Made by a program: the position numbers and the translations under genes. This document shows positions 1 through 64,000 of a stretch of DNA of 64,000 bases, in pieces. The notes beneath the pieces are model-generated. The model was not told the origin of the DNA. It did no database searches and saw nothing but the letters and a program-made list of their open reading frames with translations. Source of the stretch: Bacteroidota bacterium (lineage in GTDB: Bacteria > Bacteroidota > Ignavibacteria > Kryptoniales > JAKASW01). Position 1 is the stretch's first letter; every line of letters starts with the position of its first letter. Where the stretch lies: assembly GCA_021812985.1 (NCBI GenBank), contig JAKAMG010000009.1, positions 1 through 64,000 of the forward strand, written 5' to 3'.

Positions 1-362
1 TTATTTTGCTTCTTGAGAGGAGGATACTGAATCTTTCCTGTACTGTATCTCTGATCCTTCAAAAGGAGCCTCTCCACAACCTTTCCCTGGACAATATGCT
101 GCTCGATTATCTCGAGGACATCGTCCCGGGTAACATGACTGTACCATACCCCCTCGGGGTAAATCAGGACATTGGGGCCGTGCTCGCACACATCAAGACA
201 TCCGGCCTTGTTCGCCCTTACCATCCCCTTGAGTCCCCTCGCGTGAAGTTCCCTCTTGAAGAGGTCCCTTATCTCTTCGCTTCCCTTCTGAGCGCAGGAG
301 CCCTTGGGGTGATCAGGCTCTCTCTTGTTTGTGCAAATGAATATGTGCCTCGCGTATCTCAT
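1..362 (-). CDS. Thioredoxin-like [2Fe-2S] ferredoxin (partial)
   Basis: Incomplete gene that runs off the left edge of the window; 120 residues are visible from an ATG at 362 and the last codons are missing. The protein opens with RHIFICTNKR and carries cysteines at residues 10 and 23 and a CLDVC pair at 55 and 59. This four-cysteine spacing is that of the thioredoxin-fold [2Fe-2S] ferredoxins (COG3411 type), cytosolic electron carriers often linked to hydrogenase or NADH-dehydrogenase-like enzymes. The next gene upstream on the same strand is another [2Fe-2S] ferredoxin of an unrelated fold, with a 109-base gap. The family call is firm; the redox partner is unknown. Confidence 0.85.
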   Translation of the reverse strand, partial: MRYARHIFICTNKREPDHPKGSCAQKGSEEIRDLFKRELHARGLKGMVRANKAGCLDVCEHGPNVLIYPEGVWYSHVTRDDVLEIIEQHIVQGKVVERLLLKDQRYSTGKIQYPPLKKQN

Positions 363-471
363 TTTTTAAGTTTCCAAATTCCATGGTTTTTAAATTGCAG
401 TGTTGTTTTCTCCGTGAAGAGAACGCGCTGTTCTCCGTCATCAAGAAATTCTCAGCTCATGAATTAGCACG

Positions 472-759
472 TCACCAGTACCCGGTGGTGATGCTCACGT
501 CCCCGAAAACGCGTGTACTGCAGGCTACTCTCTCATGCTTGCCGTAGTTGCCGGAGGCCATGAGTTTCTTCTCGCATTCTTCAGGAGACGAAAGATTTTC
601 CATTCCCTCGACTACCTCCACCCTGCACCATCCGCAGACGCAGTCGCCCCTGCATGAGCTTCCCAGAGGAATCCCGTTAACCCTCGCGGCCTTGAAAAGT
701 GTTTCCCCGTTTCTTATCTCGACTTCCCGTTTCAGTGGGAGGAATTTAACTCTTGGCAT
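472..759 (-). CDS. [2Fe-2S] ferredoxin, plant/adrenodoxin fold
   Basis: Small cytosolic electron carrier of 95 residues, full length for the family. The cluster ligands are visible as Cys36, Cys42, Cys45 (C-x5-C-x2-C) and Cys80, with an extra Cys40 inside the loop. The N-terminal half (about 1-30) has the beta-grasp pattern with the acidic/glycine turn RNGETLF. Start is ATG at 759. It overlaps the 3' end of polX by 14 bases, so the two are probably co-transcribed, although no functional link is evident. The family is well supported; the partner reductase or oxygenase cannot be told from here. Confidence 0.85.
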   Translation of the reverse strand: MPRVKFLPLKREVEIRNGETLFKAARVNGIPLGSSCRGDCVCGWCRVEVVEGMENLSSPEECEKKLMASGNYGKHERVACSTRVFGDVSITTGYW

Positions 760-2470
760 TCTTCAGGTACTTCTTAATCTGCTCGGCGTCCATCGTGTTT
801 AGGAGGTCGTCCTTTGTCAACCACCCCTTGCGAGCTATGGACACGCCGTAAATGAAATCCGAAAGTCCGCGCTTAGAATGGGCATCCGGATTTATCGAGA
901 ACTTCAACCCGGCCTCTTTGGCCTTCCTGATATGTCTCCAATCCATGTCGAGACGGTGCGGATTGGCGTTTATCTCTATGACCTTCCGGTTCCTTGCCGC
1001 AACTTTCACTACTTCGTCCATATCGATTTCATACCCGCTCCTGCCGAGAAGGAGCCTTCCCGTCATGTGACCCAGGAAAGTGAGGTACGGGTTCTTCAAT
1101 GCAGATGTCAGCCTCTTTGTGGCCTCATCTTTTTTCATGCCGAGTTTGCTGTGAACCGATCCGACGGAGAAGTCAAGCGATTTCAGGACGGCATCACTGA
1201 AATCAAGCTTTCCGTCCGCGAGAATATCCACTTCGCTCCCCTTAAAAACGTAGAAGTCCTGCATCGCGGCGTTCATCGCATCGACTTCGCGCCCCTGATC
1301 CTTGAGCCGCTTCTCGTCGAGACCGTTCGCGTAGAAGGCGCTCTTGCTGTGGTCACTGAGACCAATGTACTTCAATCCTAGTTTACGCGCGGCGGCCACC
1401 ATCTCTCCGAGTGACTCAGCGCCGTCGCTCCAGTTCGTGTGCACGTGAAAGAGCCCGAGTATATCCTCCTCCTTGACAAGTTCAGGGATGTTGCCCTTTG
1501 ACGCTGCCGTTACCGCATCATTTCCCTCGCGAAGTTCCGGCGGCACAAACTGCAATCCTATCTCACCGAAGATCTCGTCCTCATTTTCAAACAGTATCTT
1601 TTCTCTCCCCCGTTTCAGCTCACGCTGGTTGAGTGTATATCCGCGGGAAGAAGCGTACTCTTTTAATCCGGCAATGAATTCTTTACTTCCGCTTGAATTG
1701 AGAACCGCGAACGGATACTCAGCCTTGTTCACGATTATGAACTCAACCGGGACGCCGTTTTCCCACACGACCGAGACCAGATCGTTCTGGACATCTCTAA
1801 CTTCCCTGACCCCCTTTAGGTTCTTCAGCGCCTCGAAGAGCCGGTCACGTTCACCCGACCTGAATTTTATCACGCAGTCGATGTCCCGTATTATCTCGCG
1901 TCGGCGTCGATAGCTTCCCGTGAACTGGTAGCGTTCGACTCCGGTCATCTTCTCTAACAGCGCGGCGATCCCCCCGGCGGTCTCGTGTATCACATCGAGC
2001 AGATGATAATCGGCATAAGTCTTCATCTGCCTGATCGAATTGAGTACCTTCTCCTGCGTCTTCTGGCCAAAGCCTTTTAGAGTCACTAGGCGGTTCTCGC
2101 CGCAGGCATACTCGAGCTCGGCAACGGACTTCACGTCGAGTTCCTGGTAGAGCGTACGAATTTTGTTCGGCCCGAGTCCCTGTATCTTGAATAATTCCGG
2201 AAGCCCTTCTGGAAGGGACTTCCTGAGCTCCTCCAGGAATTCGATCTTTCCTGTCTCAACGAGTTCCACCAGTTTCTTCGAGAGCGCGTCGCCTACTCCC
2301 GGTATTTTTTTAGCATCTCCGGTTTTGATCAGTTCCACGACGTTGGAAGTAGATTGAGATATAGACCTCGCAGCCCTCGAATAGGCGCTTATCTTGAACT
2401 TGTCCTCACCCTTCAACTCGAGAAGAGAGGAAATTTCTTCGAGGACCTCGACTATTTCTTTCTTATCCAT
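746..2470 (-). CDS. polX: DNA polymerase/3'-5' exonuclease PolX
   Basis: Family X DNA polymerase with a C-terminal PHP nuclease, 574 residues, the usual bacterial PolX length. In order: helix-hairpin-helix N-terminal domain (about 1-150, with IPGVGDALSKKL and IQGLGPNKI hairpins), the nucleotidyltransferase palm with GSYRRR near 185 and the catalytic DID at 196-198, then the PHP domain from about 340 (FHVHTNWSDG, GLSDHS, and NPDAHS near the end) that holds the metal-dependent 3'-5' exonuclease or AP-endonuclease site. It acts in gap filling and base-excision repair in the cytoplasm. The stop of the PAP2-like gene lies directly before its ATG. Confidence 0.95.
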   Translation of the reverse strand: MDKKEIVEVLEEISSLLELKGEDKFKISAYSRAARSISQSTSNVVELIKTGDAKKIPGVGDALSKKLVELVETGKIEFLEELRKSLPEGLPELFKIQGLGPNKIRTLYQELDVKSVAELEYACGENRLVTLKGFGQKTQEKVLNSIRQMKTYADYHLLDVIHETAGGIAALLEKMTGVERYQFTGSYRRRREIIRDIDCVIKFRSGERDRLFEALKNLKGVREVRDVQNDLVSVVWENGVPVEFIIVNKAEYPFAVLNSSGSKEFIAGLKEYASSRGYTLNQRELKRGREKILFENEDEIFGEIGLQFVPPELREGNDAVTAASKGNIPELVKEEDILGLFHVHTNWSDGAESLGEMVAAARKLGLKYIGLSDHSKSAFYANGLDEKRLKDQGREVDAMNAAMQDFYVFKGSEVDILADGKLDFSDAVLKSLDFSVGSVHSKLGMKKDEATKRLTSALKNPYLTFLGHMTGRLLLGRSGYEIDMDEVVKVAARNRKVIEINANPHRLDMDWRHIRKAKEAGLKFSINPDAHSKRGLSDFIYGVSIARKGWLTKDDLLNTMDAEQIKKYLKNAKS

Positions 2471-3100
2471 TCACACTATCCCGTTCAATCTATAGAAAAG
2501 TCCCATCTGCAGGGCCGTGAGCAGGATGCCGAGTATAGCGCCTGCCGCCACCTGAAACTTGGTGTGCGCTTTAAGTTCCACTCTCGCCCATGCCACCAAG
2601 AGAACCAGGAGAAAAAGCGGTAGCGCCTCTTTCCATCCAAACACGAGAGCGAGTGCAGTCAGAGGACCCGAAGCCCCCATCGCATGCGCACTTATCTTCC
2701 ACCTCGAATTGATAATCGCGATAATGAACGTATTGGCCGCGTAACAAAACATCAGCGCGTAAACTGCCACAGACGCTCCTATCCCAAACAATACTAGGAA
2801 ACCCGCGAGATAAATTGCGACCGAAACCAGATAGGGCTTTGTTCGCTCCTGACGGACCGGAACGTCCCACCTTGAAACCTTCTCCCTGGTCACTAGATAG
2901 ATCAAAAGGGCAAATGGAATTGCCGCTCCGAAGAGGACAGAGACGACCGCAATTGAAACCGGGCCCGTGCTCTGCCTAGTGGAAAAGGCAAGCACAACGA
3001 AGGTAATTAGCGCAAATGTCGTCGGCATGAGAATGTAGGAAATCGTCAGGGCGGCGGTCTGTTTCACAAAGGAATTTAGTTTCAGACCGCCTAAAATCAT
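2471..3100 (-). CDS. PAP2-like integral membrane protein
   Basis: A 209-residue membrane protein with about six hydrophobic segments. It resembles the PAP2 phosphatase superfamily as found in Bacteroidota: a charged loop with DVPVRQERTKP near 80-95 takes the place of the first phosphatase motif, SAHAMGASGP near 137 the second, and ARVELKAHTKFQVAAG near 170 the third, keeping a histidine in each of the last two. Such proteins hydrolyse lipid pyrophosphates or phospholipid phosphates at the membrane, but the motifs are not textbook, so the substrate and even activity are uncertain. It lies 100 bases after yggU and abuts polX. Confidence 0.65.
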   Translation of the reverse strand: MILGGLKLNSFVKQTAALTISYILMPTTFALITFVVLAFSTRQSTGPVSIAVVSVLFGAAIPFALLIYLVTREKVSRWDVPVRQERTKPYLVSVAIYLAGFLVLFGIGASVAVYALMFCYAANTFIIAIINSRWKISAHAMGASGPLTALALVFGWKEALPLFLLVLLVAWARVELKAHTKFQVAAGAILGILLTALQMGLFYRLNGIV

Positions 3101-3200
3101 AACTCAGACGGCTTGCAGGCGGTTGAGATGGGAGTTGAGAAAATTCCGGCGGGAAATCTCTACCGCGCCGCAAAGAACCGCGGCCGCGACCCGACAAGCC

Positions 3201-3422
3201 TCAGCCGATCTTCTCTACCAGCTTGTTGCGTGCCATGGCACCCCTGACGAGGCGCAGTTTTGACCTTGCCACTTTCAGGTGGTCTGCAAGAAGAGACAAC
3301 ATGTCTTCGTTGGCCTTCCCCTCGACAGGTTTGGCTCGGACAAAGATCTCATAACTGTCATCCCCTTTGCGAACAACTTCGTCTTTCTTGGAATTTGGGT
3401 GAACTTTTATCTTCAAATACAT
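3201..3422 (-). CDS. DUF167 / YggU family protein
   Basis: A 73-residue protein matching the UPF0235/YggU family at almost its whole length: strand KIKVHPNSKKDEV, then the conserved core FVRAKPVEGKANEDMLSLLADHL and KLRLVRGAMARNKLVEI-like end. The family is widespread in bacteria, archaea and eukaryotes and has no settled biochemical role. Start is ATG at 3422. It is the first gene of a minus-strand run with the PAP2-like gene, polX and a ferredoxin. Confidence 0.85.
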   Translation of the reverse strand: MYLKIKVHPNSKKDEVVRKGDDSYEIFVRAKPVEGKANEDMLSLLADHLKVARSKLRLVRGAMARNKLVEKIG

Positions 3423-3537
3423 TCGCGTTACCCTACAAATTTCCGTGAGTTACGCCGCCGGAAAACCATTGATTCCAGTATGATTGAATTAAACATGACA
3501 CAATATATCAATCAACCTGGAATATTTCGGATCGGGA

Positions 3538-3577
3538 GAACCCACGACCTTGGCGCGTGTCGCGCCACGCTCTAACC
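3538..3577 (-). pseudogene. Truncated tRNA-Pro-like fragment (distal copy)
   Basis: Forty bases matching the inner part of the tRNA-like fragment at 3833-3889: D-arm end GGTTAGAGCG, the altered 17-base arm, variable loop and the start of the T-arm. It breaks off within the T-loop, after GGTTC, and the acceptor strand is lacking, so it cannot be a working tRNA. It marks the left limit of the repeat array. Confidence 0.8.
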
Positions 3578-3823
3578 GCGGCCCTTCCCAAGTCTCTCCC
3601 GCAGGTAGCGGCCTGCTCCACGCTGTTTTATCTCCATCTCCTTCTTCACAGCCTCTGCCCGCGTGGAGAACTCCTCGCTGTACACCACTTCCCATGGTAT
3701 ACCGTACCTTATGGATTTTGTTTCCCCTGAATTGTGCTCCGAAACTCGGTTGCCCAAGTCCTCCGTACTTCCCGTATAGTACCTCCCTGCCTTTCTGCTC
3801 CAGAGTATATACGTCGTGTACAT
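3572..3823 (-). CDS. GIY-YIG nuclease domain protein, distal copy
   Basis: Single-domain GIY-YIG endonuclease of 83 residues, the UPF0213/Slx1-like compact form. The GIY strand is TYILW, the YIG strand is YYTGS, the catalytic arginine lies in LGNRVSEHN and the metal-binding glutamate in EAVKKEMEI. It differs from the proximal copy at one residue (Ala for Thr in RKAGRYY). The ATG at 3823 follows an AAGAAGG ribosome-binding site that itself begins just after a tRNA-like 3' end; longer reading frames that start upstream merely translate the tRNA-like sequence. The stop TAG lies inside the next tRNA-like fragment. DNA cleavage is expected from the family; the target is unknown. Confidence 0.8.
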   Translation of the reverse strand: MYTTYILWSRKAGRYYTGSTEDLGNRVSEHNSGETKSIRYGIPWEVVYSEEFSTRAEAVKKEMEIKQRGAGRYLRERLGKGRG

Positions 3824-3832
3824 CCTTCTTTG

Positions 3833-3889
3833 TCGGGGCGGTGGGATTCGAACCCACGACCTTGGCGCGTGTCGCGCCACGCTCTAACC
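3833..3889 (-). pseudogene. tRNA-Pro-like 3' fragment with a swapped anticodon arm
   Basis: Fifty-seven bases aligned in register with tRNA-Pro. The D-arm end (GGTTAGAGCG), variable loop, T-arm, acceptor 3' strand and discriminator A are identical, but the 17-base anticodon arm is TGGCGCGACACGCGCCA instead of the CGG-bearing arm. The replacement still forms a 5-bp stem with a 7-base loop (or 7 bp with an ACA loop). No complementary acceptor 5' strand is present, so it is not a complete tRNA. Its first bases contain the stop codon of the upstream GIY-YIG gene. Confidence 0.8.
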
Positions 3890-4135
3890 GCGGCCCTTCC
3901 CAAGTCTCTCCCGCAGGTAGCGGCCTGCTCCACGCTGTTTTATCTCCATCTCCTTCTTCACAGCCTCTGCCCGCGTGGAGAACTCCTCGCTGTACACCAC
4001 TTCCCATGGTATACCGTACCTTATGGATTTTGTTTCCCCTGAATTGTGCTCCGAAACTCGGTTGCCCAAGTCCTCCGTACTTCCCGTATAGTACCTCCCT
4101 GTCTTTCTGCTCCAGAGTATATACGTCGTGTACAT
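3884..4135 (-). CDS. GIY-YIG nuclease domain protein, tRNA-proximal copy
   Basis: Eighty-three residues, a complete minimal GIY-YIG fold: TYILW and YYTGS strands, arginine in LGNRVSEHN, and glutamate in EAVKKEMEI. The ATG at 4135 is only nine bases from the 3' end of tRNA-Pro (4145), and those bases include the ribosome-binding site AAGAAGG; the gene is therefore probably transcribed with the tRNA and freed when the tRNA 3' end is processed. The stop codon TAG is shared with the D-arm of the following tRNA-like fragment. Whether it acts as a homing or repair nuclease cannot be decided from sequence. Confidence 0.85.
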   Translation of the reverse strand: MYTTYILWSRKTGRYYTGSTEDLGNRVSEHNSGETKSIRYGIPWEVVYSEEFSTRAEAVKKEMEIKQRGAGRYLRERLGKGRG

Positions 4136-4144
4136 CCTTCTTTG

Positions 4145-4219
4145 TCGGGGCGGTGGGATTCGAACCCACGACCTCTTGGTCCCGAACCAAGCGCTCTAAC
4201 CGGGCTGAGCCACGCCCCG
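4145..4219 (-). tRNA. tRNA-Pro (anticodon CGG)
   Basis: Complete cloverleaf: acceptor stem CGGGGCG paired with CGCCCCG plus discriminator A, D-arm with GGCTCAGCCCGGTTAGAGCG, anticodon arm CTTGG-TTCGGGA-CCAAG giving anticodon CGG (proline, CCG codon), variable loop AGGTC and T-arm GTGGGTTCGAATCCCAC. The CCA end is not encoded (the next bases are CAAA). It is the intact parent of the two tRNA-like fragments downstream. Confidence 0.97.
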
Positions 4220-4356
4220 TGGTGACAATAATATAACCCTTTGAAGCTTTAAGGAAAAGGATTTTTAAGAATTGTCGTTAAGGAGCCAGGGGCTATCTGC
4301 ATAGAATCAGAAGCGCAAGCCGTCCCGCCATTTCAAAATGCTTCCTGAACCGCGCG

Positions 4357-6066
4357 CTAATCTTCAGCGATGGGAAGCGTAAAGTAGAACTTTGAGCCGC
4401 TTCCTATCTCACTTTCAACTCCAGCCTCACCTCCAAGTCTCTTCACTATACGGTCCACCGTGAAGAGTCCAAGCCCGTGTCCCGTTTCGTCGCCTTCGCG
4501 ACGTAGTCTCGAGAATTCCTTGAAAAGGAGAGCCTGCTCTTTATCGCTCAATCCAATTCCCCGATCCTTAACCCAGAACTTAACTTGCTTTTCCACTCTC
4601 TCCGCCCCGAGATAAACCGTGGGAGATGGACCGCCATATTTGAGCGCGTTGCTGATATAGTTTACCCACACCTCCTCAACCCACGGAGCGTAGCCCACAG
4701 CCACGGGCCAATGGTCAGGCTGGAAAATCTTGCCCTTCCTCTCCTGTGAAAATCTTTCGAGCCGCAGAATCGCGCTATTGACGACGGCCGACATTTCCAG
4801 GGCCTCAAACCTTATATCCTTTTGCCGGCGAACTCTGGCGAGCATAAGGAGTTCATCAACAATACTCAGCATCTTTCCGGAGTATGACCTTATGACGCCA
4901 ACAGCGTCCGCCCGTTCAGCTTCGGTCAACCCGTCCGACGAAAGTATGTCCGAAAATCCTGCGAGGAGCGAAAGCGGTGTCTTCAGGTCGTGTGCCACGG
5001 TATGGGCAAACGTGTCTATCTCGTCAAGCGCGTATCTCAGATCTGTAATGTCATAAAAAAGCACGATTCCCCCCATAGACTTCCCGCCACCGTTTCGAAA
5101 CGGAGAAAAACTCACCGAGTATATTCTCTTTTCCTTCCCAATCTGTATCTCACGTTTTTCTGACAGCTCACCCAATCCAGATGTAATGTCTGAACACTCA
5201 TGACAAACCTCCTGGAGAGTCTTCCCAATCACATTCTCCAAACTGACAGAAAGTATTCTTTCTGAGGCGGGATTGAGTTCCAGAATGCGCTGGCGGTCAT
5301 CAATAATTACGATGCCGCTGTCGATGCTCCTCAGAACCTGATTGTAGGCAGTGGGAGCGATGTCCAGGAACCGATACCTCGCCATCATGAGGTTGATTAC
5401 GACTCCCGCCATGGCAAATGAAATCGGCGTAGGATCGTACACTCCGAATATGCGAGCCTTCGCAATATAGAAGATGTTCGGGAGAAGTATGAGAAGTACC
5501 GCAAGCGTGATTGGGAGAATCTGATAACGCAATTGATTCGGCATCTGATAAACTGAATTCAACAGGAGCAGCATGCCACTCAATACAAGGAAATAGGAAT
5601 AAACGGTCTGAATGTAGAAACCGATCGCGTATGACTTTTGCAGAACGACAAGGCCACCGGCCTGCTCTGTCCCGTACGAAGAATAAAAGAGATGATTCTG
5701 TGTAACGGTTAGGACAAGTATGAAGGATACCGCCGGAAGGATAGCGAAGTAGGCAAGTGACTTAGGCTTTCGAAGGCTCTCGCTCTCTGTGTACGTGACG
5801 GCGAAAAGAAACCAGAAATAGCTCGACGATATTATTCCCAGGTACTCAAGTCTTAGAAAGACGAGTTTCCATGCCAGATCAGAGTTGAAGAAACCCAGGA
5901 AATATCCGATCGACCAGACCATCAATGAAACGGAAAGGAGGGTGAACTCTTTCGCGCCCCGAACCGGACGCATCTTCCACGACTGGTAGGCCGTCAGGAG
6001 CGCTACCAACGCGGACGCGACGTACAGCCACGAAACTCCGTTGAATTGCCACGACCCCGCATTCAC
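4357..6066 (-). CDS. Sensor histidine kinase with 7TM N-terminus and PAS domain
   Basis: Membrane sensor kinase of 569 residues. The first 225 or so form seven hydrophobic helices of the histidine-kinase 7TM sensor type, followed by a PAS domain (about 235-345, SIDSGIVIIDDRQRILELN), a HisKA dimerisation domain with the phospho-accepting His in TVAHDLKTPLS (near 355) and a HATPase domain with the N box NYISNALKYGG and G boxes KDRGIGLS and GHGLGLF. Start is GTG at 6066. No response regulator gene adjoins it, so its partner is elsewhere. The ligand is unknown. Confidence 0.9.
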   Translation of the reverse strand: MNAGSWQFNGVSWLYVASALVALLTAYQSWKMRPVRGAKEFTLLSVSLMVWSIGYFLGFFNSDLAWKLVFLRLEYLGIISSSYFWFLFAVTYTESESLRKPKSLAYFAILPAVSFILVLTVTQNHLFYSSYGTEQAGGLVVLQKSYAIGFYIQTVYSYFLVLSGMLLLLNSVYQMPNQLRYQILPITLAVLLILLPNIFYIAKARIFGVYDPTPISFAMAGVVINLMMARYRFLDIAPTAYNQVLRSIDSGIVIIDDRQRILELNPASERILSVSLENVIGKTLQEVCHECSDITSGLGELSEKREIQIGKEKRIYSVSFSPFRNGGGKSMGGIVLFYDITDLRYALDEIDTFAHTVAHDLKTPLSLLAGFSDILSSDGLTEAERADAVGVIRSYSGKMLSIVDELLMLARVRRQKDIRFEALEMSAVVNSAILRLERFSQERKGKIFQPDHWPVAVGYAPWVEEVWVNYISNALKYGGPSPTVYLGAERVEKQVKFWVKDRGIGLSDKEQALLFKEFSRLRREGDETGHGLGLFTVDRIVKRLGGEAGVESEIGSGSKFYFTLPIAED

Positions 6067-6165
6067 GAGGGAACACCTGTCTCGAATTTCTGCCTGCCTG
6101 AATGACTCACATCAGAAGATAATGAAGCCGGCAAAAAGGCTCAATCCGGTCAATCCGGACTTAAC

Positions 6166-7272
6166 TCACGGTAGTGAGCTGTTGAATTTCTTTCGTCGGT
6201 TCCGAATATAATCGACGAATATGTACTCCCCCAGCTTATTCAAAGATGAGTAGTAGGCTCTCCCTTTGTTAGCCTTGGTGAGTTCCTCGACGAAATTTAT
6301 GAGATATGGATCTCTCGCAACCATGAAGGTGCTGATGACTATGCGCTCCCTCCGGCAGGCGACTGCTTCGTCAAGTGTCTTGTTCACTATTCGCGGATCC
6401 AACCCGAAGGAATTCCGGTACAACCTCCCTGAATCATCATAGATCGCCGAAGGTTTGCCGTCAGTGACCAGGAACACCTGCTTGTTGACATTCCCCTTTC
6501 TCCGGAGTATGCTCCTCGCGAGCCGGAGAGCTGCCAGTGTGTTCGTGTGATAAGGCCCCACCGTAACGAACGGCAGCTCCGCCAACGTAATTTCCTTCGC
6601 GTCATCGCCGAAGACGACGATGTTAATATGATCCTTCGGGAACTTCGTCCTTATCAGCTCGGCGAGCGCGAGGGAAACCTGCTTGGCCGGAGTTATTCTG
6701 TCCTCCCCGTAGAGAATCATCGAATGGCTTATGTCCAGGAGAACTACCGTGGCACAGTTCGCCAGGTGCTCCGTCTCGTACACTTCAATGTCGTCTTCGT
6801 TCAGCTGGAACTTCTCGATGCTGTCGTGTCTCAGCGCGTTGGTGAGCGTCGACGTCAGATCGATATTCGTCGGGAGATCTCCGAAAGTGTATTTCTTTGT
6901 CTCACTGAGCCTGTCCACGCCCTGGCCCGTGTGCGGGGACTCGTGTGATCCGTCAGGACTCCTCTTCAGGTTGGTGAAGACTTCACGAAGCGCGTCCTCC
7001 CTTATCCTCTGGACTCCCTTGGAGGTCAGGACAATTACGTCCTTCGCATCGTCGATGTAACCGAGCTCCTTGAGTTTCTCGATGAAATCCTCCAGCGAGA
7101 ATTCGCCATCAAAGAGTTCATAATCTCGGCCAAGCTGCTTCATCCACTCTAGGGCTTCCTCGGCGTCGCCGCTCGTCTGTAGCAATAAATAGCTGAAGAG
7201 TGAAACCAGGTTCTGGAGGCGCTGTTCATCCGTCATCGACTCTTGAGTCCACTTCGAATATCTGAATCTCAT
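6166..7272 (-). CDS. VWA domain protein partnered with a MoxR-like ATPase
   Basis: Cytosolic protein of 368 residues. The N-terminal half is helical and not recognised; the C-terminal half is a von Willebrand A domain with an intact metal-ion-dependent adhesion site: DISHS near 178, the threonine around YHTNT and the aspartate in LVTDGKPS. It starts at ATG 7272 behind AAGGAAGGCGAGCG. In this kind of locus the VWA protein works with the AAA+ ATPase encoded upstream (7998-9506), as in the CoxD/CoxE and magnesium-chelatase-like pairs that insert metals or remodel partner proteins. The actual client is unknown. Confidence 0.85.
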   Translation of the reverse strand: MRFRYSKWTQESMTDEQRLQNLVSLFSYLLLQTSGDAEEALEWMKQLGRDYELFDGEFSLEDFIEKLKELGYIDDAKDVIVLTSKGVQRIREDALREVFTNLKRSPDGSHESPHTGQGVDRLSETKKYTFGDLPTNIDLTSTLTNALRHDSIEKFQLNEDDIEVYETEHLANCATVVLLDISHSMILYGEDRITPAKQVSLALAELIRTKFPKDHINIVVFGDDAKEITLAELPFVTVGPYHTNTLAALRLARSILRRKGNVNKQVFLVTDGKPSAIYDDSGRLYRNSFGLDPRIVNKTLDEAVACRRERIVISTFMVARDPYLINFVEELTKANKGRAYYSSLNKLGEYIFVDYIRNRRKKFNSSLP

Positions 7273-7332
7273 CGCTCGCCTTCCTTGTATTTGCAGTCAC
7301 TAACGGCCGCCGGGTTCACCATGAAGTCCCTT

Positions 7333-7998
7333 TCACACTTTCCCCGTCATCATCCTGACAAACTGGTTGCCTATCCTCTCTTTTCCGATCGTGCTGTCAG
7401 GTCCATGCCCCGGGAAGATCCTCACTTGATCAGGAAGCGTCATCAGTCTACCGGTTATGCTCGTGGATATTTCATCCATTGAGCCGGTCGGAAGATCCAC
7501 CCGCCCGATCGAGCCGGCAAAGAGCGTGTCCCCTGTGAAAATTATCCCTTCGGTCTCAAAGTAAAGGCAAACCGACCCAGCCGAATGGCCAGGCGTGTGG
7601 ACAATCTCAAAATGCGCATCGTCAAATTCGAGCCTGACTCCGTCGGTGAGAGGGACATCAATGGATACCGGCTCGATCTTCTCGGGAGGAGATATGACCA
7701 TGCCGTTCGGGTCCTTCATCATCCATTCGTCACCGACGTTCGCGCACACCCTTGCCCCTGTCAGATCTTTGAGCCGGCGCATCTCACCAGTATGGTCCCA
7801 GTGGCCATGAGTCGCGACGATATACTTGACGGTCAATCCAAGCTCGCGCACCCGTCTGTATATTTTTTCACCAGACCACATTGGGACGTCTATTACAATC
7901 GCTTCACCGGCCGGTTTGCGGTAGACCAGGTACCCTATGGTCCAGACGGGCCCATCTTCAAATTTTTCTACGGAAATAGGAGGGCCGCTATTTTCCAT
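7333..7998 (-). CDS. MBL-fold metallo-hydrolase (glyoxalase II-like)
   Basis: A 221-residue metallo-beta-lactamase-fold hydrolase. The dinuclear metal motif is ATHGHWDHTGE, with further ligands in HTPGHSAGS, the bridging aspartate in FTGDTLFAGS, and the last histidine in FPGHGPDST. These fit the hydroxyacylglutathione-hydrolase/YcbL-like group that cleaves thioesters. The start chosen is ATG at 7998, which follows GAGGAAG and overlaps the stop of the AAA gene (TGATG); a TTG one codon earlier is less likely. It sits between an AAA ATPase and its VWA partner, so it may act in the same process. Confidence 0.88.
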   Translation of the reverse strand: MENSGPPISVEKFEDGPVWTIGYLVYRKPAGEAIVIDVPMWSGEKIYRRVRELGLTVKYIVATHGHWDHTGEMRRLKDLTGARVCANVGDEWMMKDPNGMVISPPEKIEPVSIDVPLTDGVRLEFDDAHFEIVHTPGHSAGSVCLYFETEGIIFTGDTLFAGSIGRVDLPTGSMDEISTSITGRLMTLPDQVRIFPGHGPDSTIGKERIGNQFVRMMTGKV

Positions 7999-9506
7999 CA
8001 ATCTTCCTCATATCTTCCCTTTGGTGGAAAAATACTTCCTACAAGATCCTTGTAAGCCACGACGTTGTCGGCGTCCTCCTTGGCAATCCGGGAAAACTGG
8101 TGGAGCCCGTCGAGCACAAACTCCATTGAAGTAGCCAACTCATATTTTTTCGATTCCTCCACTTTCATATGCTTCTTCGCCACCTCCTTAAGGTTGGCTA
8201 CCTTGCAGAGCTCGGAGTAGTAATCGTCGAAAGGCATATCGTCAGCCACCTCAATCTTATTCCCTGATTCGAACCACGTAATTATCGGCGTATATTCGTC
8301 GTCGCGCAATCTTGGCTCCTCCCCCTGCGTGGTGCGAATCTTCTTCTGAAGCGGATCGGGAAAATACTTCTTGAAAGTTTCTCTGACCGCCTTCCCTATC
8401 AACGCCTTGCTAACCTTCACCGAACCTTCCTGCTCGCCTTCGAAGACCAGCTCAAGCTTTCCCGTCATGCCGGGGAGGACCTGCTGCAGGTCGCAGATTC
8501 GCGGGACTACGGTCTTCTCGCCGTTCATTATGGCACGGCGTTCGGCGCTGCTTATCAGATTTTCCATGACTGAAATTGTCATCCTCACGCTCACGCCGCT
8601 CTTTTGGTCTATGAACTCGCTCCCTCGTGCCTGGAATGCGATTTCCTCCACCACCTCCTTCAGGTACTTCGGCATAATAACTCCCCGTCCGCCATCTCTC
8701 TCTGTCCAGGCTTCCTGCTCCGTTATCATCATCGCCTCAGGTACCGTGCGCGGATAGTGAGTCAGTATCTGGGAGTCGATCCTGTCCTTAAGCGGAGTGA
8801 TGATGTTGCCGCGGTTAGTGTAGTCCTCAGGGTTGGCGGTGAACACCATCATGACATCGAGCGGAATCCTTACGTTGAAGCCCCGGATCTGGATATCCTT
8901 TTCCTCCATGATATTGAAGAGTCCCACCTGTATTCTGGGCTGAAGGTCTGGTAGCTCGTTTATCGTGAAGATGCCCCGGTTTGTTCGGGGAATGATCCCG
9001 AAATGTATAGCTCCCTCGTGGGAGTAATGGAGTTTCTGGACAGCTGCTTTGATTGGATCTATGTCACCGATGAGATCGGCTATCGTCACGTCGGGGGTCG
9101 CGAGTTTCTCCCCGTAGCGCTGTTCGCGCGAGAGCCAGTCTAATTCGATATCGTCACCGTGTTCCTTCACAAGGTCCGTACAGCGTTTGCAGACAGGACT
9201 GAACGGATCGTCATTTATCTCGCACCCCTTCATCACTGGGACGTAGTCGTCCAGAAGCGAGATGAGGCTGCGCGCGATCCTTGTCTTCGCCTGTCCTCTG
9301 AGGCCGAGAAGAATCATGTCGTGACGGGCGAGAACTGCGTTTACTATCGAAGGAATGACCGTCTTGTCGTAACCTATGATCCCCGGAAACAACGCTTCCC
9401 CTTTGCTCAGCCTTGAAATGAGGTTCTTCCTCATCTCATCCTTGACGGACAGAACCTTGTAACCACTCTTCTTAAGTTCATCAAGCGTACGCGGCAGTTG
9501 CTTCAT
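7998..9506 (-). CDS. MoxR/magnesium-chelatase-like AAA+ ATPase
   Basis: A 502-residue AAA+ ATPase of the ChlI/MoxR type. The P-loop is LLGLRGQAKTR near 70, the Walker B region INELPDLQPR near 200 and sensor-1 FTANPEDYTNRG near 225. A cysteine pair CKRCTDL near 105 may bind a metal. The usual lid helices follow, and the last 130 residues are specific to this subgroup. The ATG at 9506 was chosen because AGAGGGA precedes it; an upstream in-frame codon 23 residues earlier has no such site. It heads an operon with the MBL hydrolase and the VWA protein, the expected partner. Confidence 0.88.
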   Translation of the reverse strand: MKQLPRTLDELKKSGYKVLSVKDEMRKNLISRLSKGEALFPGIIGYDKTVIPSIVNAVLARHDMILLGLRGQAKTRIARSLISLLDDYVPVMKGCEINDDPFSPVCKRCTDLVKEHGDDIELDWLSREQRYGEKLATPDVTIADLIGDIDPIKAAVQKLHYSHEGAIHFGIIPRTNRGIFTINELPDLQPRIQVGLFNIMEEKDIQIRGFNVRIPLDVMMVFTANPEDYTNRGNIITPLKDRIDSQILTHYPRTVPEAMMITEQEAWTERDGGRGVIMPKYLKEVVEEIAFQARGSEFIDQKSGVSVRMTISVMENLISSAERRAIMNGEKTVVPRICDLQQVLPGMTGKLELVFEGEQEGSVKVSKALIGKAVRETFKKYFPDPLQKKIRTTQGEEPRLRDDEYTPIITWFESGNKIEVADDMPFDDYYSELCKVANLKEVAKKHMKVEESKKYELATSMEFVLDGLHQFSRIAKEDADNVVAYKDLVGSIFPPKGRYEED

Positions 9507-9591
9507 CGCTTCCCTCTTGTTTCTGTTGGAATTTATTTCCGCACTTTCCAAAATACAAACCAGGTTCCTTTTCAATCCAAGCGCCGGGAGA

Positions 9592-9620
9592 TTGGAACTC
9601 CATATTCAAACACCTATTTT
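9592..9620 (+). promoter_or_regulatory. Predicted promoter of the GT9 gene (leaderless geometry)
   Basis: TTGGAA at 9592-9597, a 17-base spacer, and TATTTT at 9615-9620. Only seven bases separate the -10 box from the ATG at 9628, so the transcript should begin at or next to the start codon. No ribosome-binding site is present. The same geometry recurs before 18656. Confidence 0.5.
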
Positions 9621-9627
9621 TCTAACA

Positions 9628-10635
9628 ATGCAAACTTCCAAAAAGCTCCTCATCAGACTGAGTTCTGCCGGTGATGTCCTCCTAACTTCTCCACTCCTGA
9701 AAATAATCAGGGAGAGGGAGCCGGATTCAGAGATTCACTTCGTAGTAAAGTCAAGCTACGCTGACCTCGTCCGCCTGAATCCTAACGTGGACAGGCTTCA
9801 TTTAGTTCAAGAAGGGGCGGATATTCACGAGCTCGAAAGGCTTAGGAAGGAACTCATTTCTGAGAGATTTGAACTCACGCTCGATCTTCACAATAATTTT
9901 CGGAGCGTTTATCTCCGGAGAGGGACAGCCCCCGAAATCCGTGTGATCACGAAGGACATCTTTAAGAGAACGCTTCTCGTCAGGACCAAATTTAATTTCT
10001 TCCGATCGGTTAGGCCGGTCGCGCTGAAGTACGCCCAGACTTACGACAGCTCCGTGACCGAGGTCCCGAGACCCGAGGTGTTCGTCGCCCCGGAAACGAT
10101 AGCGGCAAGCGACAGGCTTTGGACTGCTGGCGGAAAGGATTCGCGGCCGTCAGTTTTCCTATGCCCTGGGGCAAGGCACTTCACGAAGCGTTGGCCCGCA
10201 AATTACTGGAGAACGCTCACCGAGAGTCTTACAAAGGATTACAGAGTGGTTCTTCTCGGAAGCATCGAGGATTCAGATCTTTGCCATGATATAGCAAACG
10301 GATTGGACGTTTACGATTTCGCAGGAAGGTTATCAATCATGGAAAGCACAGCTATGCTTACCCGCGCGTCGGCTGTGGTAACTAATGACTCTTATCTCAT
10401 GCACGCGGCAAACGCGCTGGGGAAAAAAGTCGTGGCTTTGTTCGGGTCTACGGTCAGAGAATTCGGGTTCTTTCCCTACGCGGTGGAGAACAGGGTACTT
10501 GAAGTGGATGGGCTGAGCTGCAGACCCTGCTCTCATATAGGCCTCGAGGAATGTCCGAGGTCTCATTTCAAATGCATGATGGAGACCACCCCGCAAGCTG
10601 TTGAAGCGGCGGTACGCGCCCTACTTAAATCGTGA
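9628..10635 (+). CDS. Glycosyltransferase family 9 (heptosyltransferase-like)
   Basis: A 335-residue GT-B enzyme of the heptosyltransferase family, which adds heptose or a similar sugar to the lipopolysaccharide core on the cytoplasmic face. Seen: N-terminal KKLLIRLSSAGDVLLTSPLL, the central donor-site strand FLCPGARHFTKRWP and the C-terminal sugar-nucleotide loop VVTNDSYLMHAANALGKKVVALFGST. The ATG at 9628 gives the typical N-terminus; earlier in-frame codons lie upstream of the predicted promoter. The gene stands alone and converges on purC with a 9-base gap. The acceptor sugar is not predictable. Confidence 0.88.
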   Translation: MQTSKKLLIRLSSAGDVLLTSPLLKIIREREPDSEIHFVVKSSYADLVRLNPNVDRLHLVQEGADIHELERLRKELISERFELTLDLHNNFRSVYLRRGTAPEIRVITKDIFKRTLLVRTKFNFFRSVRPVALKYAQTYDSSVTEVPRPEVFVAPETIAASDRLWTAGGKDSRPSVFLCPGARHFTKRWPANYWRTLTESLTKDYRVVLLGSIEDSDLCHDIANGLDVYDFAGRLSIMESTAMLTRASAVVTNDSYLMHAANALGKKVVALFGSTVREFGFFPYAVENRVLEVDGLSCRPCSHIGLEECPRSHFKCMMETTPQAVEAAVRALLKS

Positions 10636-10644
10636 TTAGGTCTC

Positions 10645-11541
10645 TCAGGAAAGCTTGATTCCGGCTAGAAGAGACAACGCCTGAAGATACTTTCTGCTGG
10701 TCTCCTGTATGATCTCGTCTGGAAGGACCGGTGCGGGAGGCTTCTTGTCCCAGTTCAACGAAAGAAGATAATCTCTAACGTACTGCTTGTCGAAGCTCGG
10801 TTGAGCCTTCCCCACCTGATATTGTGACTTGTCCCAGAAACGCGAGGAGTCGGGCGTGAGGACTTCGTCGATCAGAATGACCTCGCCCGTCTCATCCACG
10901 CCAAACTCAAGCTTCGTGTCAGCTATTATAATTCCCTTCCCGTCGGCAAAGGAGGCGGCGGTCTTGTAAATCGCTATAGTGTAGTCGCGGATTTTCTCCG
11001 CGAATTTTCCGCCAATGAGTTGAACCACCTTGTCGAAGCTGATGTTCTCGTCGTGCACTCCGATTTCCGCCTTTGTCGAGGGGGTAAAAATCGGTTCCGG
11101 CAATTTCTCTGATTCCTGCAGGCCCTTCGGTAGAGATATACCGCAGATTGATCCGGTCTTCTTGTAATCATTCCATCCGGAGCCGGATATGTATCCGCGA
11201 ACGATGCATTCAATTGGGAGCGGCCTGGTCTTCTTTCCCACCACGCTCCGGCCGGCAAGTTCGTCGGCATACGGCCTGCACTCCGCGGGATAATCCTTCA
11301 CTTCCGTGGCGATGACGTGGTTCCTCACAATATTCCTGGTGAAATCAAACCAGAAATTCGAGATCTGGTTCAGAACCTTTCCCTTGAACGGAATACCGTT
11401 CGGAAGAATTACGTCGAACGCGCTCAACCTATCCGACACGACGAAGAGAAGCGAATCCTTCAGGTCATATATATCGCGGACCTTTCCGCGCTGGAGAAGT
11501 TTCAGATTACTGTATTCAGTCTTTGTTACTATCTTCTCCAT
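10645..11541 (-). CDS. purC: SAICAR synthetase
   Basis: Phosphoribosylaminoimidazole-succinocarboxamide synthase, step 8 of IMP synthesis, joining CAIR and aspartate with ATP. The 298 residues fit the longer single-domain PurC form. Diagnostic stretches: [26 protein letters not shown] near 35, [13 protein letters not shown] near 120, FTPSTKAE, and [10 protein letters not shown] with [14 protein letters not shown] near 215-235. Start is ATG at 11541 after an AGGAGAAG site. No other purine genes are nearby. Confidence 0.96.
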
Positions 11542-11672
11542 AACTCTTCTCCTTTGAATGTTGGATTGTCAGCGACGCAGGCAATCTAAATAATCATGCG
11601 CCACGATACGTGTATTAAAATTAAAAACTTCGCGACTATTTTCCGAACGGGTAGTGTTCCTCGACTTCGGCA

Positions 11673-12383
11673 TTATCTAAGCTTCCTGTCGCTGTCGAGC
11701 CTCCCATCCAGTATGTGAAGTATTCTCCTTGTCTCGCCGGCGAAATGGTCATCATGGGTGACCAGGACTATCGTCTGGCCGGTTTCCTCGTTCAGTCTGC
11801 TGAAGAGAGTGTAAATGACTTCCGCGTTTTTTGAATCGAGGTTACCTGTTGGCTCGTCAGCGAGCAGGACCATTGGCCGGTTCACAAGCGCCCTCGCGAT
11901 GGCGACGCGCTGTTGCTGGCCGCCGGAAAGCTGGTTAGGCTTGTTGTGAAGTTTATCGGAAAGACCAAGATCGGAGAGGAGCTCCGTGGCCCTCTTCCTT
12001 GCATCGCCAACCCCGGCCCTTCCTCTCGCAAGGAGCGGCATCATCACGTTCTCGAGCGCAGTGAACTCAGGAAGAAGAAAATGAAACTGATAAACGAACC
12101 CGAGCTTCGCGTTCCTCATCTCTGCCAGGTCTTCCTCGCTCATCGCGCTTATCTCCTCACCGTCGAGGTACACGCTACCGGAATTCGGCTTATCCAGCCC
12201 TCCCATCAGATAAAGGAGCGTCGTCTTTCCTGAGCCGCTCGGGCCTGTGATGGCCGTGAACTCACCGCGCCCGATTGAAAAGCTTATGTCGGGGAGTATC
12301 GTGTTTACTAATTCCTCTCCGCCGTTCCTTATAGAGAGTTCTTTCCTGACGTGTTCGAGTTTAATGACAGGGTCTGTATTCAT
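11673..12383 (-). CDS. LolD/MacB-type ABC transporter ATPase
   Basis: A 236-residue ABC ATPase of the LolD/MacB group. Walker A is GPSGSGKTT near 45, the signature [15 protein letters not shown] near 147 and Walker [14 protein letters not shown] near 168, with the H-loop in VTHDDHFA. It energises the two FtsX-like permeases encoded upstream and overlaps the second by four bases. With the periplasmic adaptor it should form a tripartite mechanotransmission exporter, or a lipoprotein-release system. The substrate is not evident. Confidence 0.9.
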
Positions 12384-13645
12384 CTTTCACCGCGCAGAAT
12401 TTCTACTGGGTTGACTTTTGCCGCGTTTCTCGAAGGGCCGACTGCGGCAACGAGGCTCACGATAATCGCGAAAAGCGACGCTAATATGAAATATTCGGGG
12501 CTCTTTCCCATCATGAGCCTGTCTGTCCTGATTGCTCCGGCACTCGATGATGCCATGGGTATCGAAGACATTATCTCAATGAGGACATATCCCAAAAGAC
12601 ATCCGATGGCCGATCCCACCAGCGCGACCATGAGCCCCTGCATCAGATAAATCCACGTAATCTCCCTCTTCCTGAAACCAATGGACTTGAGTATGGCTAT
12701 GTCCCTTGCTTTCTCCAGGACGTTGGTGATAAGGACGTTCGCGACGCCAAATCCAGCGACCATTATGACAAAGACTACAAGAAAATAGACGATGCCTGAT
12801 ATCATCTTGAAAAGCGCCACGACGCTGGCCGCTTTCTCTTCCCAAGTGACCGCGGTGTAATTCGTTTCCTTTTCTATAGACTTCGCCACAATCCCATCCT
12901 TCGGCAGATCGTTTACGCGTATGTAGAGGTGACTCGCTTCATCCGGAGAGAAGCCTCCGATGCTTTGGCCGAGCCTTATGTTGACGTAACAGTTGTCGTC
13001 GATGTCGTTTATCCCGGTTTGGAATATGCCGACGACGCGCACGCTGTAGATCTTCCCCGAGGGGGAGACTATTTGCATGCGGTCACCGACCCGCGAAGTG
13101 AAGTCCTTCGCCTCGGTGCTACCAAGCATTATGCCGTCAGGAGTCTTGCCCAGCTCATCGTAATTTCCGCTCAGCATATTCTTTGAGAACTTCTCGATTC
13201 CGTCCTCGAGCGACGGGACAATTCCGAATAGTTGTATCGGCTCAGACATCGTGCCGAACATCGCAATGACGTCAGTAGAAACGGAAGGCGAAACCAGTTG
13301 GACTAGTGAATCGCCCGATATCAGGTCCATGACCCTCGGGTAGTTCTTGATCACGTCCTGCTCGTCGCGGCTAACGTTCTTAATAAAGTCGACTCTTGTT
13401 CCCGGACTCGGCTCGACGAGCTGCGGGGGAACCGTCGGTCTCACCTTGTCCCCTGACACGATGACGTGAGGCGCGATTTCGACTATCTTTTGTATGAAGC
13501 TCTGAAGGAGACCGTCCATGAGCGAGACAGCCGTTATTAGGACCATGACTCCGACGCTTATCCCCATAAGGGTGAGAATCGTCTGCCGCTTTCTGTTCAG
13601 AAGCTGCCTGAAAGCAATCATGAGGAGATGGTAATTGATCTTCAT
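12380..13645 (-). CDS. FtsX/MacB-type ABC transporter permease (second)
   Basis: A 421-residue permease with the LolC/MacB topology: one N-terminal transmembrane helix (about 20-45, TLMGISVGVMVLITAVSLMDG), a periplasmic domain of some 230 residues, then three C-terminal helices (about 290-410) ending in the conserved ARDIAILKSIGFRKREI coupling segment and NPVEILRGE. It follows the first permease by two bases and overlaps the ATPase by four, so the two permeases probably form a heterodimer around one ATPase dimer. Confidence 0.88.
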   Translation of the reverse strand: MKINYHLLMIAFRQLLNRKRQTILTLMGISVGVMVLITAVSLMDGLLQSFIQKIVEIAPHVIVSGDKVRPTVPPQLVEPSPGTRVDFIKNVSRDEQDVIKNYPRVMDLISGDSLVQLVSPSVSTDVIAMFGTMSEPIQLFGIVPSLEDGIEKFSKNMLSGNYDELGKTPDGIMLGSTEAKDFTSRVGDRMQIVSPSGKIYSVRVVGIFQTGINDIDDNCYVNIRLGQSIGGFSPDEASHLYIRVNDLPKDGIVAKSIEKETNYTAVTWEEKAASVVALFKMISGIVYFLVVFVIMVAGFGVANVLITNVLEKARDIAILKSIGFRKREITWIYLMQGLMVALVGSAIGCLLGYVLIEIMSSIPMASSSAGAIRTDRLMMGKSPEYFILASLFAIIVSLVAAVGPSRNAAKVNPVEILRGER

Positions 13646-13647
13646 GA

Positions 13648-14916
13648 TCAGGCTCTCAGAATATCAACAGGTTTGAGTCTGGCGGCTTTTCGGGCAGGCC
13701 CAAATCCTGATATTGCGCTGACGATGACCGCGAACATAAATGTGAGGAAGTAGAAATAAGGCTTCTGGACGGTGACTATGTGATTTCCTCGGACAACGGC
13801 GCTCGGCCCGTACGAGATCGGAAGCGCGGAAATGAGATTCGTCAGATAATGCCCGGCCACGGCTCCTATCAATCCGCCCGCAATACCAAGCACCATTCCT
13901 TCTGCGAGAAAGATCATTTCAAGCGAGCGTATGCTGACTCCCATCGACTTCATTATCGCAATGTCCCGCTGCTTCTGAAGGACGATAGTTATCAGGACGT
14001 TCGCTATCCCGAACCCTGCGACGACGAAGACGAACATGACAAGAAAGAAGGTGATGTTGTTGTTCCGTTCGAACAGTGAGAGGAGGTTAGCGTTAGCCTC
14101 CTCCCAGGTCTCCGTCCTGTACCCGGTGAGCCCACTTATTTCAGTGGACAGCCTGTCAACATCGCCGAGGTTTGTAGTGTGTATCCCAATCGCCGAAACC
14201 ACGTTCTCTGCAAATCCGTTAATCGTCTGGGCAAGACGAAGGTTAATGTAGGCGTTATTGTCGTCGACTGCCCCGAACCCGCTCGCGAAGGTGCCGACGA
14301 CAATCAGATTATAGACCTTTCCGTTCTCACCGGTGAACCTAACGAGGTCATGGTACCCCGCTTTTATCTTCTCCGCAAGACCCGTCCCCAGCAAAATTCC
14401 GTTCTTAGTATACGTGAGCTCATCAAGGGTTCCAGAGACCATGTTCTGGCCGAGCTTCCCGATTTTCGCTTCGCGCACCGGGATTACCCCCTTCACGAAG
14501 CAGGGCCTGGAGAGAGTATTATAGCGTATGACGCCTCTTGTCGCGACAAATGGCGAAACGGCGTCTATCCCCGGCAAAGCGTCCACAAGAGAGACGACTT
14601 CCGTGTAAGGTTTGACCTCTTTCTTTTCGTCAGGGACTATGCGCGACACAATTCCTATATTATCTGACGCATAAGGTGATGATGAAATCAAAAGGCGCTG
14701 CTTCCCCTCCACCTTCTCCCCCTTTATCGTGATGAGAGGAGAGATGTCGATAATCTTACTCTTAATATCTGAGATGACACCTCCCGCGAGACCGAAGGTA
14801 AGTATCATCACCATGGAACCCACTCCGACGCCGGCAATGACGAGAATCGTCTGGCGACGCTTGCCGGAGAGATGGCGCAATGCTACTCTGATTACGAAGG
14901 AAGCCTTCTGTATCAT
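13648..14916 (-). CDS. FtsX/MacB-type ABC transporter permease (first)
   Basis: A 422-residue permease resembling the one encoded next (12380-13645): N-terminal helix near 20-40 (ILVIAGVGVGSMVMILTFGLAGG), periplasmic core, and three C-terminal helices with the coupling motif QRDIAIMKSMGVSIRSLEMIF and KPVDILRA at the end. The start is set at ATG 14916, which overlaps the stop of the adaptor gene as TGATG; an upstream in-frame start adds 33 residues without a membrane signal. It is probably one half of a heterodimeric membrane domain. Confidence 0.88.
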   Translation of the reverse strand: MIQKASFVIRVALRHLSGKRRQTILVIAGVGVGSMVMILTFGLAGGVISDIKSKIIDISPLITIKGEKVEGKQRLLISSSPYASDNIGIVSRIVPDEKKEVKPYTEVVSLVDALPGIDAVSPFVATRGVIRYNTLSRPCFVKGVIPVREAKIGKLGQNMVSGTLDELTYTKNGILLGTGLAEKIKAGYHDLVRFTGENGKVYNLIVVGTFASGFGAVDDNNAYINLRLAQTINGFAENVVSAIGIHTTNLGDVDRLSTEISGLTGYRTETWEEANANLLSLFERNNNITFFLVMFVFVVAGFGIANVLITIVLQKQRDIAIMKSMGVSIRSLEMIFLAEGMVLGIAGGLIGAVAGHYLTNLISALPISYGPSAVVRGNHIVTVQKPYFYFLTFMFAVIVSAISGFGPARKAARLKPVDILRA

Positions 14917-15974
14917 CACTCCGCCGTGTAGACCCTTGCACCGTTCGTGAGGTTCGGCCCGGGCTGCGCGATTATCCTTGTGCCTGTAGGAATAGTGTCT
15001 CCGAGTATCTCGCACATCTTTCCGTCCGTCGCCCCTATCTTCACTGCCATTTCACGCACCTTTCCATCATGAACGGCATACACTACGCTCGAATCGGCAA
15101 GTTGCACAAGTGCCGTCCTCGGTATGAGGACAACGTCATTCAATTCCGACGTAATTATGTTCACCGTAGCGGTCATACCGACGTTAAGGTTAGCAGGTGG
15201 ATCGGTAAGCTTCACGAAGACTTTTGATGTCTTTGTTTCCTCGTCCGTCTTCGGCACGATCCTGAACACGTAGCCGGCGAATCTTTCGGACCCGAACGCG
15301 TCGAATGCCACAACGCACTTCTGTCCTCCCCTGACACGGGCGAAATCCTGTTCGTCAACTTCCGCTTCAACAAGTATGGAGGAAGGGGCGATCATCTGAA
15401 AACAATCCGTGTTTGGAAGAAGGTAGTCCCCCAGTTTCGCCTTAGCGGATATGATCACGCCCGAGAATGGGGCGCTGACCACTGTCTTCGATAGATTCTC
15501 CTGCGCGATATCAAGCGCTATTTGCCGCTGCTGGAGAGCGACCCTTGCAAGATCGACGTCACGCCTCGCGTCGTCCAGAGATTTCTGAGTGACGCTTTTG
15601 CTAGTGAACAATGCCTGCGACCTTTGAAGGTTTTGCTCCTTGTTAGCCAGATCGATTTGAGCAGACTCGAGGTCCGCCTTTGACTCCGCGACGCGGAGGA
15701 GGTCATCGCTGTCGTCAGTCCTCAAAAGGGTTGCACCCCGACCAACGCGCATGCCTTCATGCGTTCCGACGTAGGTGACCAGGCCTCCTGCCTGTGAACG
15801 CAGCGTCGCAGTGGAATCCGCATAGACATTCCCTGTCGCATATACGACTGTTATAAGATTTCCCCTCCTGACCTCTACAACATCGACTCTATCGTGCACG
15901 AACATTGCCCTGTAAAGGATATATATCAGGAGGATTGCCGCAATTGCACCGCCAACGACATACTTCTTCTTCAT
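14916..15974 (-). CDS. Periplasmic adaptor protein (HlyD/MacA family)
   Basis: A 352-residue membrane-fusion protein anchored by an N-terminal helix (about 6-25, VVGGAIAAILLIYILYRAMF). Then come a lipoyl/barrel-sandwich half, a helical hairpin near 90-165 rich in Ala, Gln and Arg, the second half of the lipoyl domain with VVSAPFSGVIISAKAKLGDYL, and beta-barrel plus membrane-proximal domains. It would link the inner-membrane permeases to an outer-membrane exit duct, which is not encoded here. It overlaps tetR by four bases. Confidence 0.9.
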   Translation of the reverse strand: MKKKYVVGGAIAAILLIYILYRAMFVHDRVDVVEVRRGNLITVVYATGNVYADSTATLRSQAGGLVTYVGTHEGMRVGRGATLLRTDDSDDLLRVAESKADLESAQIDLANKEQNLQRSQALFTSKSVTQKSLDDARRDVDLARVALQQRQIALDIAQENLSKTVVSAPFSGVIISAKAKLGDYLLPNTDCFQMIAPSSILVEAEVDEQDFARVRGGQKCVVAFDAFGSERFAGYVFRIVPKTDEETKTSKVFVKLTDPPANLNVGMTATVNIITSELNDVVLIPRTALVQLADSSVVYAVHDGKVREMAVKIGATDGKMCEILGDTIPTGTRIIAQPGPNLTNGARVYTAE

Positions 15975-16588
15975 TTTGTTTTTCCTTCCGCTCCAATGCC
16001 GTCAAAGAAAACCGAGATAAGGAAATCGACAGCCTGCTTCCTCATCTTCTGATCGTGTTCGTAAAACAGATTGTTCATATGGTATGCGTAGACCATGTGA
16101 TTGAAGACCTGTGCTGCCTTGAGAGGGTCGAGCCTGCGGAGCTCCTTCGCCTTCATCCCCTTCTCCAGCTCCTGCGCGAGTATGTCATTGAGCTTTTCGT
16201 GTATCATCGCGTGAGGGCTCCCCCTCCACTCGGTCATGTTAATCCTGCCGACCTCCCTCATCAGAAGCCTAAAAAAATCGGCGTGGTCGGAAAAATGCGT
16301 GATCAGCCTATCTATGAAGAGTGCGAACTTGTCGCGAACAGCAAGCTCCTCAGACATGGCCTTTTCTGCGATGTCGTTTATCTCACGGAACACGTCCTCC
16401 ACCACGCTGAGGTAAAGCTCTTCCTTATTCCTGAAGAACTTGTATAGCGTTCCCTTTGCAAATTCCGATTTTTCCGCGACGCTGTCGAGGGTGGTCCCGT
16501 CGTATCCTCTTTCGGAAAAGACCTCCCTCGCTGCTTCGACTATCGCCTTTTTTCTGAACTCTGTTTCGCGCTGCTTTCTGGATACCAT
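15971..16588 (-). CDS. TetR/AcrR family regulator of the export operon
   Basis: A 205-residue TetR-type repressor. The N-terminal helix-turn-helix is typical: KAIVEAAREVFSERGYDGTTLDSVAEKSEFAKGTLY-like with FFRNKEELYLSV (about 12-60); the rest is a helical ligand-binding domain. It is the first gene of the operon with adaptor, permeases and ATPase, and a perfect palindrome lies 20 bases before its ATG, so it probably represses itself and the exporter until a ligand binds. The ligand is unknown. Confidence 0.92.
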   Translation of the reverse strand: MVSRKQRETEFRKKAIVEAAREVFSERGYDGTTLDSVAEKSEFAKGTLYKFFRNKEELYLSVVEDVFREINDIAEKAMSEELAVRDKFALFIDRLITHFSDHADFFRLLMREVGRINMTEWRGSPHAMIHEKLNDILAQELEKGMKAKELRRLDPLKAAQVFNHMVYAYHMNNLFYEHDQKMRKQAVDFLISVFFDGIGAEGKTK

Positions 16589-16607
16589 GTTACTGACCGT
16601 TCTCTGA

Positions 16608-16627
16608 TTTGAACTGATGAGTTCAAA
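16608..16627. promoter_or_regulatory. Palindromic operator upstream of tetR
   Basis: Perfect inverted repeat TTTGAACT-GATG-AGTTCAAA (8-4-8). It begins 20 bases upstream of the TetR start codon and overlaps a TATTTTG-like -10 element on the minus strand with TTGACT further upstream. The symmetry, length and place are those of a TetR-family operator, which implies autoregulation. Confidence 0.7.
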
Positions 16628-16725
16628 ATAGATACGATTGAGTCAAGAATCAAGCGTTACCTTCGTGGCCTTTCACCGATGGACGGCAAGGAGGTTCATC
16701 GGGGCACCTCTCGCGATCACATATA

Positions 16726-16754
16726 AGAAAAAGCCCCGCTCGGGGGGCGGGGCT
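16726..16754 (-). terminator. Rho-independent terminator after apt
   Basis: On the minus strand AGCCCCGC and GCGGGGCT form an 8-bp stem with a seven-base loop, followed by TTTTTCTT. It lies 16 bases after the apt stop codon and ends the EVE / enoyl-CoA hydratase / apt operon. Confidence 0.85.
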
Positions 16755-16769
16755 GGATTGAAAACTCGT

Positions 16770-17300
16770 TTAGTCCGTGTCGTATTCGATCAGTGAAAAT
16801 ACCTCCCTGCCGGGAATCACCTTTCGCCCATTGAGCGGAGTAAGTTCGATAAGGAAGCATATGCCCTCGATTTTGCCGCCCAGCCGCTCGATCAGCCTGC
16901 ACGCCGCTGCCACAGTTCCCCCGGTTGCGAGAAGATCATCGTGAACGAGTACGTGATCCCCAGGCACGATCGCATCCTTATGTATCTCCATGGAGTCCGT
17001 CCCGTATTCGAGCTGGTATTCCTCCCTGATAACGTCGGCGGGGAGCTTACCAGGTTTTCTTATTGGCACGAAACCCGCACCCAGTCTGTACGCGAGTACG
17101 CTCCCGAAGATGAACCCGCGAGATTCTACCGAGACCACTTTATCAATCTTCTTGTCCTTGTAATGCTCGTAGAATCTGTCGACCACATAGTTGAAAGCAT
17201 CGCTGTCTTTGAGAAGCGTTGTGATGTCACGGAACATTATTCCCTGCTTAGGAAAGCCGGGAACCGTCCTTATCTTTTCCTTGATGTCCACTATTCCCAC
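16770..17300 (-). CDS. apt: Adenine phosphoribosyltransferase
   Basis: Salvage enzyme that makes AMP from adenine and PRPP. It has 176 residues, as usual for Apt. Seen: N-terminal KEKIRTVPGFPKQGIMFRDI, VVSVESRGFIFGS near 60, and the PRPP-binding loop VLVHDDLLATGGTVAAA near 120. Its start overlaps the 3' end of the enoyl-CoA hydratase gene by ten bases, so it belongs to that operon, although the pathways are unrelated. A strong terminator follows. Confidence 0.96.
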   Translation of the reverse strand: MGIVDIKEKIRTVPGFPKQGIMFRDITTLLKDSDAFNYVVDRFYEHYKDKKIDKVVSVESRGFIFGSVLAYRLGAGFVPIRKPGKLPADVIREEYQLEYGTDSMEIHKDAIVPGDHVLVHDDLLATGGTVAAACRLIERLGGKIEGICFLIELTPLNGRKVIPGREVFSLIEYDTD

Positions 17301-18076
17301 TCCAGTTTCTCTTTGTTTAGGAATGATCTTACACCTTTACCGAAATCGTCAGTCGATCTGGCTATGACATTCACGGCACTGCTATACTTAAGTGCTTCCT
17401 CAAGCCCCATTTCAGTAATGCCGGACAGGACGTCCTTGGTCAGAGCGACCGCTTTGGAGCTCGTGCCGCTCACGAAATTTCCGAGAAACTGCTCGGCGCG
17501 TCGAGCAATTTCCTCATCAGGTACTACCGAGGAGAAGAGACCGATCCTTACGGCTTCCGCGGCGTCTATGATTTTGCCGGTAAGTGCAAGCTCTCTCACG
17601 TCCGACTCTCTCAGCTTCCTCAACGCAAAGTTGAGAACGACAGCCGGAACGAAACCTATCTTGACCTCCGTGAAACCGAACCTGGCCTTTTCGGAGGCGA
17701 GTATGACATCACAGGCAAGGGTCAGACCGAAAGCACCTGCCAGCGCCGGCCCTCTGACTACCGCGCAGGTGAGTTTCCTGCTTCTGTATACGCCGAGGAG
17801 GAAGTCTTTCAGCGCACAGGAATCATCCAGGTTGGCTGTCGAGGAATTCCTGGCAAGCATCTGAAGATAGTCCAGGTCCGCCCCCGCGGAAAAGGCCGTC
17901 CCCTCACCGCGGAACACGATTGCACGCACACTCTGGTCTGCGTCTGCCTCAGCAAAGAAACCGTCCAGCTCAGCCACCGCCACATCGTCTATCGCGTTCC
18001 GCTTTTCGGGCCTGTTGAAGGTCAGGTAGGCCACCTTGTCCCTGATTTCAAAATCAACCCTCTTTCCCATAATCAT
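17291..18076 (-). CDS. Enoyl-CoA hydratase/isomerase family protein
   Basis: A 261-residue crotonase-fold protein. The N-terminal strand LTFNRPEKRNAIDD, the oxyanion-hole segment FSAGADLDYL near 65, and the second oxyanion region RGPALAGAFGLTLACDVILAS near 105-125 are clear. The acidic residue positions typical of hydratases are only partly kept, so it could be a hydratase, isomerase or related thioester enzyme. Two starts are possible, ATG 18076 or ATG 18070; the upstream EVE gene ends in between. It overlaps EVE by four bases and apt by ten. Confidence 0.85.
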   Translation of the reverse strand: MIMGKRVDFEIRDKVAYLTFNRPEKRNAIDDVAVAELDGFFAEADADQSVRAIVFRGEGTAFSAGADLDYLQMLARNSSTANLDDSCALKDFLLGVYRSRKLTCAVVRGPALAGAFGLTLACDVILASEKARFGFTEVKIGFVPAVVLNFALRKLRESDVRELALTGKIIDAAEAVRIGLFSSVVPDEEIARRAEQFLGNFVSGTSSKAVALTKDVLSGITEMGLEEALKYSSAVNVIARSTDDFGKGVRSFLNKEKLEWE

Positions 18077-18483
18077 TCTTCCTTAGACATTTCAAAGATC
18101 AATTTCCAAACTTCCGCGCTGAGGCTCATTACCGAGAGCCTGGGAAGCCTGATCAGGTCGAAATCCCTGAGTTCTTTCCTCCGCTTGAGGATAGCGAGGG
18201 AAACGGGATTTCTCAGCTTGCTGACCGGTTTCAGGTTCACGACCACAAGTTTTCCGTCGTGCTTTTTCGGATCAGGATATGGATCGCGCGCTACGACCGC
18301 CTCGCCGACGACAGCTTTTTCACTCCCCGAATGATAAATGAGGCACCTATCCCCTGCCTTCATCGTCCTGATGTTCTTCAATGCCAGGTTGTTTGTGACG
18401 CCATCCCAAACGCACTCACCCTCGTTCAGAAGATTATCGAACGAGTAAGTCTGCGGCTCTGTCTTCAACAAGAAATATGACAA
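18073..18483 (-). CDS. EVE domain protein
   Basis: A 136-residue EVE (PUA-like) domain protein. Typical features are the start YFLLKTEPQTYSFDNLL, WDGVTNNLALKNIRTMKAGDRCLIYHSG near 30-55 and VVGEAVVARDPYPDP. EVE domains bind modified bases in DNA or RNA. The start is TTG at 18483, preceded by GGAGG at five bases, the only credible site. It heads the operon with enoyl-CoA hydratase and apt. No restriction or McrB-type gene is nearby, so this is the free-standing housekeeping form. Confidence 0.9.
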   Translation of the reverse strand: MSYFLLKTEPQTYSFDNLLNEGECVWDGVTNNLALKNIRTMKAGDRCLIYHSGSEKAVVGEAVVARDPYPDPKKHDGKLVVVNLKPVSKLRNPVSLAILKRRKELRDFDLIRLPRLSVMSLSAEVWKLIFEMSKEE

Positions 18484-18619
18484 TCTGCCCTCCGGACAAG
18501 TTTACCCGATTTCTTACAAGCTGGCACAGGCTCAATATCCCGGTCCGTGTCCCGATTGAATATCGGCAACTTAAGCCAAAGCATCAAACCTGGCAGTGCT
18601 GTCGCGGGTAAGGGGAAAA

Positions 18620-18648
18620 TTGATTTTGAGGGAGTGAGAGGATATTTT
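18620..18648 (+). promoter_or_regulatory. Predicted promoter of the GlcNAc kinase gene (leaderless geometry)
   Basis: TTGATT at 18620-18625, 17-base spacer, TATTTT at 18643-18648. The ATG at 18656 is seven bases further, where transcription should begin, and there is no ribosome-binding site in the preceding T-rich stretch. Confidence 0.5.
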
Positions 18649-18655
18649 TTTGTAA

Positions 18656-19585
18656 ATGGCACAATTCCTAAATCTCGGCTTCGACGGTGGCGCAACCAAG
18701 ACTACGTGCGTTGCTTTAGACTCAGACCTGCGTCAAGTGGTGGAATCGACCGGACCCGCTTCGAATTTTCAAATTATCGGGACAGACAAGGCATCTGAGA
18801 ATCTCCTGAAATTGACAGAGTCGGTCCTGAAGCAGGCGGGCGCAGATTATGCTGACATCGGTTCGATCTATCTCGGTTTGACCGGTGCCGGAAGGATCTC
18901 CGACGCTGACAGGATGCGTAACACTTTCATGGAACATCTGCAAAAGAGAATCTCACCTCTCCCTATCGTCCGGATAGGAAGCGACGCTCTCGCGGCACTG
19001 GAAGGAGCCTTTTCCGGCAATCCTGGCATGATCCTGATAGCGGGCACCGGCTCCATACTACTTGCCAAGGACGAACAGGACAGGATACACAGGGTCGGCG
19101 GATGGGGACGTTATATAGGCGACGAAGGGAGCGGCTACGCGCTCGGTCGCTCTGTCCTATCGGCCGCCGCGAGAGAGCTCGACGGGCGCGGACCAAAGAC
19201 AGTCATCACCGGACTTTTGAGGGAGCGACACGGACTAGACGATCAGCAGGCCATCATAAGGGCGGTGTACCAGGATAACCTGGACATCGCATCACTTGCA
19301 CCTGTCGTGATAGATGCCGCAGCCTCCGGCGACGAAGTCGCGATGGGGATCGTCAGGAATGCAGCCTCTGAACTTGCCGATCACGTCCAGGCAGCGATGA
19401 CGAAACTCCCGAGTATGGTTCGTATAGCCCTTATCGGAAGCATAGTTTCCACCGAAAACCCCCTGTCCGCCGAGGTGAGACTAACCCTGCAAAAGCGTTT
19501 TCCAGAAGTCATTATAAACAAACCAGAGAACAGCCCTGCTATGGGCGCGGCGCTTTTAGCCGCAAAATCCAAAGGACAAAAATGA
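18656..19585 (+). CDS. BadF/BcrA-type kinase, probable N-acetylglucosamine kinase
   Basis: A 309-residue ASKHA-fold kinase of the BadF/BadG/BcrA/BcrD family, whose members include eukaryotic-type GlcNAc kinase. Phosphate-1 loop is LGFDGGATKTTCVAL (about 5-19), phosphate-2 MILIAGTGSILL near 124, then GGWGRYIGDEGSGYALG and the adenosine region IALIGSIVSTENPLS near 260. The gene overlaps by four bases a GH3 glycosidase that would release GlcNAc or anhydro-muramyl sugars, so phosphorylation of recycled cell-wall amino sugar is the likely role. Confidence 0.85.
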   Translation: MAQFLNLGFDGGATKTTCVALDSDLRQVVESTGPASNFQIIGTDKASENLLKLTESVLKQAGADYADIGSIYLGLTGAGRISDADRMRNTFMEHLQKRISPLPIVRIGSDALAALEGAFSGNPGMILIAGTGSILLAKDEQDRIHRVGGWGRYIGDEGSGYALGRSVLSAAARELDGRGPKTVITGLLRERHGLDDQQAIIRAVYQDNLDIASLAPVVIDAAASGDEVAMGIVRNAASELADHVQAAMTKLPSMVRIALIGSIVSTENPLSAEVRLTLQKRFPEVIINKPENSPAMGAALLAAKSKGQK

Positions 19586-22500
19586 GACGATCCCTCCCCC
19601 TCTTCGTGAGTTTAGTGATGCTCATGTCATGCTCGGCCGGCCGCTATCAGATGGCCGGAGTCCCAGATTCCGGCGGAAAGTCGGAAGAAACCCACGAGAA
19701 GTCGGCGGACTGCATACTAAATGTGCCGTCGGACTCCTCATACTCCTGGCACGTGGACACCGAATGGGTAGAAAGTACCCTCGCCTCGATGTCGTTGCGC
19801 GACAAGGTCTCTCAAATGATCGTCCCTTTTACTTTTGTCCCCTACATGAGCTCCAACGACGACGGATATCAAAGACTCGTGCACTTGGTGAAGGACCTTC
19901 ATGTGGGCGGGTTTGTCGTGTCGCTTGGAGATGTCTACGAACAAGCCGTCCTTCTCAACAGGCTCCAGAAGATTTCGAAAATTCCCCTCCTCTTTTCATC
20001 CGACTACGAGTACGGGCTGGGAATGAGGCTGGCAAATACGATTTCCTTCCCGAGCAACATGGCACTCGGCGCCACGCGGGATTCCGCATTGACTTACCAA
20101 GTCGGCCGCGCAGTCGGAGCTGAGGCGCGCGCGGTCGGGGTGCTCCAGAACTACGCCCCGGTCTCTGATGTAAACGACAACCCAGAAAATCCTATAATAA
20201 ACGTCAGGTCGTTCGGTGAAAATCCAAGACTCGTCGGGAAACTCGCCGTCGCGTTCTTAAAGGGGGTACAGGACGCAGGAGTTCTAGCCACCGCTAAGCA
20301 TTTCCCAGGACACGGTGATACCGAAGTCGATTCGCATTCACAGCTCCCGACGATAGGCTATGCATACAGTCACCTCGATACACTGGAGCTGGTCCCTTTC
20401 CGCCGCGACATTTCGGCCGGAGTCAAGTCAATCATGGTGGCACACATTGCCTTCCCGAATTTCCAGGATGAAACCGGCGTACCGGCAACCCTCTCGCGCA
20501 AAGTCACGACAGGGATGCTCCGGGATTCACTGGGCTTTAGGGGCCTCGTTGTCACAGACGCACTGACGATGGGAGGCGTGACGAAGAAATATTCGACGGC
20601 GGAGGCCGCCATCCGCGCAGTCAGGGCAGGCGCAGATATACTCCTTATGCCCCCTGATGAGGAGACCGCGATAAACGCGATTGTGAGAGCGGTCCATGAT
20701 GGGGTAATCTCTTCTGAGCAGATCGACGCGGCCGTCAGGAAGATACTTGCCGTGAAGTCGGAACTCGGGCTGCAGCAGCGCCGCCTGATCGACTTGAGCC
20801 GCATCAGCGACATCGTCGGCTCCACCGATCATGAGCTACTCGCGAATGAAGCCGCGCGTAGGTCGATAACTGTTGTCAGGAACGTCGGCAATGTTCTGCC
20901 TCTCCAATACCACCAGCAGCAGGAAATACTTTGCCTGACTGTGGCAGACAACGGCGATCCTGATATCGGTGCGCAATTCAGAAAAGAGATTGCCCAGAGA
21001 TGTGATCATGTCGTGTATGCTCAGATCAACCCGGCATCCAATCAGATCGACTTTGACAGGGTTTTCAAACTCTCCCAGCAGGCGGATATCATATTAATTC
21101 CATCTTACGTTCAATGGAGAAGCGGTCTGGGAACCGTAGATTTCACTCCAGAGATAAAAGGTTTCCTGAACAAAGTGATTGCCGAGGAGAAGCCATGCGT
21201 GATGGTTTCCTTCGGGAACCCGTATCTCCTGAGAAGCGTCCCGATCGTGCCCTCCTACGTCTGCGCTTACAGCTCTGCGAAACCGACAGTGACTGCCGCG
21301 GTGGAGGCCATGTTCGGTGAGACAAACGTCTCTGGAAGACTCCCCATAACCATACCCAACGCTGCCCAATACGGCGACGGGGTGGATATTCCGAAGACGA
21401 GTCTCAGATATGGAACCGCGCTCGCTGCAGGATTCAATCCAACCCGACTCGCGAAACTCGACTCGATCATGAATTACTGGGTCGCAGACAGTGCCTTTCC
21501 GGGAGCACAACTTCTCGTGGCAAAGGACGGCATAATCGCTTACGACAAGGATTTTGGCACGCTTGACACTTCACTATTCTCACGGCGTGTGCAGCCCAAC
21601 ACCATGTATGACCTCGCCTCTCTCACGAAGGTCATCGCGACGACTTTCGCAGCCATGAAACTGTACGACGAGGGAAAGCTGGATATTAACGCGCCGGTCG
21701 TGAATTACATTCCTCAGTTCGGGCAAAACGGGAAGGAACATGTCACCATACGCGATCTACTCGTCCATGACTCCGGCCTCCCTCCCGATCCGCCGCATTA
21801 TCTTTGGAATACCTCCGTCATATCTGACGGACAGTTAAACAGGCTCCTGAAGGATCCTCACGCTTTCGTTTACCCCGATTCATTCGGCTCAAACTTCAAC
21901 GCGGCGCATGACGCGATGTATGACAGCCTTTACGCGACTCCGCTAGTCTACAAGACCGGAACTAAGATGGTCTACAGCGACATTGGGATGCTTGTCATGG
22001 GAAAAGTGATCGAAAAGATCACGGGGGTGCCTCTCGATAAGTACGTCGAGGAGAATTTCTATAAACCTCTCGGCATGACTCATACCATGTTCACACCTCC
22101 GAATTACCTGTGGAAGAACTGCGCGGCCACCGAATACGACTCAGCCGCAGGGGGCCTGTTGCAGGGAGTGGTACACGATGAGAACTCGCGGTCGCTGGGA
22201 GGAGTCGCGGGGCACGCGGGACTCTTCTCTACGAGCGAGGACCTGGCCGTGTACGCGCAGATGCTCCTCAACGGCGGCGTATATGACGGCAGGAGATACC
22301 TGAAAAGCTCGACCATTGCGCTCTTCACCAAGAAACAGTCGAGCCTCAGCACTCGAGGCCTCGGTTGGGATACGAAATCACCGGACCATTCAAGTGCTGG
22401 ACACTATTTCTCGCCCAATTCGTTCGGGCATCTCGGTTTCACAGGTACTTCCCTATGGGTCGATCCCGTTAGAAAGCTCTTCGTGGTACTGTTGACAAAT

Positions 22501-22593
22501 CGCGTTTGTCCGACTCGCGCCAACGAGAAGATCGCTGCCGTTAGACCCGATGTCCATGACGCCGTCATAGAAGCCCTGGAGGGCGAAAAATGA
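19582..22593 (+). CDS. GH3 beta-N-acetylhexosaminidase fused to a serine beta-lactamase-fold domain, lipoprotein
   Basis: A 1003-residue exported protein. The signal FVSLVMLMSCSAG is a lipobox, placing it on a membrane. Residues about 60-405 are a NagZ-like GH3 domain with the acid/base histidine loop KHFPGHGDTEVD near 240 and nucleophile Asp in VVTDALTMGG near 325; a GH3 C-terminal domain runs to about 615. From about 630 there is a class-C-beta-lactamase/DD-peptidase-fold domain with SLTK near 680, YSD near 797 and HLGFTGT near 949. The gene is coupled to an amino-sugar kinase. Together they suggest turnover of peptidoglycan. Fusions of this order are known in Bacteroidota. Confidence 0.92.
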   Translation: MRRSLPLFVSLVMLMSCSAGRYQMAGVPDSGGKSEETHEKSADCILNVPSDSSYSWHVDTEWVESTLASMSLRDKVSQMIVPFTFVPYMSSNDDGYQRLVHLVKDLHVGGFVVSLGDVYEQAVLLNRLQKISKIPLLFSSDYEYGLGMRLANTISFPSNMALGATRDSALTYQVGRAVGAEARAVGVLQNYAPVSDVNDNPENPIINVRSFGENPRLVGKLAVAFLKGVQDAGVLATAKHFPGHGDTEVDSHSQLPTIGYAYSHLDTLELVPFRRDISAGVKSIMVAHIAFPNFQDETGVPATLSRKVTTGMLRDSLGFRGLVVTDALTMGGVTKKYSTAEAAIRAVRAGADILLMPPDEETAINAIVRAVHDGVISSEQIDAAVRKILAVKSELGLQQRRLIDLSRISDIVGSTDHELLANEAARRSITVVRNVGNVLPLQYHQQQEILCLTVADNGDPDIGAQFRKEIAQRCDHVVYAQINPASNQIDFDRVFKLSQQADIILIPSYVQWRSGLGTVDFTPEIKGFLNKVIAEEKPCVMVSFGNPYLLRSVPIVPSYVCAYSSAKPTVTAAVEAMFGETNVSGRLPITIPNAAQYGDGVDIPKTSLRYGTALAAGFNPTRLAKLDSIMNYWVADSAFPGAQLLVAKDGIIAYDKDFGTLDTSLFSRRVQPNTMYDLASLTKVIATTFAAMKLYDEGKLDINAPVVNYIPQFGQNGKEHVTIRDLLVHDSGLPPDPPHYLWNTSVISDGQLNRLLKDPHAFVYPDSFGSNFNAAHDAMYDSLYATPLVYKTGTKMVYSDIGMLVMGKVIEKITGVPLDKYVEENFYKPLGMTHTMFTPPNYLWKNCAATEYDSAAGGLLQGVVHDENSRSLGGVAGHAGLFSTSEDLAVYAQMLLNGGVYDGRRYLKSSTIALFTKKQSSLSTRGLGWDTKSPDHSSAGHYFSPNSFGHLGFTGTSLWVDPVRKLFVVLLTNRVCPTRANEKIAAVRPDVHDAVIEALEGEK

Positions 22594-22659
22594 CGGCTCT
22601 GTCTCCGCGCCCCCCGCGCGACGTCGGGCAAGTTGAATTCCGACCGGGTACTCCGTAGA

Positions 22660-23343
22660 ATGCGCATACTTGTTGTTGAAGACGAGAAGAAGGTCGCGTC
22701 CTTCATAAAGAAAGGACTCGAAGAGCAGTCTTACGCCGTTGACGCCGTTTACGACGGGATCGAAGGCGAGAAGTATGCCACTCTAAACGAGTACGATCTC
22801 ATTATCCTCGATGTCCTCCTCCCACGGCAGGACGGGATCGTCACCTGCCAGAAGATAAGGCTTAAGAAAGTGGAGACACCCGTTCTCATGCTGACGGCGC
22901 TTGGCGAAACTGAGGACAAGGTACGGGGTCTCGATTCTGGAGCTGACGATTATCTTACCAAGCCGTTCCAGTTCGAGGAACTCCTCGCCAGGGTCCGGGC
23001 GCTTCTCCGACGGAAGAGCCAGGACAAATCCACAGTGCTTCAGGTGGGCGGGCTGGCCCTGGACCCAGTGACCCGAACAGTCGAAAGGGAGGGAAAGCCG
23101 ATTCGTCTGACCAACAAGGAATTTGCCCTCCTCGAGTACTTTCTCCGGAACAAGGGGCAGCTTCTTTCGCGCGTTAACCTGGCACAGCATGTCTGGAACG
23201 TCAGCTTCGACATGGAATCGAACGTCATCGACGTCTACGTCAAACTTCTGCGAAGGAAAATCGACAAGGGCTTCGACAAACCTTTGCTGCATACGGTAGT
23301 CGGAGCTGGATACGTTTTGAGAGATGAAGATTCGAACGATTAG
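22660..23343 (+). CDS. OmpR-family response regulator
   Basis: A 227-residue two-domain regulator. Receiver domain 1-120 with acidic pair VEDE, phospho-acceptor Asp in LIILDVLLPRQDG near 51, Thr in MLTALGE and Lys in YLTKPF; winged-helix DNA-binding domain from about 128 with RLTNKEFALLEYFLRN and a C-terminal VVGAGYVL hairpin. The ATG at 22660 gives the canonical MRILVVEDE start. It overlaps the sensor kinase gene by 20 bases. The targets are unknown, although the upstream cell-wall genes are on the same strand 66 bases away. Confidence 0.95.
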   Translation: MRILVVEDEKKVASFIKKGLEEQSYAVDAVYDGIEGEKYATLNEYDLIILDVLLPRQDGIVTCQKIRLKKVETPVLMLTALGETEDKVRGLDSGADDYLTKPFQFEELLARVRALLRRKSQDKSTVLQVGGLALDPVTRTVEREGKPIRLTNKEFALLEYFLRNKGQLLSRVNLAQHVWNVSFDMESNVIDVYVKLLRRKIDKGFDKPLLHTVVGAGYVLRDEDSND

Positions 23344-24796
23344 AGCGAAGATAATCTTCCTCTTCGTCGTCATTTTCGGGCTGACACTGTCACTCTTCTC
23401 CGGCGCGTTGTACTACCTCTACGCGAGGCAGAGTGCGCAGAACTTCGACCTCAACCTGAGCAACGACGCGCTGGCAATAGTCGGGATGGTAAAGGGTGAC
23501 AGTTTCCTCGAACAGGAGATCATATCGGGGCTTATTCAACAGCCTCTCCGTCCCAACCTTGGCACTAACAGGTATGTCCAGGTTGTCTCAATCACCGGCA
23601 ATGTCATCATTCGTTCCTCGAACATGAAGGAGGCCGGCCTTCCCATAACGACTGACGTCCTTACGCTAGCCCTCAGCCATCACCAGGTATTCGAGACGCT
23701 GGACAAGCGGACAACCAAGGCGTTGATCGGGGGCGGAAGACTAAGGATGGTGACCTACCCTGTTTTCGACGATCTGGTGCCGAGATATCTTGTCCAGGTC
23801 GCGGCCAGCACTACGTCTCTCGACGATAACATGTTCGAACTTAGGCTCCTTCTGTTCATTTCGGTCCCTTTGACGATCCTGGCGGCAGCCCTCGGCGGCC
23901 TGTTCCTGGCCAAGAAGGCCTTCGACCCGATAGACAGGATAATCAGGACCGCGCAATCGATCTCGGCGGAACACCTTGACAAGCGACTCGACACCGGAAA
24001 GGTGGATGACGAGGTCACGAGGCTTTCGAGAACACTGAACGATATGTTTGACCGAATAGAGGAAGCCTTCCGTCTGCAGAAACAATTCACGGCAGATGCC
24101 TCACACGAGTTGAAGACCCCCCTTACTATTCTGCTCGGGGAAATGGAGGTCGCACTAGCCAATCCAAGGACAAGCGAAGACTATGTGGGAACGCTCAAGA
24201 GTGCTGTCGAGGAAATCAGGCGAATCACGAAGATAGTCGACGAACTCTTGACCATCGCAAGACTCGAAAGTGGGCAGCTGAGGCTTCAAAAGCTACCGGT
24301 CAGGCTGGATGAGCTTCTCCTCGACGCGGTGTCAAAAACATCCGCATATGCTTCAAAGCGCTCGATATCAATCAGCTTCGAAGTCCGGAACCAATCGAAC
24401 GGAGACGACGAGGAGATAATGATTGCTGGCGACGAGGACAAGCTCCTGAGCGTCTTCATCAATCTCCTCGACAATGCAGTCAAATATTCGGATGACAACT
24501 CCTCAATCAGGGTAGTTCAGACCACAGGAAATAATTCGGCGATCGTCGAGATATCGGATAACGGCGTGGGAATAACGAAGGAAGACCTTCCTCACGTTTT
24601 CGACCGCTTCTATCGCGCTGACAAGTCGCGTTCCTCTGCCGGAAATCGGAGCGGGACCGGCCTGGGACTCCCAATCTCAAAGTACCTGATCGAGGCGCTT
24701 GGCGGATCAATTTCTATAAAGAGCGAAGCTGGCGCAGGCACAACCGTAACCGTCAAGCTTCCCATAATGTTACCTGCCGGAACGTCCTCCCTCTGA
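23324..24796 (+). CDS. Sensor histidine kinase (EnvZ/CusS-like)
   Basis: A 490-residue membrane sensor kinase. One transmembrane helix near 10-30, an extracytoplasmic sensor domain to about 165, a second helix near 168-190, HAMP (about 190-245), HisKA with the reactive histidine in DASHELKTPLT near 260, and HATPase with N box NLLDNAVKYSDD, G1 ISDNGVGI and G2 SGTGLGLPISKYL. It forms a pair with the overlapping response regulator. The signal is unknown. Confidence 0.95.
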   Translation: MKIRTIRAKIIFLFVVIFGLTLSLFSGALYYLYARQSAQNFDLNLSNDALAIVGMVKGDSFLEQEIISGLIQQPLRPNLGTNRYVQVVSITGNVIIRSSNMKEAGLPITTDVLTLALSHHQVFETLDKRTTKALIGGGRLRMVTYPVFDDLVPRYLVQVAASTTSLDDNMFELRLLLFISVPLTILAAALGGLFLAKKAFDPIDRIIRTAQSISAEHLDKRLDTGKVDDEVTRLSRTLNDMFDRIEEAFRLQKQFTADASHELKTPLTILLGEMEVALANPRTSEDYVGTLKSAVEEIRRITKIVDELLTIARLESGQLRLQKLPVRLDELLLDAVSKTSAYASKRSISISFEVRNQSNGDDEEIMIAGDEDKLLSVFINLLDNAVKYSDDNSSIRVVQTTGNNSAIVEISDNGVGITKEDLPHVFDRFYRADKSRSSAGNRSGTGLGLPISKYLIEALGGSISIKSEAGAGTTVTVKLPIMLPAGTSSL

Positions 24797-24826
24797 AGTC
24801 ACGCTACGTGCGCCCATCGTCGGGGC

Positions 24827-24854
24827 AAAAAAAAGAGCGGCCCGATCGCCGCTC
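24827..24854 (-). terminator. Rho-independent terminator after frr
   Basis: On the minus strand GAGCGGC-GATCGG-GCCGCTC is followed by eight T residues. It lies 29 bases after the frr stop codon, between converging genes, and closes the ribosomal/frr operon. Confidence 0.9.
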
Positions 24855-24883
24855 CTTCTGAATCCGTGTACTATGCGCAGACG

Positions 24884-25441
24884 TCAGACTTCCATTATTT
24901 CCTTTTCTTTCATCGCCAGAATGTCGTCCACCTGTTTGATGTACCTATCGGTAAGCTTCTGCACCTCCGCTTCGCCGCGCTTCCGCTCGTCCTCGGAGAC
25001 ATGCTCATCTTTCTCAGCCTTCTTCAGGTGTTCATTCGAGTCGCGCCGAATGTTCCTTATCGTAACTTTGCCGTCCTCGGAAAACTTCTTAGCCACCTTC
25101 GCGAGTTCCTTGCGCCGCTCCTCGGTTAGCGGAGGTATAGCAAGCCTTATCACCGTCCCGTCATTTGCAGGCGTCAGTCCGATGTTCGCGGCAAGTATAG
25201 CCTTCTCGACTTCATTTATGACCGATTTGTCCCACGGCTGAACGGTTACGGTGTGTGCGTCAGGGGCGTTTACCGTGGCGGTCTGTGCGATTGGCAACTT
25301 CTGCCCGTAATAGTCAATCCTGATGTCGTCGAGTATAGCCACAGTTGCCTTACCTGAGCGGAGTTTGGATAGCTCCTGCCTTGTGAACTCGACAGCCTTC
25401 TTCATTTTGTCTTCTGTCTCGTGAATAATCTTGTCCAGCAT
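24884..25441 (-). CDS. frr: Ribosome recycling factor
   Basis: Splits post-termination ribosomes together with EF-G. Its 185 residues match the family. Seen: KMKKAVEFTRQELSKLRSGKATVAILDDIRIDYYG (the classic arginine- and serine-rich first helix and hinge), LTEERRKELAKVAKKFSEDGKV and the long third helix to the end. It follows pyrH by 30 bases, an arrangement conserved in many bacteria. Confidence 0.98.
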   Translation of the reverse strand: MLDKIIHETEDKMKKAVEFTRQELSKLRSGKATVAILDDIRIDYYGQKLPIAQTATVNAPDAHTVTVQPWDKSVINEVEKAILAANIGLTPANDGTVIRLAIPPLTEERRKELAKVAKKFSEDGKVTIRNIRRDSNEHLKKAEKDEHVSEDERKRGEAEVQKLTDRYIKQVDDILAMKEKEIMEV

Positions 25442-25471
25442 AAACTTCTCCGATTTTTTGATCTAAACTTT

Positions 25472-26185
25472 CTAAGGCTGCACCGTCGATCCGACCTTCT
25501 CGCCGGCTACGATCTTCTTAAGGCTTCCGGGGACCGTCATGTTGAAGACCACGATCGGAAGCTTGTTCTCCTTGCAGAGAGTTATCGCGGTGAGGTCCAT
25601 TACCTTAAGATCCTTCTGGAGGACATCCATGTATGAAATTGTCGGAAACATTTTCGCCGAGGGGTTTTTCTCCGGATCGGAATCGTAGACGCCATCCACA
25701 CGAGTTCCCTTGATTATAACGTTGGCCTTGATTTCCACAGCCCGCAGCGCCGCTGCGGTATCCGTTGTGAAATAAGGATTACCCGTCCCCGCTCCGAATA
25801 TGACAACTCTTCCCTTCTCGAGATGCCTGATCGCGCGGCGTCTTATGTATGGCTCGGCCATCTGTTCCATCGATATAGCCGTCATCAGTCTTGTATAGAT
25901 TCCGTTCTTCTCCAGGACATTCTGGAGGGCGAGTGAATTTATGACGGTCGCCAGCATGCCCATCTGGTCGCCCACAACCTTGTCGATTCCGTCTGCGGCC
26001 GCAGCAATGCCTCTGTATATATTCCCTCCCCCTATGACTATACCGATCTGGACGCCAAGTGAGTGAATAGCAGAAATCTCGTTCGAGAAATGTTCGAGCA
26101 CAACCGGGTCCAGACCGTAGCCTCTGTCGCCCATGAGTGCCTCGCCGCTCAACTTCAGGAGTATCCTGTTGTATTTGAGGTCCAC
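25472..26185 (-). CDS. pyrH: UMP kinase
   Basis: Hexameric amino-acid-kinase-fold enzyme making UDP from UMP. It has 237 residues. Seen: [27 protein letters not shown] near 48, [16 protein letters not shown] near 72, [17 protein letters not shown] near 130 and [18 protein letters not shown]-type loop. The start is GTG at 26185 behind AAAAGGAGCG. A terminator-like hairpin separates it from tsf, so it may have its own promoter as well. Confidence 0.97.
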
Positions 26186-26220
26186 GCTCGCTCCTTTTGA
26201 GAGTTAATGTAACAATTTAT

Positions 26221-26258
26221 AAAAAAAGCTGCACTCTCGTGAATCGAGGGCGCAGCTT
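26221..26258 (-). terminator. Terminator or attenuator between tsf and pyrH
   Basis: On the minus strand a long hairpin (AAGCTGC and GCAGCTT at the base, with CTCG/CGAG pairing above) is followed by TTTTTTTATAAA. It lies 53 bases after tsf and 35 before pyrH; it may end the rplM-tsf transcript or act as a partial read-through point toward pyrH-frr. Confidence 0.8.
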
Positions 26259-26311
26259 CGCAGAATCAGTCTAACCAGGTTATTAATATTTGAGGAGCTT
26301 TACACTGTTCC

Positions 26312-26917
26312 TCACTTTGTTCCATCAACTCCAAGCTCAAATCTCTGGAACCTGCGGATAGAAACGCTCTCTCCGGTCTTAGCGGTCATGTCCATCACCA
26401 GGTCCTTGATCATCCTCTGCGGATCCTTGATGAAGGCCTGTTCCGTGAGAACGACTTCCTGGTAGAACTTCTCAAGCCGGCCGGTAGCGATCTTCTCCGC
26501 GACCTCTTCGTTCTTTCCTTCAGACTTTGCCTGTTCCCTTGAGTCCTTCAATTCCTTTTCGACAAGCTCAGCCGGAACTTCTTCGCGAGTGACGGCAACT
26601 GGATTCATGGCAGCTATCTGCATCGCTATGTCGCGCGCAAGGCCCCTGAATTCATCCGTCCGGGCGACGAAATCCGTCTCACAATTGACTTCCACCATCG
26701 CGCCTATGCGACCACCAGCGTGGATATACGACTCGATCACCCCCTGCTTGGTCTCACGTCCCGAACGCTTCTCGGCCACCTGAGCCCCGCGGGCACGAAG
26801 GATCTTCTTCGCCTGCTCGAAATCGCCGTTAGCTTCGTTTAAAGCCTTCTTGCATTCCATCATCCCCGCGCCTGTGATTTCGCGGAGAGATTTTACCATC
26901 TCTGCACTAATTTCCAT
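26312..26917 (-). CDS. tsf: Elongation factor Ts
   Basis: Guanine-nucleotide exchange factor for EF-Tu. The 201 residues represent the short form with a single core repeat, as in many non-proteobacteria. Seen: the UBA-like N-terminus VKSLREITGAGMMECKKALNEANGDFEQA, the exchange motif TDFVARTDEFRGL near 80, and a C-terminal module. It follows rpsB by two bases in the conserved order. Confidence 0.97.
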   Translation of the reverse strand: MEISAEMVKSLREITGAGMMECKKALNEANGDFEQAKKILRARGAQVAEKRSGRETKQGVIESYIHAGGRIGAMVEVNCETDFVARTDEFRGLARDIAMQIAAMNPVAVTREEVPAELVEKELKDSREQAKSEGKNEEVAEKIATGRLEKFYQEVVLTEQAFIKDPQRMIKDLVMDMTAKTGESVSIRRFQRFELGVDGTK

Positions 26918-26919
26918 TT

Positions 26920-27684
26920 TCAGTTTTCGCTTTCTCCTTTATCGGAAGCACCGGCCGTCCGTGCCGATTGCTCCATCATGGCTTCTACTTTCAAGTCCTT
27001 CGTACGCTGGGTTCCTTCGATGTAAGCGTCTGTGAGGGCAGTGGTGATGACCTCGATCGCCTTAACCGCGTCGTCGTTCGAGGGGATGACGTAGTTGATA
27101 GGATCGGGATCACAGTTGGTGTCCACCATCGCAAAAATGGGAATGCCAAGTCTCTCCGCTTCCTTTATGGCGATATGCTCTTTCTTGATGTCGACGACGA
27201 ATATGGCACCCGGAAGCTTGTTCATGTCGCGGACGCCGGAAAGGGTCTTATCGAGTTTCTGCTTTTCCCTTCCGAGCTGAAGCCCTTCCTTCTTCGTCAT
27301 GTTCGCAACCGTGTTGTCCGCTTCCATCTTCTCGATGTGCTGAAGTCTTCTTACGCTCTTGCGTATTGTGCTGAAGTTGGTGAGCATGCCGCCGAGCCAG
27401 CGTTCGGTCACATAGTGGACTCCCGCTCTCTCTGCCTGGACGCGCATGATGTCGCGGGCCTGTTTCTTCGTGCCGACGTAGAGGACCTTCTTCCCCTCGG
27501 CTGCGAGGTTAGCCATCGCGTCGCAAGCTTCATCCAAAAGTTGTTGGGTTTGTCTGAGATCGATAATGTGTATGCCGTTACGCTCCATAAATATGTACGG
27601 CCTCATTTTGGGATCCCAGCGGCGGGTCAGGTGTCCGAAGTGAGCACCCGATGACAGTAGGGCTTCTACCGTTACTCTTGACAT
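26920..27684 (-). CDS. rpsB: 30S ribosomal protein S2
   Basis: Small-subunit protein, 254 residues. Seen: LLSSGAHFGHLTRRWDPKMRPYI near 8-30, LRQTQQLLDEACDAMANLA, VLYVGTKKQARDI, TERWLGGMLTNFSTI and PIFAMVDTNCDPDPINYVIPSNDDA. The ATG at 27684 follows AAGGAGTAAAG and yields the usual MSRVT start; the upstream in-frame extension is leader sequence. Confidence 0.98.
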   Translation of the reverse strand: MSRVTVEALLSSGAHFGHLTRRWDPKMRPYIFMERNGIHIIDLRQTQQLLDEACDAMANLAAEGKKVLYVGTKKQARDIMRVQAERAGVHYVTERWLGGMLTNFSTIRKSVRRLQHIEKMEADNTVANMTKKEGLQLGREKQKLDKTLSGVRDMNKLPGAIFVVDIKKEHIAIKEAERLGIPIFAMVDTNCDPDPINYVIPSNDDAVKAIEVITTALTDAYIEGTQRTKDLKVEAMMEQSARTAGASDKGESEN

Positions 27685-27845
27685 CTTTACTCCTTGGTTA
27701 GTTCTTCTACTCTCCTCATCTTCGCACGGAATGGCGCTTCGGCGCCACACCACCGCGCAAATCTCACCCCGCGTCAACGGGACGGGAAACGCCCGGCTCT
27801 CGCTCGAACCAGGCTCCCGGAGAGTATGCTTATTAGTTTAGTTAA
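27685..27845 (-). other. Untranslated region between rpsI and rpsB
   Basis: This 161-base gap inside the ribosomal-protein run holds on the minus strand a perfect hairpin TGGCGC-CGAA-GCGCCA (27732-27747) and a GC-rich imperfect stem before it. It could be an S2 or S9 autoregulatory leader, or simply an operon joint. No terminator T-run and no convincing promoter were found in it. Confidence 0.4.
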
Positions 27846-28244
27846 TTAACGCTTTGTCCACTGAAAAGCTTTGCGGGCTTTTCTGCGGCCATACTTTTTC
27901 CGCTCGACCATTCTCGGGTCGCGGGTCAGTACCCCGGCGGCGCGAAGGCGAGGACGCATTTCCTCGGCTTCCTTCACGAGGGCCCTGGCAATTGCAAGCT
28001 TCAGGGCGCCCGCCTGGCCGGATAATCCCCCGCCATCGACGGTGGCATGAACATCATACTTGCCCTGAGTCTCAGTCGCTTCAAAAGGCTTGAAGAGCTC
28101 GTTCTGTACCGACACGACGGGGAAATACTCGAAGTGCGGCTCGTTGTTCACAAAAATCTTTCCGGTGCCCGGAACCAGTCTGGCCCGAGCCGTTGAGGTC
28201 TTTCTTCTTCCTACCGCGACGAGCGCGTTCTGTACCGATGCCAT
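27846..28244 (-). CDS. rpsI: 30S ribosomal protein S9
   Basis: Small-subunit protein whose basic tail reaches the P-site tRNA. It has 132 residues. Seen: AVGRRKTSTARARLVPGTGK, FVNNEPHFEYFP, GGGLSGQAGALKLAIARAL and the C-terminal RKKYGRRKARKAFQWTKR with the invariant final lysine-arginine. Start ATG at 28244 (the codon before it also reads as a start). Twelve bases follow rplM, the universal L13-S9 pair. Confidence 0.98.
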   Translation of the reverse strand: MASVQNALVAVGRRKTSTARARLVPGTGKIFVNNEPHFEYFPVVSVQNELFKPFEATETQGKYDVHATVDGGGLSGQAGALKLAIARALVKEAEEMRPRLRAAGVLTRDPRMVERKKYGRRKARKAFQWTKR

Positions 28245-28256
28245 CAAAACTCCTGA

Positions 28257-28697
28257 TTATATTTCTATTACTGTCGGTTTCTGGGCCGAGTGAGGATGCT
28301 CTGCTCCGGCATAAACCTTCAACTTGGTGAAAAGGCGCGCGCCAAGACGATTCTTAGGGAGCATCCCTTTGACCGCGTGTTCGATGACGGTCTCCGGCTT
28401 CTCTTCGATGAGCTCTCTGTATTTAACATAGGTAGCACCGCCCGGGTAGCCGGTATAGTGGAAGTAGACCTTCGTGTCGGCCTTCTTTCCGGTCACCTTG
28501 ACTTTCGCCGCATTGACTACGACGACAAAGTCGCCGGTATCGTTGTGCGTCGTGAACCTGGGATTGTTCTTGCCTCTGAGAATGCTCGCGACCTTGGTGG
28601 CGAGGCGTCCCAGCGTCTTGCCGTTCGCGTCGACGACGTACCACTTCTGTTGCACGTCTTCAGTCTTGAAACTCTTCGTTAAATATTCAGCTGACAA
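28257..28697 (-). CDS. rplM: 50S ribosomal protein L13
   Basis: Large-subunit assembly protein; 146 residues from the TTG at 28697. Seen: [53 protein letters not shown] and [33 protein letters not shown] longer frame from ATG 28733 is rejected because that codon lies inside the predicted promoter (28722-28750), whereas the TTG follows GGAG by seven bases and gives the family's normal length. Confidence 0.95.
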
Positions 28698-28721
28698 TTG
28701 TTTCTCCGAATTTTGCCAAGT

Positions 28722-28750
28722 AATATAGCACACGTCGCTAAATCAGTCAA
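28722..28750 (-). promoter_or_regulatory. Promoter of the rplM-rpsI ribosomal operon
   Basis: On the minus strand TTGACT (28745-28750), 17-base spacer, TATATT (28722-28727), a near-consensus housekeeping promoter. Transcription would begin near 28716, about 19 bases before the TTG start of rplM. The same hexamers and spacing occur before the Crp/Fnr gene. Confidence 0.75.
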
Positions 28751-28823
28751 GACGGCAGTGAAATCCGCCGGCCTTGCCGCCCCCTCCTTCCCCGCTTGAA
28801 TTTATCCCTCTGCCGAATCTCAC

Positions 28824-28854
28824 TTTGCCAAAAAGATTTTTGGTAATAAATTTG
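28824..28854 (+). promoter_or_regulatory. Candidate promoter of the VIT-family gene
   Basis: TTTG at 28824-28827 and TAAATTTG at 28847-28854, 19 bases apart, which is the -33/-7 pattern described for Bacteroidota (TTTG, TAnnTTTG). The region could also be read as an extended -10 (TGGTAATAA). The ATG lies 17 bases downstream. Confidence 0.45.
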
Positions 28855-28871
28855 ATGAAAAAGGACATTAG

Positions 28872-29609
28872 ATGGCGAATTGGTCTTGGAGAGGAAGGCT
28901 TTTGAGCGGAAAGGACCTAAGCTCTCACAGCGAAATGCTCCACGTCCCAGGCGGAAGCATCGTCAGGGAGCTTGTTTTCGGCGCCAATGACGGACTAGTC
29001 GCCGCATTTGCGGTCGCCTCCGGAGTGAACGGTGCCGGTGCCCAGGCCAAAGTAATACTTATCGCCGGGCTCGCAGAATTGATCGGTGGAACCATCTCCA
29101 TGGCACTCGGAGCTTACCTCTCGACTAAGTCCCAGATAGAATACTATCGCGGCGAAATGAATCGTGAGGGATATGAAGTCGACAATTTTCCCGAAGTGGA
29201 AAGACAGGAGATACGAGAAATATACGAAGCAAAGGGATTCACGGGCGATATCCTCGACCGCATCATATCTCATATAACTGCCGACAAGAAACGGTGGGTA
29301 GAAATCATGATGCAGGAAGAATTGGGGCTCTCGCTCGACCTGACCGTGTCGCCTTTGAAGTCCGCCCTTGCGACGGGAGGCGCCTACGCCTTCGGCGCAC
29401 TAATGCCCATCCTACCATACCTTTTCATGCCCCCCACGTCGGGGTTGGCAGCCAGCGCAATGCTGACGCTTTCAGTCCTCTTCGGTGTGGGGGCGGCAAA
29501 GACAATAGTCACCGGCAAGAGTACTTGGCGAAGCGGACTGGAGAGCATGCTTATCGGCGGGCTCGCGGCAACCGCCACTTTTTTCGCCGGCAGAATCTTC
29601 GCCGGCTGA
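28872..29609 (+). CDS. VIT1/CCC1 family transporter
   Basis: A 245-residue membrane protein of the vacuolar-iron-transporter family, which move ferrous iron or manganese out of the cytosol. Seen: the conserved first helix VRELVFGANDGLVAAFAVASGV near 37, a second helix LIAGLAELIGGTISMALGAYLSTKS with the family's acidic and methionine residues, a long charged cytosolic helical domain (about 90-150) with many glutamates likely to bind metal, and three C-terminal helices ending in a glycine-rich stretch. Neighbouring multihaem genes make iron handling plausible. Confidence 0.88.
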   Translation: MANWSWRGRLLSGKDLSSHSEMLHVPGGSIVRELVFGANDGLVAAFAVASGVNGAGAQAKVILIAGLAELIGGTISMALGAYLSTKSQIEYYRGEMNREGYEVDNFPEVERQEIREIYEAKGFTGDILDRIISHITADKKRWVEIMMQEELGLSLDLTVSPLKSALATGGAYAFGALMPILPYLFMPPTSGLAASAMLTLSVLFGVGAAKTIVTGKSTWRSGLESMLIGGLAATATFFAGRIFAG

Positions 29610-29624
29610 TTACACACGAAGAAG

Positions 29625-30251
29625 CTACAGCGTTCCGTATATTCTGTCGCCGGCATCGCCGAGACCTGGGAGGATATATCCGTGCTTATTCAATTCCCGA
29701 TCAAGAACGGCAGCATAGACCGGGACATCAGGATGCGCCTTTTCAAGGAGCGCCACCCCTTCCGGCGCTGCCACAATGCAGCTCAGCCTAATGTTAGCCG
29801 CCTCTCTGTCCTTAAGATACTGTATAGCGGCAACCGCGCTTCCACCTGTCGCGAGCATCGGGTCAATCACTATTACAAAACTCTTTGAAAGGTTGGGAGG
29901 GAATTTTGCGTAGTAGTCTACCGGCTTGAGCGTGGCTTCATCCCTGTAAAGCCCGATGTGTCCCACTTTCGCGTTTGGGATAAAAGAGAGATAGGCTTCC
30001 AACATTCCCAAACCAGCGCGAAGAACGGGGACAAGTATAACTTCATCCGCGGTAGCGTAACCTTCTGTTAACTCAAGAGGTGTCTCTATTTTGTAAGAGC
30101 TAAGCCGAAGGTCTTTCGTCACATCGAAAACCATCAAGGAGGTCAACCGTCTCAGCACAATTCTGAAATCTTCACTGGTTGTCGACTTGTCGCGGAGCAT
30201 ACTGATATCCCTCTTTATCAGGGGATGATCGATAACATGCAGGTTTTTCAT
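29625..30251 (-). CDS. upp: Uracil phosphoribosyltransferase
   Basis: Pyrimidine salvage enzyme producing UMP from uracil and PRPP. It has 208 residues, the family length. Seen: HPLIKRDISMLRDKSTTSEDFR near 7-30, VPVLRAGLGMLEA near 75, the PRPP loop VIVIDPMLATGGSAVAAI near 130 and the uracil-binding end HGYILPGLGDAGDRIYGT. It converges on the VIT gene with a 15-base gap. Confidence 0.97.
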   Translation of the reverse strand: MKNLHVIDHPLIKRDISMLRDKSTTSEDFRIVLRRLTSLMVFDVTKDLRLSSYKIETPLELTEGYATADEVILVPVLRAGLGMLEAYLSFIPNAKVGHIGLYRDEATLKPVDYYAKFPPNLSKSFVIVIDPMLATGGSAVAAIQYLKDREAANIRLSCIVAAPEGVALLEKAHPDVPVYAAVLDRELNKHGYILPGLGDAGDRIYGTL

Positions 30252-30349
30252 ATTAGACCGAACAGACTTTCTTTGATTTGAGAATGAATTGATTTGCTAA
30301 TCACACCCAACTTCGCGGGAATCACTTCAGATGGAATTGAGAGTCGCAC

Positions 30350-31144
30350 TTACACCATACGTTCAGCCAATTCCTTGATCGAGTCAAACGCCCAATCGGG
30401 AACAATGCCATGATGCTCACTGTAAGAGCCATTGTACTTCCCTGTTTTGACCAGGACACTTAGGAGACCGGCGTCCATCGCCCCCTTTATGTCTGATTCA
30501 ACATCATCACCAACGATTGCGAAATCAGCGGAAAGCCAACGTTCCCCTGCCTCGACCCTGATATCATGAACTGCCAGATTAAAAAACTGACGCGATGGCT
30601 TCCCTATTATTTTGGCCTGCTTGTTGGCCGCGAATTCCAGTGCCGCAACCAATGCCCCGGCGTCCATATGCAGGCCATTTGCATCTCGGAAGAACCGGTT
30701 CTTCTGGAGAGCTATCAGTTCAGCGCCCCCCATCACCAACTTGAAGGCCTTGTTCAGAAGGTCGTAGTTCATTCCGGGTCCGACGTCCCCCATGACGACG
30801 TAATCAGGATTTGTATCAGACACCTCGATTCCCGCGAACTCCTCCATAACATCTTCTGAAAGGAGGAAGTAGCATTTCAGGCCGCTGAAGTTGCCGATCA
30901 GCTGAGCCACCGCTGAGGAGGGAGTGAATATCTCCCTAGGGTTAGCTGAAATGCCGAGTTCGGTAAGTTCGTCGGCAATTTGACGGCGGGAACGGACGTT
31001 ACTGTTTGAAATGAGCCTGAAGTGCCTCCCTCCATCACGCAATTTTCGGATAAATTCCGCTGCGCCAGGAACAAGGACACCCCCGACATGAAGGGTTCCT
31101 TCAAGATCTATGAGCCAGCCTTTTACATCTTCCAGCTTTTTCAA
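30350..31144 (-). CDS. HAD-IIA family sugar-phosphatase-like protein (NagD type)
   Basis: A 264-residue HAD hydrolase of subclass IIA with a central cap. Motif I is changed to IDLEGTLHVGG (the usual DxDG or DLDGT has Asp-x-Glu here), motif II SNSNVRS near 43, and the metal motif VGDDVESDIKGAMDAG near 205. Members dephosphorylate sugar phosphates or nucleotides such as UMP. The D-L-E form of motif I is common in a mammalian/bacterial subgroup and may keep activity. It precedes upp on the same strand by 98 bases. Confidence 0.85.
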   Translation of the reverse strand: MKKLEDVKGWLIDLEGTLHVGGVLVPGAAEFIRKLRDGGRHFRLISNSNVRSRRQIADELTELGISANPREIFTPSSAVAQLIGNFSGLKCYFLLSEDVMEEFAGIEVSDTNPDYVVMGDVGPGMNYDLLNKAFKLVMGGAELIALQKNRFFRDANGLHMDAGALVAALEFAANKQAKIIGKPSRQFFNLAVHDIRVEAGERWLSADFAIVGDDVESDIKGAMDAGLLSVLVKTGKYNGSYSEHHGIVPDWAFDSIKELAERMV

Positions 31145-31255
31145 TGCAATTCAGTGAGTCCTTGTCAGGTGCTAAATCTCAAAATTAATTGGGAGTGTAA
31201 ATTAGTGATATCTTCCGGAATAATGCAAAGGCTGGTCGGCTCAAAGCGAAGGGGC

Positions 31256-31286
31256 AAAAAAAGGGGACGCGAAAGCACGCGTCCCC
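31256..31286 (-). terminator. Terminator of the cytochrome operon
   Basis: On the minus strand GGGGACGCG and CGCGTCCCC make a 9-bp stem with a six-base loop, then seven T residues. It lies 67 bases after the stop of the 7-motif cytochrome, marking the end of the electron-transfer operon. Confidence 0.9.
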
Positions 31287-31353
31287 ATTGAATACCACCT
31301 CCATCGACTTGCTGAACGTGTTCAACAGAAAATTGATGGCACTGAAAGAGTGC

Positions 31354-32223
31354 TCACCACTGCGAATACGACTTTCCGTACAGCTCAAGCTTGCCGGTAA
31401 CGTGGAGAGAGTCGACCAGTATCGTGCCGTCCGGGCCAATCATCGGGGAATGGCAGTAATAACAAGTCTGAAGGGTTATTCCCTTTCCCTGGTGAGTTGC
31501 ATCATTAGGCGGCAGACCATGACAGCTCCCGCATGAGTCCTGACTCGCGTTTACAACGTTCCAGGTCGGTGTGTAGTTGTTTCCCCCCTTGAAGTTGCCA
31601 TGGCAATACGTATTGGCGCACTGCAGGGTGGACGAATTGAATGTCGGATTAGGAACGACCGTTGGCAGCGAGCTATCGTAATAGCGCGTGCCTGGCGTAT
31701 TCGTCTGAGTAACCGCGACTCCCGAAAACTTTAATGTAGCCACACCAGTTCCGGACGGATGCATCCCCGGTCCGGCAGAGTCAGGGACCGTATGACACGA
31801 AGAGCAGCTCACTGAATCGAAGCCGGTCGATCCGGCAAGGTGGATTTGATGGGCGCCTACCCCCGGACTCGAGGTGGATGTGTTGCCATCCAGGTCGTTC
31901 GGCGGCGCGGCGTTAGTGGCACTCCCGTGGCACGTGTTACAAGTAGCGGGACCAGATGCTCCCTTGTGGCAAGTATAGCAGGACGCGCCGGTCAGTCCTC
32001 CCTTGTAGTCAGCACCATGGCAGGAGACACAGGAGCTCAGGTCATACCCGTGCCCCTTTATATAGGTCCCGTGGAAGTCAGGCGAACCAGGCTGAGTCCA
32101 CCCCGCAGGGTGAACCACATTCTGCGTAGCCGCGGGAGTGAGGACATTATTTTGCAGCTTGCTGCAGGAGACGAAGACAAACCCGACAGCGGCCGCCAAG
32201 AACAATTTCATGAGGTTTTTCAT
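31354..32223 (-). CDS. Multihaem c-type cytochrome lipoprotein (seven haem motifs)
   Basis: A 289-residue exported protein with lipobox VGFVFVSCSKL, so a membrane-anchored lipoprotein. Six CxxCH motifs (CVSCH, CYTCH, CNTCH, CSSCH, CGSCH, CYYCH) and one CX4CH (CANTYCH) bind c haems. The CX4CH plus CxxCH arrangement is the one seen in Geobacter-type surface cytochromes. The low-complexity Gly/Ser/Thr/Pro linkers support an exposed location. It is the last gene of the operon, three bases after the 14-haem cytochrome, and may be the terminal reductase at the cell surface. Confidence 0.9.
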   Translation of the reverse strand: MKNLMKLFLAAAVGFVFVSCSKLQNNVLTPAATQNVVHPAGWTQPGSPDFHGTYIKGHGYDLSSCVSCHGADYKGGLTGASCYTCHKGASGPATCNTCHGSATNAAPPNDLDGNTSTSSPGVGAHQIHLAGSTGFDSVSCSSCHTVPDSAGPGMHPSGTGVATLKFSGVAVTQTNTPGTRYYDSSLPTVVPNPTFNSSTLQCANTYCHGNFKGGNNYTPTWNVVNASQDSCGSCHGLPPNDATHQGKGITLQTCYYCHSPMIGPDGTILVDSLHVTGKLELYGKSYSQW

Positions 32224-32226
32224 TTT

Positions 32227-33489
32227 TCAGTCTCCAGGATTGCTGCCGTGACAATAACCGCAGAAGCCCACGCCGGGTCTTCCGCCTGGATGGGCGTTCG
32301 GATCGGTGTGGCACGTATAGCATACCGCTCCAGGGTCGGTGTGCCATGATCCGTGCGTGTCGTGCATGAACATCGCGGGATGCGTCTTAGGGTCATCTCC
32401 CCTGACACCGTCCGGGTCTGTGTGGCAGGTTATGCAGACCGGGTCTCCTCCCTCTATGTCATGGCAGCTTGCGCAGCTCTCTATGTCCTTCCTTGCGTAC
32501 TCGGCATGACGTCCTCCGCCCGTTCCGACTCCGAGCGTTACGAAGCCACCCCCTTCGTGCCACACCGGCTCGATTCGGGCGCCGTTGGCCTCCGAGTTAT
32601 GGCACGCAACGCAGAAAGTTCGTTCGTCATGGCACGTGTAGCATGTGCTCTCCCGCCCCTTTGCTTCGATGGAATGAGTGAAGCGGAAATTATCGGGGTG
32701 CACCTTCTGAATGGTGAGATTGTTGTGAGTCGTCAACGGCGAGAGCGAAGGAGTCGAAGGAACGTAGATCTGACCTGGGGTCAGGTCCTTTGCCAGATTT
32801 CCGGCGTCGTGACATTCCTGACAGCTCGCCTCAGTATGGCAGGACTTACAGTCGTTCTGAGGTCCGCCCATATTCACGAAATCCTTGTGCTGCTTCATCC
32901 AGTCAGTCTGCTTGTGGCTCGCCGGGACAAGATCCACGAGGTCGTTGTGGCAGGTCTCGCAGCCACCCGGTGCCGCCACGACCTTGAAGTCGACGTTCTT
33001 GGCTGAATAATTTGTTTCGCCCTGGCCGTGGCAGACGACGCACTGCTCCATTTTGGGAAGACCATGATTAGGCGCCTCCGCAGAGTATGCGACCTTGTCC
33101 AAACCCTTGTGGCAGGTTTCGCACTTTAGTTTCAGAGTCCCCGTGTGCTGCTTATGCGAGAAATATACCGGGCTGGATGGCTGCACGAGCTTCCGGTACG
33201 TCGTGGTGTCCGATGAAGTGTGACAGAATTCGCATTTCGTCGTCGACTGGTCGTGGCACGAGTAGCAAGTCTCCATGGTTGGCAGGAGATAGTCGGTCAC
33301 ACTGTCGCTGGTCGTGACGGCCGTATGGCAGTCGGCGCAGTCCACGCCGACGTCGTTGATATGCTTCGAGTGCGAAAACTTTATCAGCTTGGAGTTATCG
33401 ATTTTTGGAGCGTCTTTGCCCGCAAATAGCGTCGAGATCGACAGAAGCGCTGCAATACCGACAAGTCCGAATATTCTAGTCTTTTTCAT
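32227..33489 (-). CDS. 14-haem periplasmic c-type cytochrome
   Basis: A 420-residue protein with signal peptide (FGLVGIAALLSISTLFAGKDA) and fourteen CxxCH motifs spread evenly from about residue 50 to 412. Many extra histidines (for example KFSHSKHIND, FSHKQH, RFTHSIEAKG) offer bis-His axial ligands as in cytochrome c7/c3-type wires. It lies eleven bases after a beta-barrel gene, the arrangement found where a multihaem cytochrome is plugged into an outer-membrane porin. It is named by content only; it is not an obvious MtrA orthologue, which has ten haems. Confidence 0.92.
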   Translation of the reverse strand: MKKTRIFGLVGIAALLSISTLFAGKDAPKIDNSKLIKFSHSKHINDVGVDCADCHTAVTTSDSVTDYLLPTMETCYSCHDQSTTKCEFCHTSSDTTTYRKLVQPSSPVYFSHKQHTGTLKLKCETCHKGLDKVAYSAEAPNHGLPKMEQCVVCHGQGETNYSAKNVDFKVVAAPGGCETCHNDLVDLVPASHKQTDWMKQHKDFVNMGGPQNDCKSCHTEASCQECHDAGNLAKDLTPGQIYVPSTPSLSPLTTHNNLTIQKVHPDNFRFTHSIEAKGRESTCYTCHDERTFCVACHNSEANGARIEPVWHEGGGFVTLGVGTGGGRHAEYARKDIESCASCHDIEGGDPVCITCHTDPDGVRGDDPKTHPAMFMHDTHGSWHTDPGAVCYTCHTDPNAHPGGRPGVGFCGYCHGSNPGD

Positions 33490-33500
33490 TCGCGCCTCCG

Positions 33501-34814
33501 TCAGTTCGAACTAAAATTCTTGAAGAAGTAATAACTCACCTGCAAATACCCCCTGAAGTCGCTCCTGTAAATCGGATCCTGGTAATACTGCCCCTGCAAA
33601 TTTATCGAGAGAAGGTTCAACGGCCTGTAAGTCACTCCGAGCGAGCCGCTGTAGAGCCTGTTGGTCGAGGTGAGTTCCTGCAGAATCTTGTAGTCGCTCA
33701 CCGAGGCTGATGCTATCGCCACGAACTTCCGATCCATGAATGGATATATGAACTGCGCATTGACTCCGTTTAAGTTTCCTGCAAAGCCGTCGTTGTGTGA
33801 AAAGCTGACCGTAAAGAGATAAATGGTCGTTCCAATCGTAAACTGGTTTGAATTATCGCCGGTGTAAACTATCCTGCTGTAAGAGCCAAACGCGCTTATG
33901 TTCTGGTTGAACATAAGGTTTGCCCCGATGTCATACTCGTCAGTACCACTATGGTCAAAGACGGAGAAAATCGAATTATAAGGGAGCCTTGAATCGCGAT
34001 GGAAGTATCCAACGTTCGCTGAGAGCAACCTGAAGGGTGAATAGCGGAGCGACACCTCGGTTCGGTTGACATTATAATAGTTAAGGTCATAGTCGAGTCT
34101 GAAGTAGCCCGAGACTCTATCCGTGTAATAGGAGAGGTCTCCCGACACAAACCTGTTTGCCACTGCAGACGGATCTATCAAAACGCTGTCTTGAACGGGT
34201 GAAGATGTGTGATCCACTGTCAGCCTGTAGGTGTAGTAGCTCGGCGGCTTGAAGTTCTTATCGACGAACGCGCCTCCTACCCTGAAATTATCAAAAGGAG
34301 AATAATATGCTTGCGCGCCGTAGAGCATATTGTCCTTGAGATTTGAATTCAGTTCCAGCTTCTCGTTCATCGGTGGAAGCGCACCGCCGAAGGCCACAAG
34401 CGAAATCTTGTCGTCCAGGAATCTCGCGTTTGCGCTCAATCCGTCGAAGGAGGAAACGCCGACTTTGGAGAAGACCGGCTGTCTGCCGAATTTGAGATCG
34501 ACCACGTTGGCGATTTTCCTTGCCTCAAAATAGAGGTTGGCCGCTCTCAGGAGCGGGTCACCAGGGTAGTCGGTCAGGAAATCGTTTGTGGCGAGGAGAT
34601 ACGTGTGCAGTTGGTAGTTGCCAGCTCCGAAGTTGAGCTGCATCGCCTCGTAACCGCGCAGACTTAGCTTTGATGCATTCAGCGTGTCGTATTGCTGAAA
34701 GGAGTAGAAGCTCGTCATGAACCTTCCACTCACCATCTGGGCCCGGGCCCCCCTGCTCCAGAACGGGGTTACAACCAACAGGAGCAGGAGAAAAAGCATT
34801 CCCGGAAATAACAT
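33501..34814 (-). CDS. Outer-membrane beta-barrel protein, probable cytochrome-associated porin
   Basis: From the ATG at 34814 the product has 437 residues, with signal MLFLLLLLVVTPFWSRGARAQ and then alternating amphipathic strands rich in Tyr, Phe, Ser and Asn, ending in an aromatic residue region SYYFFKNFSSN. This is typical of an outer-membrane barrel, with roughly 18-20 strands by eye. An upstream frame extends to 35012 but lacks a signal there and crosses a possible promoter near 34910. Sequence similarity to MtrB or PioB is not apparent; the link to electron transfer rests on its neighbours. Confidence 0.75.
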   Translation of the reverse strand: MLFPGMLFLLLLLVVTPFWSRGARAQMVSGRFMTSFYSFQQYDTLNASKLSLRGYEAMQLNFGAGNYQLHTYLLATNDFLTDYPGDPLLRAANLYFEARKIANVVDLKFGRQPVFSKVGVSSFDGLSANARFLDDKISLVAFGGALPPMNEKLELNSNLKDNMLYGAQAYYSPFDNFRVGGAFVDKNFKPPSYYTYRLTVDHTSSPVQDSVLIDPSAVANRFVSGDLSYYTDRVSGYFRLDYDLNYYNVNRTEVSLRYSPFRLLSANVGYFHRDSRLPYNSIFSVFDHSGTDEYDIGANLMFNQNISAFGSYSRIVYTGDNSNQFTIGTTIYLFTVSFSHNDGFAGNLNGVNAQFIYPFMDRKFVAIASASVSDYKILQELTSTNRLYSGSLGVTYRPLNLLSINLQGQYYQDPIYRSDFRGYLQVSYYFFKNFSSN

Positions 34815-34886
34815 CGGGAAACGTCGCTGGGCGACATACCGCGGTCGGCCGGACCGGCCGATAAAGATCCGACATGCGGGTTTCTT

Positions 34887-34915
34887 CACACTATCGTTAT
34901 AGTATAGTATGTCAA
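34887..34915 (-). promoter_or_regulatory. Possible promoter/operator before the barrel gene
   Basis: On the minus strand a perfect TTGACA (34910-34915) is followed by TACTATACTATAACGATAGT: a short inverted repeat ACTAT-CGTT-ATAGT plus tandem TACTA units. A -10 of TAGTGT at 16 bases is weak. It might be a regulated internal promoter for the barrel and the two last cytochromes. Confidence 0.35.
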
Positions 34916-35054
34916 CAGCGCCTAAGCGCCCTCGACAACCAGTCCGGTTTTCGGACATCATTTCCGGGATACCTTTCACAACCCACCTTCCTTTATGGAG
35001 ATGAAACTGCACATTACCTGACTCAGGCCCGATTTCAAGCAGAGTAGACCAATA

Positions 35055-35600
35055 TTACTGCTTGGGGACGGGATGGGCGATCTGTGACCACATCTTATTG
35101 AAGTCGAAACCTTTGAAGTTCGGGCTTCTCTTGTTGTGGCAAGTCACGCAGAGTTTCTCCGCGCTTCCGTCTTTCACGGAAAGAAGAGTCAGTCCGTTAG
35201 CCATCGCCTCCTTGGGGTTCTTCATGATGCTATTCTTCATGTAGTCCTTGCCCGCGCCATGGCACGTTTCGCACTGGACTCCATCTTCCTTATTGAACTT
35301 GGGGCCGAGCATCGAAGCGGGTGCATCATAACCCGTAACGTGGCACTCGAGGCACTCTTTCGCCTCTGAAGGCTTTCCCTTGACTCCTCTCGACGCCGCA
35401 ATCTTTGCAGCCTCGGGGGTGAGAAGGACTTTGAACGCCTCTGCGTGCTTGCTGGCGTGCCATTTCTGGAACTGCTCGCCGCTCTTAGGCGTCTGATGGC
35501 ACATCTTGCAGACCTCTGCTCCGACATAGTCGTGACCGGCAGCAAACGCCGCCCCGGAAGACAGGGCAACCGCAAGGGCCATTAGTGCTATGGTTCTCAT
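35055..35600 (-). CDS. Tetrahaem cytochrome c554-like protein
   Basis: A 181-residue periplasmic cytochrome with signal peptide cleaved after GAAFA. Four CxxCH motifs: CKMCH near 31, CLECH near 84, CETCH near 112 and CVTCH near 150. The WHASKHAEAF segment after the first motif and the layout fit the cytochrome c554 family. It could shuttle electrons between the inner-membrane cytochrome encoded upstream and the 14-haem/barrel module downstream. GGAGG precedes the ATG. Confidence 0.92.
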   Translation of the reverse strand: MRTIALMALAVALSSGAAFAAGHDYVGAEVCKMCHQTPKSGEQFQKWHASKHAEAFKVLLTPEAAKIAASRGVKGKPSEAKECLECHVTGYDAPASMLGPKFNKEDGVQCETCHGAGKDYMKNSIMKNPKEAMANGLTLLSVKDGSAEKLCVTCHNKRSPNFKGFDFNKMWSQIAHPVPKQ

Positions 35601-35897
35601 TTACTTACCTCCATTTTGGTGTTGTGTAGACGAATTTGAAACTAATGCCCGCCGTGGGACAACTGCCCACTGGGCAAAGCATCTTGCCTTATTAGACAAA
35701 TCCTTAGAATGCGGACCAGCTTGAAATACCAAACAACCCGACACAGGCGACACGACAGTACATCTTCCCGACCCTTCGTGAGAATATACAGAACGGGCCG
35801 ACCCCATGCCAATGGCCGCCGGCTCGATTACGAACATTCCATACGTGTCGGGCGAAATGGCCGGCGCCAACTGTACCATGAATCCGGCGTTAGCCAT
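35601..35897 (-). CDS. Possible small coupled reading frame, unknown
   Basis: A 98-codon frame that starts at an ATG sharing its A with the stop of the DksA-like gene (TGATG) and ends with TAA directly before the ATG of the cytochrome c554-like gene. The product matches nothing I recognise, has no clear membrane segment or motif, and its last codons are the GGAGG site of the next gene. It may be a translated spacer keeping ribosomes on the message, or chance. Otherwise this 296-base stretch is plain intergenic sequence. Confidence 0.25.
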   Translation of the reverse strand: MANAGFMVQLAPAISPDTYGMFVIEPAAIGMGSARSVYSHEGSGRCTVVSPVSGCLVFQAGPHSKDLSNKARCFAQWAVVPRRALVSNSSTQHQNGGK

Positions 35898-36280
35898 CAC
35901 GCTGCCGCCCCTCCGCCAAGTTTGGCGCACGCATCGCAATAGGTCCGTGTCAGCGACTTCTCCAGCTCCTTCTTTCCAATAAAGGAGGAACACTGCTCGC
36001 AGTAGCCGTAAGTACCCTTCTTCAGCCTGTTCAATGCGAGTTCAAGTTCCTTGAACTCAGTCTCCATCTTTCTAGCGATCTCGCACCGATAGTCCCGCTC
36101 AGTAAGGCATCGTTTTTCTTCAAGATCGCAGACACTGCAGATGTATTCCTCGCCACTCTCCAGGTCGACAAGCTCAGCAGGATTCGCGTACATCATCTGA
36201 AGGACGACACCAATCCTTTTCCTGATCATATTTTCAAAATGTTCACTCATTGCCGGATCAACTTCCCTTTTTATCTTCAT
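35897..36280 (-). CDS. DksA/TraR-type C4 zinc-finger protein (second)
   Basis: A 127-residue protein with a helical N-terminal part, an unusual cysteine cluster CSVCDLEEKRC near 56-66, and a C-terminal DksA/TraR zinc finger, YGYCEQCSSFI near 97 and YCDACAKL near 118. DksA-type proteins enter the RNA polymerase secondary channel and tune initiation. The ATG at 36280 was chosen because the upstream extension is the shadow of the cytochrome gene, which it overlaps by 23 bases. The first cysteine pair could be a redox switch; that is inference. Confidence 0.82.
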   Translation of the reverse strand: MKIKREVDPAMSEHFENMIRKRIGVVLQMMYANPAELVDLESGEEYICSVCDLEEKRCLTERDYRCEIARKMETEFKELELALNRLKKGTYGYCEQCSSFIGKKELEKSLTRTYCDACAKLGGGAAA

Positions 36281-38966
36281 TGCCTTCTCTCCCGGCCGAG
36301 TTTCCGCCGTTCTCGACCACGATCTCATCACTCTTCTTTTCTTCGCCGGCGCTTTCCTCAAGCCTCTCAAGCTCGAGTGGGTGCTCTTCCTCCATCTCTT
36401 CCTCGGTAATCGTACCAAACAGCCATGCAAGATTCATAGGATAGACGTCGGGGTTAAAAATGACGAAGTACATATGCCATACCAGTATGGCCAGAGAAGC
36501 CAATATCGCTTCGTAGTAATGAATCAATGTGGCGGCATCGAGTCCGAGCTTTGAGAAGAGATTCAGCGACATATTATCAAACCAGAGGAGAAGACCGGTC
36601 GTCACCATGACGACAGTCCCCCAAATGAGCGCCCAGTATTCAGCCTTCTCTATGTAGCTAAACCTGTCGAACTTAGGCCGTTCATCAGATATTCCGAGGA
36701 AATACTTCATGGATCCCGCGACATCGGCAGCGTCCTTCAATCTCGGAAGCATGTCTATTATGAACTGGCGCCCGCGTTTCGTGAAAGCAACATAGTAGAG
36801 GTGATACACAGCCGTTGCGATCATGAGCACGGCACTTATTCTGTGTATGAGACTCCTCAGTTCAAAGAGTCGCTCGCCGCCGCCGCTTAACTGGCGGATA
36901 GCGACAACCCACCATGAATCAGGGAACTTAAGCATGAATCCCGTAAAGACGAGGAGCGTGAAGCTCACGAGCAGCCCCCAATGCTGGGCAAGCTCGGGTT
37001 TAGTCATTCTTGTGTACAGCTTTGCCGAAGGTCTTCGCCTCTCTGCGGCCGGATTTCTCCTTGACTTGAGTTTGGACTTGGCCTTTCGGAAGAAGTCGAA
37101 CAAGTTGTGCAGGAACATCAGACCGATCGTCCCAAATATAAGAACCCCGTAGATCTGTGATATCCAGAAAAGGATCGGTTCGCTGCGCGACGTCGGGAGG
37201 GTGTGCACGGGGGCGGACGCGAACTTGGCATCGGCTCCAGGGTGACACTTTCCGCAAGTGGCGGCAAGGTTTTTCTTGTTGATGGGAGAACGTGGATCCG
37301 AGGACGGGAGAATGTCGTGCGCTCCATGGCAGCTTGCGCAGTTTGCTACCGTCGTCATACCGCCCTGAGTGGCGAGCCCGTGATAACTGTCGAGATAGCT
37401 TCCGACAGTATGTTGCGGCAGGCCATATCTCTGGGTCAGAGCGATGGAACCGTGGCAGCGCGAGCAGATCTGAACTATGTTTGAATTCGAGACGGTCGAA
37501 TTCGGATTGCTGGGAGGCAGAATTTGGTGATCGCCGTGGCAATCCGTGCATACGGGAGCGGAGTTGTTCCCAGACGCCACAGCCTTTCCGTGCACGCCCT
37601 CGAAATACTTCGCAACCACGTCGGTGTGGCATCCGCTCTGTCCGCAGGTATTTGGAATATTGTTCCTGAAGACTTTCGAATTTGGGTTGCCAGCGGGGAG
37701 CATGTCGTGCGCTCCGTGACAATCGCTGCAGGTGGCCGCCTTAAGATTACCCTTCTTCAGTGCGGTAAGGTGAACGCTATACTGTATGCTCTCGAGGAAG
37801 GCGTGCGACACGCCGACCAGCTTCACGACCTCCGGGTTGCCAAGATGACAGCTGAGGCATATCTTCGGCTCGTTCGCGCGGCTGACAGGCGACTTCGGAT
37901 CGCTGATTGAATTTATCGAGTGCTCGTTGTGACAATCGGTGCAGACAGGTGCTACCGTAAGACCTTTGGAAAATGCCTTGCCATGTGAGGAATTCAGATA
38001 GTGACTCTTGACATTGACGTGGCATTTCCCGCAGGTGGCCACGATATTTTTACGGTTCACGGGAGAGGTCGGATCAGAAGCGGGCTTTATCGTGTGAGAG
38101 CCATGACAATCCACGCAAGTGGCGCCCTTGCCTGTATTCTTTAATGATTCGGCGTGGATGCTATGTGCATAAGACTGAACCAAAGATGTCAACGCCTGCC
38201 CATCTTTGGTTTTTACCCCCTGGAACAGCTTGCTGTTTGTGTGGCACTTGAAACACGCCTCTTTGGAAATCTCTTCTTTCGACACACGGGCCTCGTGTGC
38301 CGTATGGCATGTAACGCACGTCAGAGTCCCATCGGCAAACGCCTTCTTGTGAATTCCGCCGGCAACATCAGAAGCCACATCCTTGTGACACTGGCTGCAA
38401 AGAGAGTCGATGGCAACGCCGCTGATCCCGGTGGTGCTTCTGACCTCATGCGCCTTAAGGTGGCACGTCTCGCATGTGAAGCTCTTCTGACCAATCTTCG
38501 CAGACGCGTGGCTCGATGCGAGAAATTTCTTTTCCCTGGTGTGGCAGGATAAACACTTCTTGTCGCCCGTTATTTTATCCGCCGGTTTTATGTCATGCGT
38601 CCCATGGCAGTCCCAGCATTTGAGCGACGAGTGAGCGAGATGGTACTTCGCACCTTGAGGCGGCATGAGCTTCACGTCATGGCATTGCCCGCAATCGACG
38701 ATCGCGCTTGTCTGTTTGTGAGGGACATCGTCCGCGGAAAAACCCTGGTGACAGTCAGTGCATCCGATACCGGCGTCGCCGTGGACTGATGCATCGAAGA
38801 CATGACCGCTCACGTACGCGCTTACGGTCTTCCCCGCTTTCGTCATCGTTAAGGTGGAATCAGAATGACATGCCAGACAGTCATCATTCGATCTTGCATA
38901 TGCCGCGGTCGCAACGATGAGGAGCAGCAATGCAACAGCGAGGAGAAACGGCAGGCGTTTGGTCAT
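36258..38966 (-). CDS. CbcL-like inner-membrane cytochrome: 19 c-haem motifs fused to a b-type membrane domain
   Basis: A 902-residue fusion. After the signal peptide (LPFLLAVALLLLIVATAAYA) come eighteen CxxCH motifs and one CX4CH (CGQSGCH) across about residues 30-585, in repeated modules of the type CxDCHGxH. From about 595 a HydC/FdnI-like cytochrome b561-type domain follows, with some five transmembrane helices and conserved histidines (LAQHWG, LIHRIS, VYHLYY, LIHYYE, VWHMYF) for two b haems, ending in a Glu-rich tail. It resembles Geobacter CbcL, a menaquinol oxidase with nine c haems, but has about twice as many. Its ATG overlaps the DksA-like gene. Confidence 0.92.
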   Translation of the reverse strand: MTKRLPFLLAVALLLLIVATAAYARSNDDCLACHSDSTLTMTKAGKTVSAYVSGHVFDASVHGDAGIGCTDCHQGFSADDVPHKQTSAIVDCGQCHDVKLMPPQGAKYHLAHSSLKCWDCHGTHDIKPADKITGDKKCLSCHTREKKFLASSHASAKIGQKSFTCETCHLKAHEVRSTTGISGVAIDSLCSQCHKDVASDVAGGIHKKAFADGTLTCVTCHTAHEARVSKEEISKEACFKCHTNSKLFQGVKTKDGQALTSLVQSYAHSIHAESLKNTGKGATCVDCHGSHTIKPASDPTSPVNRKNIVATCGKCHVNVKSHYLNSSHGKAFSKGLTVAPVCTDCHNEHSINSISDPKSPVSRANEPKICLSCHLGNPEVVKLVGVSHAFLESIQYSVHLTALKKGNLKAATCSDCHGAHDMLPAGNPNSKVFRNNIPNTCGQSGCHTDVVAKYFEGVHGKAVASGNNSAPVCTDCHGDHQILPPSNPNSTVSNSNIVQICSRCHGSIALTQRYGLPQHTVGSYLDSYHGLATQGGMTTVANCASCHGAHDILPSSDPRSPINKKNLAATCGKCHPGADAKFASAPVHTLPTSRSEPILFWISQIYGVLIFGTIGLMFLHNLFDFFRKAKSKLKSRRNPAAERRRPSAKLYTRMTKPELAQHWGLLVSFTLLVFTGFMLKFPDSWWVVAIRQLSGGGERLFELRSLIHRISAVLMIATAVYHLYYVAFTKRGRQFIIDMLPRLKDAADVAGSMKYFLGISDERPKFDRFSYIEKAEYWALIWGTVVMVTTGLLLWFDNMSLNLFSKLGLDAATLIHYYEAILASLAILVWHMYFVIFNPDVYPMNLAWLFGTITEEEMEEEHPLELERLEESAGEEKKSDEIVVENGGNSAGREGNEDKKGS

Positions 38967-39271
38967 CTGGCTGTATCGCTTTTTTCGTGCATGGCAGTCT
39001 GACAGGAGGGGCACAGCCTGGCAGTCAGGTTTGCTTCCAGGACGTCGACGGGGATGTCGTGCCTGCATATAACGCACTGACCGTAAATTCCCTTTTCAAT
39101 CCGGCGGAGCGAGAAGGCAAGCTCGTTGAGGTCAGGGCGGTCAAACGATGACGCCGCATCTAGGATCTCCTGGCGCCCTTCGGGAACAGCCACATTGTAC
39201 TTAGTGGAGAGGATCTCCCGCATCCTCCCCAGGACAAGCACATCAAATTTCTTTAACTCTTCAGATTTCAT
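38963..39271 (-). CDS. DksA/TraR-type C4 zinc-finger protein (first)
   Basis: A 102-residue protein that heads the cytochrome operon and overlaps the CbcL-like gene by four bases. The last half carries the family finger, YGQCVICRHDI near 63 and LCPSCQTA near 88, after a coiled-coil-like region with RPDLNELAFSLRRIEKG. The N-terminal part is shorter than in DksA itself. It probably modulates RNA polymerase, and being co-transcribed with the cytochromes it may adjust their expression; this last point is inference. Confidence 0.85.
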   Translation of the reverse strand: MKSEELKKFDVLVLGRMREILSTKYNVAVPEGRQEILDAASSFDRPDLNELAFSLRRIEKGIYGQCVICRHDIPVDVLEANLTARLCPSCQTAMHEKSDTAR

Positions 39272-39431
39272 CGTTGTAGGTAGTCTTCAAGGAGTGTGCC
39301 GCTGAGAGCCAAAAGAGGCCTCCAAAAACGCTTATTTCGCTGAGTTTTGAAGGGCCTTCACACTCACGCCGCATTCACCCTCAAAATATGTGGTCTTATG
39401 GCCCATTGTGAGCAAACTTTCCACACCCTAC

Positions 39432-39479
39432 AAAAAAAGAGCCGCCGCCAGATTCATTTTGGTTCCGTCTGGCGGCGGC
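39432..39479 (-). terminator. Strong rho-independent terminator
   Basis: On the minus strand a perfect 12-bp stem, GCCGCCGCCAGA with TCTGGCGGCGGC, is followed by TCTTTTTTTG. It lies after the receiver-like gene and insulates the cytochrome operon from upstream transcription. Confidence 0.9.
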
Positions 39480-39510
39480 AGGAGGAGGAGGAAAGAGAAG
39501 ACCTCACATA

Positions 39511-39596
39511 AAAAAACTTTTGGGCCGCTGAGATATGGCAGTGCCTTCCCCTGAGCGAGTAGCATTTAAATAAATCAGCAGCCCAAAACTCTGTAA
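39511..39596 (-). terminator. Large hairpin with T-tract, second terminator-like element
   Basis: On the minus strand TTTTGGGCTGCTGA pairs with TCAGCGGCCCAAAA (14 bp with one G-T pair) around a loop of more than 40 bases, then GTTTTTTTATG. It stands 30 bases ahead of the other terminator. The long loop is unusual for a plain terminator and could hold a regulatory element. Confidence 0.6.
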
Positions 39597-39709
39597 CTGC
39601 CAAGCAAATTTTCAATTTCTTGTCCGACCGCTAATCCTGATCGGACTCACAAACTTCACCGAGGGTTTATGTCCGACTGAACAGCTGAACTATCCGGCCG
39701 GGACTTACC

Positions 39710-40114
39710 CTATTGAGCAGACTTCCTCAGAGTAGACCTGACTGCGTCGCCGAGCTGCTTGAGATTGAGAGGACGTTCCTTCAGCAGGACGACGTTTTCG
39801 CCGAGTCCGACGTAGTCTTCATCGCAGCACTGTACGACGAGTACAGCAGGCTTAGTCATTCTGAAATTCTCAAACCAGCTTTTCGAGCGGCTTGGCTCCC
39901 TTGTAGGGGCAAGGACGACGAGCGCCATATCTTTGCTCTCCGAGCTTTCCGTCGAAACCCGCTTCGTCTGATATCCTTCCTTGCCGAGGAACTTCGAAAG
40001 CAACTCGTACATTGCCTCCTCGTCAGTCGCAATCCCCAGGACGGGTTGTCTGCCTTCTGGTTTCATTTCGACATAGTAGTTATCAACCTGTGTGCCGCCA
40101 GATTGGTCCCCCAA
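39710..40114 (-). CDS. Degenerate receiver-like protein
   Basis: A 134-residue protein with the alternation of a CheY-like receiver: VLGIATDEEAMYELLSKFLGKEGY at the start, a KPAVLVVQ strand and a VVLLKERPLNLKQLGDAVRSTL end that mirrors the usual KPF...ELLAAV helix. The acidic pair is weak and the site of the phospho-acceptor aspartate reads LVVLAPTRE, so it probably cannot be phosphorylated. The start is unsure: TTG at 40114 or ATG at 40066. It is divergent from a kinase/NtrC pair, perhaps as a docking or decoy partner. Confidence 0.6.
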   Translation of the reverse strand: MGDQSGGTQVDNYYVEMKPEGRQPVLGIATDEEAMYELLSKFLGKEGYQTKRVSTESSESKDMALVVLAPTREPSRSKSWFENFRMTKPAVLVVQCCDEDYVGLGENVVLLKERPLNLKQLGDAVRSTLRKSAQ

Positions 40115-40173
40115 AACGACACGGATTCAGGCGTTACGAGGTGCTCCACCAAATTCTTCTGAGGCGTTGCGTC

Positions 40174-40220
40174 ATTTTACCTTAGATTGAAGGTGGTAAA
40201 ATTCCGCAATGAATACGGAA
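40174..40220. promoter_or_regulatory. Cluster of inverted repeats in a divergent intergenic region
   Basis: ATTTTACC (40174-40181) pairs with GGTAAAAT (40195-40202); a nested ACCTT-AGATTG-AAGGT and a following TTCCG-N9-CGGAA (40202-40220) overlap it. The place between the receiver-like gene and the kinase/NtrC operon suggests regulator binding sites, perhaps autoregulatory. No protein can be assigned. Confidence 0.4.
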
Positions 40221-40331
40221 GTCATCCCCCGCACAGGAAGAATCTCGCTTACACTCCCCCCTTTCTCCCCCGTTTCATTGCAATTTACAGACGTGTTTCC
40301 AAACTTATGAGGAGAATCAGCAAACAAGGAT

Positions 40332-42236
40332 ATGTTTAGCACCCTAAGAGCAAAGGTAGCGGCAGGATTCACCGTCCTGGTCGTCATAAACGTGATCGTC
40401 AGCGTCTGGTCGATATACAACTTCAACCAGCTCACGCAGGCGGTTACGACGATGATAAAGCAGAACTACCAGAACGTCATCGCGGCACAGAACATGGTCG
40501 TCGCTCTGGAGAGGGACAACAGCGCGCAGCTTGTAATGTTGAACGGCTACGTAGATCTCGGCTACCGACAGTTCAAGGACAATCATAAAGATTTCTTCGT
40601 CTGGTACCAGCAGGCGGTGAATTCGAATGTGTCCGATAGAGGGATGCGGATACTAAACGATATCGACGAACTTTACGCGCAGTACTCAAATGCCACCGAT
40701 TCGCTCAAACTCGTCCTCGGCTCAAGAGGACATACTTACGCACAGGACTTCCACTACAAAAAGGTCCTTCCCCTCTTCAACCAGATCAAAGACGAGTGCT
40801 TCCAGCTCCTGGACATGAACCACAACGCAATGGTGGCAACGGACACAAAGGCGAGCGACATTTCCAATCAGGCAACCGTAGCTGTGCTTGGAGCCGCTCT
40901 CCTAGCGATCGTCCTTAGTATCGTAGCGAGCTGGCAGTTCTCGCAATACATACTCGAGCCCGCAGAAAAGCTAACCGACACAGTCCGAAAACTCGGGAGG
41001 GGATATCTCGATGTCCGTGCCGACATTAACTCCGGCGATGAGATCGGAGAGCTCGCTCGGGAGTTCAATAGGATGGCCGAACGGCTCAAGAAGTACGAAG
41101 AGATAAACATCGAAAACCTGATCTACGAAAAGCAAAAATCAGAAACGATCGTCAGCACTATTTCCGACCCCATTATCGTCGCCGACAGCAGTGGAAGAAT
41201 TGTTCTAATGAATCAGCTGGCCGAGAACATATTCGAGGTCACCGAAGAGGCATCGGTAGGAGAGGAATTCCGGAACGTTGTGAAGAATGCCGAGCTGACA
41301 AAGTACGTGACGAGGTACCTGAACGGCGAGAGCACGTTAAACATACCGCCGTACTTTGAGCTCCGTTTCAACGAGGAAGATCGCTATTTCAGGATAAAGC
41401 TAAATTCATCCAAAGACTCGTCCGGGAAAGTCACTGGAGTCGTGCTGATACTTCAGGATGTGACTCAATTCAAGGAACTCGACAAGATGAAGTCGGAATT
41501 TATGGCCAGGGTGTCTCATGAGTTCCGGACACCTCTGACTTCCATAAATATGACAGTCGACATATTGAAAGACGAGCACATCGGGCGTGTGAACAAAAAG
41601 CAGCACGAGCTGCTTGTGGCCGCGAAGCAGGACGCGGAACGACTGACCAAGCTTGTACGCGATCTTCTTGAGCTCTCACGCCTCGAATCCGGCAAGATCC
41701 AACTGAAGGAGGACAGGATAGAAATTAAATCGCTCATAGAGTTTTCTGTTCAACCTGTCCTGCTACAGTTCAACGACAAGGATGTGCGTCTGATACTGAA
41801 CACTGATGAGACCATCCCCGTCTTCATCGCTGATTTCCAGCAGCTCTCGTGGGTGATCTCAAACCTCGTCACCAACGCGCTTAGGTTCACAGACAACGGA
41901 GGAAGCGTCACGGTGGACACGACGATGAACGAAGATGACCTCATAGTCGCCGTGAGAGACACTGGATGCGGAATAGACCCGGAAGAGATGGAAAAGGTCT
42001 TTGACAAGTTCGTGCAGCTGCACGACACAACGAATCCTTCCCCGGGCTCTGTAGGCCTCGGACTTTCGATTGCAAAAGAGATAGTTGAACTGTACGGCGG
42101 TCGCATATGGGTGGACAGCCGGGTCGGGGTCGGGAGCGTTTTCACATTCTCAATACCTATAAAGAAACGAATGGCACACGACTACACAATCTCAGCCAGG
42201 GAGAGCGCAGCACCCGTTCCGGGATCCTCCCTATGA
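40332..42236 (+). CDS. HAMP-PAS sensor histidine kinase of an NtrC-type pair
   Basis: A 634-residue membrane kinase. One helix near 7-29, a four-helix-bundle periplasmic sensor to about 185, a second helix near 188-208, HAMP (210-263), PAS (about 270-380, [17 protein letters not shown]), HisKA with His in [13 protein letters not shown] near 398, and HATPase with [20 protein letters not shown] and [11 protein letters not shown]. Its stop overlaps the start of the NtrC-type regulator by four bases, so they are a two-component pair. They adjoin the electron-transfer island and may control it. Confidence 0.93.
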
Positions 42237-43546
42237 AGGCAAACGTATTGCTCGCGGACGATGAACAGAACATTCTCCGCACGATGACAATCTGCCTCGA
42301 GTCGATAGGACTCGATGTCACCGCCACATCGCGGTCTGACGAGGCTTTGAAGCTGGCATCTGAGAAGCACTTTGACATAGCATTCTTCGACCTAAAGATG
42401 TACCCCATCGACGGGTTAAAGCTCTTGTCGGAGGTCAAGAAATTTTCTCCTGATACGATAGTCGTCATCGTCACGGCGCATGGCTCAGTAGACACGGCAG
42501 TGCAGGCCATAAAACAGGGGGCCTACGATTATCTTCAGAAGCCGTTCGACTTCCAGGAGCTCCAGCATTTCGCGGAGAAGGTCTACGAGCATTTCGTCCT
42601 CCAAAAGCAGTTAAAGGACCTAAAGGAAGAGCTTCACCGCTATCAGGCAGCGGAAGACATTATCACGGCAAATCCCGAGTTGCTTTCCGTCATAAATCTG
42701 GCGCGGGAGGTTGCAGATACTAACATAAGCGTGCTGATTGAGGGAGAGAGCGGTACCGGCAAGGAACTGATGGCCAAGTTCATCCACTCTGCCAGTTCAA
42801 GGACCAATGCGCCCTTCATGACTGTGAATTGCGCGGCGCTTTCAGAGAGTCTCCTCGAAAGCGAACTTTTCGGCCACGTGAAAGGAGCATTCACCGGCGC
42901 TGTGCGTGACAGAGAAGGACGTTTCGAGATGGCCAATGGCGGGACGGTCTTCCTCGACGAGATTACTGAAATACCCACGACCACACAGGCAAAGCTCCTT
43001 CGGTTCCTCCAGAGTCGCGAGTTCGAGCGCGTCGGCGACTCCACCACCATGAAGGTTGACGTGAGGTTTATAGCCGCGACGAACAGGGATTTAAAAGAGG
43101 TGCTCGCCGCCGGAACCTTCCGCGACGATCTTTACTACAGAATAAACGGGGTGACGATTAAGCTTCCCCCGCTGCGCGATCGCGCCGACGACATTCCCCT
43201 CCTTATCAAACACTTCGTCGAGAAGTTCGGCGGGGACAAAATTCCTGAGATAGACCCTGACGCTTTCGGGCTTCTTACAAACTACAGATGGCCCGGGAAC
43301 ATACGTCAGCTCGAAAACGTCATTGAGCGTTCCGTACTGCTCGCGCACGGGAAGAAGATCGAGCCCCACCATTTGCCTGATGAAATCAGGAAGCAGGAGA
43401 GTAAACGGCTCGTATCGCTCGAACAAATGGAGAAGGCCTACATCATGAGCGTGATTCAGCAGACGACGACTGTGGAAGAGGCCTCACAAGTGCTGGGGAT
43501 AGATCCGGCGACTCTTTGGAGAAAGCGAAAGAAGTACGGCCTCTGA
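42233..43546 (+). CDS. Sigma-54-dependent response regulator (NtrC family)
   Basis: A 437-residue activator: receiver (1-120) with DDE at the start, acceptor Asp in [13 protein letters not shown] near 52 and VTAHGS; AAA+ domain (about 140-370) with Walker [10 protein letters not shown], the sigma-54 contact loop GAFTGA near 222 and Walker [10 protein letters not shown]; and a short Fis-type helix-turn-helix at the end ([20 protein letters not shown]). The GAFTGA loop shows it can work with sigma-54. The ATG at 42233 overlaps the kinase stop. No clear -24/-12 promoter was found nearby. Confidence 0.95.
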
Positions 43547-43679
43547 AGCTGCACCGGCCGGGATGTCACAGGGATTCGAAAGTAACCCTCGGCGGGCACG
43601 GTAGAGACCAAGACGGCAGGAGCAGCCCGCTTATGCGCTCGAGCTCCTCACCCGCCTTCCGCCACTGGCAGGCTCCCTG

Positions 43680-44150
43680 CTATGGTACGACGAATTCGTG
43701 TTCGTGAGGGCGGATCGTAAGAACGGGGCACGGGGCCTTTCTCACAACCTTGTCCGCTGTGCTGCCGAAGAGTACGTGATCCATGCCCGTCCTGCCATGG
43801 GAAGAAATTACAATCAGGTCTGCACTCTCTGTCTTGGCAACTTCAACTATCTCGATAAACGGTTTTCCCACCCTTATGAGGGGAGTTGCCTTGACCGTCG
43901 GAGGAATCTCTTTCTGTACCAGCTCGTTCAGCTGTTCTTCACTGTGTTTGCGGATCTCCTCCTCCATCGCCGGAATGCTGACCTGGCCGAAGCTGAAGTC
44001 GGCGGGATAGACGATAGGTTCCACTATGTGAAGGATCAGAAGCTCAGACTTGAACAGCTCGGCGAAAGTGACCGCATACTTCATCGCGTGCAGTGAATAC
44101 TCGGAGAAGTCCTGCGGGACTAGAATCTTCTTAAGACTTACCACCGACAT
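43680..44150 (-). CDS. Universal stress protein (UspA family)
   Basis: A 156-residue Usp-fold protein. N-terminal KKILVPQDFSEYSLHAMKYAV and C-terminal ATP-binding signature SSHGRTGMDHVLFGSTADKVVRKAPCPVLTI (the G-x2-G-x9-G-S/T pattern) are intact, so it probably binds ATP and dimerises. It overlaps by 20 bases the cyclic-nucleotide-binding protein encoded upstream, which suggests a joint stress or energy-sensing role. Such proteins have no fixed biochemical function. Confidence 0.9.
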   Translation of the reverse strand: MSVVSLKKILVPQDFSEYSLHAMKYAVTFAELFKSELLILHIVEPIVYPADFSFGQVSIPAMEEEIRKHSEEQLNELVQKEIPPTVKATPLIRVGKPFIEIVEVAKTESADLIVISSHGRTGMDHVLFGSTADKVVRKAPCPVLTIRPHEHEFVVP

Positions 44151-44706
44151 TTTTCGCTCCTCCTTTGCTACTCGTTACCCCTTCAGATCCGGCGGATACG
44201 TTTGCAAGCCTCTCATTCGTGATGCGCAGACGCGTCCCGATCACTTCCCCCAGTCTGAACAGTATTTTGGTTCCCATTTTTGGTGACCGGTTCAGTAAAT
44301 CGATGAGATCTGGCCTGAAAAAGCCTATGATTCTGCAATTGGAGGCCGCCAAAGCGGATGCACTTCTCGGAGACTCATCGAGAAGCGAGAGTTCGCCGAA
44401 GAAGTCGCCACCGTGAAGTACCGTCAGCTCCCTGCCCGCGCCCCCATCCTCGGCTATCAAAATGCGCACCGTCCCCTCCTCGATGACATACATTCCGAGC
44501 CCGGGGTCGCTCTGGCTGAAAATCAGTTCATCTGCAGAGTATTCTCTTCTGTGGACTATACCAGCCAGTTTCCCAAGCTCACGATCGGTGAGCTGTGAGA
44601 AAATGGGTATTCTCCCCAGAAGAGACTCGACAGAATTATCGTCTTCCTTCTTCCGTCGGAAGAAGTTATACCAGAGCGCATTCTGAGTAGTCGATTCGTC
44701 TTCCAT
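44131..44706 (-). CDS. Cyclic-nucleotide-binding domain protein without DNA-binding domain
   Basis: A 191-residue protein with one CAP-type effector domain (about 30-145): IPIFSQLTDRELGKLAGIVHRREY, the phosphate-binding cassette FFGELSLLDESPRSASALAAS and a following hinge helix. The C-terminal 40 residues are Gly/Ser/Lys rich and hold no helix-turn-helix, so it is not a Crp-type regulator. The cassette has Glu and Arg in the right places for cyclic AMP or a related ligand. It precedes the UspA gene with overlap and follows ilvE by eleven bases. Confidence 0.82.
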   Translation of the reverse strand: MEDESTTQNALWYNFFRRKKEDDNSVESLLGRIPIFSQLTDRELGKLAGIVHRREYSADELIFSQSDPGLGMYVIEEGTVRILIAEDGGAGRELTVLHGGDFFGELSLLDESPRSASALAASNCRIIGFFRPDLIDLLNRSPKMGTKILFRLGEVIGTRLRITNERLANVSAGSEGVTSSKGGAKNVGGKS

Positions 44707-44717
44707 TTGCAGCCCAA

Positions 44718-45641
44718 TCAGTCATATACAAAAGTCAACCAATCGTGCTTGTCTTCCCCGTTCTTCACTACCTTGAAGAACCTTTCCTGCATCTCGCGAG
44801 TAATAGCACCCGGCTTACCGTTGCCGACTTTGATCTTATCGACGGACTTTATCGGCGTTATTTCGGCCGCGGTCCCGACAAAAAACACTTCATCAGCAAG
44901 ATAAAGAATTTCTCTGAGCATTGCCTCTTCGCGGACTTCGATGCCGGCCTCCTTCGCAAGCTCAATGATGGTCATCCTCGTGATGCCGGGAAGTATAGCC
45001 GACCTTATGGGGGTTGTAAGAAGGATGCCGTCGTGGACGATAAAGATGTTCTCGCCGCTTCCTTCGCTGATGTACCCGTTCCCGTCGAGGGCTATGCCTT
45101 CAGCATAACCGTTAGCCATGGCTTCAAGCTTGATAAGCTGGGAGTTCATGTAATTTCCGCCCGTCTTAGCCATGGTCGGGAAGGTGTCGGGGACGGGGCG
45201 GCGCCAGCTTGACACGCAGACGTCTATCCCTTCATCGAGCGCGTCATGCCCCAGGTATTTTCCCCAATCCCAGACCGCGATGGCCATATCAACGGGATTG
45301 TTGACGGGATTAACCCCGACGTCGCCGTATCCTCTGAAGGCAACGGGACGAATGTAGCATTCCTTCATCTTGTTCGCGCGGATAGTATCAAGGACGCCAT
45401 TTTTCATTTCATCCCGGGAGTAGGGGATCTCAGCCCGATAAATCTTCGCGGAATTCTCGAGCCTTCTTAAATGTTCGTCAAGCCTGAAGACGGCTGATCC
45501 TTTGGCAGTGTTATAACATCGAATTCCTTCAAACCAACTCGATCCATAGTGTACCACATGAGAAAGCACGTGTATCTTAGCATCATCCCAGTTGACGAGT
45601 TTCCCGTTCATCCATATCTTTTCGACTTTCTTTACCGCCAT
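44718..45641 (-). CDS. ilvE: Branched-chain amino acid aminotransferase
   Basis: Class IV PLP aminotransferase interconverting Leu, Ile, Val and their keto acids. It has 307 residues as in E. coli IlvE. Seen: WMNGKLVNWDDAKIHVLSHVVHYGSSWFEGIRCY, the catalytic lysine in AKTGGNYMNSQL near 155-165, GIALDGNGYISEGSGENIFIV near 185, and TRMTIIELAKEAGIEV. It lies 17 bases after the GNAT-like gene and may supply branched keto acids for iso-branched fatty acids and sphingoid bases; that link is inference. Confidence 0.95.
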   Translation of the reverse strand: MAVKKVEKIWMNGKLVNWDDAKIHVLSHVVHYGSSWFEGIRCYNTAKGSAVFRLDEHLRRLENSAKIYRAEIPYSRDEMKNGVLDTIRANKMKECYIRPVAFRGYGDVGVNPVNNPVDMAIAVWDWGKYLGHDALDEGIDVCVSSWRRPVPDTFPTMAKTGGNYMNSQLIKLEAMANGYAEGIALDGNGYISEGSGENIFIVHDGILLTTPIRSAILPGITRMTIIELAKEAGIEVREEAMLREILYLADEVFFVGTAAEITPIKSVDKIKVGNGKPGAITREMQERFFKVVKNGEDKHDWLTFVYD

Positions 45642-45658
45642 TTCAGGTAAACCTCCGA

Positions 45659-46777
45659 TTAGAAATCTTTCTTATAGACTCTGTATGTCTTGTATTTCGT
45701 GGCATTCAACAGTTCTGCGCTGCGGTTCATCATAAGGTTATCTTCGAGAACCCACGATGCCTCGCCGTCGTAGTACCCGAGCTTCTCCGCGCGCTTTGCC
45801 GTTTCATGGAACAGCACAGCGGCAATCCCGGTTTGCTGATAGCTGTGGATCACGCCGAGCACCATTACTCTGACCCAGTGTATCTGCTTCTTCTTCGTCA
45901 GAAGATGATAGATACCCGGGAGGAGATGCCCCTTCTTATTGAACTTGAGCGCGTAATTGATGTCAGGGAGAGAAAGCGCAAATCCGACCGGCTTTCCTTT
46001 GATCTCAGCAAATATGGCGAGATCAGGAACGACAATCTGTCTGAGATCTTCAGCGAGGAAATCAAACTCCTCATCGGTCATCGGGACGAAACCCCAGTTC
46101 TTGCTCCATGCCTCATTATAGACCTCCTTCACCTTCTTAATCTCGTTGTTGAGGTCTTTTAAGTTAAGACTTCTGAAAGTGAGACCCTCTTTATGTGTTA
46201 TCATCCTCGAAACGCGTTCCAGTTTCGGGGTGAAGACCTTGTCCTTATTGACGTGGTAAGCGAAGAGGTCCTTCTCTTTCTTTAACCCGTAATTCGAGTA
46301 GAGATCCATGTAATACTTTGGGTTGTAAGTCATCAGCATTATCGGGCTGCTGTCGAACCCTTCGACAAGGAGTCCGACCTCGTCGTTCGTGGAAGGGTTC
46401 ATGGGGCCGCGCATCGAAGAAAATCCCTTCTTCTTGATCCAGTCCCGCGAGGCGTCAAAGAGAGCGTTTGCCACTTCCTGGTCGTTGACCGACTCGAAGA
46501 AGCCGAAGAATCCTATCTCCTCTTCCTGAAACTTGTTGTGGTTGTAGTTTATAATTGCCGCGTTTCTGCCGACCACCTCTCCTCCCTTCTTCGCGAGGAA
46601 CATCTCGATCTCGGAATGGAGGTAAAACGGGTTCTTCTTCGTGTCCAGAAGTTTCTTCCGATCCATCAGGAGGGGCGGAACCCAGTAAGGATCGTTCTGA
46701 TAGATATTCCACGGCAATTTAATGAAGGACATCAGGTCCTTCTTGGTACGAACTGGTTCAATCGAGATCGTGCTCAT
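45659..46777 (-). CDS. GNAT-fold protein, candidate bacterial ceramide synthase
   Basis: A 372-residue protein of a large conserved family usually annotated as a GNAT N-acetyltransferase or left hypothetical. Seen: MSFIKLPWNIYQNDPYWVPPLLMDRKKLLD at the start, RGPMNPSTNDEVGLLVEGF near 125, PVGFALSLPDINYALK near 265 and the acyl-CoA-site-like HSYQQTGIAAVLFHETAKRAEKLGY near 315-340. It lies 57 bases after the serine palmitoyltransferase-like gene. In Caulobacter a GNAT-fold bacterial ceramide synthase acylates sphingoid bases, which makes that role attractive here, but sequence alone does not prove it. Confidence 0.65.
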   Translation of the reverse strand: MSTISIEPVRTKKDLMSFIKLPWNIYQNDPYWVPPLLMDRKKLLDTKKNPFYLHSEIEMFLAKKGGEVVGRNAAIINYNHNKFQEEEIGFFGFFESVNDQEVANALFDASRDWIKKKGFSSMRGPMNPSTNDEVGLLVEGFDSSPIMLMTYNPKYYMDLYSNYGLKKEKDLFAYHVNKDKVFTPKLERVSRMITHKEGLTFRSLNLKDLNNEIKKVKEVYNEAWSKNWGFVPMTDEEFDFLAEDLRQIVVPDLAIFAEIKGKPVGFALSLPDINYALKFNKKGHLLPGIYHLLTKKKQIHWVRVMVLGVIHSYQQTGIAAVLFHETAKRAEKLGYYDGEASWVLEDNLMMNRSAELLNATKYKTYRVYKKDF

Positions 46778-46834
46778 TTTCGGCCTTTAGTTAGTGCATC
46801 ACTCGTGAATGAAGGATCGAGCAGGACGCCGCCC

Positions 46835-48028
46835 TCAAGCGATCACTCCAAGCTCTTTTCCGATGACTCCGAACAATTCCACTATCTTGTCAAGATGCTC
46901 CGGCTCGTGGGTTGCCATGTAGCTTGTCCTGAGCATTTCCATTCCGGGGGGGACACCCGGTCTTACAAAGGCGTTTGCGTACACGCCTGCATCGAAGAGC
47001 TTCTTCCAAAAGAGGAGGGTCTTCATCGTGTCGCCGATGATGACAGGCACGATCGCAGTCCGGTTCTCCAGCACGGAGAATCCCAGCGCCTTGAGTCCCT
47101 GCCTCACGCGGTCGGCGTTGGAGATCAGCCTATCTACCCGCCAGGGCTCTTCCTCGAGAAGCTTGAGCGATTCAATCGCGGCCGCCACGGAGGAAGGAGT
47201 CGGACTCGCACTGAAGATGTAAGCAGGAGAATTATGCCTGAGATAATTTATTACCGCCTTGTCTCCCACAACGAATCCACCGAGGGAAGCGAAGGTCTTT
47301 GAGAAGGTTCCCATCGTCAGGTCGACTTCCTTCTCGAGTCCGAAATGGCTGGCGGTTCCACGCCCTCCCTTTCCGATGACTCCGACAGAGTGCGCATCAT
47401 CTATCATCACTCTCGCGTTGTACTTCTTGGCGACCTCGACCATCCGTGGAAGATCAAGTATGTCACCCGATGTGGAAAAGATTCCGTCGGAAACTATCAG
47501 CTTCGGGGCGTCAACGGGGAGACGAGAAATCACAGTCTCCAGGTTTGTCATATCGTTGTGCTTGTATCGCACCAGCTCAGCTGTCTGTCCTTTCGAGATG
47601 AGGGTCCCGAGAACTATGCATGCATGATTGTCCCGGTCGGAGATGACGTAATCCCCGTGCCCAACGAGAGTCGATATGACTCCGAGCGCCGTCTGAAATC
47701 CCGTCGAATATGTAAGGCAGGCTTCCTTCCCCATGAATTTCGCGAGCCTCTCCTCCAACTCTATATGCAGATCGACCGTCCCAGTCAGATAACGGGATCC
47801 TGAACAACCCGTTCCGTATTTCTCTATAGCCTTCTTCGCAGCCTCCTGAACCCGTGGATGAGTGGTCAGACCGAGGTAATTATTCGAACCGGCCATGATG
47901 ACCTTTCTCCCTTCAATCATCACAACGGGTCCCTCATTTTCCTGAAAGGGGTGTGAATAGGGATAAAGTCCCTGCTTCTTTACTTCATCTGCAAGAGTAT
48001 AGTCAACGCACTTTTGGAATAAGTCCAA
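46835..48028 (-). CDS. Serine palmitoyltransferase-like alpha-oxoamine synthase
   Basis: A 397-residue PLP enzyme of the alpha-oxoamine synthase family (Spt, BioF, Kbl). Seen: MEGRKVIM-like segment before [30 protein letters not shown] near 72, [16 protein letters not shown] near 215 and the PLP lysine in [15 protein letters not shown] near 245. The N-terminus ([21 protein letters not shown]) is like that of Bacteroidota serine palmitoyltransferases rather than BioF or Kbl. With the following GNAT gene it suggests sphingolipid or sulfonolipid formation. No biotin or threonine genes are near. Confidence 0.8.
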
Positions 48029-48123
48029 TAGAGTCTGCCTCCTATTAGTGGATGTGGAAACTGTGTTCCATTGTTTTTTTAATATAGAAAATCGTGCGCG
48101 AAAATGCTAACTATGCGCATGCT

Positions 48124-48195
48124 GCCGGCAGGGGGTAGCTGTTCCACTGCGCGACTGAGCTCGCTGGTTCAATTCCCCCGCCGGGGACTTCCATC
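48124..48195 (+). other. tRNA-like or structured remnant, unassigned
   Basis: This stretch in the gap between two divergent genes has a T-arm-like GGTTCAATTCC, a GGGGG/CCCCC pair that could close it, a perfect palindrome CTGCCGGCAG (48122-48131) and a CCCCGCCGGGG hairpin. It does not fold into a cloverleaf and I find no anticodon arm. It could be a decayed tRNA or a small structured RNA. Confidence 0.3.
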
Positions 48196-48219
48196 ATTTC
48201 CGCGAACTGTGCCCCAGCA

Positions 48220-48248
48220 TTGACTCAGCGTGCGCGTGCGCTTATTTT
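48220..48248 (+). promoter_or_regulatory. Predicted promoter of the GT-C-like gene
   Basis: TTGACT at 48220-48225, 17-base spacer, TATTTT at 48243-48248. The start codon is 29 bases downstream of the -10 box, leaving a leader of some 20 bases. Confidence 0.6.
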
Positions 48249-48277
48249 AGGTTCATGTCTCGAGACAACTAACAAGA

Positions 48278-49711
48278 ATGAAGAAAACCCTTATCGTCAT
48301 CGTTCCGGCCTTCTGCCTCGCGGCTTACCTTCTGTATCGTCACTTTATCCCCGACGATGCTTTTATTCACGTGGGTTACGCGAAGGATCTGCTCGCCGGC
48401 CGCGGATACAGTTTTACCGGCAACCGTACTTACGGCTCGACGGCGCCCCTCTGGCCCCCGCTGATCGCAGCCGTTGGGTTCTTCGCCGGAAATCTGATAA
48501 TGACGGCAAGAGTCCTCTCCCTGGTCTTTGCGGTCGCGTCCATCATTACATTCTATTATACCGCCCGGTTGCGATTTTCGGAAATGGAATCTCTCGCCGC
48601 GACTTTCCTCCTTTCAGCGAATGCTTATTTTCTCAGGTGGTCGCTCACGGGTATGGAGTCAACTGCCGCGGTCTTCTTCATGGTGCTCCTCATCACGACG
48701 CTCTACAAAGAGAACGATGGCACGTTACCGCGAGCGTGGTACATTCTAATCGGCTTGGCTCCTTTGGTACGTCCGGAGTTTTACCTTTTCTTCTTCCTCT
48801 TTTTTCTTTACGCACTTGCCGTCAGACCGAGGAGGCTCGATCCTTTCAAAGTCATCCTTGCCGCCCTCCCCTCTCTAATTTGGCTCGCGTTTGCGGAAGC
48901 TTATTACGGCACTATTACTCCGACGACATTCCTAGCCAAGGCCGGAGAACCGTTCTTCACACTTCAGGCCTCAACGCTTTACAGGCTCCTGAAGCTGTAC
49001 TTGTCAGGAAGTCTTGTTGAGACCATTTTCATTGTCCTCGCTGCCGTTGCGTTAGCTGCGAAAGACAAAGGTCGGAAACAACTCAAAGGAACTTTCGAAT
49101 CTGAGAGCATACTTCTCTTCGGTTTTGTCGCGTCGTTCTACGTCTTCTACGGACTGAAAGACGTATTGGTCATCTCGAGATATTCACTCGTCCTTACGCC
49201 ACCGATAATACTGGTGGCTATCGAATTGACCCGAAAGTCTGTCAGGAGCCTCGGCATTTCTCCACGGTTATCTCAATTTGTATTGATCGCGATGATCGGA
49301 GCTTCGCTGTTTTACAATGCCGCATTCACATGGGTAATCGTGAAGCCGGATGCCGACGCCTTCTACAAAGGGTTTCAAACTACTTATTCAAGGATGGCGG
49401 GAATCCTTCATGACAAGGCCAATGCCAACTCGCAGGTTGCGTTGTCCGATGTCGGGTTGATTGGAGTGTACTCAGGTTGTCGCGTGGACGATCTTAACGG
49501 CCTTGTGGATAAAGATAGATTCAGGTACGCTACGAGCGAAGAGTTCATCAATAGCGAGAAGCCGGAGTTCCTGATCACCCGAGGAGAGGTTGACCTGAAT
49601 AAGCTGAGATGTTCGTTGACGCAGATTTACGAGGCGAGTTTGCCTGGCTTCGGCATAAACTCCACGCACCCCGTTGAAGTGCGGATGTTCCGGGCCAGTT
49701 GGACGAACTAA
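48278..49711 (+). CDS. Polytopic membrane protein, GT-C-type glycosyltransferase-like
   Basis: A 477-residue inner-membrane protein with about ten hydrophobic helices and a C-terminal soluble part (from about 370). The first extracytoplasmic loop begins PDDAFIHVGYAKDLLAGRGYSFTGN, the acidic DD motif and segment of GT-C polyprenyl-phosphate-sugar transferases, followed by GSTAPLWPPL. Such enzymes add mannose, arabinose or similar sugars to lipids or proteins on the outer face. It is a single-gene unit; substrate and acceptor are unknown. Confidence 0.7.
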   Translation: MKKTLIVIVPAFCLAAYLLYRHFIPDDAFIHVGYAKDLLAGRGYSFTGNRTYGSTAPLWPPLIAAVGFFAGNLIMTARVLSLVFAVASIITFYYTARLRFSEMESLAATFLLSANAYFLRWSLTGMESTAAVFFMVLLITTLYKENDGTLPRAWYILIGLAPLVRPEFYLFFFLFFLYALAVRPRRLDPFKVILAALPSLIWLAFAEAYYGTITPTTFLAKAGEPFFTLQASTLYRLLKLYLSGSLVETIFIVLAAVALAAKDKGRKQLKGTFESESILLFGFVASFYVFYGLKDVLVISRYSLVLTPPIILVAIELTRKSVRSLGISPRLSQFVLIAMIGASLFYNAAFTWVIVKPDADAFYKGFQTTYSRMAGILHDKANANSQVALSDVGLIGVYSGCRVDDLNGLVDKDRFRYATSEEFINSEKPEFLITRGEVDLNKLRCSLTQIYEASLPGFGINSTHPVEVRMFRASWTN

Positions 49712-49736
49712 GCTGAAGTGGTGAAAGCTATCTTCG

Positions 49737-51998
49737 CTACTCTCTGATAAGAGCTATCTTCCCGACAACGCTCTGGCTTCCATCCGAGGCATAAGCAACG
49801 ACGATATAGACTCCGGAAGGAAGAAGACTCCCGCTGCTGTCGGTTCCGTTCCAGTAAGCAATCTTCCCTCCCTGCGCCTGGAACTGGTCGACGAGACGTC
49901 CATCGACAGTGAATACCTTGATCTGACTGTTTGCGGCAAGCCCCTCGATGTGAATTGAACTGGTCGTCGGTATCCTTGCCGGGTCGGGAAAAATCTTGAG
50001 CTTAGTCATGCTCTGTACCGGCTGCTCAACACCCGTCTTTAGTTCCGTTATTCCGTATTCCGTCGCGAAGTAGACAATACCGTTCTTTCTGTCACATGCG
50101 ACTGCGAGCACGTCATTGCTCGGCAGCGGGCTGTTTGTCATGTTGTAGCTCGCTATCTGCGAGTTCCCATCCCGGGAAATCACGTACACACCGGTATTGG
50201 TAGCTACCCACTTCTGATCGAGCGCGTCGTAGTCTATGCTGTTTATATTTTGGTCCAGGAGCGAGTAGATAGACTGAAGATAAATCGATCCCGACGGATC
50301 CGGATCGTAAATGACGTCCATCCCAAGATCAGTTCCGATCCAAAGCTGATCCTCGCTATCCACGAGGAGTGAATTGACGTGATTGCTCAGAAGTACCGAA
50401 TTCCCCTGGTTGATGATGAAGGATTTGTCATCGGATGTATTTGCCAGAGTTCCATTCGCATTGAAGTAGAGGAGGCCGGCATACGTAGTGGTACCAGATA
50501 TTCCATACTGATCGCCCGTCCATACCCCACCGAAAGCGTCGACGGCCACAGGCGCGAAACCAGCAACCGGCGAGAAGTAGTTGTAGAAATGGTACCACTT
50601 GTCCTGTGATCTTGAAAAGGCAAGTATGGGGTAATTCGAATATGACGACCTGTTGATCACCCAGATATTGCCTGAAGCATCGGCGGCAGAACCTCCAAGG
50701 AGAATGTACTTGGGATCAACTGGATATCCGACCAACGGCGAATTTCCAGCCGAGAAGTCTGTTATGGAGTCGCCATCGATCAATGCAAACTCTCCTCGAT
50801 AGACAGACGAATCACCTGGCCCTCCCCAGGAACCGGCTCCGATTAAATCGCCGCCGAGAGAGCTGACCTGGTAGAAAGTATTTGTCGTGAGGCCTGTCGA
50901 GTTGGACATATTCAGATTAGTCCAGACAGTTCCGCTGAGCTTCATGAGAGCGACGCCGACATCGCTCGTGCCATTTGTCGAGCACCAGAGATTACCCGAG
51001 CTGTCAACGGCCAGGTCGGAGACAATGTTCGTAGCGGGTCCCGGCGGAAGGACCTGCGTGGTGCCGGAACCTATGCGAAGTATCCCCTGATTCGTGGCAG
51101 CGACTGCCTCAGTGTCCGAAAGAGGGACGACATCGTTAAGCGTGACACCTCCAGTATACAGTGCGCCAACGGAGCCATCCGTTCCCAGCTTGTAGAGCCC
51201 CTGAGCGGAGTTGACGAGAAGGTAGCCTGTGCCGGTACTCATGGAATAGACGGCGCTGTTGGGAAACGACGCATTTCGCATAAAACTCCTGCCATCCGTC
51301 GTGTAGAACAAGCCGTGTTGGGTTCCGACGTATAGCGAGCCGTTGAAAACCGCAAGGGCATTGACGCCGTCGCTGAACCCGAGTGAATCGAGTAGGCTCC
51401 AAAGATCAGGCGCGGAAAGGTTGATCGAAGATTGCGGCGCAGATGAGAGCCCGAACTGGCTCGCGACAAAAATGAGCCCGTCGAATGTCGAGACCGAGTT
51501 TGCCTTGACCGAGCCCTGCCCGGCCACGAAATGCATGTAAGTGTCGAGGACTCTGAAAGATGATCTTGAAATCAACACAACACCAAAAGGTGTGCAGGCA
51601 AATATCGTGTCCCCAACCACGCTCATCCGGAGGATACCGCGCGAAATCTGTGAGGACTTAGCTATGTCAGATTGGGATCTAAGTATGTTCCCGTTGGGAG
51701 CCAGTTCATCGATTGAACCGTCCGCCTCGCCGACAAGCACATTCACGCCCGAGTCAGAGACTATCGCCGTGGCCTGTATATTGGAGAGCCCTTCGGTAGA
51801 AGTGTATTGATTGAACTGACCGGTTGTGGGGTTGTAGGAAAAAACGCCTCCTGCGGTTGCCCCCCAGGCCTTGCCTCCGCTGATGGTGATCCCGTTAACG
51901 GCGTACATGCTTGAATAGTTCTTCCAGACAAGCGTCTGGGCACCCGCAGAAAGACAAGCTATCTGCAGCGCGAGTATGAACGCTGAGATTTTTCTCAT
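49737..51998 (-). CDS. Secreted two-component-regulator-propeller protein with type IX sorting domain
   Basis: A 753-residue exported protein (signal AFILALQIACLSAGAQ). From about 25 to 655 it is a chain of beta-propeller repeats of the Reg_prop type (for example DSEDQLWIGTDLGMDVI, ALDQKWVATNTGVYVI, DSSGNLWCSTNGTSD). The last 85 residues form a type IX secretion C-terminal domain: LKIFPDPARIPTTSSIHIEG, IKVFTVDGRLV and GVYIVVAYASDG. It should cross the outer membrane through the type IX system and be attached to the surface or released. It lies eight bases after ribH, probably by chance. Function unknown. Confidence 0.88.
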   Translation of the reverse strand: MRKISAFILALQIACLSAGAQTLVWKNYSSMYAVNGITISGGKAWGATAGGVFSYNPTTGQFNQYTSTEGLSNIQATAIVSDSGVNVLVGEADGSIDELAPNGNILRSQSDIAKSSQISRGILRMSVVGDTIFACTPFGVVLISRSSFRVLDTYMHFVAGQGSVKANSVSTFDGLIFVASQFGLSSAPQSSINLSAPDLWSLLDSLGFSDGVNALAVFNGSLYVGTQHGLFYTTDGRSFMRNASFPNSAVYSMSTGTGYLLVNSAQGLYKLGTDGSVGALYTGGVTLNDVVPLSDTEAVAATNQGILRIGSGTTQVLPPGPATNIVSDLAVDSSGNLWCSTNGTSDVGVALMKLSGTVWTNLNMSNSTGLTTNTFYQVSSLGGDLIGAGSWGGPGDSSVYRGEFALIDGDSITDFSAGNSPLVGYPVDPKYILLGGSAADASGNIWVINRSSYSNYPILAFSRSQDKWYHFYNYFSPVAGFAPVAVDAFGGVWTGDQYGISGTTTYAGLLYFNANGTLANTSDDKSFIINQGNSVLLSNHVNSLLVDSEDQLWIGTDLGMDVIYDPDPSGSIYLQSIYSLLDQNINSIDYDALDQKWVATNTGVYVISRDGNSQIASYNMTNSPLPSNDVLAVACDRKNGIVYFATEYGITELKTGVEQPVQSMTKLKIFPDPARIPTTSSIHIEGLAANSQIKVFTVDGRLVDQFQAQGGKIAYWNGTDSSGSLLPSGVYIVVAYASDGSQSVVGKIALIRE

Positions 51999-52006
51999 GC
52001 AGTAAG

Positions 52007-52468
52007 TCAGATATTCCTGTAAAGATTGACCATCTCGATCGCAGCGAGCGCGGCGTCGAAACCCTTGTTGCCCGACTTTCCACCCGCCCTGTCGACCGCC
52101 TGGTCCACGCTGTCCGTAGTCAGGATTCCGTAGATAACTGGTAAGTCTGCGTTCATGGAAAGCTGGCCGACTCCCTTCGCCGATTCACCCGCGACGTAAT
52201 CGAAATGTGCAGTCTCCCCTCTTATGACCGCGCCGAGGCAAATGAGCGCGTCGTGTTTTTTTGCATCTGCAATTCTTCTGGCGACCGCGGGTATCTCAAA
52301 CGCGCCAGGGCACCTGTATACATCGATGCTGCTCTCTGGCACGCCATGTCTTACCAACCCGTCCTTAGCTCCTTCGAGAAGACGCTCCGTTATGAAGCCA
52401 TTGAATCTGCTGACGACGATGGCAATCTTCAGTCCTTCGCCGTCAAACTTCCCTTCATGATTAGCCAA
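52007..52468 (-). CDS. ribH: 6,7-dimethyl-8-ribityllumazine synthase
   Basis: Penultimate step of riboflavin synthesis. It has 153 residues and forms icosahedral or pentameric shells. Seen: [21 protein letters not shown], the substrate loop [15 protein letters not shown] near 50, [22 protein letters not shown] near 78 and the C-terminal catalytic helix with [21 protein letters not shown]. Start is TTG at 52468, preceded by AAGGAG at six bases; an ATG just upstream is out of frame. Confidence 0.97.
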
Positions 52469-52499
52469 CTCATTCTCCTTTTAAAACGAGGTGCGGGCC

Positions 52500-53378
52500 C
52501 TATTTCCTCGCACGTTCCATAATTTTATCGAACCATTCCGAAGGAATAGTATACCTTCCGAGGTTCGCATCGTCATTCTTGAGGCCTCCGTGGAAATCAC
52601 TCCCTCCAGATTTCAGCAATGAGTTTTCCTCGGCGAAATTCCGGTAGAGCTCAATCTCCTCATCCGAATGAGACGGGTGTACCACCTCGATCCCGTCCAA
52701 TCCATTCTTGACCAGGAACCCGAGAAGATCATTGTTAACGTAGTGCGACGGGTGTGCCAGGAAGCTTAGCCCCCCCGCGCTTCTGATCATCGTTATGGCA
52801 TCGGTCGGAGGGAATGGATGGTTTGCTTCGTAAGCGGGCCGCCCTATGCCTATGTATTTATGGAATACCTCGTCATAGGTGCTGGCGTATCCTTCTTCAA
52901 CCATTGTGTTTGCGATATGCGGCCGGCCGACGGACCCCTGGTCTCCAAATTTCTCGATCACCGTCTCGAACTTCAGCGGTATCTTGATTCTGTTCAGCTT
53001 GGCCACAATTCGCTTCGCTCTTCTTATCCTCGCATCTCTGAGTTCAATGAGCTTGGTTTGAAAATATTTATCGGTGTAGTCAATGTAGTAGCCGAGGAAA
53101 TGGAGTTGGAATCGCCTGTAACTGGAAGTCACCTCGATACCGGGAATAACCACGACGTCCATTGTGCCCGCGATTTGGACAGCCTCTTCCAGCGATGACA
53201 CTGTATCGTGGTCGCATATTCCGAGCGTACCGATCCCCGCCGCCGCCGCCTTTTCAATCAGGGCCCTGGCAGACAGCGCGCCGTCGGATGAATCCGTGTG
53301 CGTATGCAGATCTATCCCGTGGGTCACAGATTCCTGTTCCGGTTCATATTCAGCTGAATTTCTGACGGAAGTTATCAT
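52500..53378 (-). CDS. PHP-domain phosphoesterase (YciV/TrpH-like)
   Basis: A 292-residue PHP-superfamily phosphoesterase. The metal sites are seen in DLHTHTDSSDG near 23, GICDHDT near 56, PGIEVTSSY near 80, LAHPSHY near 205 and SDFHGG near 265. The best-known members (YciV/RnaAM) hydrolyse 3',5'-nucleoside bisphosphates or trim rRNA 5' ends. The start ATG at 53378 overlaps the end of the Crp/Fnr gene by 29 bases, so both come from one transcript. Confidence 0.9.
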   Translation of the reverse strand: MITSVRNSAEYEPEQESVTHGIDLHTHTDSSDGALSARALIEKAAAAGIGTLGICDHDTVSSLEEAVQIAGTMDVVVIPGIEVTSSYRRFQLHFLGYYIDYTDKYFQTKLIELRDARIRRAKRIVAKLNRIKIPLKFETVIEKFGDQGSVGRPHIANTMVEEGYASTYDEVFHKYIGIGRPAYEANHPFPPTDAITMIRSAGGLSFLAHPSHYVNNDLLGFLVKNGLDGIEVVHPSHSDEEIELYRNFAEENSLLKSGGSDFHGGLKNDDANLGRYTIPSEWFDKIMERARK

Positions 53379-54033
53379 AATCGAGTATGACGACGGTGTT
53401 GCCGGCTACCTGAAGCATCTTGAGTTTTTCCATCTTACTGAAGGTGCGGGAAACGGTTTCTCTGGTTGTCCCCGCCATGTTGGCGATCTCCTGCTGTACA
53501 GGGAGGTTGTCTATCTCAACCTTCCCCTGCTTAATCTTTCCACGCTCATCGGCAAACTGGAGGAGGACATAACCAACCCTGTGATAGGCATCCTTGAGCG
53601 ACAGGCTCTTGATCAGCGCGTCTGCTCTCCGGAGCCTCTGCGTGAGGTGTCTCAGGAGCGATATGGATATCGTGGGATACTCGTGCAGAAGGCTCAGAAA
53701 ATCCTTCCGATGGATCATAAATAGTTCGGCGTCTTCAATCGCCACGACGCTGGCAGACCGAGCCTCGCCGTCGAGGAGTGCCATCTCCCCGAATATGTCG
53801 CTCGCTCCGAGGATACTGAGTATTACCTCCCTCCCGTCATCGCCGACCCTTACAACCTTCACTTCCCCACTGACAATCACAAACAGCGCGGAGCCTGATT
53901 CCTCCTCCATGAGAATCACATCGCCCTTCCTGTAATTCTTCCTCACGCCGCAAGCACCGATGCGCGAAAAATCCCTTTCTTCAAGCTCCTCGAATATCGG
54001 AGCATTCTTTAGAAACTCCATCGCTTCCTTCAT
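53350..54033 (-). CDS. Crp/Fnr family transcription regulator
   Basis: A 227-residue regulator. The effector domain (about 10-125) has IFEELEERDFSRIGACG and the cassette DIFGEMALLDGEARSASVVAIE; the DNA-binding winged helix from about 150 ends in QEIANMAGTTRETVSRTFSKMEKL, which has the residues (E, T, R) of the Crp recognition helix. Only one cysteine-rich spot (ACGVRK) is visible, not the four needed for an Fnr iron-sulfur cluster. The ATG at 54033 follows AGGAG by seven bases. It precedes a PHP phosphoesterase. Confidence 0.93.
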   Translation of the reverse strand: MKEAMEFLKNAPIFEELEERDFSRIGACGVRKNYRKGDVILMEEESGSALFVIVSGEVKVVRVGDDGREVILSILGASDIFGEMALLDGEARSASVVAIEDAELFMIHRKDFLSLLHEYPTISISLLRHLTQRLRRADALIKSLSLKDAYHRVGYVLLQFADERGKIKQGKVEIDNLPVQQEIANMAGTTRETVSRTFSKMEKLKMLQVAGNTVVILDYDNFRQKFS

Positions 54034-54091
54034 ACCAGTGCTCCTGGATATTTCGTTAGTGATTATTCTGTGCTTATGATTGTTCGATAAA

Positions 54092-54120
54092 AATATAGAT
54101 GCACCCCGATAGAAAGTCAA
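54092..54120 (-). promoter_or_regulatory. Promoter of the Crp/Fnr gene
   Basis: On the minus strand TTGACT (54115-54120), 17-base spacer, TATATT (54092-54097), identical hexamers and spacing to the rplM promoter. The leader to the ATG is about 50 bases. Confidence 0.7.
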
Positions 54121-54180
54121 CGACAATAGAATCCGGCATTCCCCCGGTTCATCAGAACTAAATCTTTGTTTTGCAGGTTT

Positions 54181-54188
54181 TATATTTG
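54181..54188 (+). promoter_or_regulatory. Candidate -7 box of the cysteine desulfurase gene
   Basis: TATATTTG matches the Bacteroidota TAnnTTTG element 29 bases before the ATG at 54218. A well-spaced -33 TTTG is not present (the nearest ends 12 bases upstream), so only half of the pattern is supported. Confidence 0.35.
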
Positions 54189-54217
54189 GTGACGAGACAC
54201 GAACAGCTCCGAAAAAA

Positions 54218-55396
54218 ATGAATAGAATATACCTAGACTATACTGCCACCACCCCAATGGATCGCCGGGTTTACGACTCGATGGCGACCTTTCACACCGA
54301 GGTGTTCGGGAACGCGTCGAGCATCCACTCGTTCGGCAGAGAGGCAAAGGCGGCGCTTGAGGAGAGTAGGGAAAAAATCGCGACTCTGATTGGATCGAGA
54401 CCTTCGGAGCTCTTTTTCACAAGTGGCGGCACCGAATCCGATAACGCAGCCCTCTTCGGAATTGCTTCAGTAGCTCCGGGTCACGGAAGGAGACACATCG
54501 TCATATCTTCCATCGAGCATCACGCGGTGCTTCATGCCGCAGAGCATCTTAAGAATTCAGGCTTCAGTGTGACTTTAGTGGGCGTCGATGAGTCCGGGTT
54601 CCTGGCGCCTTCGCGACTTGAGAGAGCAGTAACCGAAAACACTCTCCTCGTAAGCGTCATACACGCAAATAACGAAATCGGGACGCTCCAGGATCTGAAA
54701 GCACTGGCGGACGTGGCACACGAGAAGGGCGCGCTGTTCCATACCGATGCGGTTCAGTCCTTCGGGAAAGTCCCGTTGGATGTTGCCGGGCTGGGAGCAG
54801 ACCTGTCCTCCTTCACCGCGCACAAGCTCTACGGCCCGAAGGGCATCGGAGCGCTATATATAAGGCGGGGAATTGACTTCGAGCCTGTGTTTCACGGCGG
54901 AGCGCAGGAAAGGAACAGGCGCCCTGGTACCGAGAGCGTGCCGCTTGCCGTCGGATTCGCGACAGCCGCGGAAATTGCCGTCGAGGAACTCGATCGGGAA
55001 TCGAAGAGGCTTGCCGAATTGAACGCAGTCATGAGGAAGAGAATTGCCGCTGAGATTCCATCTGCCCTTTTCAACTCTCCGATTGAAGGGGCAATACCAA
55101 ACATACTCAGCTTATCCATAGACAGCTCACAGATGCAGATCGATGGGGATGCTTTGATTGTAAACCTGGACCTTGAAGGCATCGCCGTAACCAGCGGGTC
55201 GGCCTGTTCATCAGGAAGCCTTCAGCCATCTCACGTTATAAAATCTCTGGGCCGGGACGACATGACGACCGCCGCTACTATTCGCTTTTCGCTCGGAAGA
55301 TTCACGACCGAGGCGGAGATCCACCGGGCAGTGGATGTTCTTGCAAACGTAGTTGGAAGGATCGGTAAGAGAAAGCGGACTATTTCAGCCGTCTAA
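54218..55396 (+). CDS. Cysteine desulfurase (NifS/IscS family)
   Basis: PLP enzyme that takes sulfur from cysteine for iron-sulfur clusters or tRNA thiolation. It has 392 residues, group I. Seen: YLDYTATTPMDRRVYDSM, NASSIHSFGREAKAALEESR, FTSGGTESDNAALFG near 70, HTDAVQSFGKVPLDV near 180, the PLP lysine in SSFTAHKLYGPKGIGALYI near 205 and the sulfur-carrying cysteine in TSGSACSSGSLQPSHV near 330. It stands alone; no iscU or mnmA gene adjoins it. It converges with the RsmB-like gene, overlapping by 17 bases. Confidence 0.93.
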   Translation: MNRIYLDYTATTPMDRRVYDSMATFHTEVFGNASSIHSFGREAKAALEESREKIATLIGSRPSELFFTSGGTESDNAALFGIASVAPGHGRRHIVISSIEHHAVLHAAEHLKNSGFSVTLVGVDESGFLAPSRLERAVTENTLLVSVIHANNEIGTLQDLKALADVAHEKGALFHTDAVQSFGKVPLDVAGLGADLSSFTAHKLYGPKGIGALYIRRGIDFEPVFHGGAQERNRRPGTESVPLAVGFATAAEIAVEELDRESKRLAELNAVMRKRIAAEIPSALFNSPIEGAIPNILSLSIDSSQMQIDGDALIVNLDLEGIAVTSGSACSSGSLQPSHVIKSLGRDDMTTAATIRFSLGRFTTEAEIHRAVDVLANVVGRIGKRKRTISAV

Positions 55397-56693
55397 GCAC
55401 AGCGGCAAAGAATCCGTCGATGCCGTGCCGATGTGGATAGATTGAAAGAAATCCCTCCTTTGTCAGCTCCTCACGTTTTTCCGGCGAAAGGTGATCGCCG
55501 GCATCATCGAGAATGAATCTCTTGTCTGCTGCGATGAACGATTCAACCACTCCTCTGTTTTCCTCGAAGAAGATGCTGCAAGTGGAGTAGACGAGTATTC
55601 CTCCCGGCCTTACCAGATCCGAGTAGCGCGTCAGGAGTTCCAATTGATAACGTGAGTGCCGCGTAACACTCTCCCGAGTCAGCCTGAATTTCTTGTCGGG
55701 GTTTCGTCGTATTGTTCCACTCCCCGAACAAGGGGCATCAACTATGACCTTGTCCGCTGAAGAGGTCAGCGAAACCGCGTCGCCGAGGTCACGCTCGTTC
55801 ACTTTCAAACGTTCAATCGCGGGATACCCGCATCTCGCGGCGCGCGTACCAAGGTTTCGCAGTCTGGCGTCATCGACATCAAGCGCGTAAATCCGCGCTC
55901 TTCCTCGTGACAGAGATGCCACTTCAAGGCTCTTCCCGCCAGCGCCTGCGCACGCATCTACGATCAGCTCCCCCTCCTGAGGATCGACGATGAGTCCAAC
56001 CAGCTGGCTCGCTTCCTCCTGCACCTCGATCATCCCGTCCTTGTAGAGCCGCTCGCTGTTAAGATTGACCCTATTCGAAAAGTACAGACTTAATGGAGAG
56101 TACTGACCGAGCTCCGCGGTAATTCCCTCATCAGCGAGAACGCGAACGGCGTCCTCTCTCGATATCCTGTTAAGGTCAACTCGGATCGACACCTTAGCTT
56201 CGTGGTTGAGAGACGTCATTATGTCCACGCTCTCGCTCCTGACGTCCGGAACAAGCATGTCGGGAAAGAAATCGGGGAATGAATGGGCGAGCGGTAAATC
56301 AGCGCCTTGTTCCGTTATCTTAAGGTGGGCTTCGGTGATGCACGAGAAAAATAGATCGACATGCAGCTCACTGCCGGAAAGCCGGTAGGCCTCTAGAACC
56401 GGACCATATTCCCTTTCCAGATCCTGTACTCTCAAACGCCCGACTATTATCTCGTGGGCGAGGAAGATCGGCAGAGGACCGGGCGCGATCGAGCATCTGG
56501 TTGAAAGCTCCCGGAGAAGTATAAAATTCCTGACGATGCCGTAGATTTTCTCGTTGATCCATTTCCGGTCGTGGGAGCCGAGGTACCTCCGCTCTCTGTA
56601 GAAATCATGAACCACTCTGTCTGTAGGTAGGGAGGACCTGATGACCCTATCGAGAAGTTCGACGGTGTGACCGGCGAGGGAAGATGTGTTCAT
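55380..56693 (-). CDS. RsmB/NOP-family RNA (cytosine-5) methyltransferase
   Basis: A 437-residue enzyme of the RsmB family, which methylates C967 of 16S rRNA in E. coli. An N-terminal NusB-like helical part (about 1-150) is followed by a small RNA-binding region and the SAM domain: VDACAGAGGKSLEVASL near 240, the motif IV cysteine in VIVDAPCSGSGTIRRNPD near 315 and the motif VI cysteine in LVYSTCSIF near 372. It ends with GFFAAVLRR. It overlaps the ppx gene by four bases. Confidence 0.9.
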   Translation of the reverse strand: MNTSSLAGHTVELLDRVIRSSLPTDRVVHDFYRERRYLGSHDRKWINEKIYGIVRNFILLRELSTRCSIAPGPLPIFLAHEIIVGRLRVQDLEREYGPVLEAYRLSGSELHVDLFFSCITEAHLKITEQGADLPLAHSFPDFFPDMLVPDVRSESVDIMTSLNHEAKVSIRVDLNRISREDAVRVLADEGITAELGQYSPLSLYFSNRVNLNSERLYKDGMIEVQEEASQLVGLIVDPQEGELIVDACAGAGGKSLEVASLSRGRARIYALDVDDARLRNLGTRAARCGYPAIERLKVNERDLGDAVSLTSSADKVIVDAPCSGSGTIRRNPDKKFRLTRESVTRHSRYQLELLTRYSDLVRPGGILVYSTCSIFFEENRGVVESFIAADKRFILDDAGDHLSPEKREELTKEGFLSIYPHRHGIDGFFAAVLRRLK

Positions 56694-57616
56694 TTCGCAG
56701 AGAGCTGCATCTGCTTGTAGAGAAGGTATCCGTAACGCAGCCCGCGGTCAGTTGTGATGAAACTTGCGCTCCCTGCCGTTTGGATGACTTTCTTCAGGAT
56801 AAGCGCTCCCGCGAGGAGGACGTCTTCTCTGCCTTCAGCCGCGTTCGTCATTTTTCTGATCTCTTTAGGCGATTTCGTCATTAGTACTTCGAAGACCGAA
56901 AAAAGCGACTTTGCCGACATTTCATAGTTGTTCACAAGCCTCGGATCAAATTCGTATGTGCCCTGTTCGATAAGGGCAAGAGTGGTGGCCGTCCCCGCAA
57001 CGGCGATGACTCGGTCAGCTTTGAGCCTGTCGAACGGAAAAGATCTTAACGCTTCGCTTACAAACTTCCCCGCCTCCTCCAGTTCACCGGGGAGCGGGGG
57101 GTTATGATGAAAGAAGCGTTCAGTGATTCTTACGGCACCAATGTTAACGCTTACAAAACTCTCTGGCGCGGCGCCGGTTCCGTAGCTGAGCTCCGTGCTT
57201 CCGCCGCCGATATCGACTACGAGCGAGGTTCCGAAAATATCCGGCGCTCCGCTGACAGCGCCGAGGAAGCCGAGTCGCGCCTCGGTCTCGCCTTCAATTA
57301 TTTCGACATCGATTCCGCATTCCTCCTTCACGCGAGCTATGAAAATGTTACGGTTCTTTGCGTCCCTCACAGCGCTCGTGGCAGATGCGATAACAAGATC
57401 GGCATGATATTCCTCCGCTGATGCTTTGTATCTAGTGAGCACATCCAGAGCGCGCGCGACAGAATCGTCGTCAAGCCTTCCTGTCGTGGACACACTTTTG
57501 CCGATACGCGGGACAGAGTAAAAATCCTTCAGCGGATTTATCCTCATCTCTCCGTCTACATCGCCGATGAGCATCAGAATCGTATTTGTCCCTATGTCGA
57601 TGGAGGCATATCTCAT
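56690..57616 (-). CDS. Ppx/GppA phosphatase family protein
   Basis: A 308-residue ASKHA-fold phosphatase (exopolyphosphatase or guanosine pentaphosphatase type) with only the two N-terminal domains; the HD-like C-terminal domain of E. coli Ppx is absent, as in many short members. Seen: YASIDIGTNTILMLIGDVDG, ATSAVRDAKN near 80, IIEGETEARLGFLG and VVDIGGGSTELSYG near 140. It would cleave polyphosphate or pppGpp. It overlaps the RsmB-like gene. Confidence 0.92.
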   Translation of the reverse strand: MRYASIDIGTNTILMLIGDVDGEMRINPLKDFYSVPRIGKSVSTTGRLDDDSVARALDVLTRYKASAEEYHADLVIASATSAVRDAKNRNIFIARVKEECGIDVEIIEGETEARLGFLGAVSGAPDIFGTSLVVDIGGGSTELSYGTGAAPESFVSVNIGAVRITERFFHHNPPLPGELEEAGKFVSEALRSFPFDRLKADRVIAVAGTATTLALIEQGTYEFDPRLVNNYEMSAKSLFSVFEVLMTKSPKEIRKMTNAAEGREDVLLAGALILKKVIQTAGSASFITTDRGLRYGYLLYKQMQLSAK

Positions 57617-57775
57617 GGAATGAAAATCTTCTCCTGGTTTTTAGACTGAGACTCCTATAAAAAAACCGCCTTGGCTGGAGTATGAAGCCGTTCGAAACAA
57701 TATGAAAGATAGGATGTGGACGGATTGTCCGCCCAGATAAGCGCGATTCGGAACAGAACCGCGTCACTTCCCTGT

Positions 57776-58636
57776 TCAGCCCGCGGAGTATGAGAAGGCC
57801 AGCGCACTCCACTCCGCTTCGTGCAGAGTCTCGATAAGAGTGAATCCTGACTTGGTATAGGAGCCTGTGATATCCTTTTCGTCGAGGGTCAGTATGCCCG
57901 CAAGGAGGAGCATTCCCCCCTTCCTGCATCTCCTCCTAAGCTCCGGCTCGATGTACAGGAGTGTGTTGCGGTTGAGGTTGGCGACCACGACGTCGAATTC
58001 GGATTCCGCAACCGATGCTACCTCGCCCCTGGACAGCGCCACTCTTTCGGTGACCCCGTTCTTTCTGATGTTCTCGAGCGAGTTCTCAATTGACCACTCA
58101 TCCTTGTCGATCGCTACGCATCCTGCGGCGCCGAGCTTCACGGCGGCGATGGCTAGGACACCAGTGCCGGTTCCAACATCGAGCACCTTTTCGCCGCCTC
58201 GAACGTGTTTCTCCAGTAGCTTTACCATCATCCTTGTGGTCTCATGGTGACCTGTGCCGAACGACATCTTGGGATCGATCTCGATTATTATTTTTGCGCT
58301 GCCCGTATATTCTTTCCAGCTCGGCTTGATGGCAATGTTCGGCGTGACCTCCACTGGAACAATCGATTCTTCCCACTTCATGTTCCAATCCTGGTTAATG
58401 ATTTCAGTAAGGTCCGTCGAAAATTTCCCGATCTTCCCTTCCTCCTTCAGATGACCGAGGAATCTTATGACATCTTCACGATATTCGCTCTTCCATTTGC
58501 CAGCGGCGAAATAGCACTTCAGTCCGTCCTCTTCCTCTACAAAGCCCTCCGCGCCCACGTCGCTCAGGAAGCCGATGATTAGATCGTTCACCTGGTTGTC
58601 CGTGGATATTGACAGCTGGAAATATTTTTCCTTCAT
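57776..58636 (-). CDS. prmA: Ribosomal protein L11 methyltransferase
   Basis: SAM-dependent enzyme that trimethylates lysines and the N-terminus of L11. It has 286 residues with the usual N-terminal ferredoxin-like domain (1-70), linker, and methyltransferase core: DPKMSFGTGHHETTRMMVKLLE near 120, motif I VLDVGTGTGVLAIAAVKLGA near 153 and the catalytic-loop VVANLNRNTLL near 215 (NPPY replaced by NLNR, which is normal for PrmA). It overlaps the peptidase gene by four bases. Confidence 0.94.
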   Translation of the reverse strand: MKEKYFQLSISTDNQVNDLIIGFLSDVGAEGFVEEEDGLKCYFAAGKWKSEYREDVIRFLGHLKEEGKIGKFSTDLTEIINQDWNMKWEESIVPVEVTPNIAIKPSWKEYTGSAKIIIEIDPKMSFGTGHHETTRMMVKLLEKHVRGGEKVLDVGTGTGVLAIAAVKLGAAGCVAIDKDEWSIENSLENIRKNGVTERVALSRGEVASVAESEFDVVVANLNRNTLLYIEPELRRRCRKGGMLLLAGILTLDEKDITGSYTKSGFTLIETLHEAEWSALAFSYSAG

Positions 58637-59619
58637 TGTGGTTGCACCGGTATCTTTCTGTAAATCACCCGCAGCAGGACCCGCCCCACAGCCGAAAGGC
58701 TCTCGGGACTACATTTGTCGGGAGTATCCTGAAGCGTGTGCCAGTATTTATAGTTAAAATCTATGAGATCTATCGCCTTCATTCCCACGTTGTCGAGCTG
58801 GAGGTGATCATCGTAGATGGGGTCAATCGTCCGATCAACGAACGCGTCGACGCCCATCTCCGCCGCGGTGTTCCAGAACAGGTCTACCACGTCCCCAGCG
58901 TACTGAACTGAATATCCCTCTCTCGGTATGGCAAGGTCCTTCTGACCGATCATATCGAGGTTGACCGCAAATATCGGCTGATACGAGAACGGCTTGGTCG
59001 CGGCCCAGTATTTCGACCCGAGACAGTAATAGTCCATGTCTCCTTCTTTTCCGTAATCTTCACCGTCCCAGAGTATGATGTCTACTCCGACAGGAGGGGG
59101 AGACTGTCTAAGGCCTCTGGCGATTTCGAGGAGAACTGCAACGCCGCTGGCGCCATCATCAGCCCCGGGTATCGGCTTATCAATCGCGCCGCCTGGCTCC
59201 TGGTCGGCGCGCGGCCTGCTGTCCCAGTGGGCGGACAACAAAACCCTCGTCCTGGATTTCAAATTGAAGTGAGCTACCACGTTCGTCAGGCGGAGGAGCA
59301 CGCCGTTGTAACCGGGGACAGTAAAAGTCTGAAGTTCCACGGAGTCGGCATAACTTTTCAACACCTGCTGAAGGTAGCTCAAGCACTGCTGATGCGCATC
59401 GGTGTTCGGAGCACGGGGACCGAACTCAACCTGTTTGGAAAGGTACTCGAAGGCGCTCTTCCCCTCGAACTGAGGGATGGGCACTGCAGGGGTCACCGCT
59501 GCCTGCACGTTCTGCTCAGGTTTCTGCTCCGGCGCGCGCTTCGAGCATGCCGAAAGGAAAACGGAAATCAATAGGAGAAAGACAATCTTGTTCACAAAAG
59601 AGTTTAAGGGATGACCCAT
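58633..59619 (-). CDS. M28-family zinc peptidase or glutaminyl cyclase-like lipoprotein
   Basis: A 329-residue lipoprotein (lipobox ISVFLSACSKR) with the M28 metallopeptidase fold. The metal ligands are in SAHWDSRP near 130, GADDGASGVAVLLEIA near 155, LWDGEDYGKEGD near 190, AVNLDMIGQKD near 230 and YWHTLQDTPDK near 300. Bacterial proteins of this subgroup are either aminopeptidases or glutaminyl-peptide cyclotransferases (QC); I cannot separate the two from sequence, though its size and the EFGPR motif favour the QC-like type. Start is ATG at 59619. Confidence 0.88.
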   Translation of the reverse strand: MGHPLNSFVNKIVFLLLISVFLSACSKRAPEQKPEQNVQAAVTPAVPIPQFEGKSAFEYLSKQVEFGPRAPNTDAHQQCLSYLQQVLKSYADSVELQTFTVPGYNGVLLRLTNVVAHFNLKSRTRVLLSAHWDSRPRADQEPGGAIDKPIPGADDGASGVAVLLEIARGLRQSPPPVGVDIILWDGEDYGKEGDMDYYCLGSKYWAATKPFSYQPIFAVNLDMIGQKDLAIPREGYSVQYAGDVVDLFWNTAAEMGVDAFVDRTIDPIYDDHLQLDNVGMKAIDLIDFNYKYWHTLQDTPDKCSPESLSAVGRVLLRVIYRKIPVQPQ

Positions 59620-59723
59620 GAATTTGCAATGCGCGCGCAGCCTGGATCTCGCTCCCGGAGCGCGCGACACAGGATTTACCTTGCCTGACCAGAATGCGAA
59701 GGTGGTACACTGATCTTCCGTGT

Positions 59724-60101
59724 TTAACGGGAGTCACGCTTCTTAGCCTCGAAGAAATGAAGTGCAAAACCTTCGGCGGGACTCACCTCCAAGAAGTCGC
59801 CGTAACTTCCATGCTGGACCGGAAAGGCCCTTGAAAACTCTTCTTCGAGAAGCGCTGCCAGTTCGCCAATCCGTTCTACCTTAAATGTGATGACCAATTG
59901 CGGCGGACTCCCGGCTGTCACCGCAAAATCAAATCCCGGGATCTTGAACTCTGACCATGTCCCGTCCCGATGCTGCGGCGGACCGAAGATCCTGGCGTAG
60001 AAATCGCGTGCTCCTGCCGGGTCCTCCAGAACACAGTGTACGTTTTCCAAACCACGGATGAAGCTTCTTATTTCAGACGGTAATCGCTGCTGACGCTGCA
60101 T
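59724..60101 (-). CDS. VOC (glyoxalase-fold) domain protein
   Basis: A 125-residue single-domain protein with the VOC fold: IRGLENVHCVLEDPAGARDFYARIFGPPQHRDG at the start, IPGFDFAVTAGS, LVITFKVERIGELAALLEEEFS and FLEVSPAEGFALHFFEAKK at the end, which keeps a histidine and a glutamate as possible metal ligands. The ATG at 60101, which follows GGAGG, was chosen; it overlaps the comF end by 29 bases. Enzyme activity is unknown; dioxygenase, glyoxalase and antibiotic-binding members share the fold. Confidence 0.8.
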   Translation of the reverse strand: MQRQQRLPSEIRSFIRGLENVHCVLEDPAGARDFYARIFGPPQHRDGTWSEFKIPGFDFAVTAGSPPQLVITFKVERIGELAALLEEEFSRAFPVQHGSYGDFLEVSPAEGFALHFFEAKKRDSR

Positions 60102-60777
60102 AGACCTCCAATGCTCCGTTTTCCTTGAGTACCCTTGCACACTCTTTTATCGTCGACCCCGTTGTGATGACGTCATCGACGAGAAGAACTCTCATTCCTT
60201 CAATACTCCCCCCAAAATCCTTTCCGATGGCAAATGCACCGGATATATTCTTTCTTCTCCCCTCGGCATCGAGAAGAGTTTGGGTCTGCGTCTGCCTCTT
60301 CCGTATCAGCAGCCCTGGCAGGTGTCGGACTGCAAGCTCTGCGCAAATGCTCGTCGTTATTAGTTCACTCTGATTATAGCCGCGCTCACGGCGGCGGGCT
60401 GGATGGAGAGGAACAGGCGCGACGGCTTCACAAGCCGCCAATTTTTCGTTGACTGCGACGACTCGCGCGATCATCTTGCCGAAAGTGCGGCCGATCGCCT
60501 CTGCACCGGCATACTTCAGGAGGTGAACCGCTTCCCTCACCCGACGATCCTGCTCAAAGAGGAAGACAGACGTAAGACCGTCTATCGCCTCGTTGGCGAG
60601 AAACTTCTGCTCGATGAGCTGCGTGAAAGTCTCGGTGGCAGGCACCCGCTCGAAGTCCGACCAGCATCTGCCACAGACATAATTCTCACCTCTATCGAGC
60701 ACACGGTCGCAGGTAGAGCACACCGGCGGGTAAATGAAATCGAAGATGGCATTCCCGACTCTTCCGAGGACAACCAT
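60073..60777 (-). CDS. ComF-family phosphoribosyltransferase-like protein
   Basis: A 234-residue ComF/GntX protein. The N-terminal zinc ribbon is CSTCDRVLDRGENYVCGRCW (about 20-40) and the C-terminal part is a phosphoribosyltransferase-fold domain with the PRPP-type loop VLLVDDVITTGSTIKECARVL near 195. ComF works in natural DNA uptake in competent bacteria, and its relatives may salvage bases. It follows uvrB by six bases. Confidence 0.92.
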   Translation of the reverse strand: MVVLGRVGNAIFDFIYPPVCSTCDRVLDRGENYVCGRCWSDFERVPATETFTQLIEQKFLANEAIDGLTSVFLFEQDRRVREAVHLLKYAGAEAIGRTFGKMIARVVAVNEKLAACEAVAPVPLHPARRRERGYNQSELITTSICAELAVRHLPGLLIRKRQTQTQTLLDAEGRRKNISGAFAIGKDFGGSIEGMRVLLVDDVITTGSTIKECARVLKENGALEVYAASAAITV

Positions 60778-60783
60778 TACGGA

Positions 60784-62802
60784 TCACTTCTTCTGGGACA
60801 GTCTGTGAACTTCGTCGCGGAGTTCGGCAGCCTTTTCGAATTCGAGATCCTTGGCCGCCTGATACATCTCCTTCGTAAGCCGCTCTATCAGTTCTGACTT
60901 CTGCTGGTCGTTAAGATACTTTTGAGGTGCCTCCGAAACGCTCGCCTGCTGCAGGCGCCTCGTCTTCTCTTCCGCTTCGGCGCGTACGTCTGCGATCGCA
61001 GTCGAGGCGATTATCTCTTCAGCGGACTTAACTATCGACTTCGGCGTTATGTTGTGTTCCGTGTTGTAGGTGGTCTGTATCTTCCTTCGTCTTTCAGTCT
61101 CATCGATCATCCTCCTCATACTGCGGGTGATCGTGTCTGCGTAGAGGATGACTCTGCTCCCGACGTTTCTTGCGGCGCGGCCGGCAGTCTGAATCAAACT
61201 CTTCTCGGATCGGAGGAATCCTTCCTTGTCCGCGTCAAGTATCGCAACGAGGGAGACTTCCGGAAGGTCGAGCCCTTCGCGGAGAAGGTTCACCCCGACG
61301 AGCACGTCGAACTCACCAAGGCGCAGGTCGCGCAATATGGACACGCGTTCGAGCGAATCGATGTCTGAATGGATATACTTTACCCTTACGTTCAGCCCTC
61401 TAAGATACTCAGTGAGGTCCTCGGCCATTCTCTTGGTCAGCGTCGTGACGAGCGTCCTCTCCTTGGCCTTCACCCTGTCCCTTATCTCATGGATCAGGTC
61501 GTCCATCTGGTTCTTTATCGGTCTCACCTCGACCTCAGGGTCGACTATGCCGGTTGGACGGATAACCTGCTCCACGAAGACGCCACCGCTCTTCTCCAGC
61601 TCGTATTCGCTCGGCGTGGCGCTCACGTAGATCGCCTGATTGACCATCGACTCAAACTCGTCGAACTTGAGCGGGCGGTTATCCAGCGCCGACGGCAGCC
61701 TGAAGCCGTACTCAACCAGCGTCTGCTTCCTCGACCTGTCACCGTGGTACATCGCCCTCAATTGGGGTAGAGTCTGGTGTGACTCGTCGATGAACATGAG
61801 AAAGTCTTTCGGGAAATAGTCCAGCAACGTGTAAGGTCGCTGTCCAGCCTCCCTTCCGGTGATGTGGCGGGAATAGTTCTCTATACCGCTGCAGTAACCG
61901 ACCTCCTTCATCATTTCGATGTCGAATCGCGTTCGCTGCTCCAGTCTTTGAGCCTCTAAATACTTTCCGAGTGCCCTTAGCTCAGTGAGCCTGCTTACGA
62001 GTTCAGCCTCTATCCCTACGATGGCGCGGTCAAGGTTCTCCTGGCTTGTCACGAAGTGGCGTGCAGGATAAACTGCGACCTCATCCATCTCGAGTGCCGG
62101 GACGCCCGTTATAGGATCGAAGGTCTTGATTGACTCGACCTCATCGCCGAAAAATTCCACCCTAATGGCTTCTTCGAGTTCATAAGCCGGAAAGATCTCC
62201 ACTACATCGCCCCTTACTCTGAAAACGCCGCGAAGAAATTCGACATCGTTTCTCGCGTAAAGGCTCTCGATGAGAAGCTGCTGCAGGTGCCTCCTCCCCA
62301 TCTTCTCTCCCTTTCGTATCAGGACCACCTCGTTCCTGTAGTCATGAGGAGAGCCTATCCCGTATATGCAGGAGACCGAAGCTACAACGAGGACATCATC
62401 CCGTCCGCTAAGGAGCGAACTTGTAGCGCGCAACCTGAGCCGGTCGATCTCATCGTTGATTGAAGAGTCCTTCTCGATGTACGTGTCCGTCTGAGGGATG
62501 TAAGCCTCGGGCTGATAGTAATCGTAGTACGATATGAAGAACTCGACGACGTTGTCCGGGAAGAGCTGCTTGAACTCGCCGTAGAGCTGTGCGGCAAGCG
62601 TCTTGTTGTGCGATATAACGAGCGTCGGCTTGTTGATGTTCTGCATTATCTGGGCCATCGTATACGTCTTGCCGCTCCCCGTAACGCCGAGCAACGTTTG
62701 ATGCTTCAGCCCACTCCTTACGCCGTCAGTCAGTTCCCTGATAGCCTGAGGCTGATCGCCCGATGGTTTATATTCTGAAATCAGTTCGAATTTGTTGCGC
62801 AT
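60784..62802 (-). CDS. uvrB: Excinuclease ABC subunit B
   Basis: Nucleotide-excision repair helicase-like protein loaded by UvrA and then binding UvrC. It has 672 residues, the family norm. Seen: GDQPQAI Q-motif near 15, Walker A GVTGSGKT near 40, the beta-hairpin [22 protein letters not shown] near 90, motif [11 protein letters not shown] near 337, [23 protein letters not shown] near 540 and the C-terminal UVR UvrC-contact domain [25 protein letters not shown] at 62802 is the standard MRNKFELIS start. Confidence 0.98.
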
Positions 62803-62926
62803 AATTGATGTAGGTCTACTCCTCGAATAAATCTAACCGCGCGCCGCGATTAGGGCAACTTCGCGAGGAGTCACCCCCCGCGCGTCTTCGCGCAAACTAC
62901 CCCGCCTGCCTTGGTAACCCTGTCGA

Positions 62927-63829
62927 CTACTTGCCCGTCATGATCGACTTGAAGACGTATCCCGCCACCTGAGGATTCTCCTTGAATCTCCTGATAGAGT
63001 ACGCGTACCACTCTCTCCCGAACGGGACGTACACACGAAGCCGGTGACCATCGGCAACTATCTTGTCGCGGAGATCGTGCCTGACACCGTACAGCATCTG
63101 AAATTCATAACGATCCTGACTAAGGTGATCCCGGTTCAGAAGGTCGTAAGCCGCCCTGACAAGCATATCGTCATGCGTAGCTATGCCGACCCTGCATCCT
63201 CCTTCGACAAGCATTCCCAGGAGTTTCACGTAATTTCGTCTTATCTCGTCCTTCTCCTTGAACGCAATCGCTTCGGGCTCGATGTAGATCCCTTTGCAGA
63301 GCCTGACACTCGCCTTCATTTCGACGAGGCGTCTGATGTCCTCCTCGCTTCGTCGAAGGTATGCCTGAACAACTACGCCCGTGTTGTCGAAACCGGCCTT
63401 CCGAAATCTTTCGTAGATACCGAGCGTCGCTGTGGTCACGCTTGAGTCCTCCATATCGATCCGGACAAAATTGCCGAGACTCCTCGCGGTTTCCATCACC
63501 CTGCCCACGTTCTCGAAGCAGAAATCCTTATCGATATTGAGACCAAACTGCGTCAGCTTTATCGAAAGATTTGAATTGAGCTTATTACTTTCGATCATCT
63601 TCAGGACTTCGATCGCTGCATCGGATGACGCGGAAGCTTCCTCCCTCGTCGTAACGTTTTCTCCGAGCACGTCGATGGTAGCCATCATATGTTTCGAATT
63701 AAGTTCTCTTACTACCCTGTTAGCATCCTCGATATGTTCGCCAGCGATGTAACGCATGGCAAATCGCTTCACGAAGCCTTTTGGGAATACCTGAAGCGTC
63801 GATACTATGACATTGTTCAACGGGTTCAT
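62927..63829 (-). CDS. Proline dehydrogenase
   Basis: FAD-dependent enzyme oxidising proline to pyrroline-5-carboxylate, monofunctional type of 300 residues (PutB-like). The beta/alpha barrel has MMATIDVLGENVTTREEA near 50, SIKLTQFGLNIDKDFC near 92, FVRIDMEDSSVTTATL near 117, VVQAYLRRSEEDIRRLV near 150, VRLCKGIYIEPE near 180 and the C-terminal YVPFGREWYAYSIRRFKENP with the substrate-binding arginines. Electrons would go to the quinone pool. It follows the DUF2203 gene by eleven bases. Confidence 0.93.
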   Translation of the reverse strand: MNPLNNVIVSTLQVFPKGFVKRFAMRYIAGEHIEDANRVVRELNSKHMMATIDVLGENVTTREEASASSDAAIEVLKMIESNKLNSNLSIKLTQFGLNIDKDFCFENVGRVMETARSLGNFVRIDMEDSSVTTATLGIYERFRKAGFDNTGVVVQAYLRRSEEDIRRLVEMKASVRLCKGIYIEPEAIAFKEKDEIRRNYVKLLGMLVEGGCRVGIATHDDMLVRAAYDLLNRDHLSQDRYEFQMLYGVRHDLRDKIVADGHRLRVYVPFGREWYAYSIRRFKENPQVAGYVFKSIMTGK

Positions 63830-63840
63830 TCCATCTCCGG

Positions 63841-64000
63841 TTAGAGTTGACTGGTACTTCTTCTTCCGGCAAAGCCCGATTGTATCGGGTGCCAGTACTG
63901 AATATCCTCCTCGCCAAGTTTATAGCAGAGGTATACTTCTTCGCCGTTCTCCCTAACATGCGGGAAGTCAATCAGAGGTTCGTCGATCCCCTTAACAAGA
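63841..64000 (-). CDS. DUF2203 family protein (C-terminal fragment)
   Basis: The window ends inside this gene; only about 52 C-terminal residues are seen (GIDEPLIDFPHVRENGEEVY, then CYKLGEEDIQYWH and QSGFAGR). The segment from VKGIDEPLIDFP to HPIQSGFAGR with the Tyr-Leu-Cys-x-x-x-Gly-Glu-Asp pattern is typical of the end of DUF2203 proteins, small bacterial proteins without known role. The stop TAA is at 63841. It is the first visible member of a run with proline dehydrogenase. Confidence 0.75.
   Translation of the reverse strand, partial: LVKGIDEPLIDFPHVRENGEEVYLCYKLGEEDIQYWHPIQSGFAGRRSTSQL

Follow-up and report, generated by a model that had tools for sequence, protein, structure and literature searches.

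The window, that is, the whole stretch of 64,000 nucleotides that was analysed, carries a tRNA-Pro(CGG) gene on the minus strand, and two 312-bp units are arranged head-to-tail on the same strand 3′ of this gene. The features of the array and its downstream neighbour are as follows.

4144..4219, minus strand: intact tRNA-Pro(CGG), the putative landing-site gene (ARAGORN; RF00005, 69.8 bits)
3850..4161, minus strand: unit 1, 312 bp, from T-loop to T-loop, with its boundary between TTC and GAA (repeat detection; boundaries from sequence)
3884..4135, minus strand: GIY-YIG nuclease gene of unit 1, 83 codons (ORF list; PF01541)
3832..3890, minus strand: second, altered tRNA-Pro copy, unit 1 (sequence reading; ARAGORN, RF00005)
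3863..3879, minus strand: hairpin TGGCGC-GACAC-GCGCCA replacing the anticodon arm, unit 1, with a perfect stem
3538..3849, minus strand: unit 2, 312 bp, one mismatch relative to unit 1, ending after GGGTTC in the T-loop
3572..3823, minus strand: GIY-YIG nuclease gene of unit 2, 83 codons (ORF list; GIY-YIG search)
3551..3567, minus strand: identical hairpin TGGCGC-GACAC-GCGCCA, unit 2 (sequence reading)
3538..3578, minus strand: third, truncated tRNA-Pro piece, cut after GGGTTC in the T-loop
3201..3422, minus strand: YggU/DUF167 gene, downstream neighbour outside the element (PF02594; synteny)

The direct repeat, with a period of 312, spans positions 3538-4174 with 99% matches and no indels, and no other tandem array was reported by the tandem-repeat search of the 64-kb window. 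By similarity, the tRNA-Pro(CGG) gene is the sole CGG copy in the window genome (a single match at E ≤ 1e-12). Unit 1 consists, in order, of the tRNA 3′ end, the GIY-YIG ORF, and a hairpin-bearing tRNA piece that runs up to GTTC, and the stop codon TAG of its ORF is the TAG within the D-loop sequence GGTTAG. A preliminary description had claimed a tRNA-Pro(CGG) followed by two 312-bp units that differ at one base and each carry one 83-codon GIY-YIG gene. This claim held, and its coordinates were right.

The further claim that each unit contains the 3′ part of the same tRNA held only in part. The last 31 nt of the altered copy, which cover the variable loop, the T-arm, and the acceptor 3′ strand, are identical to those of the intact tRNA, and the anticodon arm is a hairpin. 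The copy of unit 1 begins in the D-loop, without a 5′ acceptor strand, and comprises part of the D-loop, the hairpin, the variable loop, the T-arm, and the acceptor 3′ strand; its reading as a plain tRNA 3′ fragment was rejected because of the hairpin. The ‘tRNA-Cys’ called by ARAGORN at 3902..3832 is this altered tRNA-Pro piece, which scored 21.4 bits with RF00005, under the cut-off. A third tRNA piece had been said to end the array, and it does so, but it is truncated and stops in the T-loop at position 3538 without the tRNA 3′ end. Both ends of the repeated unit therefore lie in the T-loop (3850-4161 and 3538-3849). The displaced tRNA 3′ end is truncated in the window and complete at other loci, and tRNA 3′ ends were too conserved to separate donor from host by divergence.

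The 83-aa protein matched PF01541 (GIY-YIG) over residues 1-68 with E = 2e-14, and the conserved residues Y4, Y15, G17, R25, H29, and E61 were invariant among its relatives. No separate DNA-binding region beyond GIY-YIG was found in this protein by Pfam. The nearest solved structures by sequence were UPF0213-type small GIY-YIG proteins (PDB 1ZG2 and 1YWL; E = 1.6e-5 and 6e-5, respectively). Like the window protein, these are stand-alone single-domain GIY-YIG proteins; their similarity to it is low, and they are hypothetical proteins with no recorded link to tRNA genes.

The element was compared with known classes. Strict membership in the Seg type fails, since the DNA-binding region is missing; otherwise its behaviour resembles that of a homing element, which is inferred without cleavage or transposition data. 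One Seg-type criterion, presence/absence polymorphism at homologous sites, is met at the tRNA-Pro(CGG) sites described below. The layout of fungal mORFs is also met, with an intact host gene, a nuclease ORF behind it, and a displaced 3′ end downstream. The organisation of a group I intron is not met, as the tRNA is whole, uninterrupted, and upstream of the ORF. Neither is that of a Y1 (HUH) transposase with REP palindromes (RAYT/REP), PF01541 being the only family in the unit. There is no integrase gene in the 312-bp unit, whose sole gene with a family match is the GIY-YIG gene. For a phage origin, only weak and partial phage matches were obtained, the best of them less than 60% identical.

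Related loci in the genome, the genus, and the phylum

A DNA search of the window genome with the 312-bp unit itself found the window locus only. The GIY-YIG search found eight GIY-YIG genes in this 3.5-Mb genome. Two copies lie at tRNA-Met(CAT) with hairpin-bearing Met pieces, in tandem across a scaffold gap, and one lies at tRNA-Gln(TTG) with a hairpin-bearing Gln piece. Thus, three tRNA loci (Pro, Met, and Gln) in the genome share the unit architecture. The genome has about 45 tRNA genes, and we estimated the chance of a same-strand tRNA within 250 bp of a given gene at about 0.3%.

Small GIY-YIG genes were numerous in the 12 congeners, where they fell by sequence into two kinds, class A and class B. 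Class A genes adjoin tRNA genes of Pro, Gln, Met, Val, Ser, Leu, Arg, and Ala at a distance of 3-130 bp, and many of these loci are only 3-13 bp from the tRNA end. The hairpin in the second tRNA copy breaks the anticodon arm, the T-loop, or the D-arm. The order was reversed at L023, L044, and L065, with the altered copy upstream and the intact tRNA downstream. Class B genes sit amid REP-like palindromes and not at tRNA genes. They provide an internal control, and the tRNA association is specific to class A.

The class B genes are of the GFTKKY..KKWxRKW type and were seen in the same genus at L016, L019, L021, L026, L028, L039, L046, and other loci; one example of their palindromes is GTCATTCCCG..CGGGAATGAC. 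At L066, L034, L076, and L077, we observed tRNA-like sequences whose arms are swapped for TCCCG..CGGGA-type hairpins, with GIY-YIG genes near them and a terminator-like hairpin between.

When named genomes were scanned with the single window protein as the query, relatives were detected in Ignavibacteria, Cyclobacteriaceae, Flammeovirgaceae, and Chitinophagaceae, and nearly all of them lay at tRNA-Pro. Of 395 genomes of the phylum, 114 had matches to the Pro-type profile. In a phylum sample of 84 clusters picked on protein score alone, a same-strand tRNA lay within 250 bp in 68 clusters and an opposite-strand tRNA in none, and 25 clusters were tandem. Most of the other 16 were flanked by altered tRNA pieces, at contig ends, or at rnpB. 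The reverse arrangement, with the intact tRNA downstream, was present in this sample too. About half of the loci adjoined tRNA genes in seven genomes reached via Patescibacteria and other distant matches, among which a tRNA-Tyr locus (L214) carried hairpin-bearing pieces.

A class A GIY-YIG ORF was apparently nested in the P3 helix of the RNase P RNA gene at L169 (G065), L170 (G174), and L205 (G076). The ORF separates the 5′ strand of the RNA, which is upstream, from the remainder downstream (RF00010, E from 1e-49 to 6e-63), and the flanks of the ORF pair as a stem of about 24 bp. The three nested ORFs form one clade with a support of 99.

Empty sites, copy number, and tRNA isotype

The tRNA-Pro(CGG) gene was recovered in 12 of the 13 genomes of the genus, with YggU directly downstream of it in nine, and this conserved neighbour was used to define the orthologous site. 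YggU is on the other side of the tRNA in G006, G009, and G010, which are not strict orthologous sites. The tRNA-Pro(CGG)-YggU site was empty in G008, G002, and G001, and it was occupied by one full unit in G011 and by two in G000. Two hairpin-bearing pieces without a nuclease were present at the tRNA-Pro(CGG) site of G012. The short nuclease remnant at the site of G003 was equalled by 1 of 500 shuffles, and the similarity of the remnant in G007 was modest (8 of 500 shuffles as good); that of G004 was not significant (110 of 500). Three tandem 133-bp internal-deletion copies lie 3′ of tRNA-Pro(CGG) in G006 (L093). The two ends of the ORF are retained together with the hairpin piece, and the middle is gone; from the sequence, we infer that these copies are a non-autonomous derivative.

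Copy number also varied at a tRNA-Arg locus in two MAGs, where L055 has one unit and L059 has two. The difference is one whole 319-bp unit, and on either side more than 1 kb of flanking DNA is 99.9% identical, although mis-binning of that contig is possible. Tandem arrays were found in the single-contig genomes G304 (five units), G143 (three units), G247, and G199. The tRNA-Gln element was syntenic in eight congeners, and its divergence was about that of its flanks, which suggests long vertical retention at that site and possibly domestication. The dN/dS ratio of the Gln-linked copies, taken only where dS was unsaturated, was about 0.06-0.15. This purifying selection indicated that the protein is maintained.

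A tree of 112 class A proteins was built on 71 alignment columns, and its deep forks were unresolved. The isotype label required 25 changes on this tree compared to a shuffled mean of 73, and none of 200 shuffles was as low, while the label of the host genome gave no signal (49 changes compared to 47.7 shuffled). These results indicated that class A proteins group by tRNA isotype and not by host. The Pro clade contained 27 proteins (26 Pro and 1 Ile) with a support of 98.

A second copy with a hairpin was present at almost every class A locus. In the Pro lineage, the stem TGGCGC/GCGCCA is kept across families and the loop is variable. The T-loop of the second copy was broken in 39 of 76 cases, and 26 of these 39 were broken exactly after GTTC. 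The other 37 kept an intact T-loop, with the altered arm elsewhere. T-loop cutting is not a rule for all lineages, because about half of the second copies keep this loop, and the T-loop as a universal cut site was not supported.

We also considered whether the hairpin sequence is exclusive to the Pro lineage, which was rejected, as a tRNA-Ala-like relic shares the TGGCGC stem. This relic (L003; G000, contig C9:895-969) lies in the 16S-23S spacer and was called ‘tRNA-Lys’ by ARAGORN. Its anticodon arm is TGGCGC-GTTTC-GCGCCA, and it adjoins tRNA-Ala and tRNA-Ile without a nuclease gene.

The preliminary description had proposed a minimal mobile or homing element, and had named empty orthologous tRNA-Pro sites, copies at other tRNA genes, and variable copy number as checks. 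All three were found: empty and occupied sites in the same genus, copies in the window genome and the phylum, and one versus two units between nearly identical flanks. Restriction of the unit to one locus with ordinary segmental duplication would have refuted the proposal, and this was not the case. An assembly artefact had been another worry, which is not a general one given the arrays in single-contig genomes. The claim of a homing element was thus supported, and how the element would move is inferred only. The description had overlooked the conserved hairpin, the reverse arrangement, the isotype-specific lineages, and the internal-deletion derivatives.

The homing reading, its rivals, and known systems

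We consider it likely, with a probability of about 0.75, that the 312-bp unit is a minimal freestanding GIY-YIG homing element with a tRNA gene as its landing site. The anatomy, its recurrence, the empty and occupied sites, the copy-number variation, the isotype-specific lineages, and the purifying selection were shown; cutting, homing, the repair route, and the role of the hairpin are inferred. In this view, the 83-aa nuclease would cut an unoccupied tRNA-Pro gene, and the break would be repaired from an occupied copy, whose intact tRNA and altered copy would give homology on both sides. The outcome would be an intact tRNA, a nuclease gene directly behind it, and a redundant tRNA copy with one arm replaced by a hairpin (the anticodon arm in the Pro lineage; the T-loop, T-arm, or D-arm in other lineages). 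The insertion would be tolerated at an essential gene because the intact tRNA keeps its function. Most likely, the hairpin would delete the cut site from the redundant copy with the flanking homology retained, and it may also shield the 3′ end of the mRNA; the altered arm would mark the cut or recognition site of each lineage. Tandem arrays may arise from unequal repair between tRNA repeats, and loss of the element would leave hairpin pieces or nuclease remnants.

Several points speak against homing. Isotype recognition is unexplained, since the protein lacks a DNA-binding region outside the GIY-YIG fold. Moreover, the intact tRNA at an occupied site should stay cuttable unless it is protected. 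The long vertical retention at tRNA-Gln also counts against it.

Transcriptional hitch-hiking without homing would also place a nuclease gene behind tRNA genes. Here, a small nuclease gene for DNA repair or RNA processing would have settled behind strongly transcribed tRNA genes, and the tRNA duplications and tandem arrays would be by-products of ordinary recombination between tRNA repeats. The spacing of 3-13 bp at many loci, the purifying selection, and the syntenic retention at tRNA-Gln agree with this explanation. However, it leaves unexplained the one-isotype lineages across families, the hairpin-bearing second copy at almost every locus, the reverse arrangement with the tRNA downstream, and the class A gene nested in RNase P RNA, and we regard it as unlikely. 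An RNA-level system seems more doubtful still. The nuclease would cleave a specific tRNA, and the hairpin-bearing pieces would be decoy or antitoxin RNAs whose tandem copies tune dosage, as in type III toxin-antitoxin systems. Isotype-specific lineages would fit, as would a second copy that is partly tRNA-like in shape and has lost its anticodon arm, and the pieces in G012 that persist without a nuclease. On the other hand, GIY-YIG enzymes have been characterised as DNA nucleases, SegB, which shares the habitat, acts on tRNA genes by cutting their DNA, several congeners have an unoccupied site, and class A also occurs within rnpB, so that we consider this system very improbable.

As a general explanation, ordinary segmental duplication or an assembly artefact at one tRNA gene can be virtually ruled out. 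The two units in the window differ hardly at all, and mis-assembly of a 312-bp repeat is possible in a MAG, so the exact copy number of two at the window locus is unconfirmed. Yet many genomes show the same architecture, some of them with arrays in a single-contig assembly, three tRNA loci of the window genome share it, and both empty and occupied sites exist.

The homing reading may be extended to a bolder one, toward which we lean only slightly. The elements would form a large class of chromosomal homing elements, undescribed so far, that land at structured-RNA genes, at least in Bacteroidota and Patescibacteria, with each nuclease lineage dedicated to one tRNA isotype (one to RNase P RNA), and with a hairpin-locked target mimic, tandem arrays, and non-autonomous deletion derivatives. 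If the homing reading is true, homing elements of only about 300 bp, far smaller than the usual tRNA-integrating islands, inhabit essential tRNA genes on ordinary bacterial chromosomes, which would account for the frequent small GIY-YIG genes beside tRNA genes in databases. The elements would also allow target choice at the level of the isotype to be tested in a very small nuclease.

Genomic islands that integrate at tRNA genes by tyrosine recombinases resemble the window element in leaving the tRNA intact with a 3′ fragment at the far end, but the 312-bp unit has no integrase and its fragment is hairpin-altered. REP/RAYT elements, with a small nuclease or transposase gene near palindromes, resemble the class B genes, whereas the genes of class A are not RAYTs and are found at tRNA genes. 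A Neisseria GIY-YIG nuclease acts on palindromic repeats, which was not used as evidence here. No description of tRNA-associated GIY-YIG genes in bacterial chromosomes was found in the open-access literature searched. Compared with its closest known counterparts, SegB and the fungal mORFs, the family is chromosomal, smaller, and isotype-dedicated, and it is probably undescribed.

Fungal mitochondrial mORFs restore the 3′ end of the host gene in Allomyces atp6 and in Glomus atp6, atp9, cox2, and nad3 (PMC3630166). Like the window element, they place a freestanding homing-nuclease gene in a host gene whose function is kept, with the displaced native 3′ end downstream of the nuclease ORF. Unlike it, they lie in mitochondrial protein genes, without a tRNA target or hairpin replacement, and no tandem unit arrays were reported for them in PMC3630166.

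SegB of phages T4/T6 is likewise a freestanding GIY-YIG gene among tRNA genes (PMC13096335, PMC2988022). The enzyme of phage T6 cleaves within tRNA genes, and its motif, RAWTSGAAC, is the T-loop sequence in reverse complement; it causes a 718-bp tRNA-segB unit to be amplified by recombination (PMC13096335). In both systems, a unit of tRNA and nuclease is amplified, and the second copies of the window family often break after GTTC in the T-loop, where the SegB motif lies. In contrast to SegB, the window protein has 83 aa with the GIY-YIG domain only and is chromosomal, each lineage of its family keeps one isotype, and the unit has a hairpin-altered tRNA copy. The elements lend themselves to comparison with the tRNA amplification that SegB drives in phages.

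Follow-up and report, generated by a model that had tools for sequence, protein, structure and literature searches.

A predicted leaderless start of a sugar kinase gene from the Kryptoniales and the conservation of its promoter in close relatives

Introduction

Leaderless genes are a known kind of gene and are well known in other bacteria. In a survey by Zheng et al. (2011), they were predicted in 1 of 37 Bacteroidetes/Chlorobi genomes (2.4%) (PMC3160421). For Bacteroides thetaiotaomicron, dRNA-seq revealed that about 3.7% of the 5′ UTRs are shorter than 10 nt, and in Bacteroides the mRNAs are described as having no classical Shine-Dalgarno sequence and the promoters as following the consensus TTTG / TAnnTTTG (PMC7366714). 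In F. johnsoniae, 87% of the predicted transcripts have leaders longer than 10 nt (PMC6847099). Mycobacteria carry leaderless and leadered genes side by side (PMC4633059), and about a quarter of the transcripts of M. smegmatis are leaderless (quoted in PMC5397173). A limited literature search returned no paper on leaderless genes in Kryptonia, which does not establish their absence from print.

Here we describe a candidate leaderless gene at position 18656 of a window of 64,000 nucleotides, the whole stretch of Kryptoniales DNA that was analyzed. As in the genes of Zheng et al., a -10-type signal roughly 10 bases before the start takes the place of the Shine-Dalgarno sequence in a minority of genes; compared to that survey, the present case concerns an uncultured Bacteroidota genus with about 3% of its starts, a -35 box and conservation followed gene by gene (PMC3160421). 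With B. thetaiotaomicron it shares the phylum and a minority of very short 5′ UTRs, which were mapped there and are predicted from sequence here, whereas the genome studied here, unlike Bacteroides, uses Shine-Dalgarno sites and has the promoter boxes TTGaattt / TAwaTTt (PMC7366714). The coexistence of leaderless and leadered genes is a feature shared with mycobacteria (PMC4633059), where, however, leaderless transcripts are far more common and were mapped experimentally (PMC4633059, PMC5397173).

Materials and Methods

The source genome (G000; 3.50 Mb, 64 contigs) was analyzed in a sample of 1.19 Mb (34%). Genes were called with a simple script of our own based on codon usage, without promoter or Shine-Dalgarno signals, which gave 859 starts with 150 bases of upstream sequence (523 non-operonic and 336 operonic). 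A two-box promoter model was trained on the sequences upstream of the 523 non-operonic starts, from -150 to -16, with the seed TTGA / TATNTT in all fits; since the last 15 bases were left out of the training, leaderless positions took no part in the fit. The distance d is the number of bases between the end of the -10 box and the start codon.

The same procedure, with the model refitted for each genome, was applied to one sample of about 0.4 Mb from each of the genomes G010, G021 and G014. G010, G009, G012 and G002 belong to the same genus as the source genome, G018 to the same order, G014 to the sister family and G021 to another family of the class. Relatives of the kinase were found by an alignment-based search of genome contigs; a search with the single protein gave none.

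Results

The gene starting at 18656 (18656–19585, + strand, 309 amino acids) encodes a protein of the BadF/BadG/BcrA/BcrD ATPase family (PF01869; E 6.6e-41, 141 bits at a cut-off of 31.5) that resembles N-acetylglucosamine kinase. With the NagK equivalog model NF046058 the product reached 112.7 bits (E 2.2e-32), below the cut-off of 370, and its sequence identifies it as a sugar kinase that is NagK-like only. The gene overlaps by four bases (ATGA) with a gene for a protein with a GH3 domain and a beta-lactamase-type (PBP4B-like) domain (19582–22593, + strand). The two genes are presumably co-transcribed, and a role in cell-wall sugar recycling is plausible. The 19582–22593 protein unites the GH3 and the beta-lactamase/PBP4B-type domain in one polypeptide, and its gene follows immediately on that of the NagK-like kinase and precedes a response regulator and a histidine kinase gene at 22660–24796.

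The promoter geometry proposed in the initial annotation was found exactly in the letters: TTGATT (18620–18625), a spacer of 17 bases (18626–18642), TATTTT (18643–18648) and seven further bases before ATG 18656. These seven bases, TTTGTAA (18649–18655), are the expected region of the transcription start and contain no Shine-Dalgarno sequence, as had also been claimed. The -35 box lies within a conserved block at 18617–18627 (AAATTGATTTT) and the -10 box within a conserved block at 18641–18650 (GATAYTTTTT), all on the + strand. The identical layout said to precede position 9628 is likewise present, with TTGGAA (9592–9597), 17 bases, TATTTT (9615–9620) and seven bases before the ATG (9592–9627, + strand). 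The gene behind it (9628–10635, + strand) encodes a heptosyltransferase-like glycosyltransferase of family 9 (PF01075, E 1.4e-30) and also has a leaderless-type start.

In the two-box model of the source genome, the promoter before 18656 scored 15.5 of 17.3 possible bits at d = 7. At least 15 bits were reached by only two of the 523 non-operonic starts and by none of 6647 internal in-frame ATGs. The start codon itself is as good as certain, because an in-frame TAA lies directly before it and no other start codon occurs between it and the conserved N-terminal motif LGFDGGATKT. Three features of a leaderless gene were found at 18656: a complete promoter with a -10 box ending 5–9 bases before the start codon, no Shine-Dalgarno sequence between transcription start and start codon, and a correctly assigned start codon.

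Both boxes, their spacing and the gap of 7–8 bases to the ATG were kept in all eight closest homologs of the genus (53–62% protein identity), with promoter scores of 13.0–15.5 at d 7–8. The window and these homologs share the arrangement AAATTGAYTTT, 13 bases, GATAYTTTTT, 7–8 bases, ATG; the homologs had been chosen by protein identity and the block, present in all eight, was then used to place the ATG for the alignment. Positions 18617–18623 and 18625–18627 in the -35 region and 18641–18644 and 18646–18650 in the -10 region were invariant in the nine sequences. The mean column conservation was 0.92 from -40 to -31, 0.61 from -30 to -21, 0.83 from -20 to -11 and 0.73 from -10 to -1; the DNA further upstream was not kept, with values of 0.40–0.52 for each of the 10-base bins between -150 and -41. 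In a search of the genome for the pattern with 14 free bases between the blocks and up to two mismatches, 24 matches were obtained versus three for a reversed-pattern control.

These data bear on the possibility that the gene has an ordinary leader made from a promoter further upstream, with AGAGGA (18637–18642) serving as a distant Shine-Dalgarno sequence and the TTGATT/TATTTT block being just AT-rich DNA or a secondary promoter. AGAGGA is indeed present 13 bases before the ATG, on the upstream side of the -10 box, five of the nine clade members have AGGA at this position, and a weak promoter-like sequence ends at 18584; with a score of 7.8 it was the next best on the + strand among boxes ending at 18420–18660. 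The purine run is not kept, however (GACGA in one member, AAAGA in three), whereas the boxes are; its spacing of 13–14 bases is beyond the bulk of the Shine-Dalgarno spacings in this genome (5–10), and conservation stays at or below 0.52 in all 10-base bins upstream of -41. We consider this explanation very unlikely. In length and strictness of conservation, on the other hand, the block exceeds what two hexamers require (AAATTGAYTTT, GATAYTTTTT), as would be expected if it were the operator for a regulator and contained promoter-like boxes by chance, with the start site being set otherwise. Yet it fits, at 15.5 of 17.3 bits, a promoter model learned from other genes, and boxes of this kind also precede some tRNA genes, so that we find an operator hardly credible as the explanation.

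One result counts against a leaderless reading of the kinase gene: the block was absent from seven more distant loci of the genus (48–51% identity), some of which are second copies. Three genomes carry both kinds of kinase locus, with and without the block. One of the seven loci (L014) has a weaker promoter of 10.5 bits at d = 6. The kinase homolog of G021 has a different upstream sequence, yet a promoter of 10.7 bits at d = 7.

The initial annotation had asked whether such starts are enriched genome-wide relative to shuffled upstream regions. In the 34% of the genome sampled, this was the case: at a threshold of 8 bits, 28 matches in 25 genes had d 5–9, whereas 200 column permutations gave 1.34 on average and 8 at most, and at 10 bits 22 matches faced a null value of 0.26. 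At other distances, the 8-bit counts were 1 for d 0–4 (null 1.5), 11 for d 10–17 (3.4) and 76 for d 18–40 (9.4). The control sites gave one match at d 5–9 among the 336 operonic starts and three among the 6647 internal in-frame ATGs. The fitted model reads TTGaattt, mostly 17 bases, TAaaTTt (the -10 consensus can also be written TAwaTTt). The motif is real, as an earlier fit to the whole upstream regions, refitted for each permuted set, gave a log-likelihood gain of 383 compared to 37–53 for five permuted sets. The same promoter type was found before some tRNA genes (L143 and, by eye, 3 of 11 tRNA calls). As a separate observation, two loci on contig C47 of the source genome (L155 and L156) have strong promoters of this type with no long open reading frame starting within 140 bases downstream; these are possible small RNA genes.

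Twenty of the 25 leaderless-type genes start with ATG and five with GTG. None had a Shine-Dalgarno 4-mer at a spacing of 4–12 bases, which is partly so by construction because the -10 box occupies this space. The genome as a whole does use Shine-Dalgarno sites, since such 4-mers were found 4–12 bases before 330 of the 859 starts versus 90 of 859 when the test was shifted upstream by 60 bases; its 16S rRNA ends with GGATCACCTCCTTT at the 3′ end. The idea that leaderless translation is a regular strategy of the organism is supported by the enrichment and by the conservation of both window cases in close relatives, in the sense of a minority strategy (25 of 859 starts, about 3%). As the 25 genes come from 34% of the genome, some 70–75 may exist in the whole of it.

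Counting all frames of both strands, the window contains 1863 ATGs, of which four had a promoter of at least 10 bits at 5–9 bases, namely those at 9628, 18656, 48255 and 48071. We read the promoters at 48255 and 48071 as leadered, the ATGs being out of frame with the genes just downstream. At 48255 (+ strand), the ATG follows a strong promoter at a distance of six bases, and the gene called at 48278 is in another frame. On the - strand (48071 to 48028), a strong promoter lies nine bases before an out-of-frame ATG; the gene following it seems to start at TTG 48028, with AGGAGG nine bases before the called start. In the homologous stretch of G010 the ATG is in frame owing to one base fewer, which may point to translation of the leader in some relatives or be a coincidence. 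The G010 partner of the gene at 46835–48028 had been called leaderless at d = 10, probably through a start error, as AGGAGG precedes an in-frame TTG in both genomes. A third leaderless-type gene of the contig (63841–64230, - strand) starts beyond the right edge of the window, and in its G010 ortholog the promoter is conserved, likewise at d = 7. At 3832–3902 (- strand), ARAGORN predicted a tRNA-Cys that Rfam did not report at the gathering score and that is probably false.

Among the other genomes, G010 had 12 matches at d 5–9 in 10 of 181 non-operonic genes (null 0.56), and one of the 10 had a Shine-Dalgarno 4-mer. The starts called for two G010 genes looked wrong or doubtful. In G021, nine matches in 9 of 186 genes were found (null 0.36). 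The peak was less sharply bounded in these two genomes, with 2 and 3 matches at d 0–4 (null 0.4 and 0.5) and 5 and 7 at d 10–17 (0.9 and 1.1), respectively. The sister-family genome G014 showed no excess at d 5–9 (1 of 150, null 0.66), a further point against the leaderless reading.

Four further candidates, hand-picked and consisting of the 9628 gene and three of the other 23, were followed through 12 genomes of the genus; two of them are presumably purN and tsaD, names that we assigned from the N-terminal sequences. With the start of each ortholog taken as the candidate with the best promoter score among one to seven per locus, the layout was present in 11 of 11 purN loci (G012 had no match at the cut-off), in 12 of 12 tsaD loci (lowest score 8.8; one locus lies near a contig end, and an additional C-terminal fragment from that genome was left out) and in 12 of 12 loci of a second family-9 glycosyltransferase gene. 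The promoter of the 9628 gene was located 5–6 bases from the ATG in 11 of 11 orthologs, leaving out as paralogs three weaker matches of about 30% identity (L211–L213), including the best match of G012. In four of these 46 loci (L210, L291, L293 and L295) the gene starts with TTGATG, i.e., tandem start codons right after the -10 region; three of them have a gap of six bases to the ATG, and the TTG of the remaining locus is nine bases from a box.

In the sister family, represented by seven genomes, the pattern was uniformly different: the tsaD promoter was located at d 21–27 and the purN promoter at d 29–34 in all seven, with scores of 11.3–15.8. Among the class members tested outside the genus, purN was leaderless-type in 0 of 18 cases (16 with a promoter above 8 bits at d 10–100, two without) and tsaD in 1 of 17 (seven leadered, nine without a promoter above 8 bits), where single rows may be wrong because the model of the source genome was used and the starts were placed adjacent to the protein match. 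With the promoters of purN and tsaD lying 21–34 bases upstream in the sister family, the leaderless state looks lineage-specific. A reciprocal-best-hit comparison covered four leaderless genes of the source genome per partner genome and is weak, since the sampled contigs contain partners for few leaderless genes. Within it, two of the four partners were leaderless in G010, the third being the 9628 gene with its start miscalled downstream although the layout is present, and the fourth pair, at 38% identity, probably not orthologous; in G014 none of four was leaderless (three leadered, one without promoter), and in G021 one was leaderless, one leadered and two had no promoter.

Discussion

The gene at 18656 very probably has a housekeeping-type promoter placed such that transcription would begin at the AUG or 1–3 bases before it, and ribosomes would initiate at the 5′ end of the mRNA; we assign this reading a probability of about 0.86. 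It rests on the sequence, the conservation in the closest homologs and the excess of such layouts in a third of the genome, together with the fact that neither another possible start codon nor a strong upstream promoter was found. RNA polymerase, directed by the promoter (TTGaattt, 17 bases, TAwaTTt), would start at the A of ATG 18656 or no more than about three bases away, so that the mRNA would have at most a minimal leader and lack a Shine-Dalgarno site. Ribosomes would then load on the 5′-terminal AUG with initiator tRNA, as in other leaderless mRNAs, and the 19582–22593 gene may be translated by coupling via the ATGA overlap.

The exact transcription start is a prediction, and a very short leader of 1–4 bases would be a variant of this explanation, not an alternative to it. 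With the usual spacing of the -10 box, d = 7 puts the transcription start at 18655, corresponding to a leader of one base, and the gap of 7–8 bases in the homologs would place it 1–2 bases before the ATG. The even spread of the matches in the sampled part of the genome over d 5–9 (5, 6, 6, 5 and 6) is also in line with a short leader, which we regard as a realistic possibility, if somewhat short of an even chance.

New here are the genus-wide conservation seen in the tested genes and the difference from the sister family. By comparison between genomes, the results provide evidence that a class of leaderless genes exists beside the use of Shine-Dalgarno sites in one lineage of the Bacteroidota, a phylum for which few such genes had been predicted before. 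We tentatively raise a bolder reading, itself rather doubtful, in which one set of genes (purN, tsaD and two family-9 glycosyltransferase genes, and the sugar kinase gene in one clade) would be leaderless and would have remained so throughout the genus, with leaders of about 15–30 bases for purN and tsaD in the sister family. If this were true, leaderlessness would be a selected, gene-specific trait, and the set would possibly respond to how the initiation machinery (IF2/IF3, 70S) is disposed. Leaderless starts could be misplaced by gene callers that rely on a ribosome-binding site. Because a gene can be leaderless in one family and leadered in its sister family, the two constitute a natural system for studying when and why leaders were lost.
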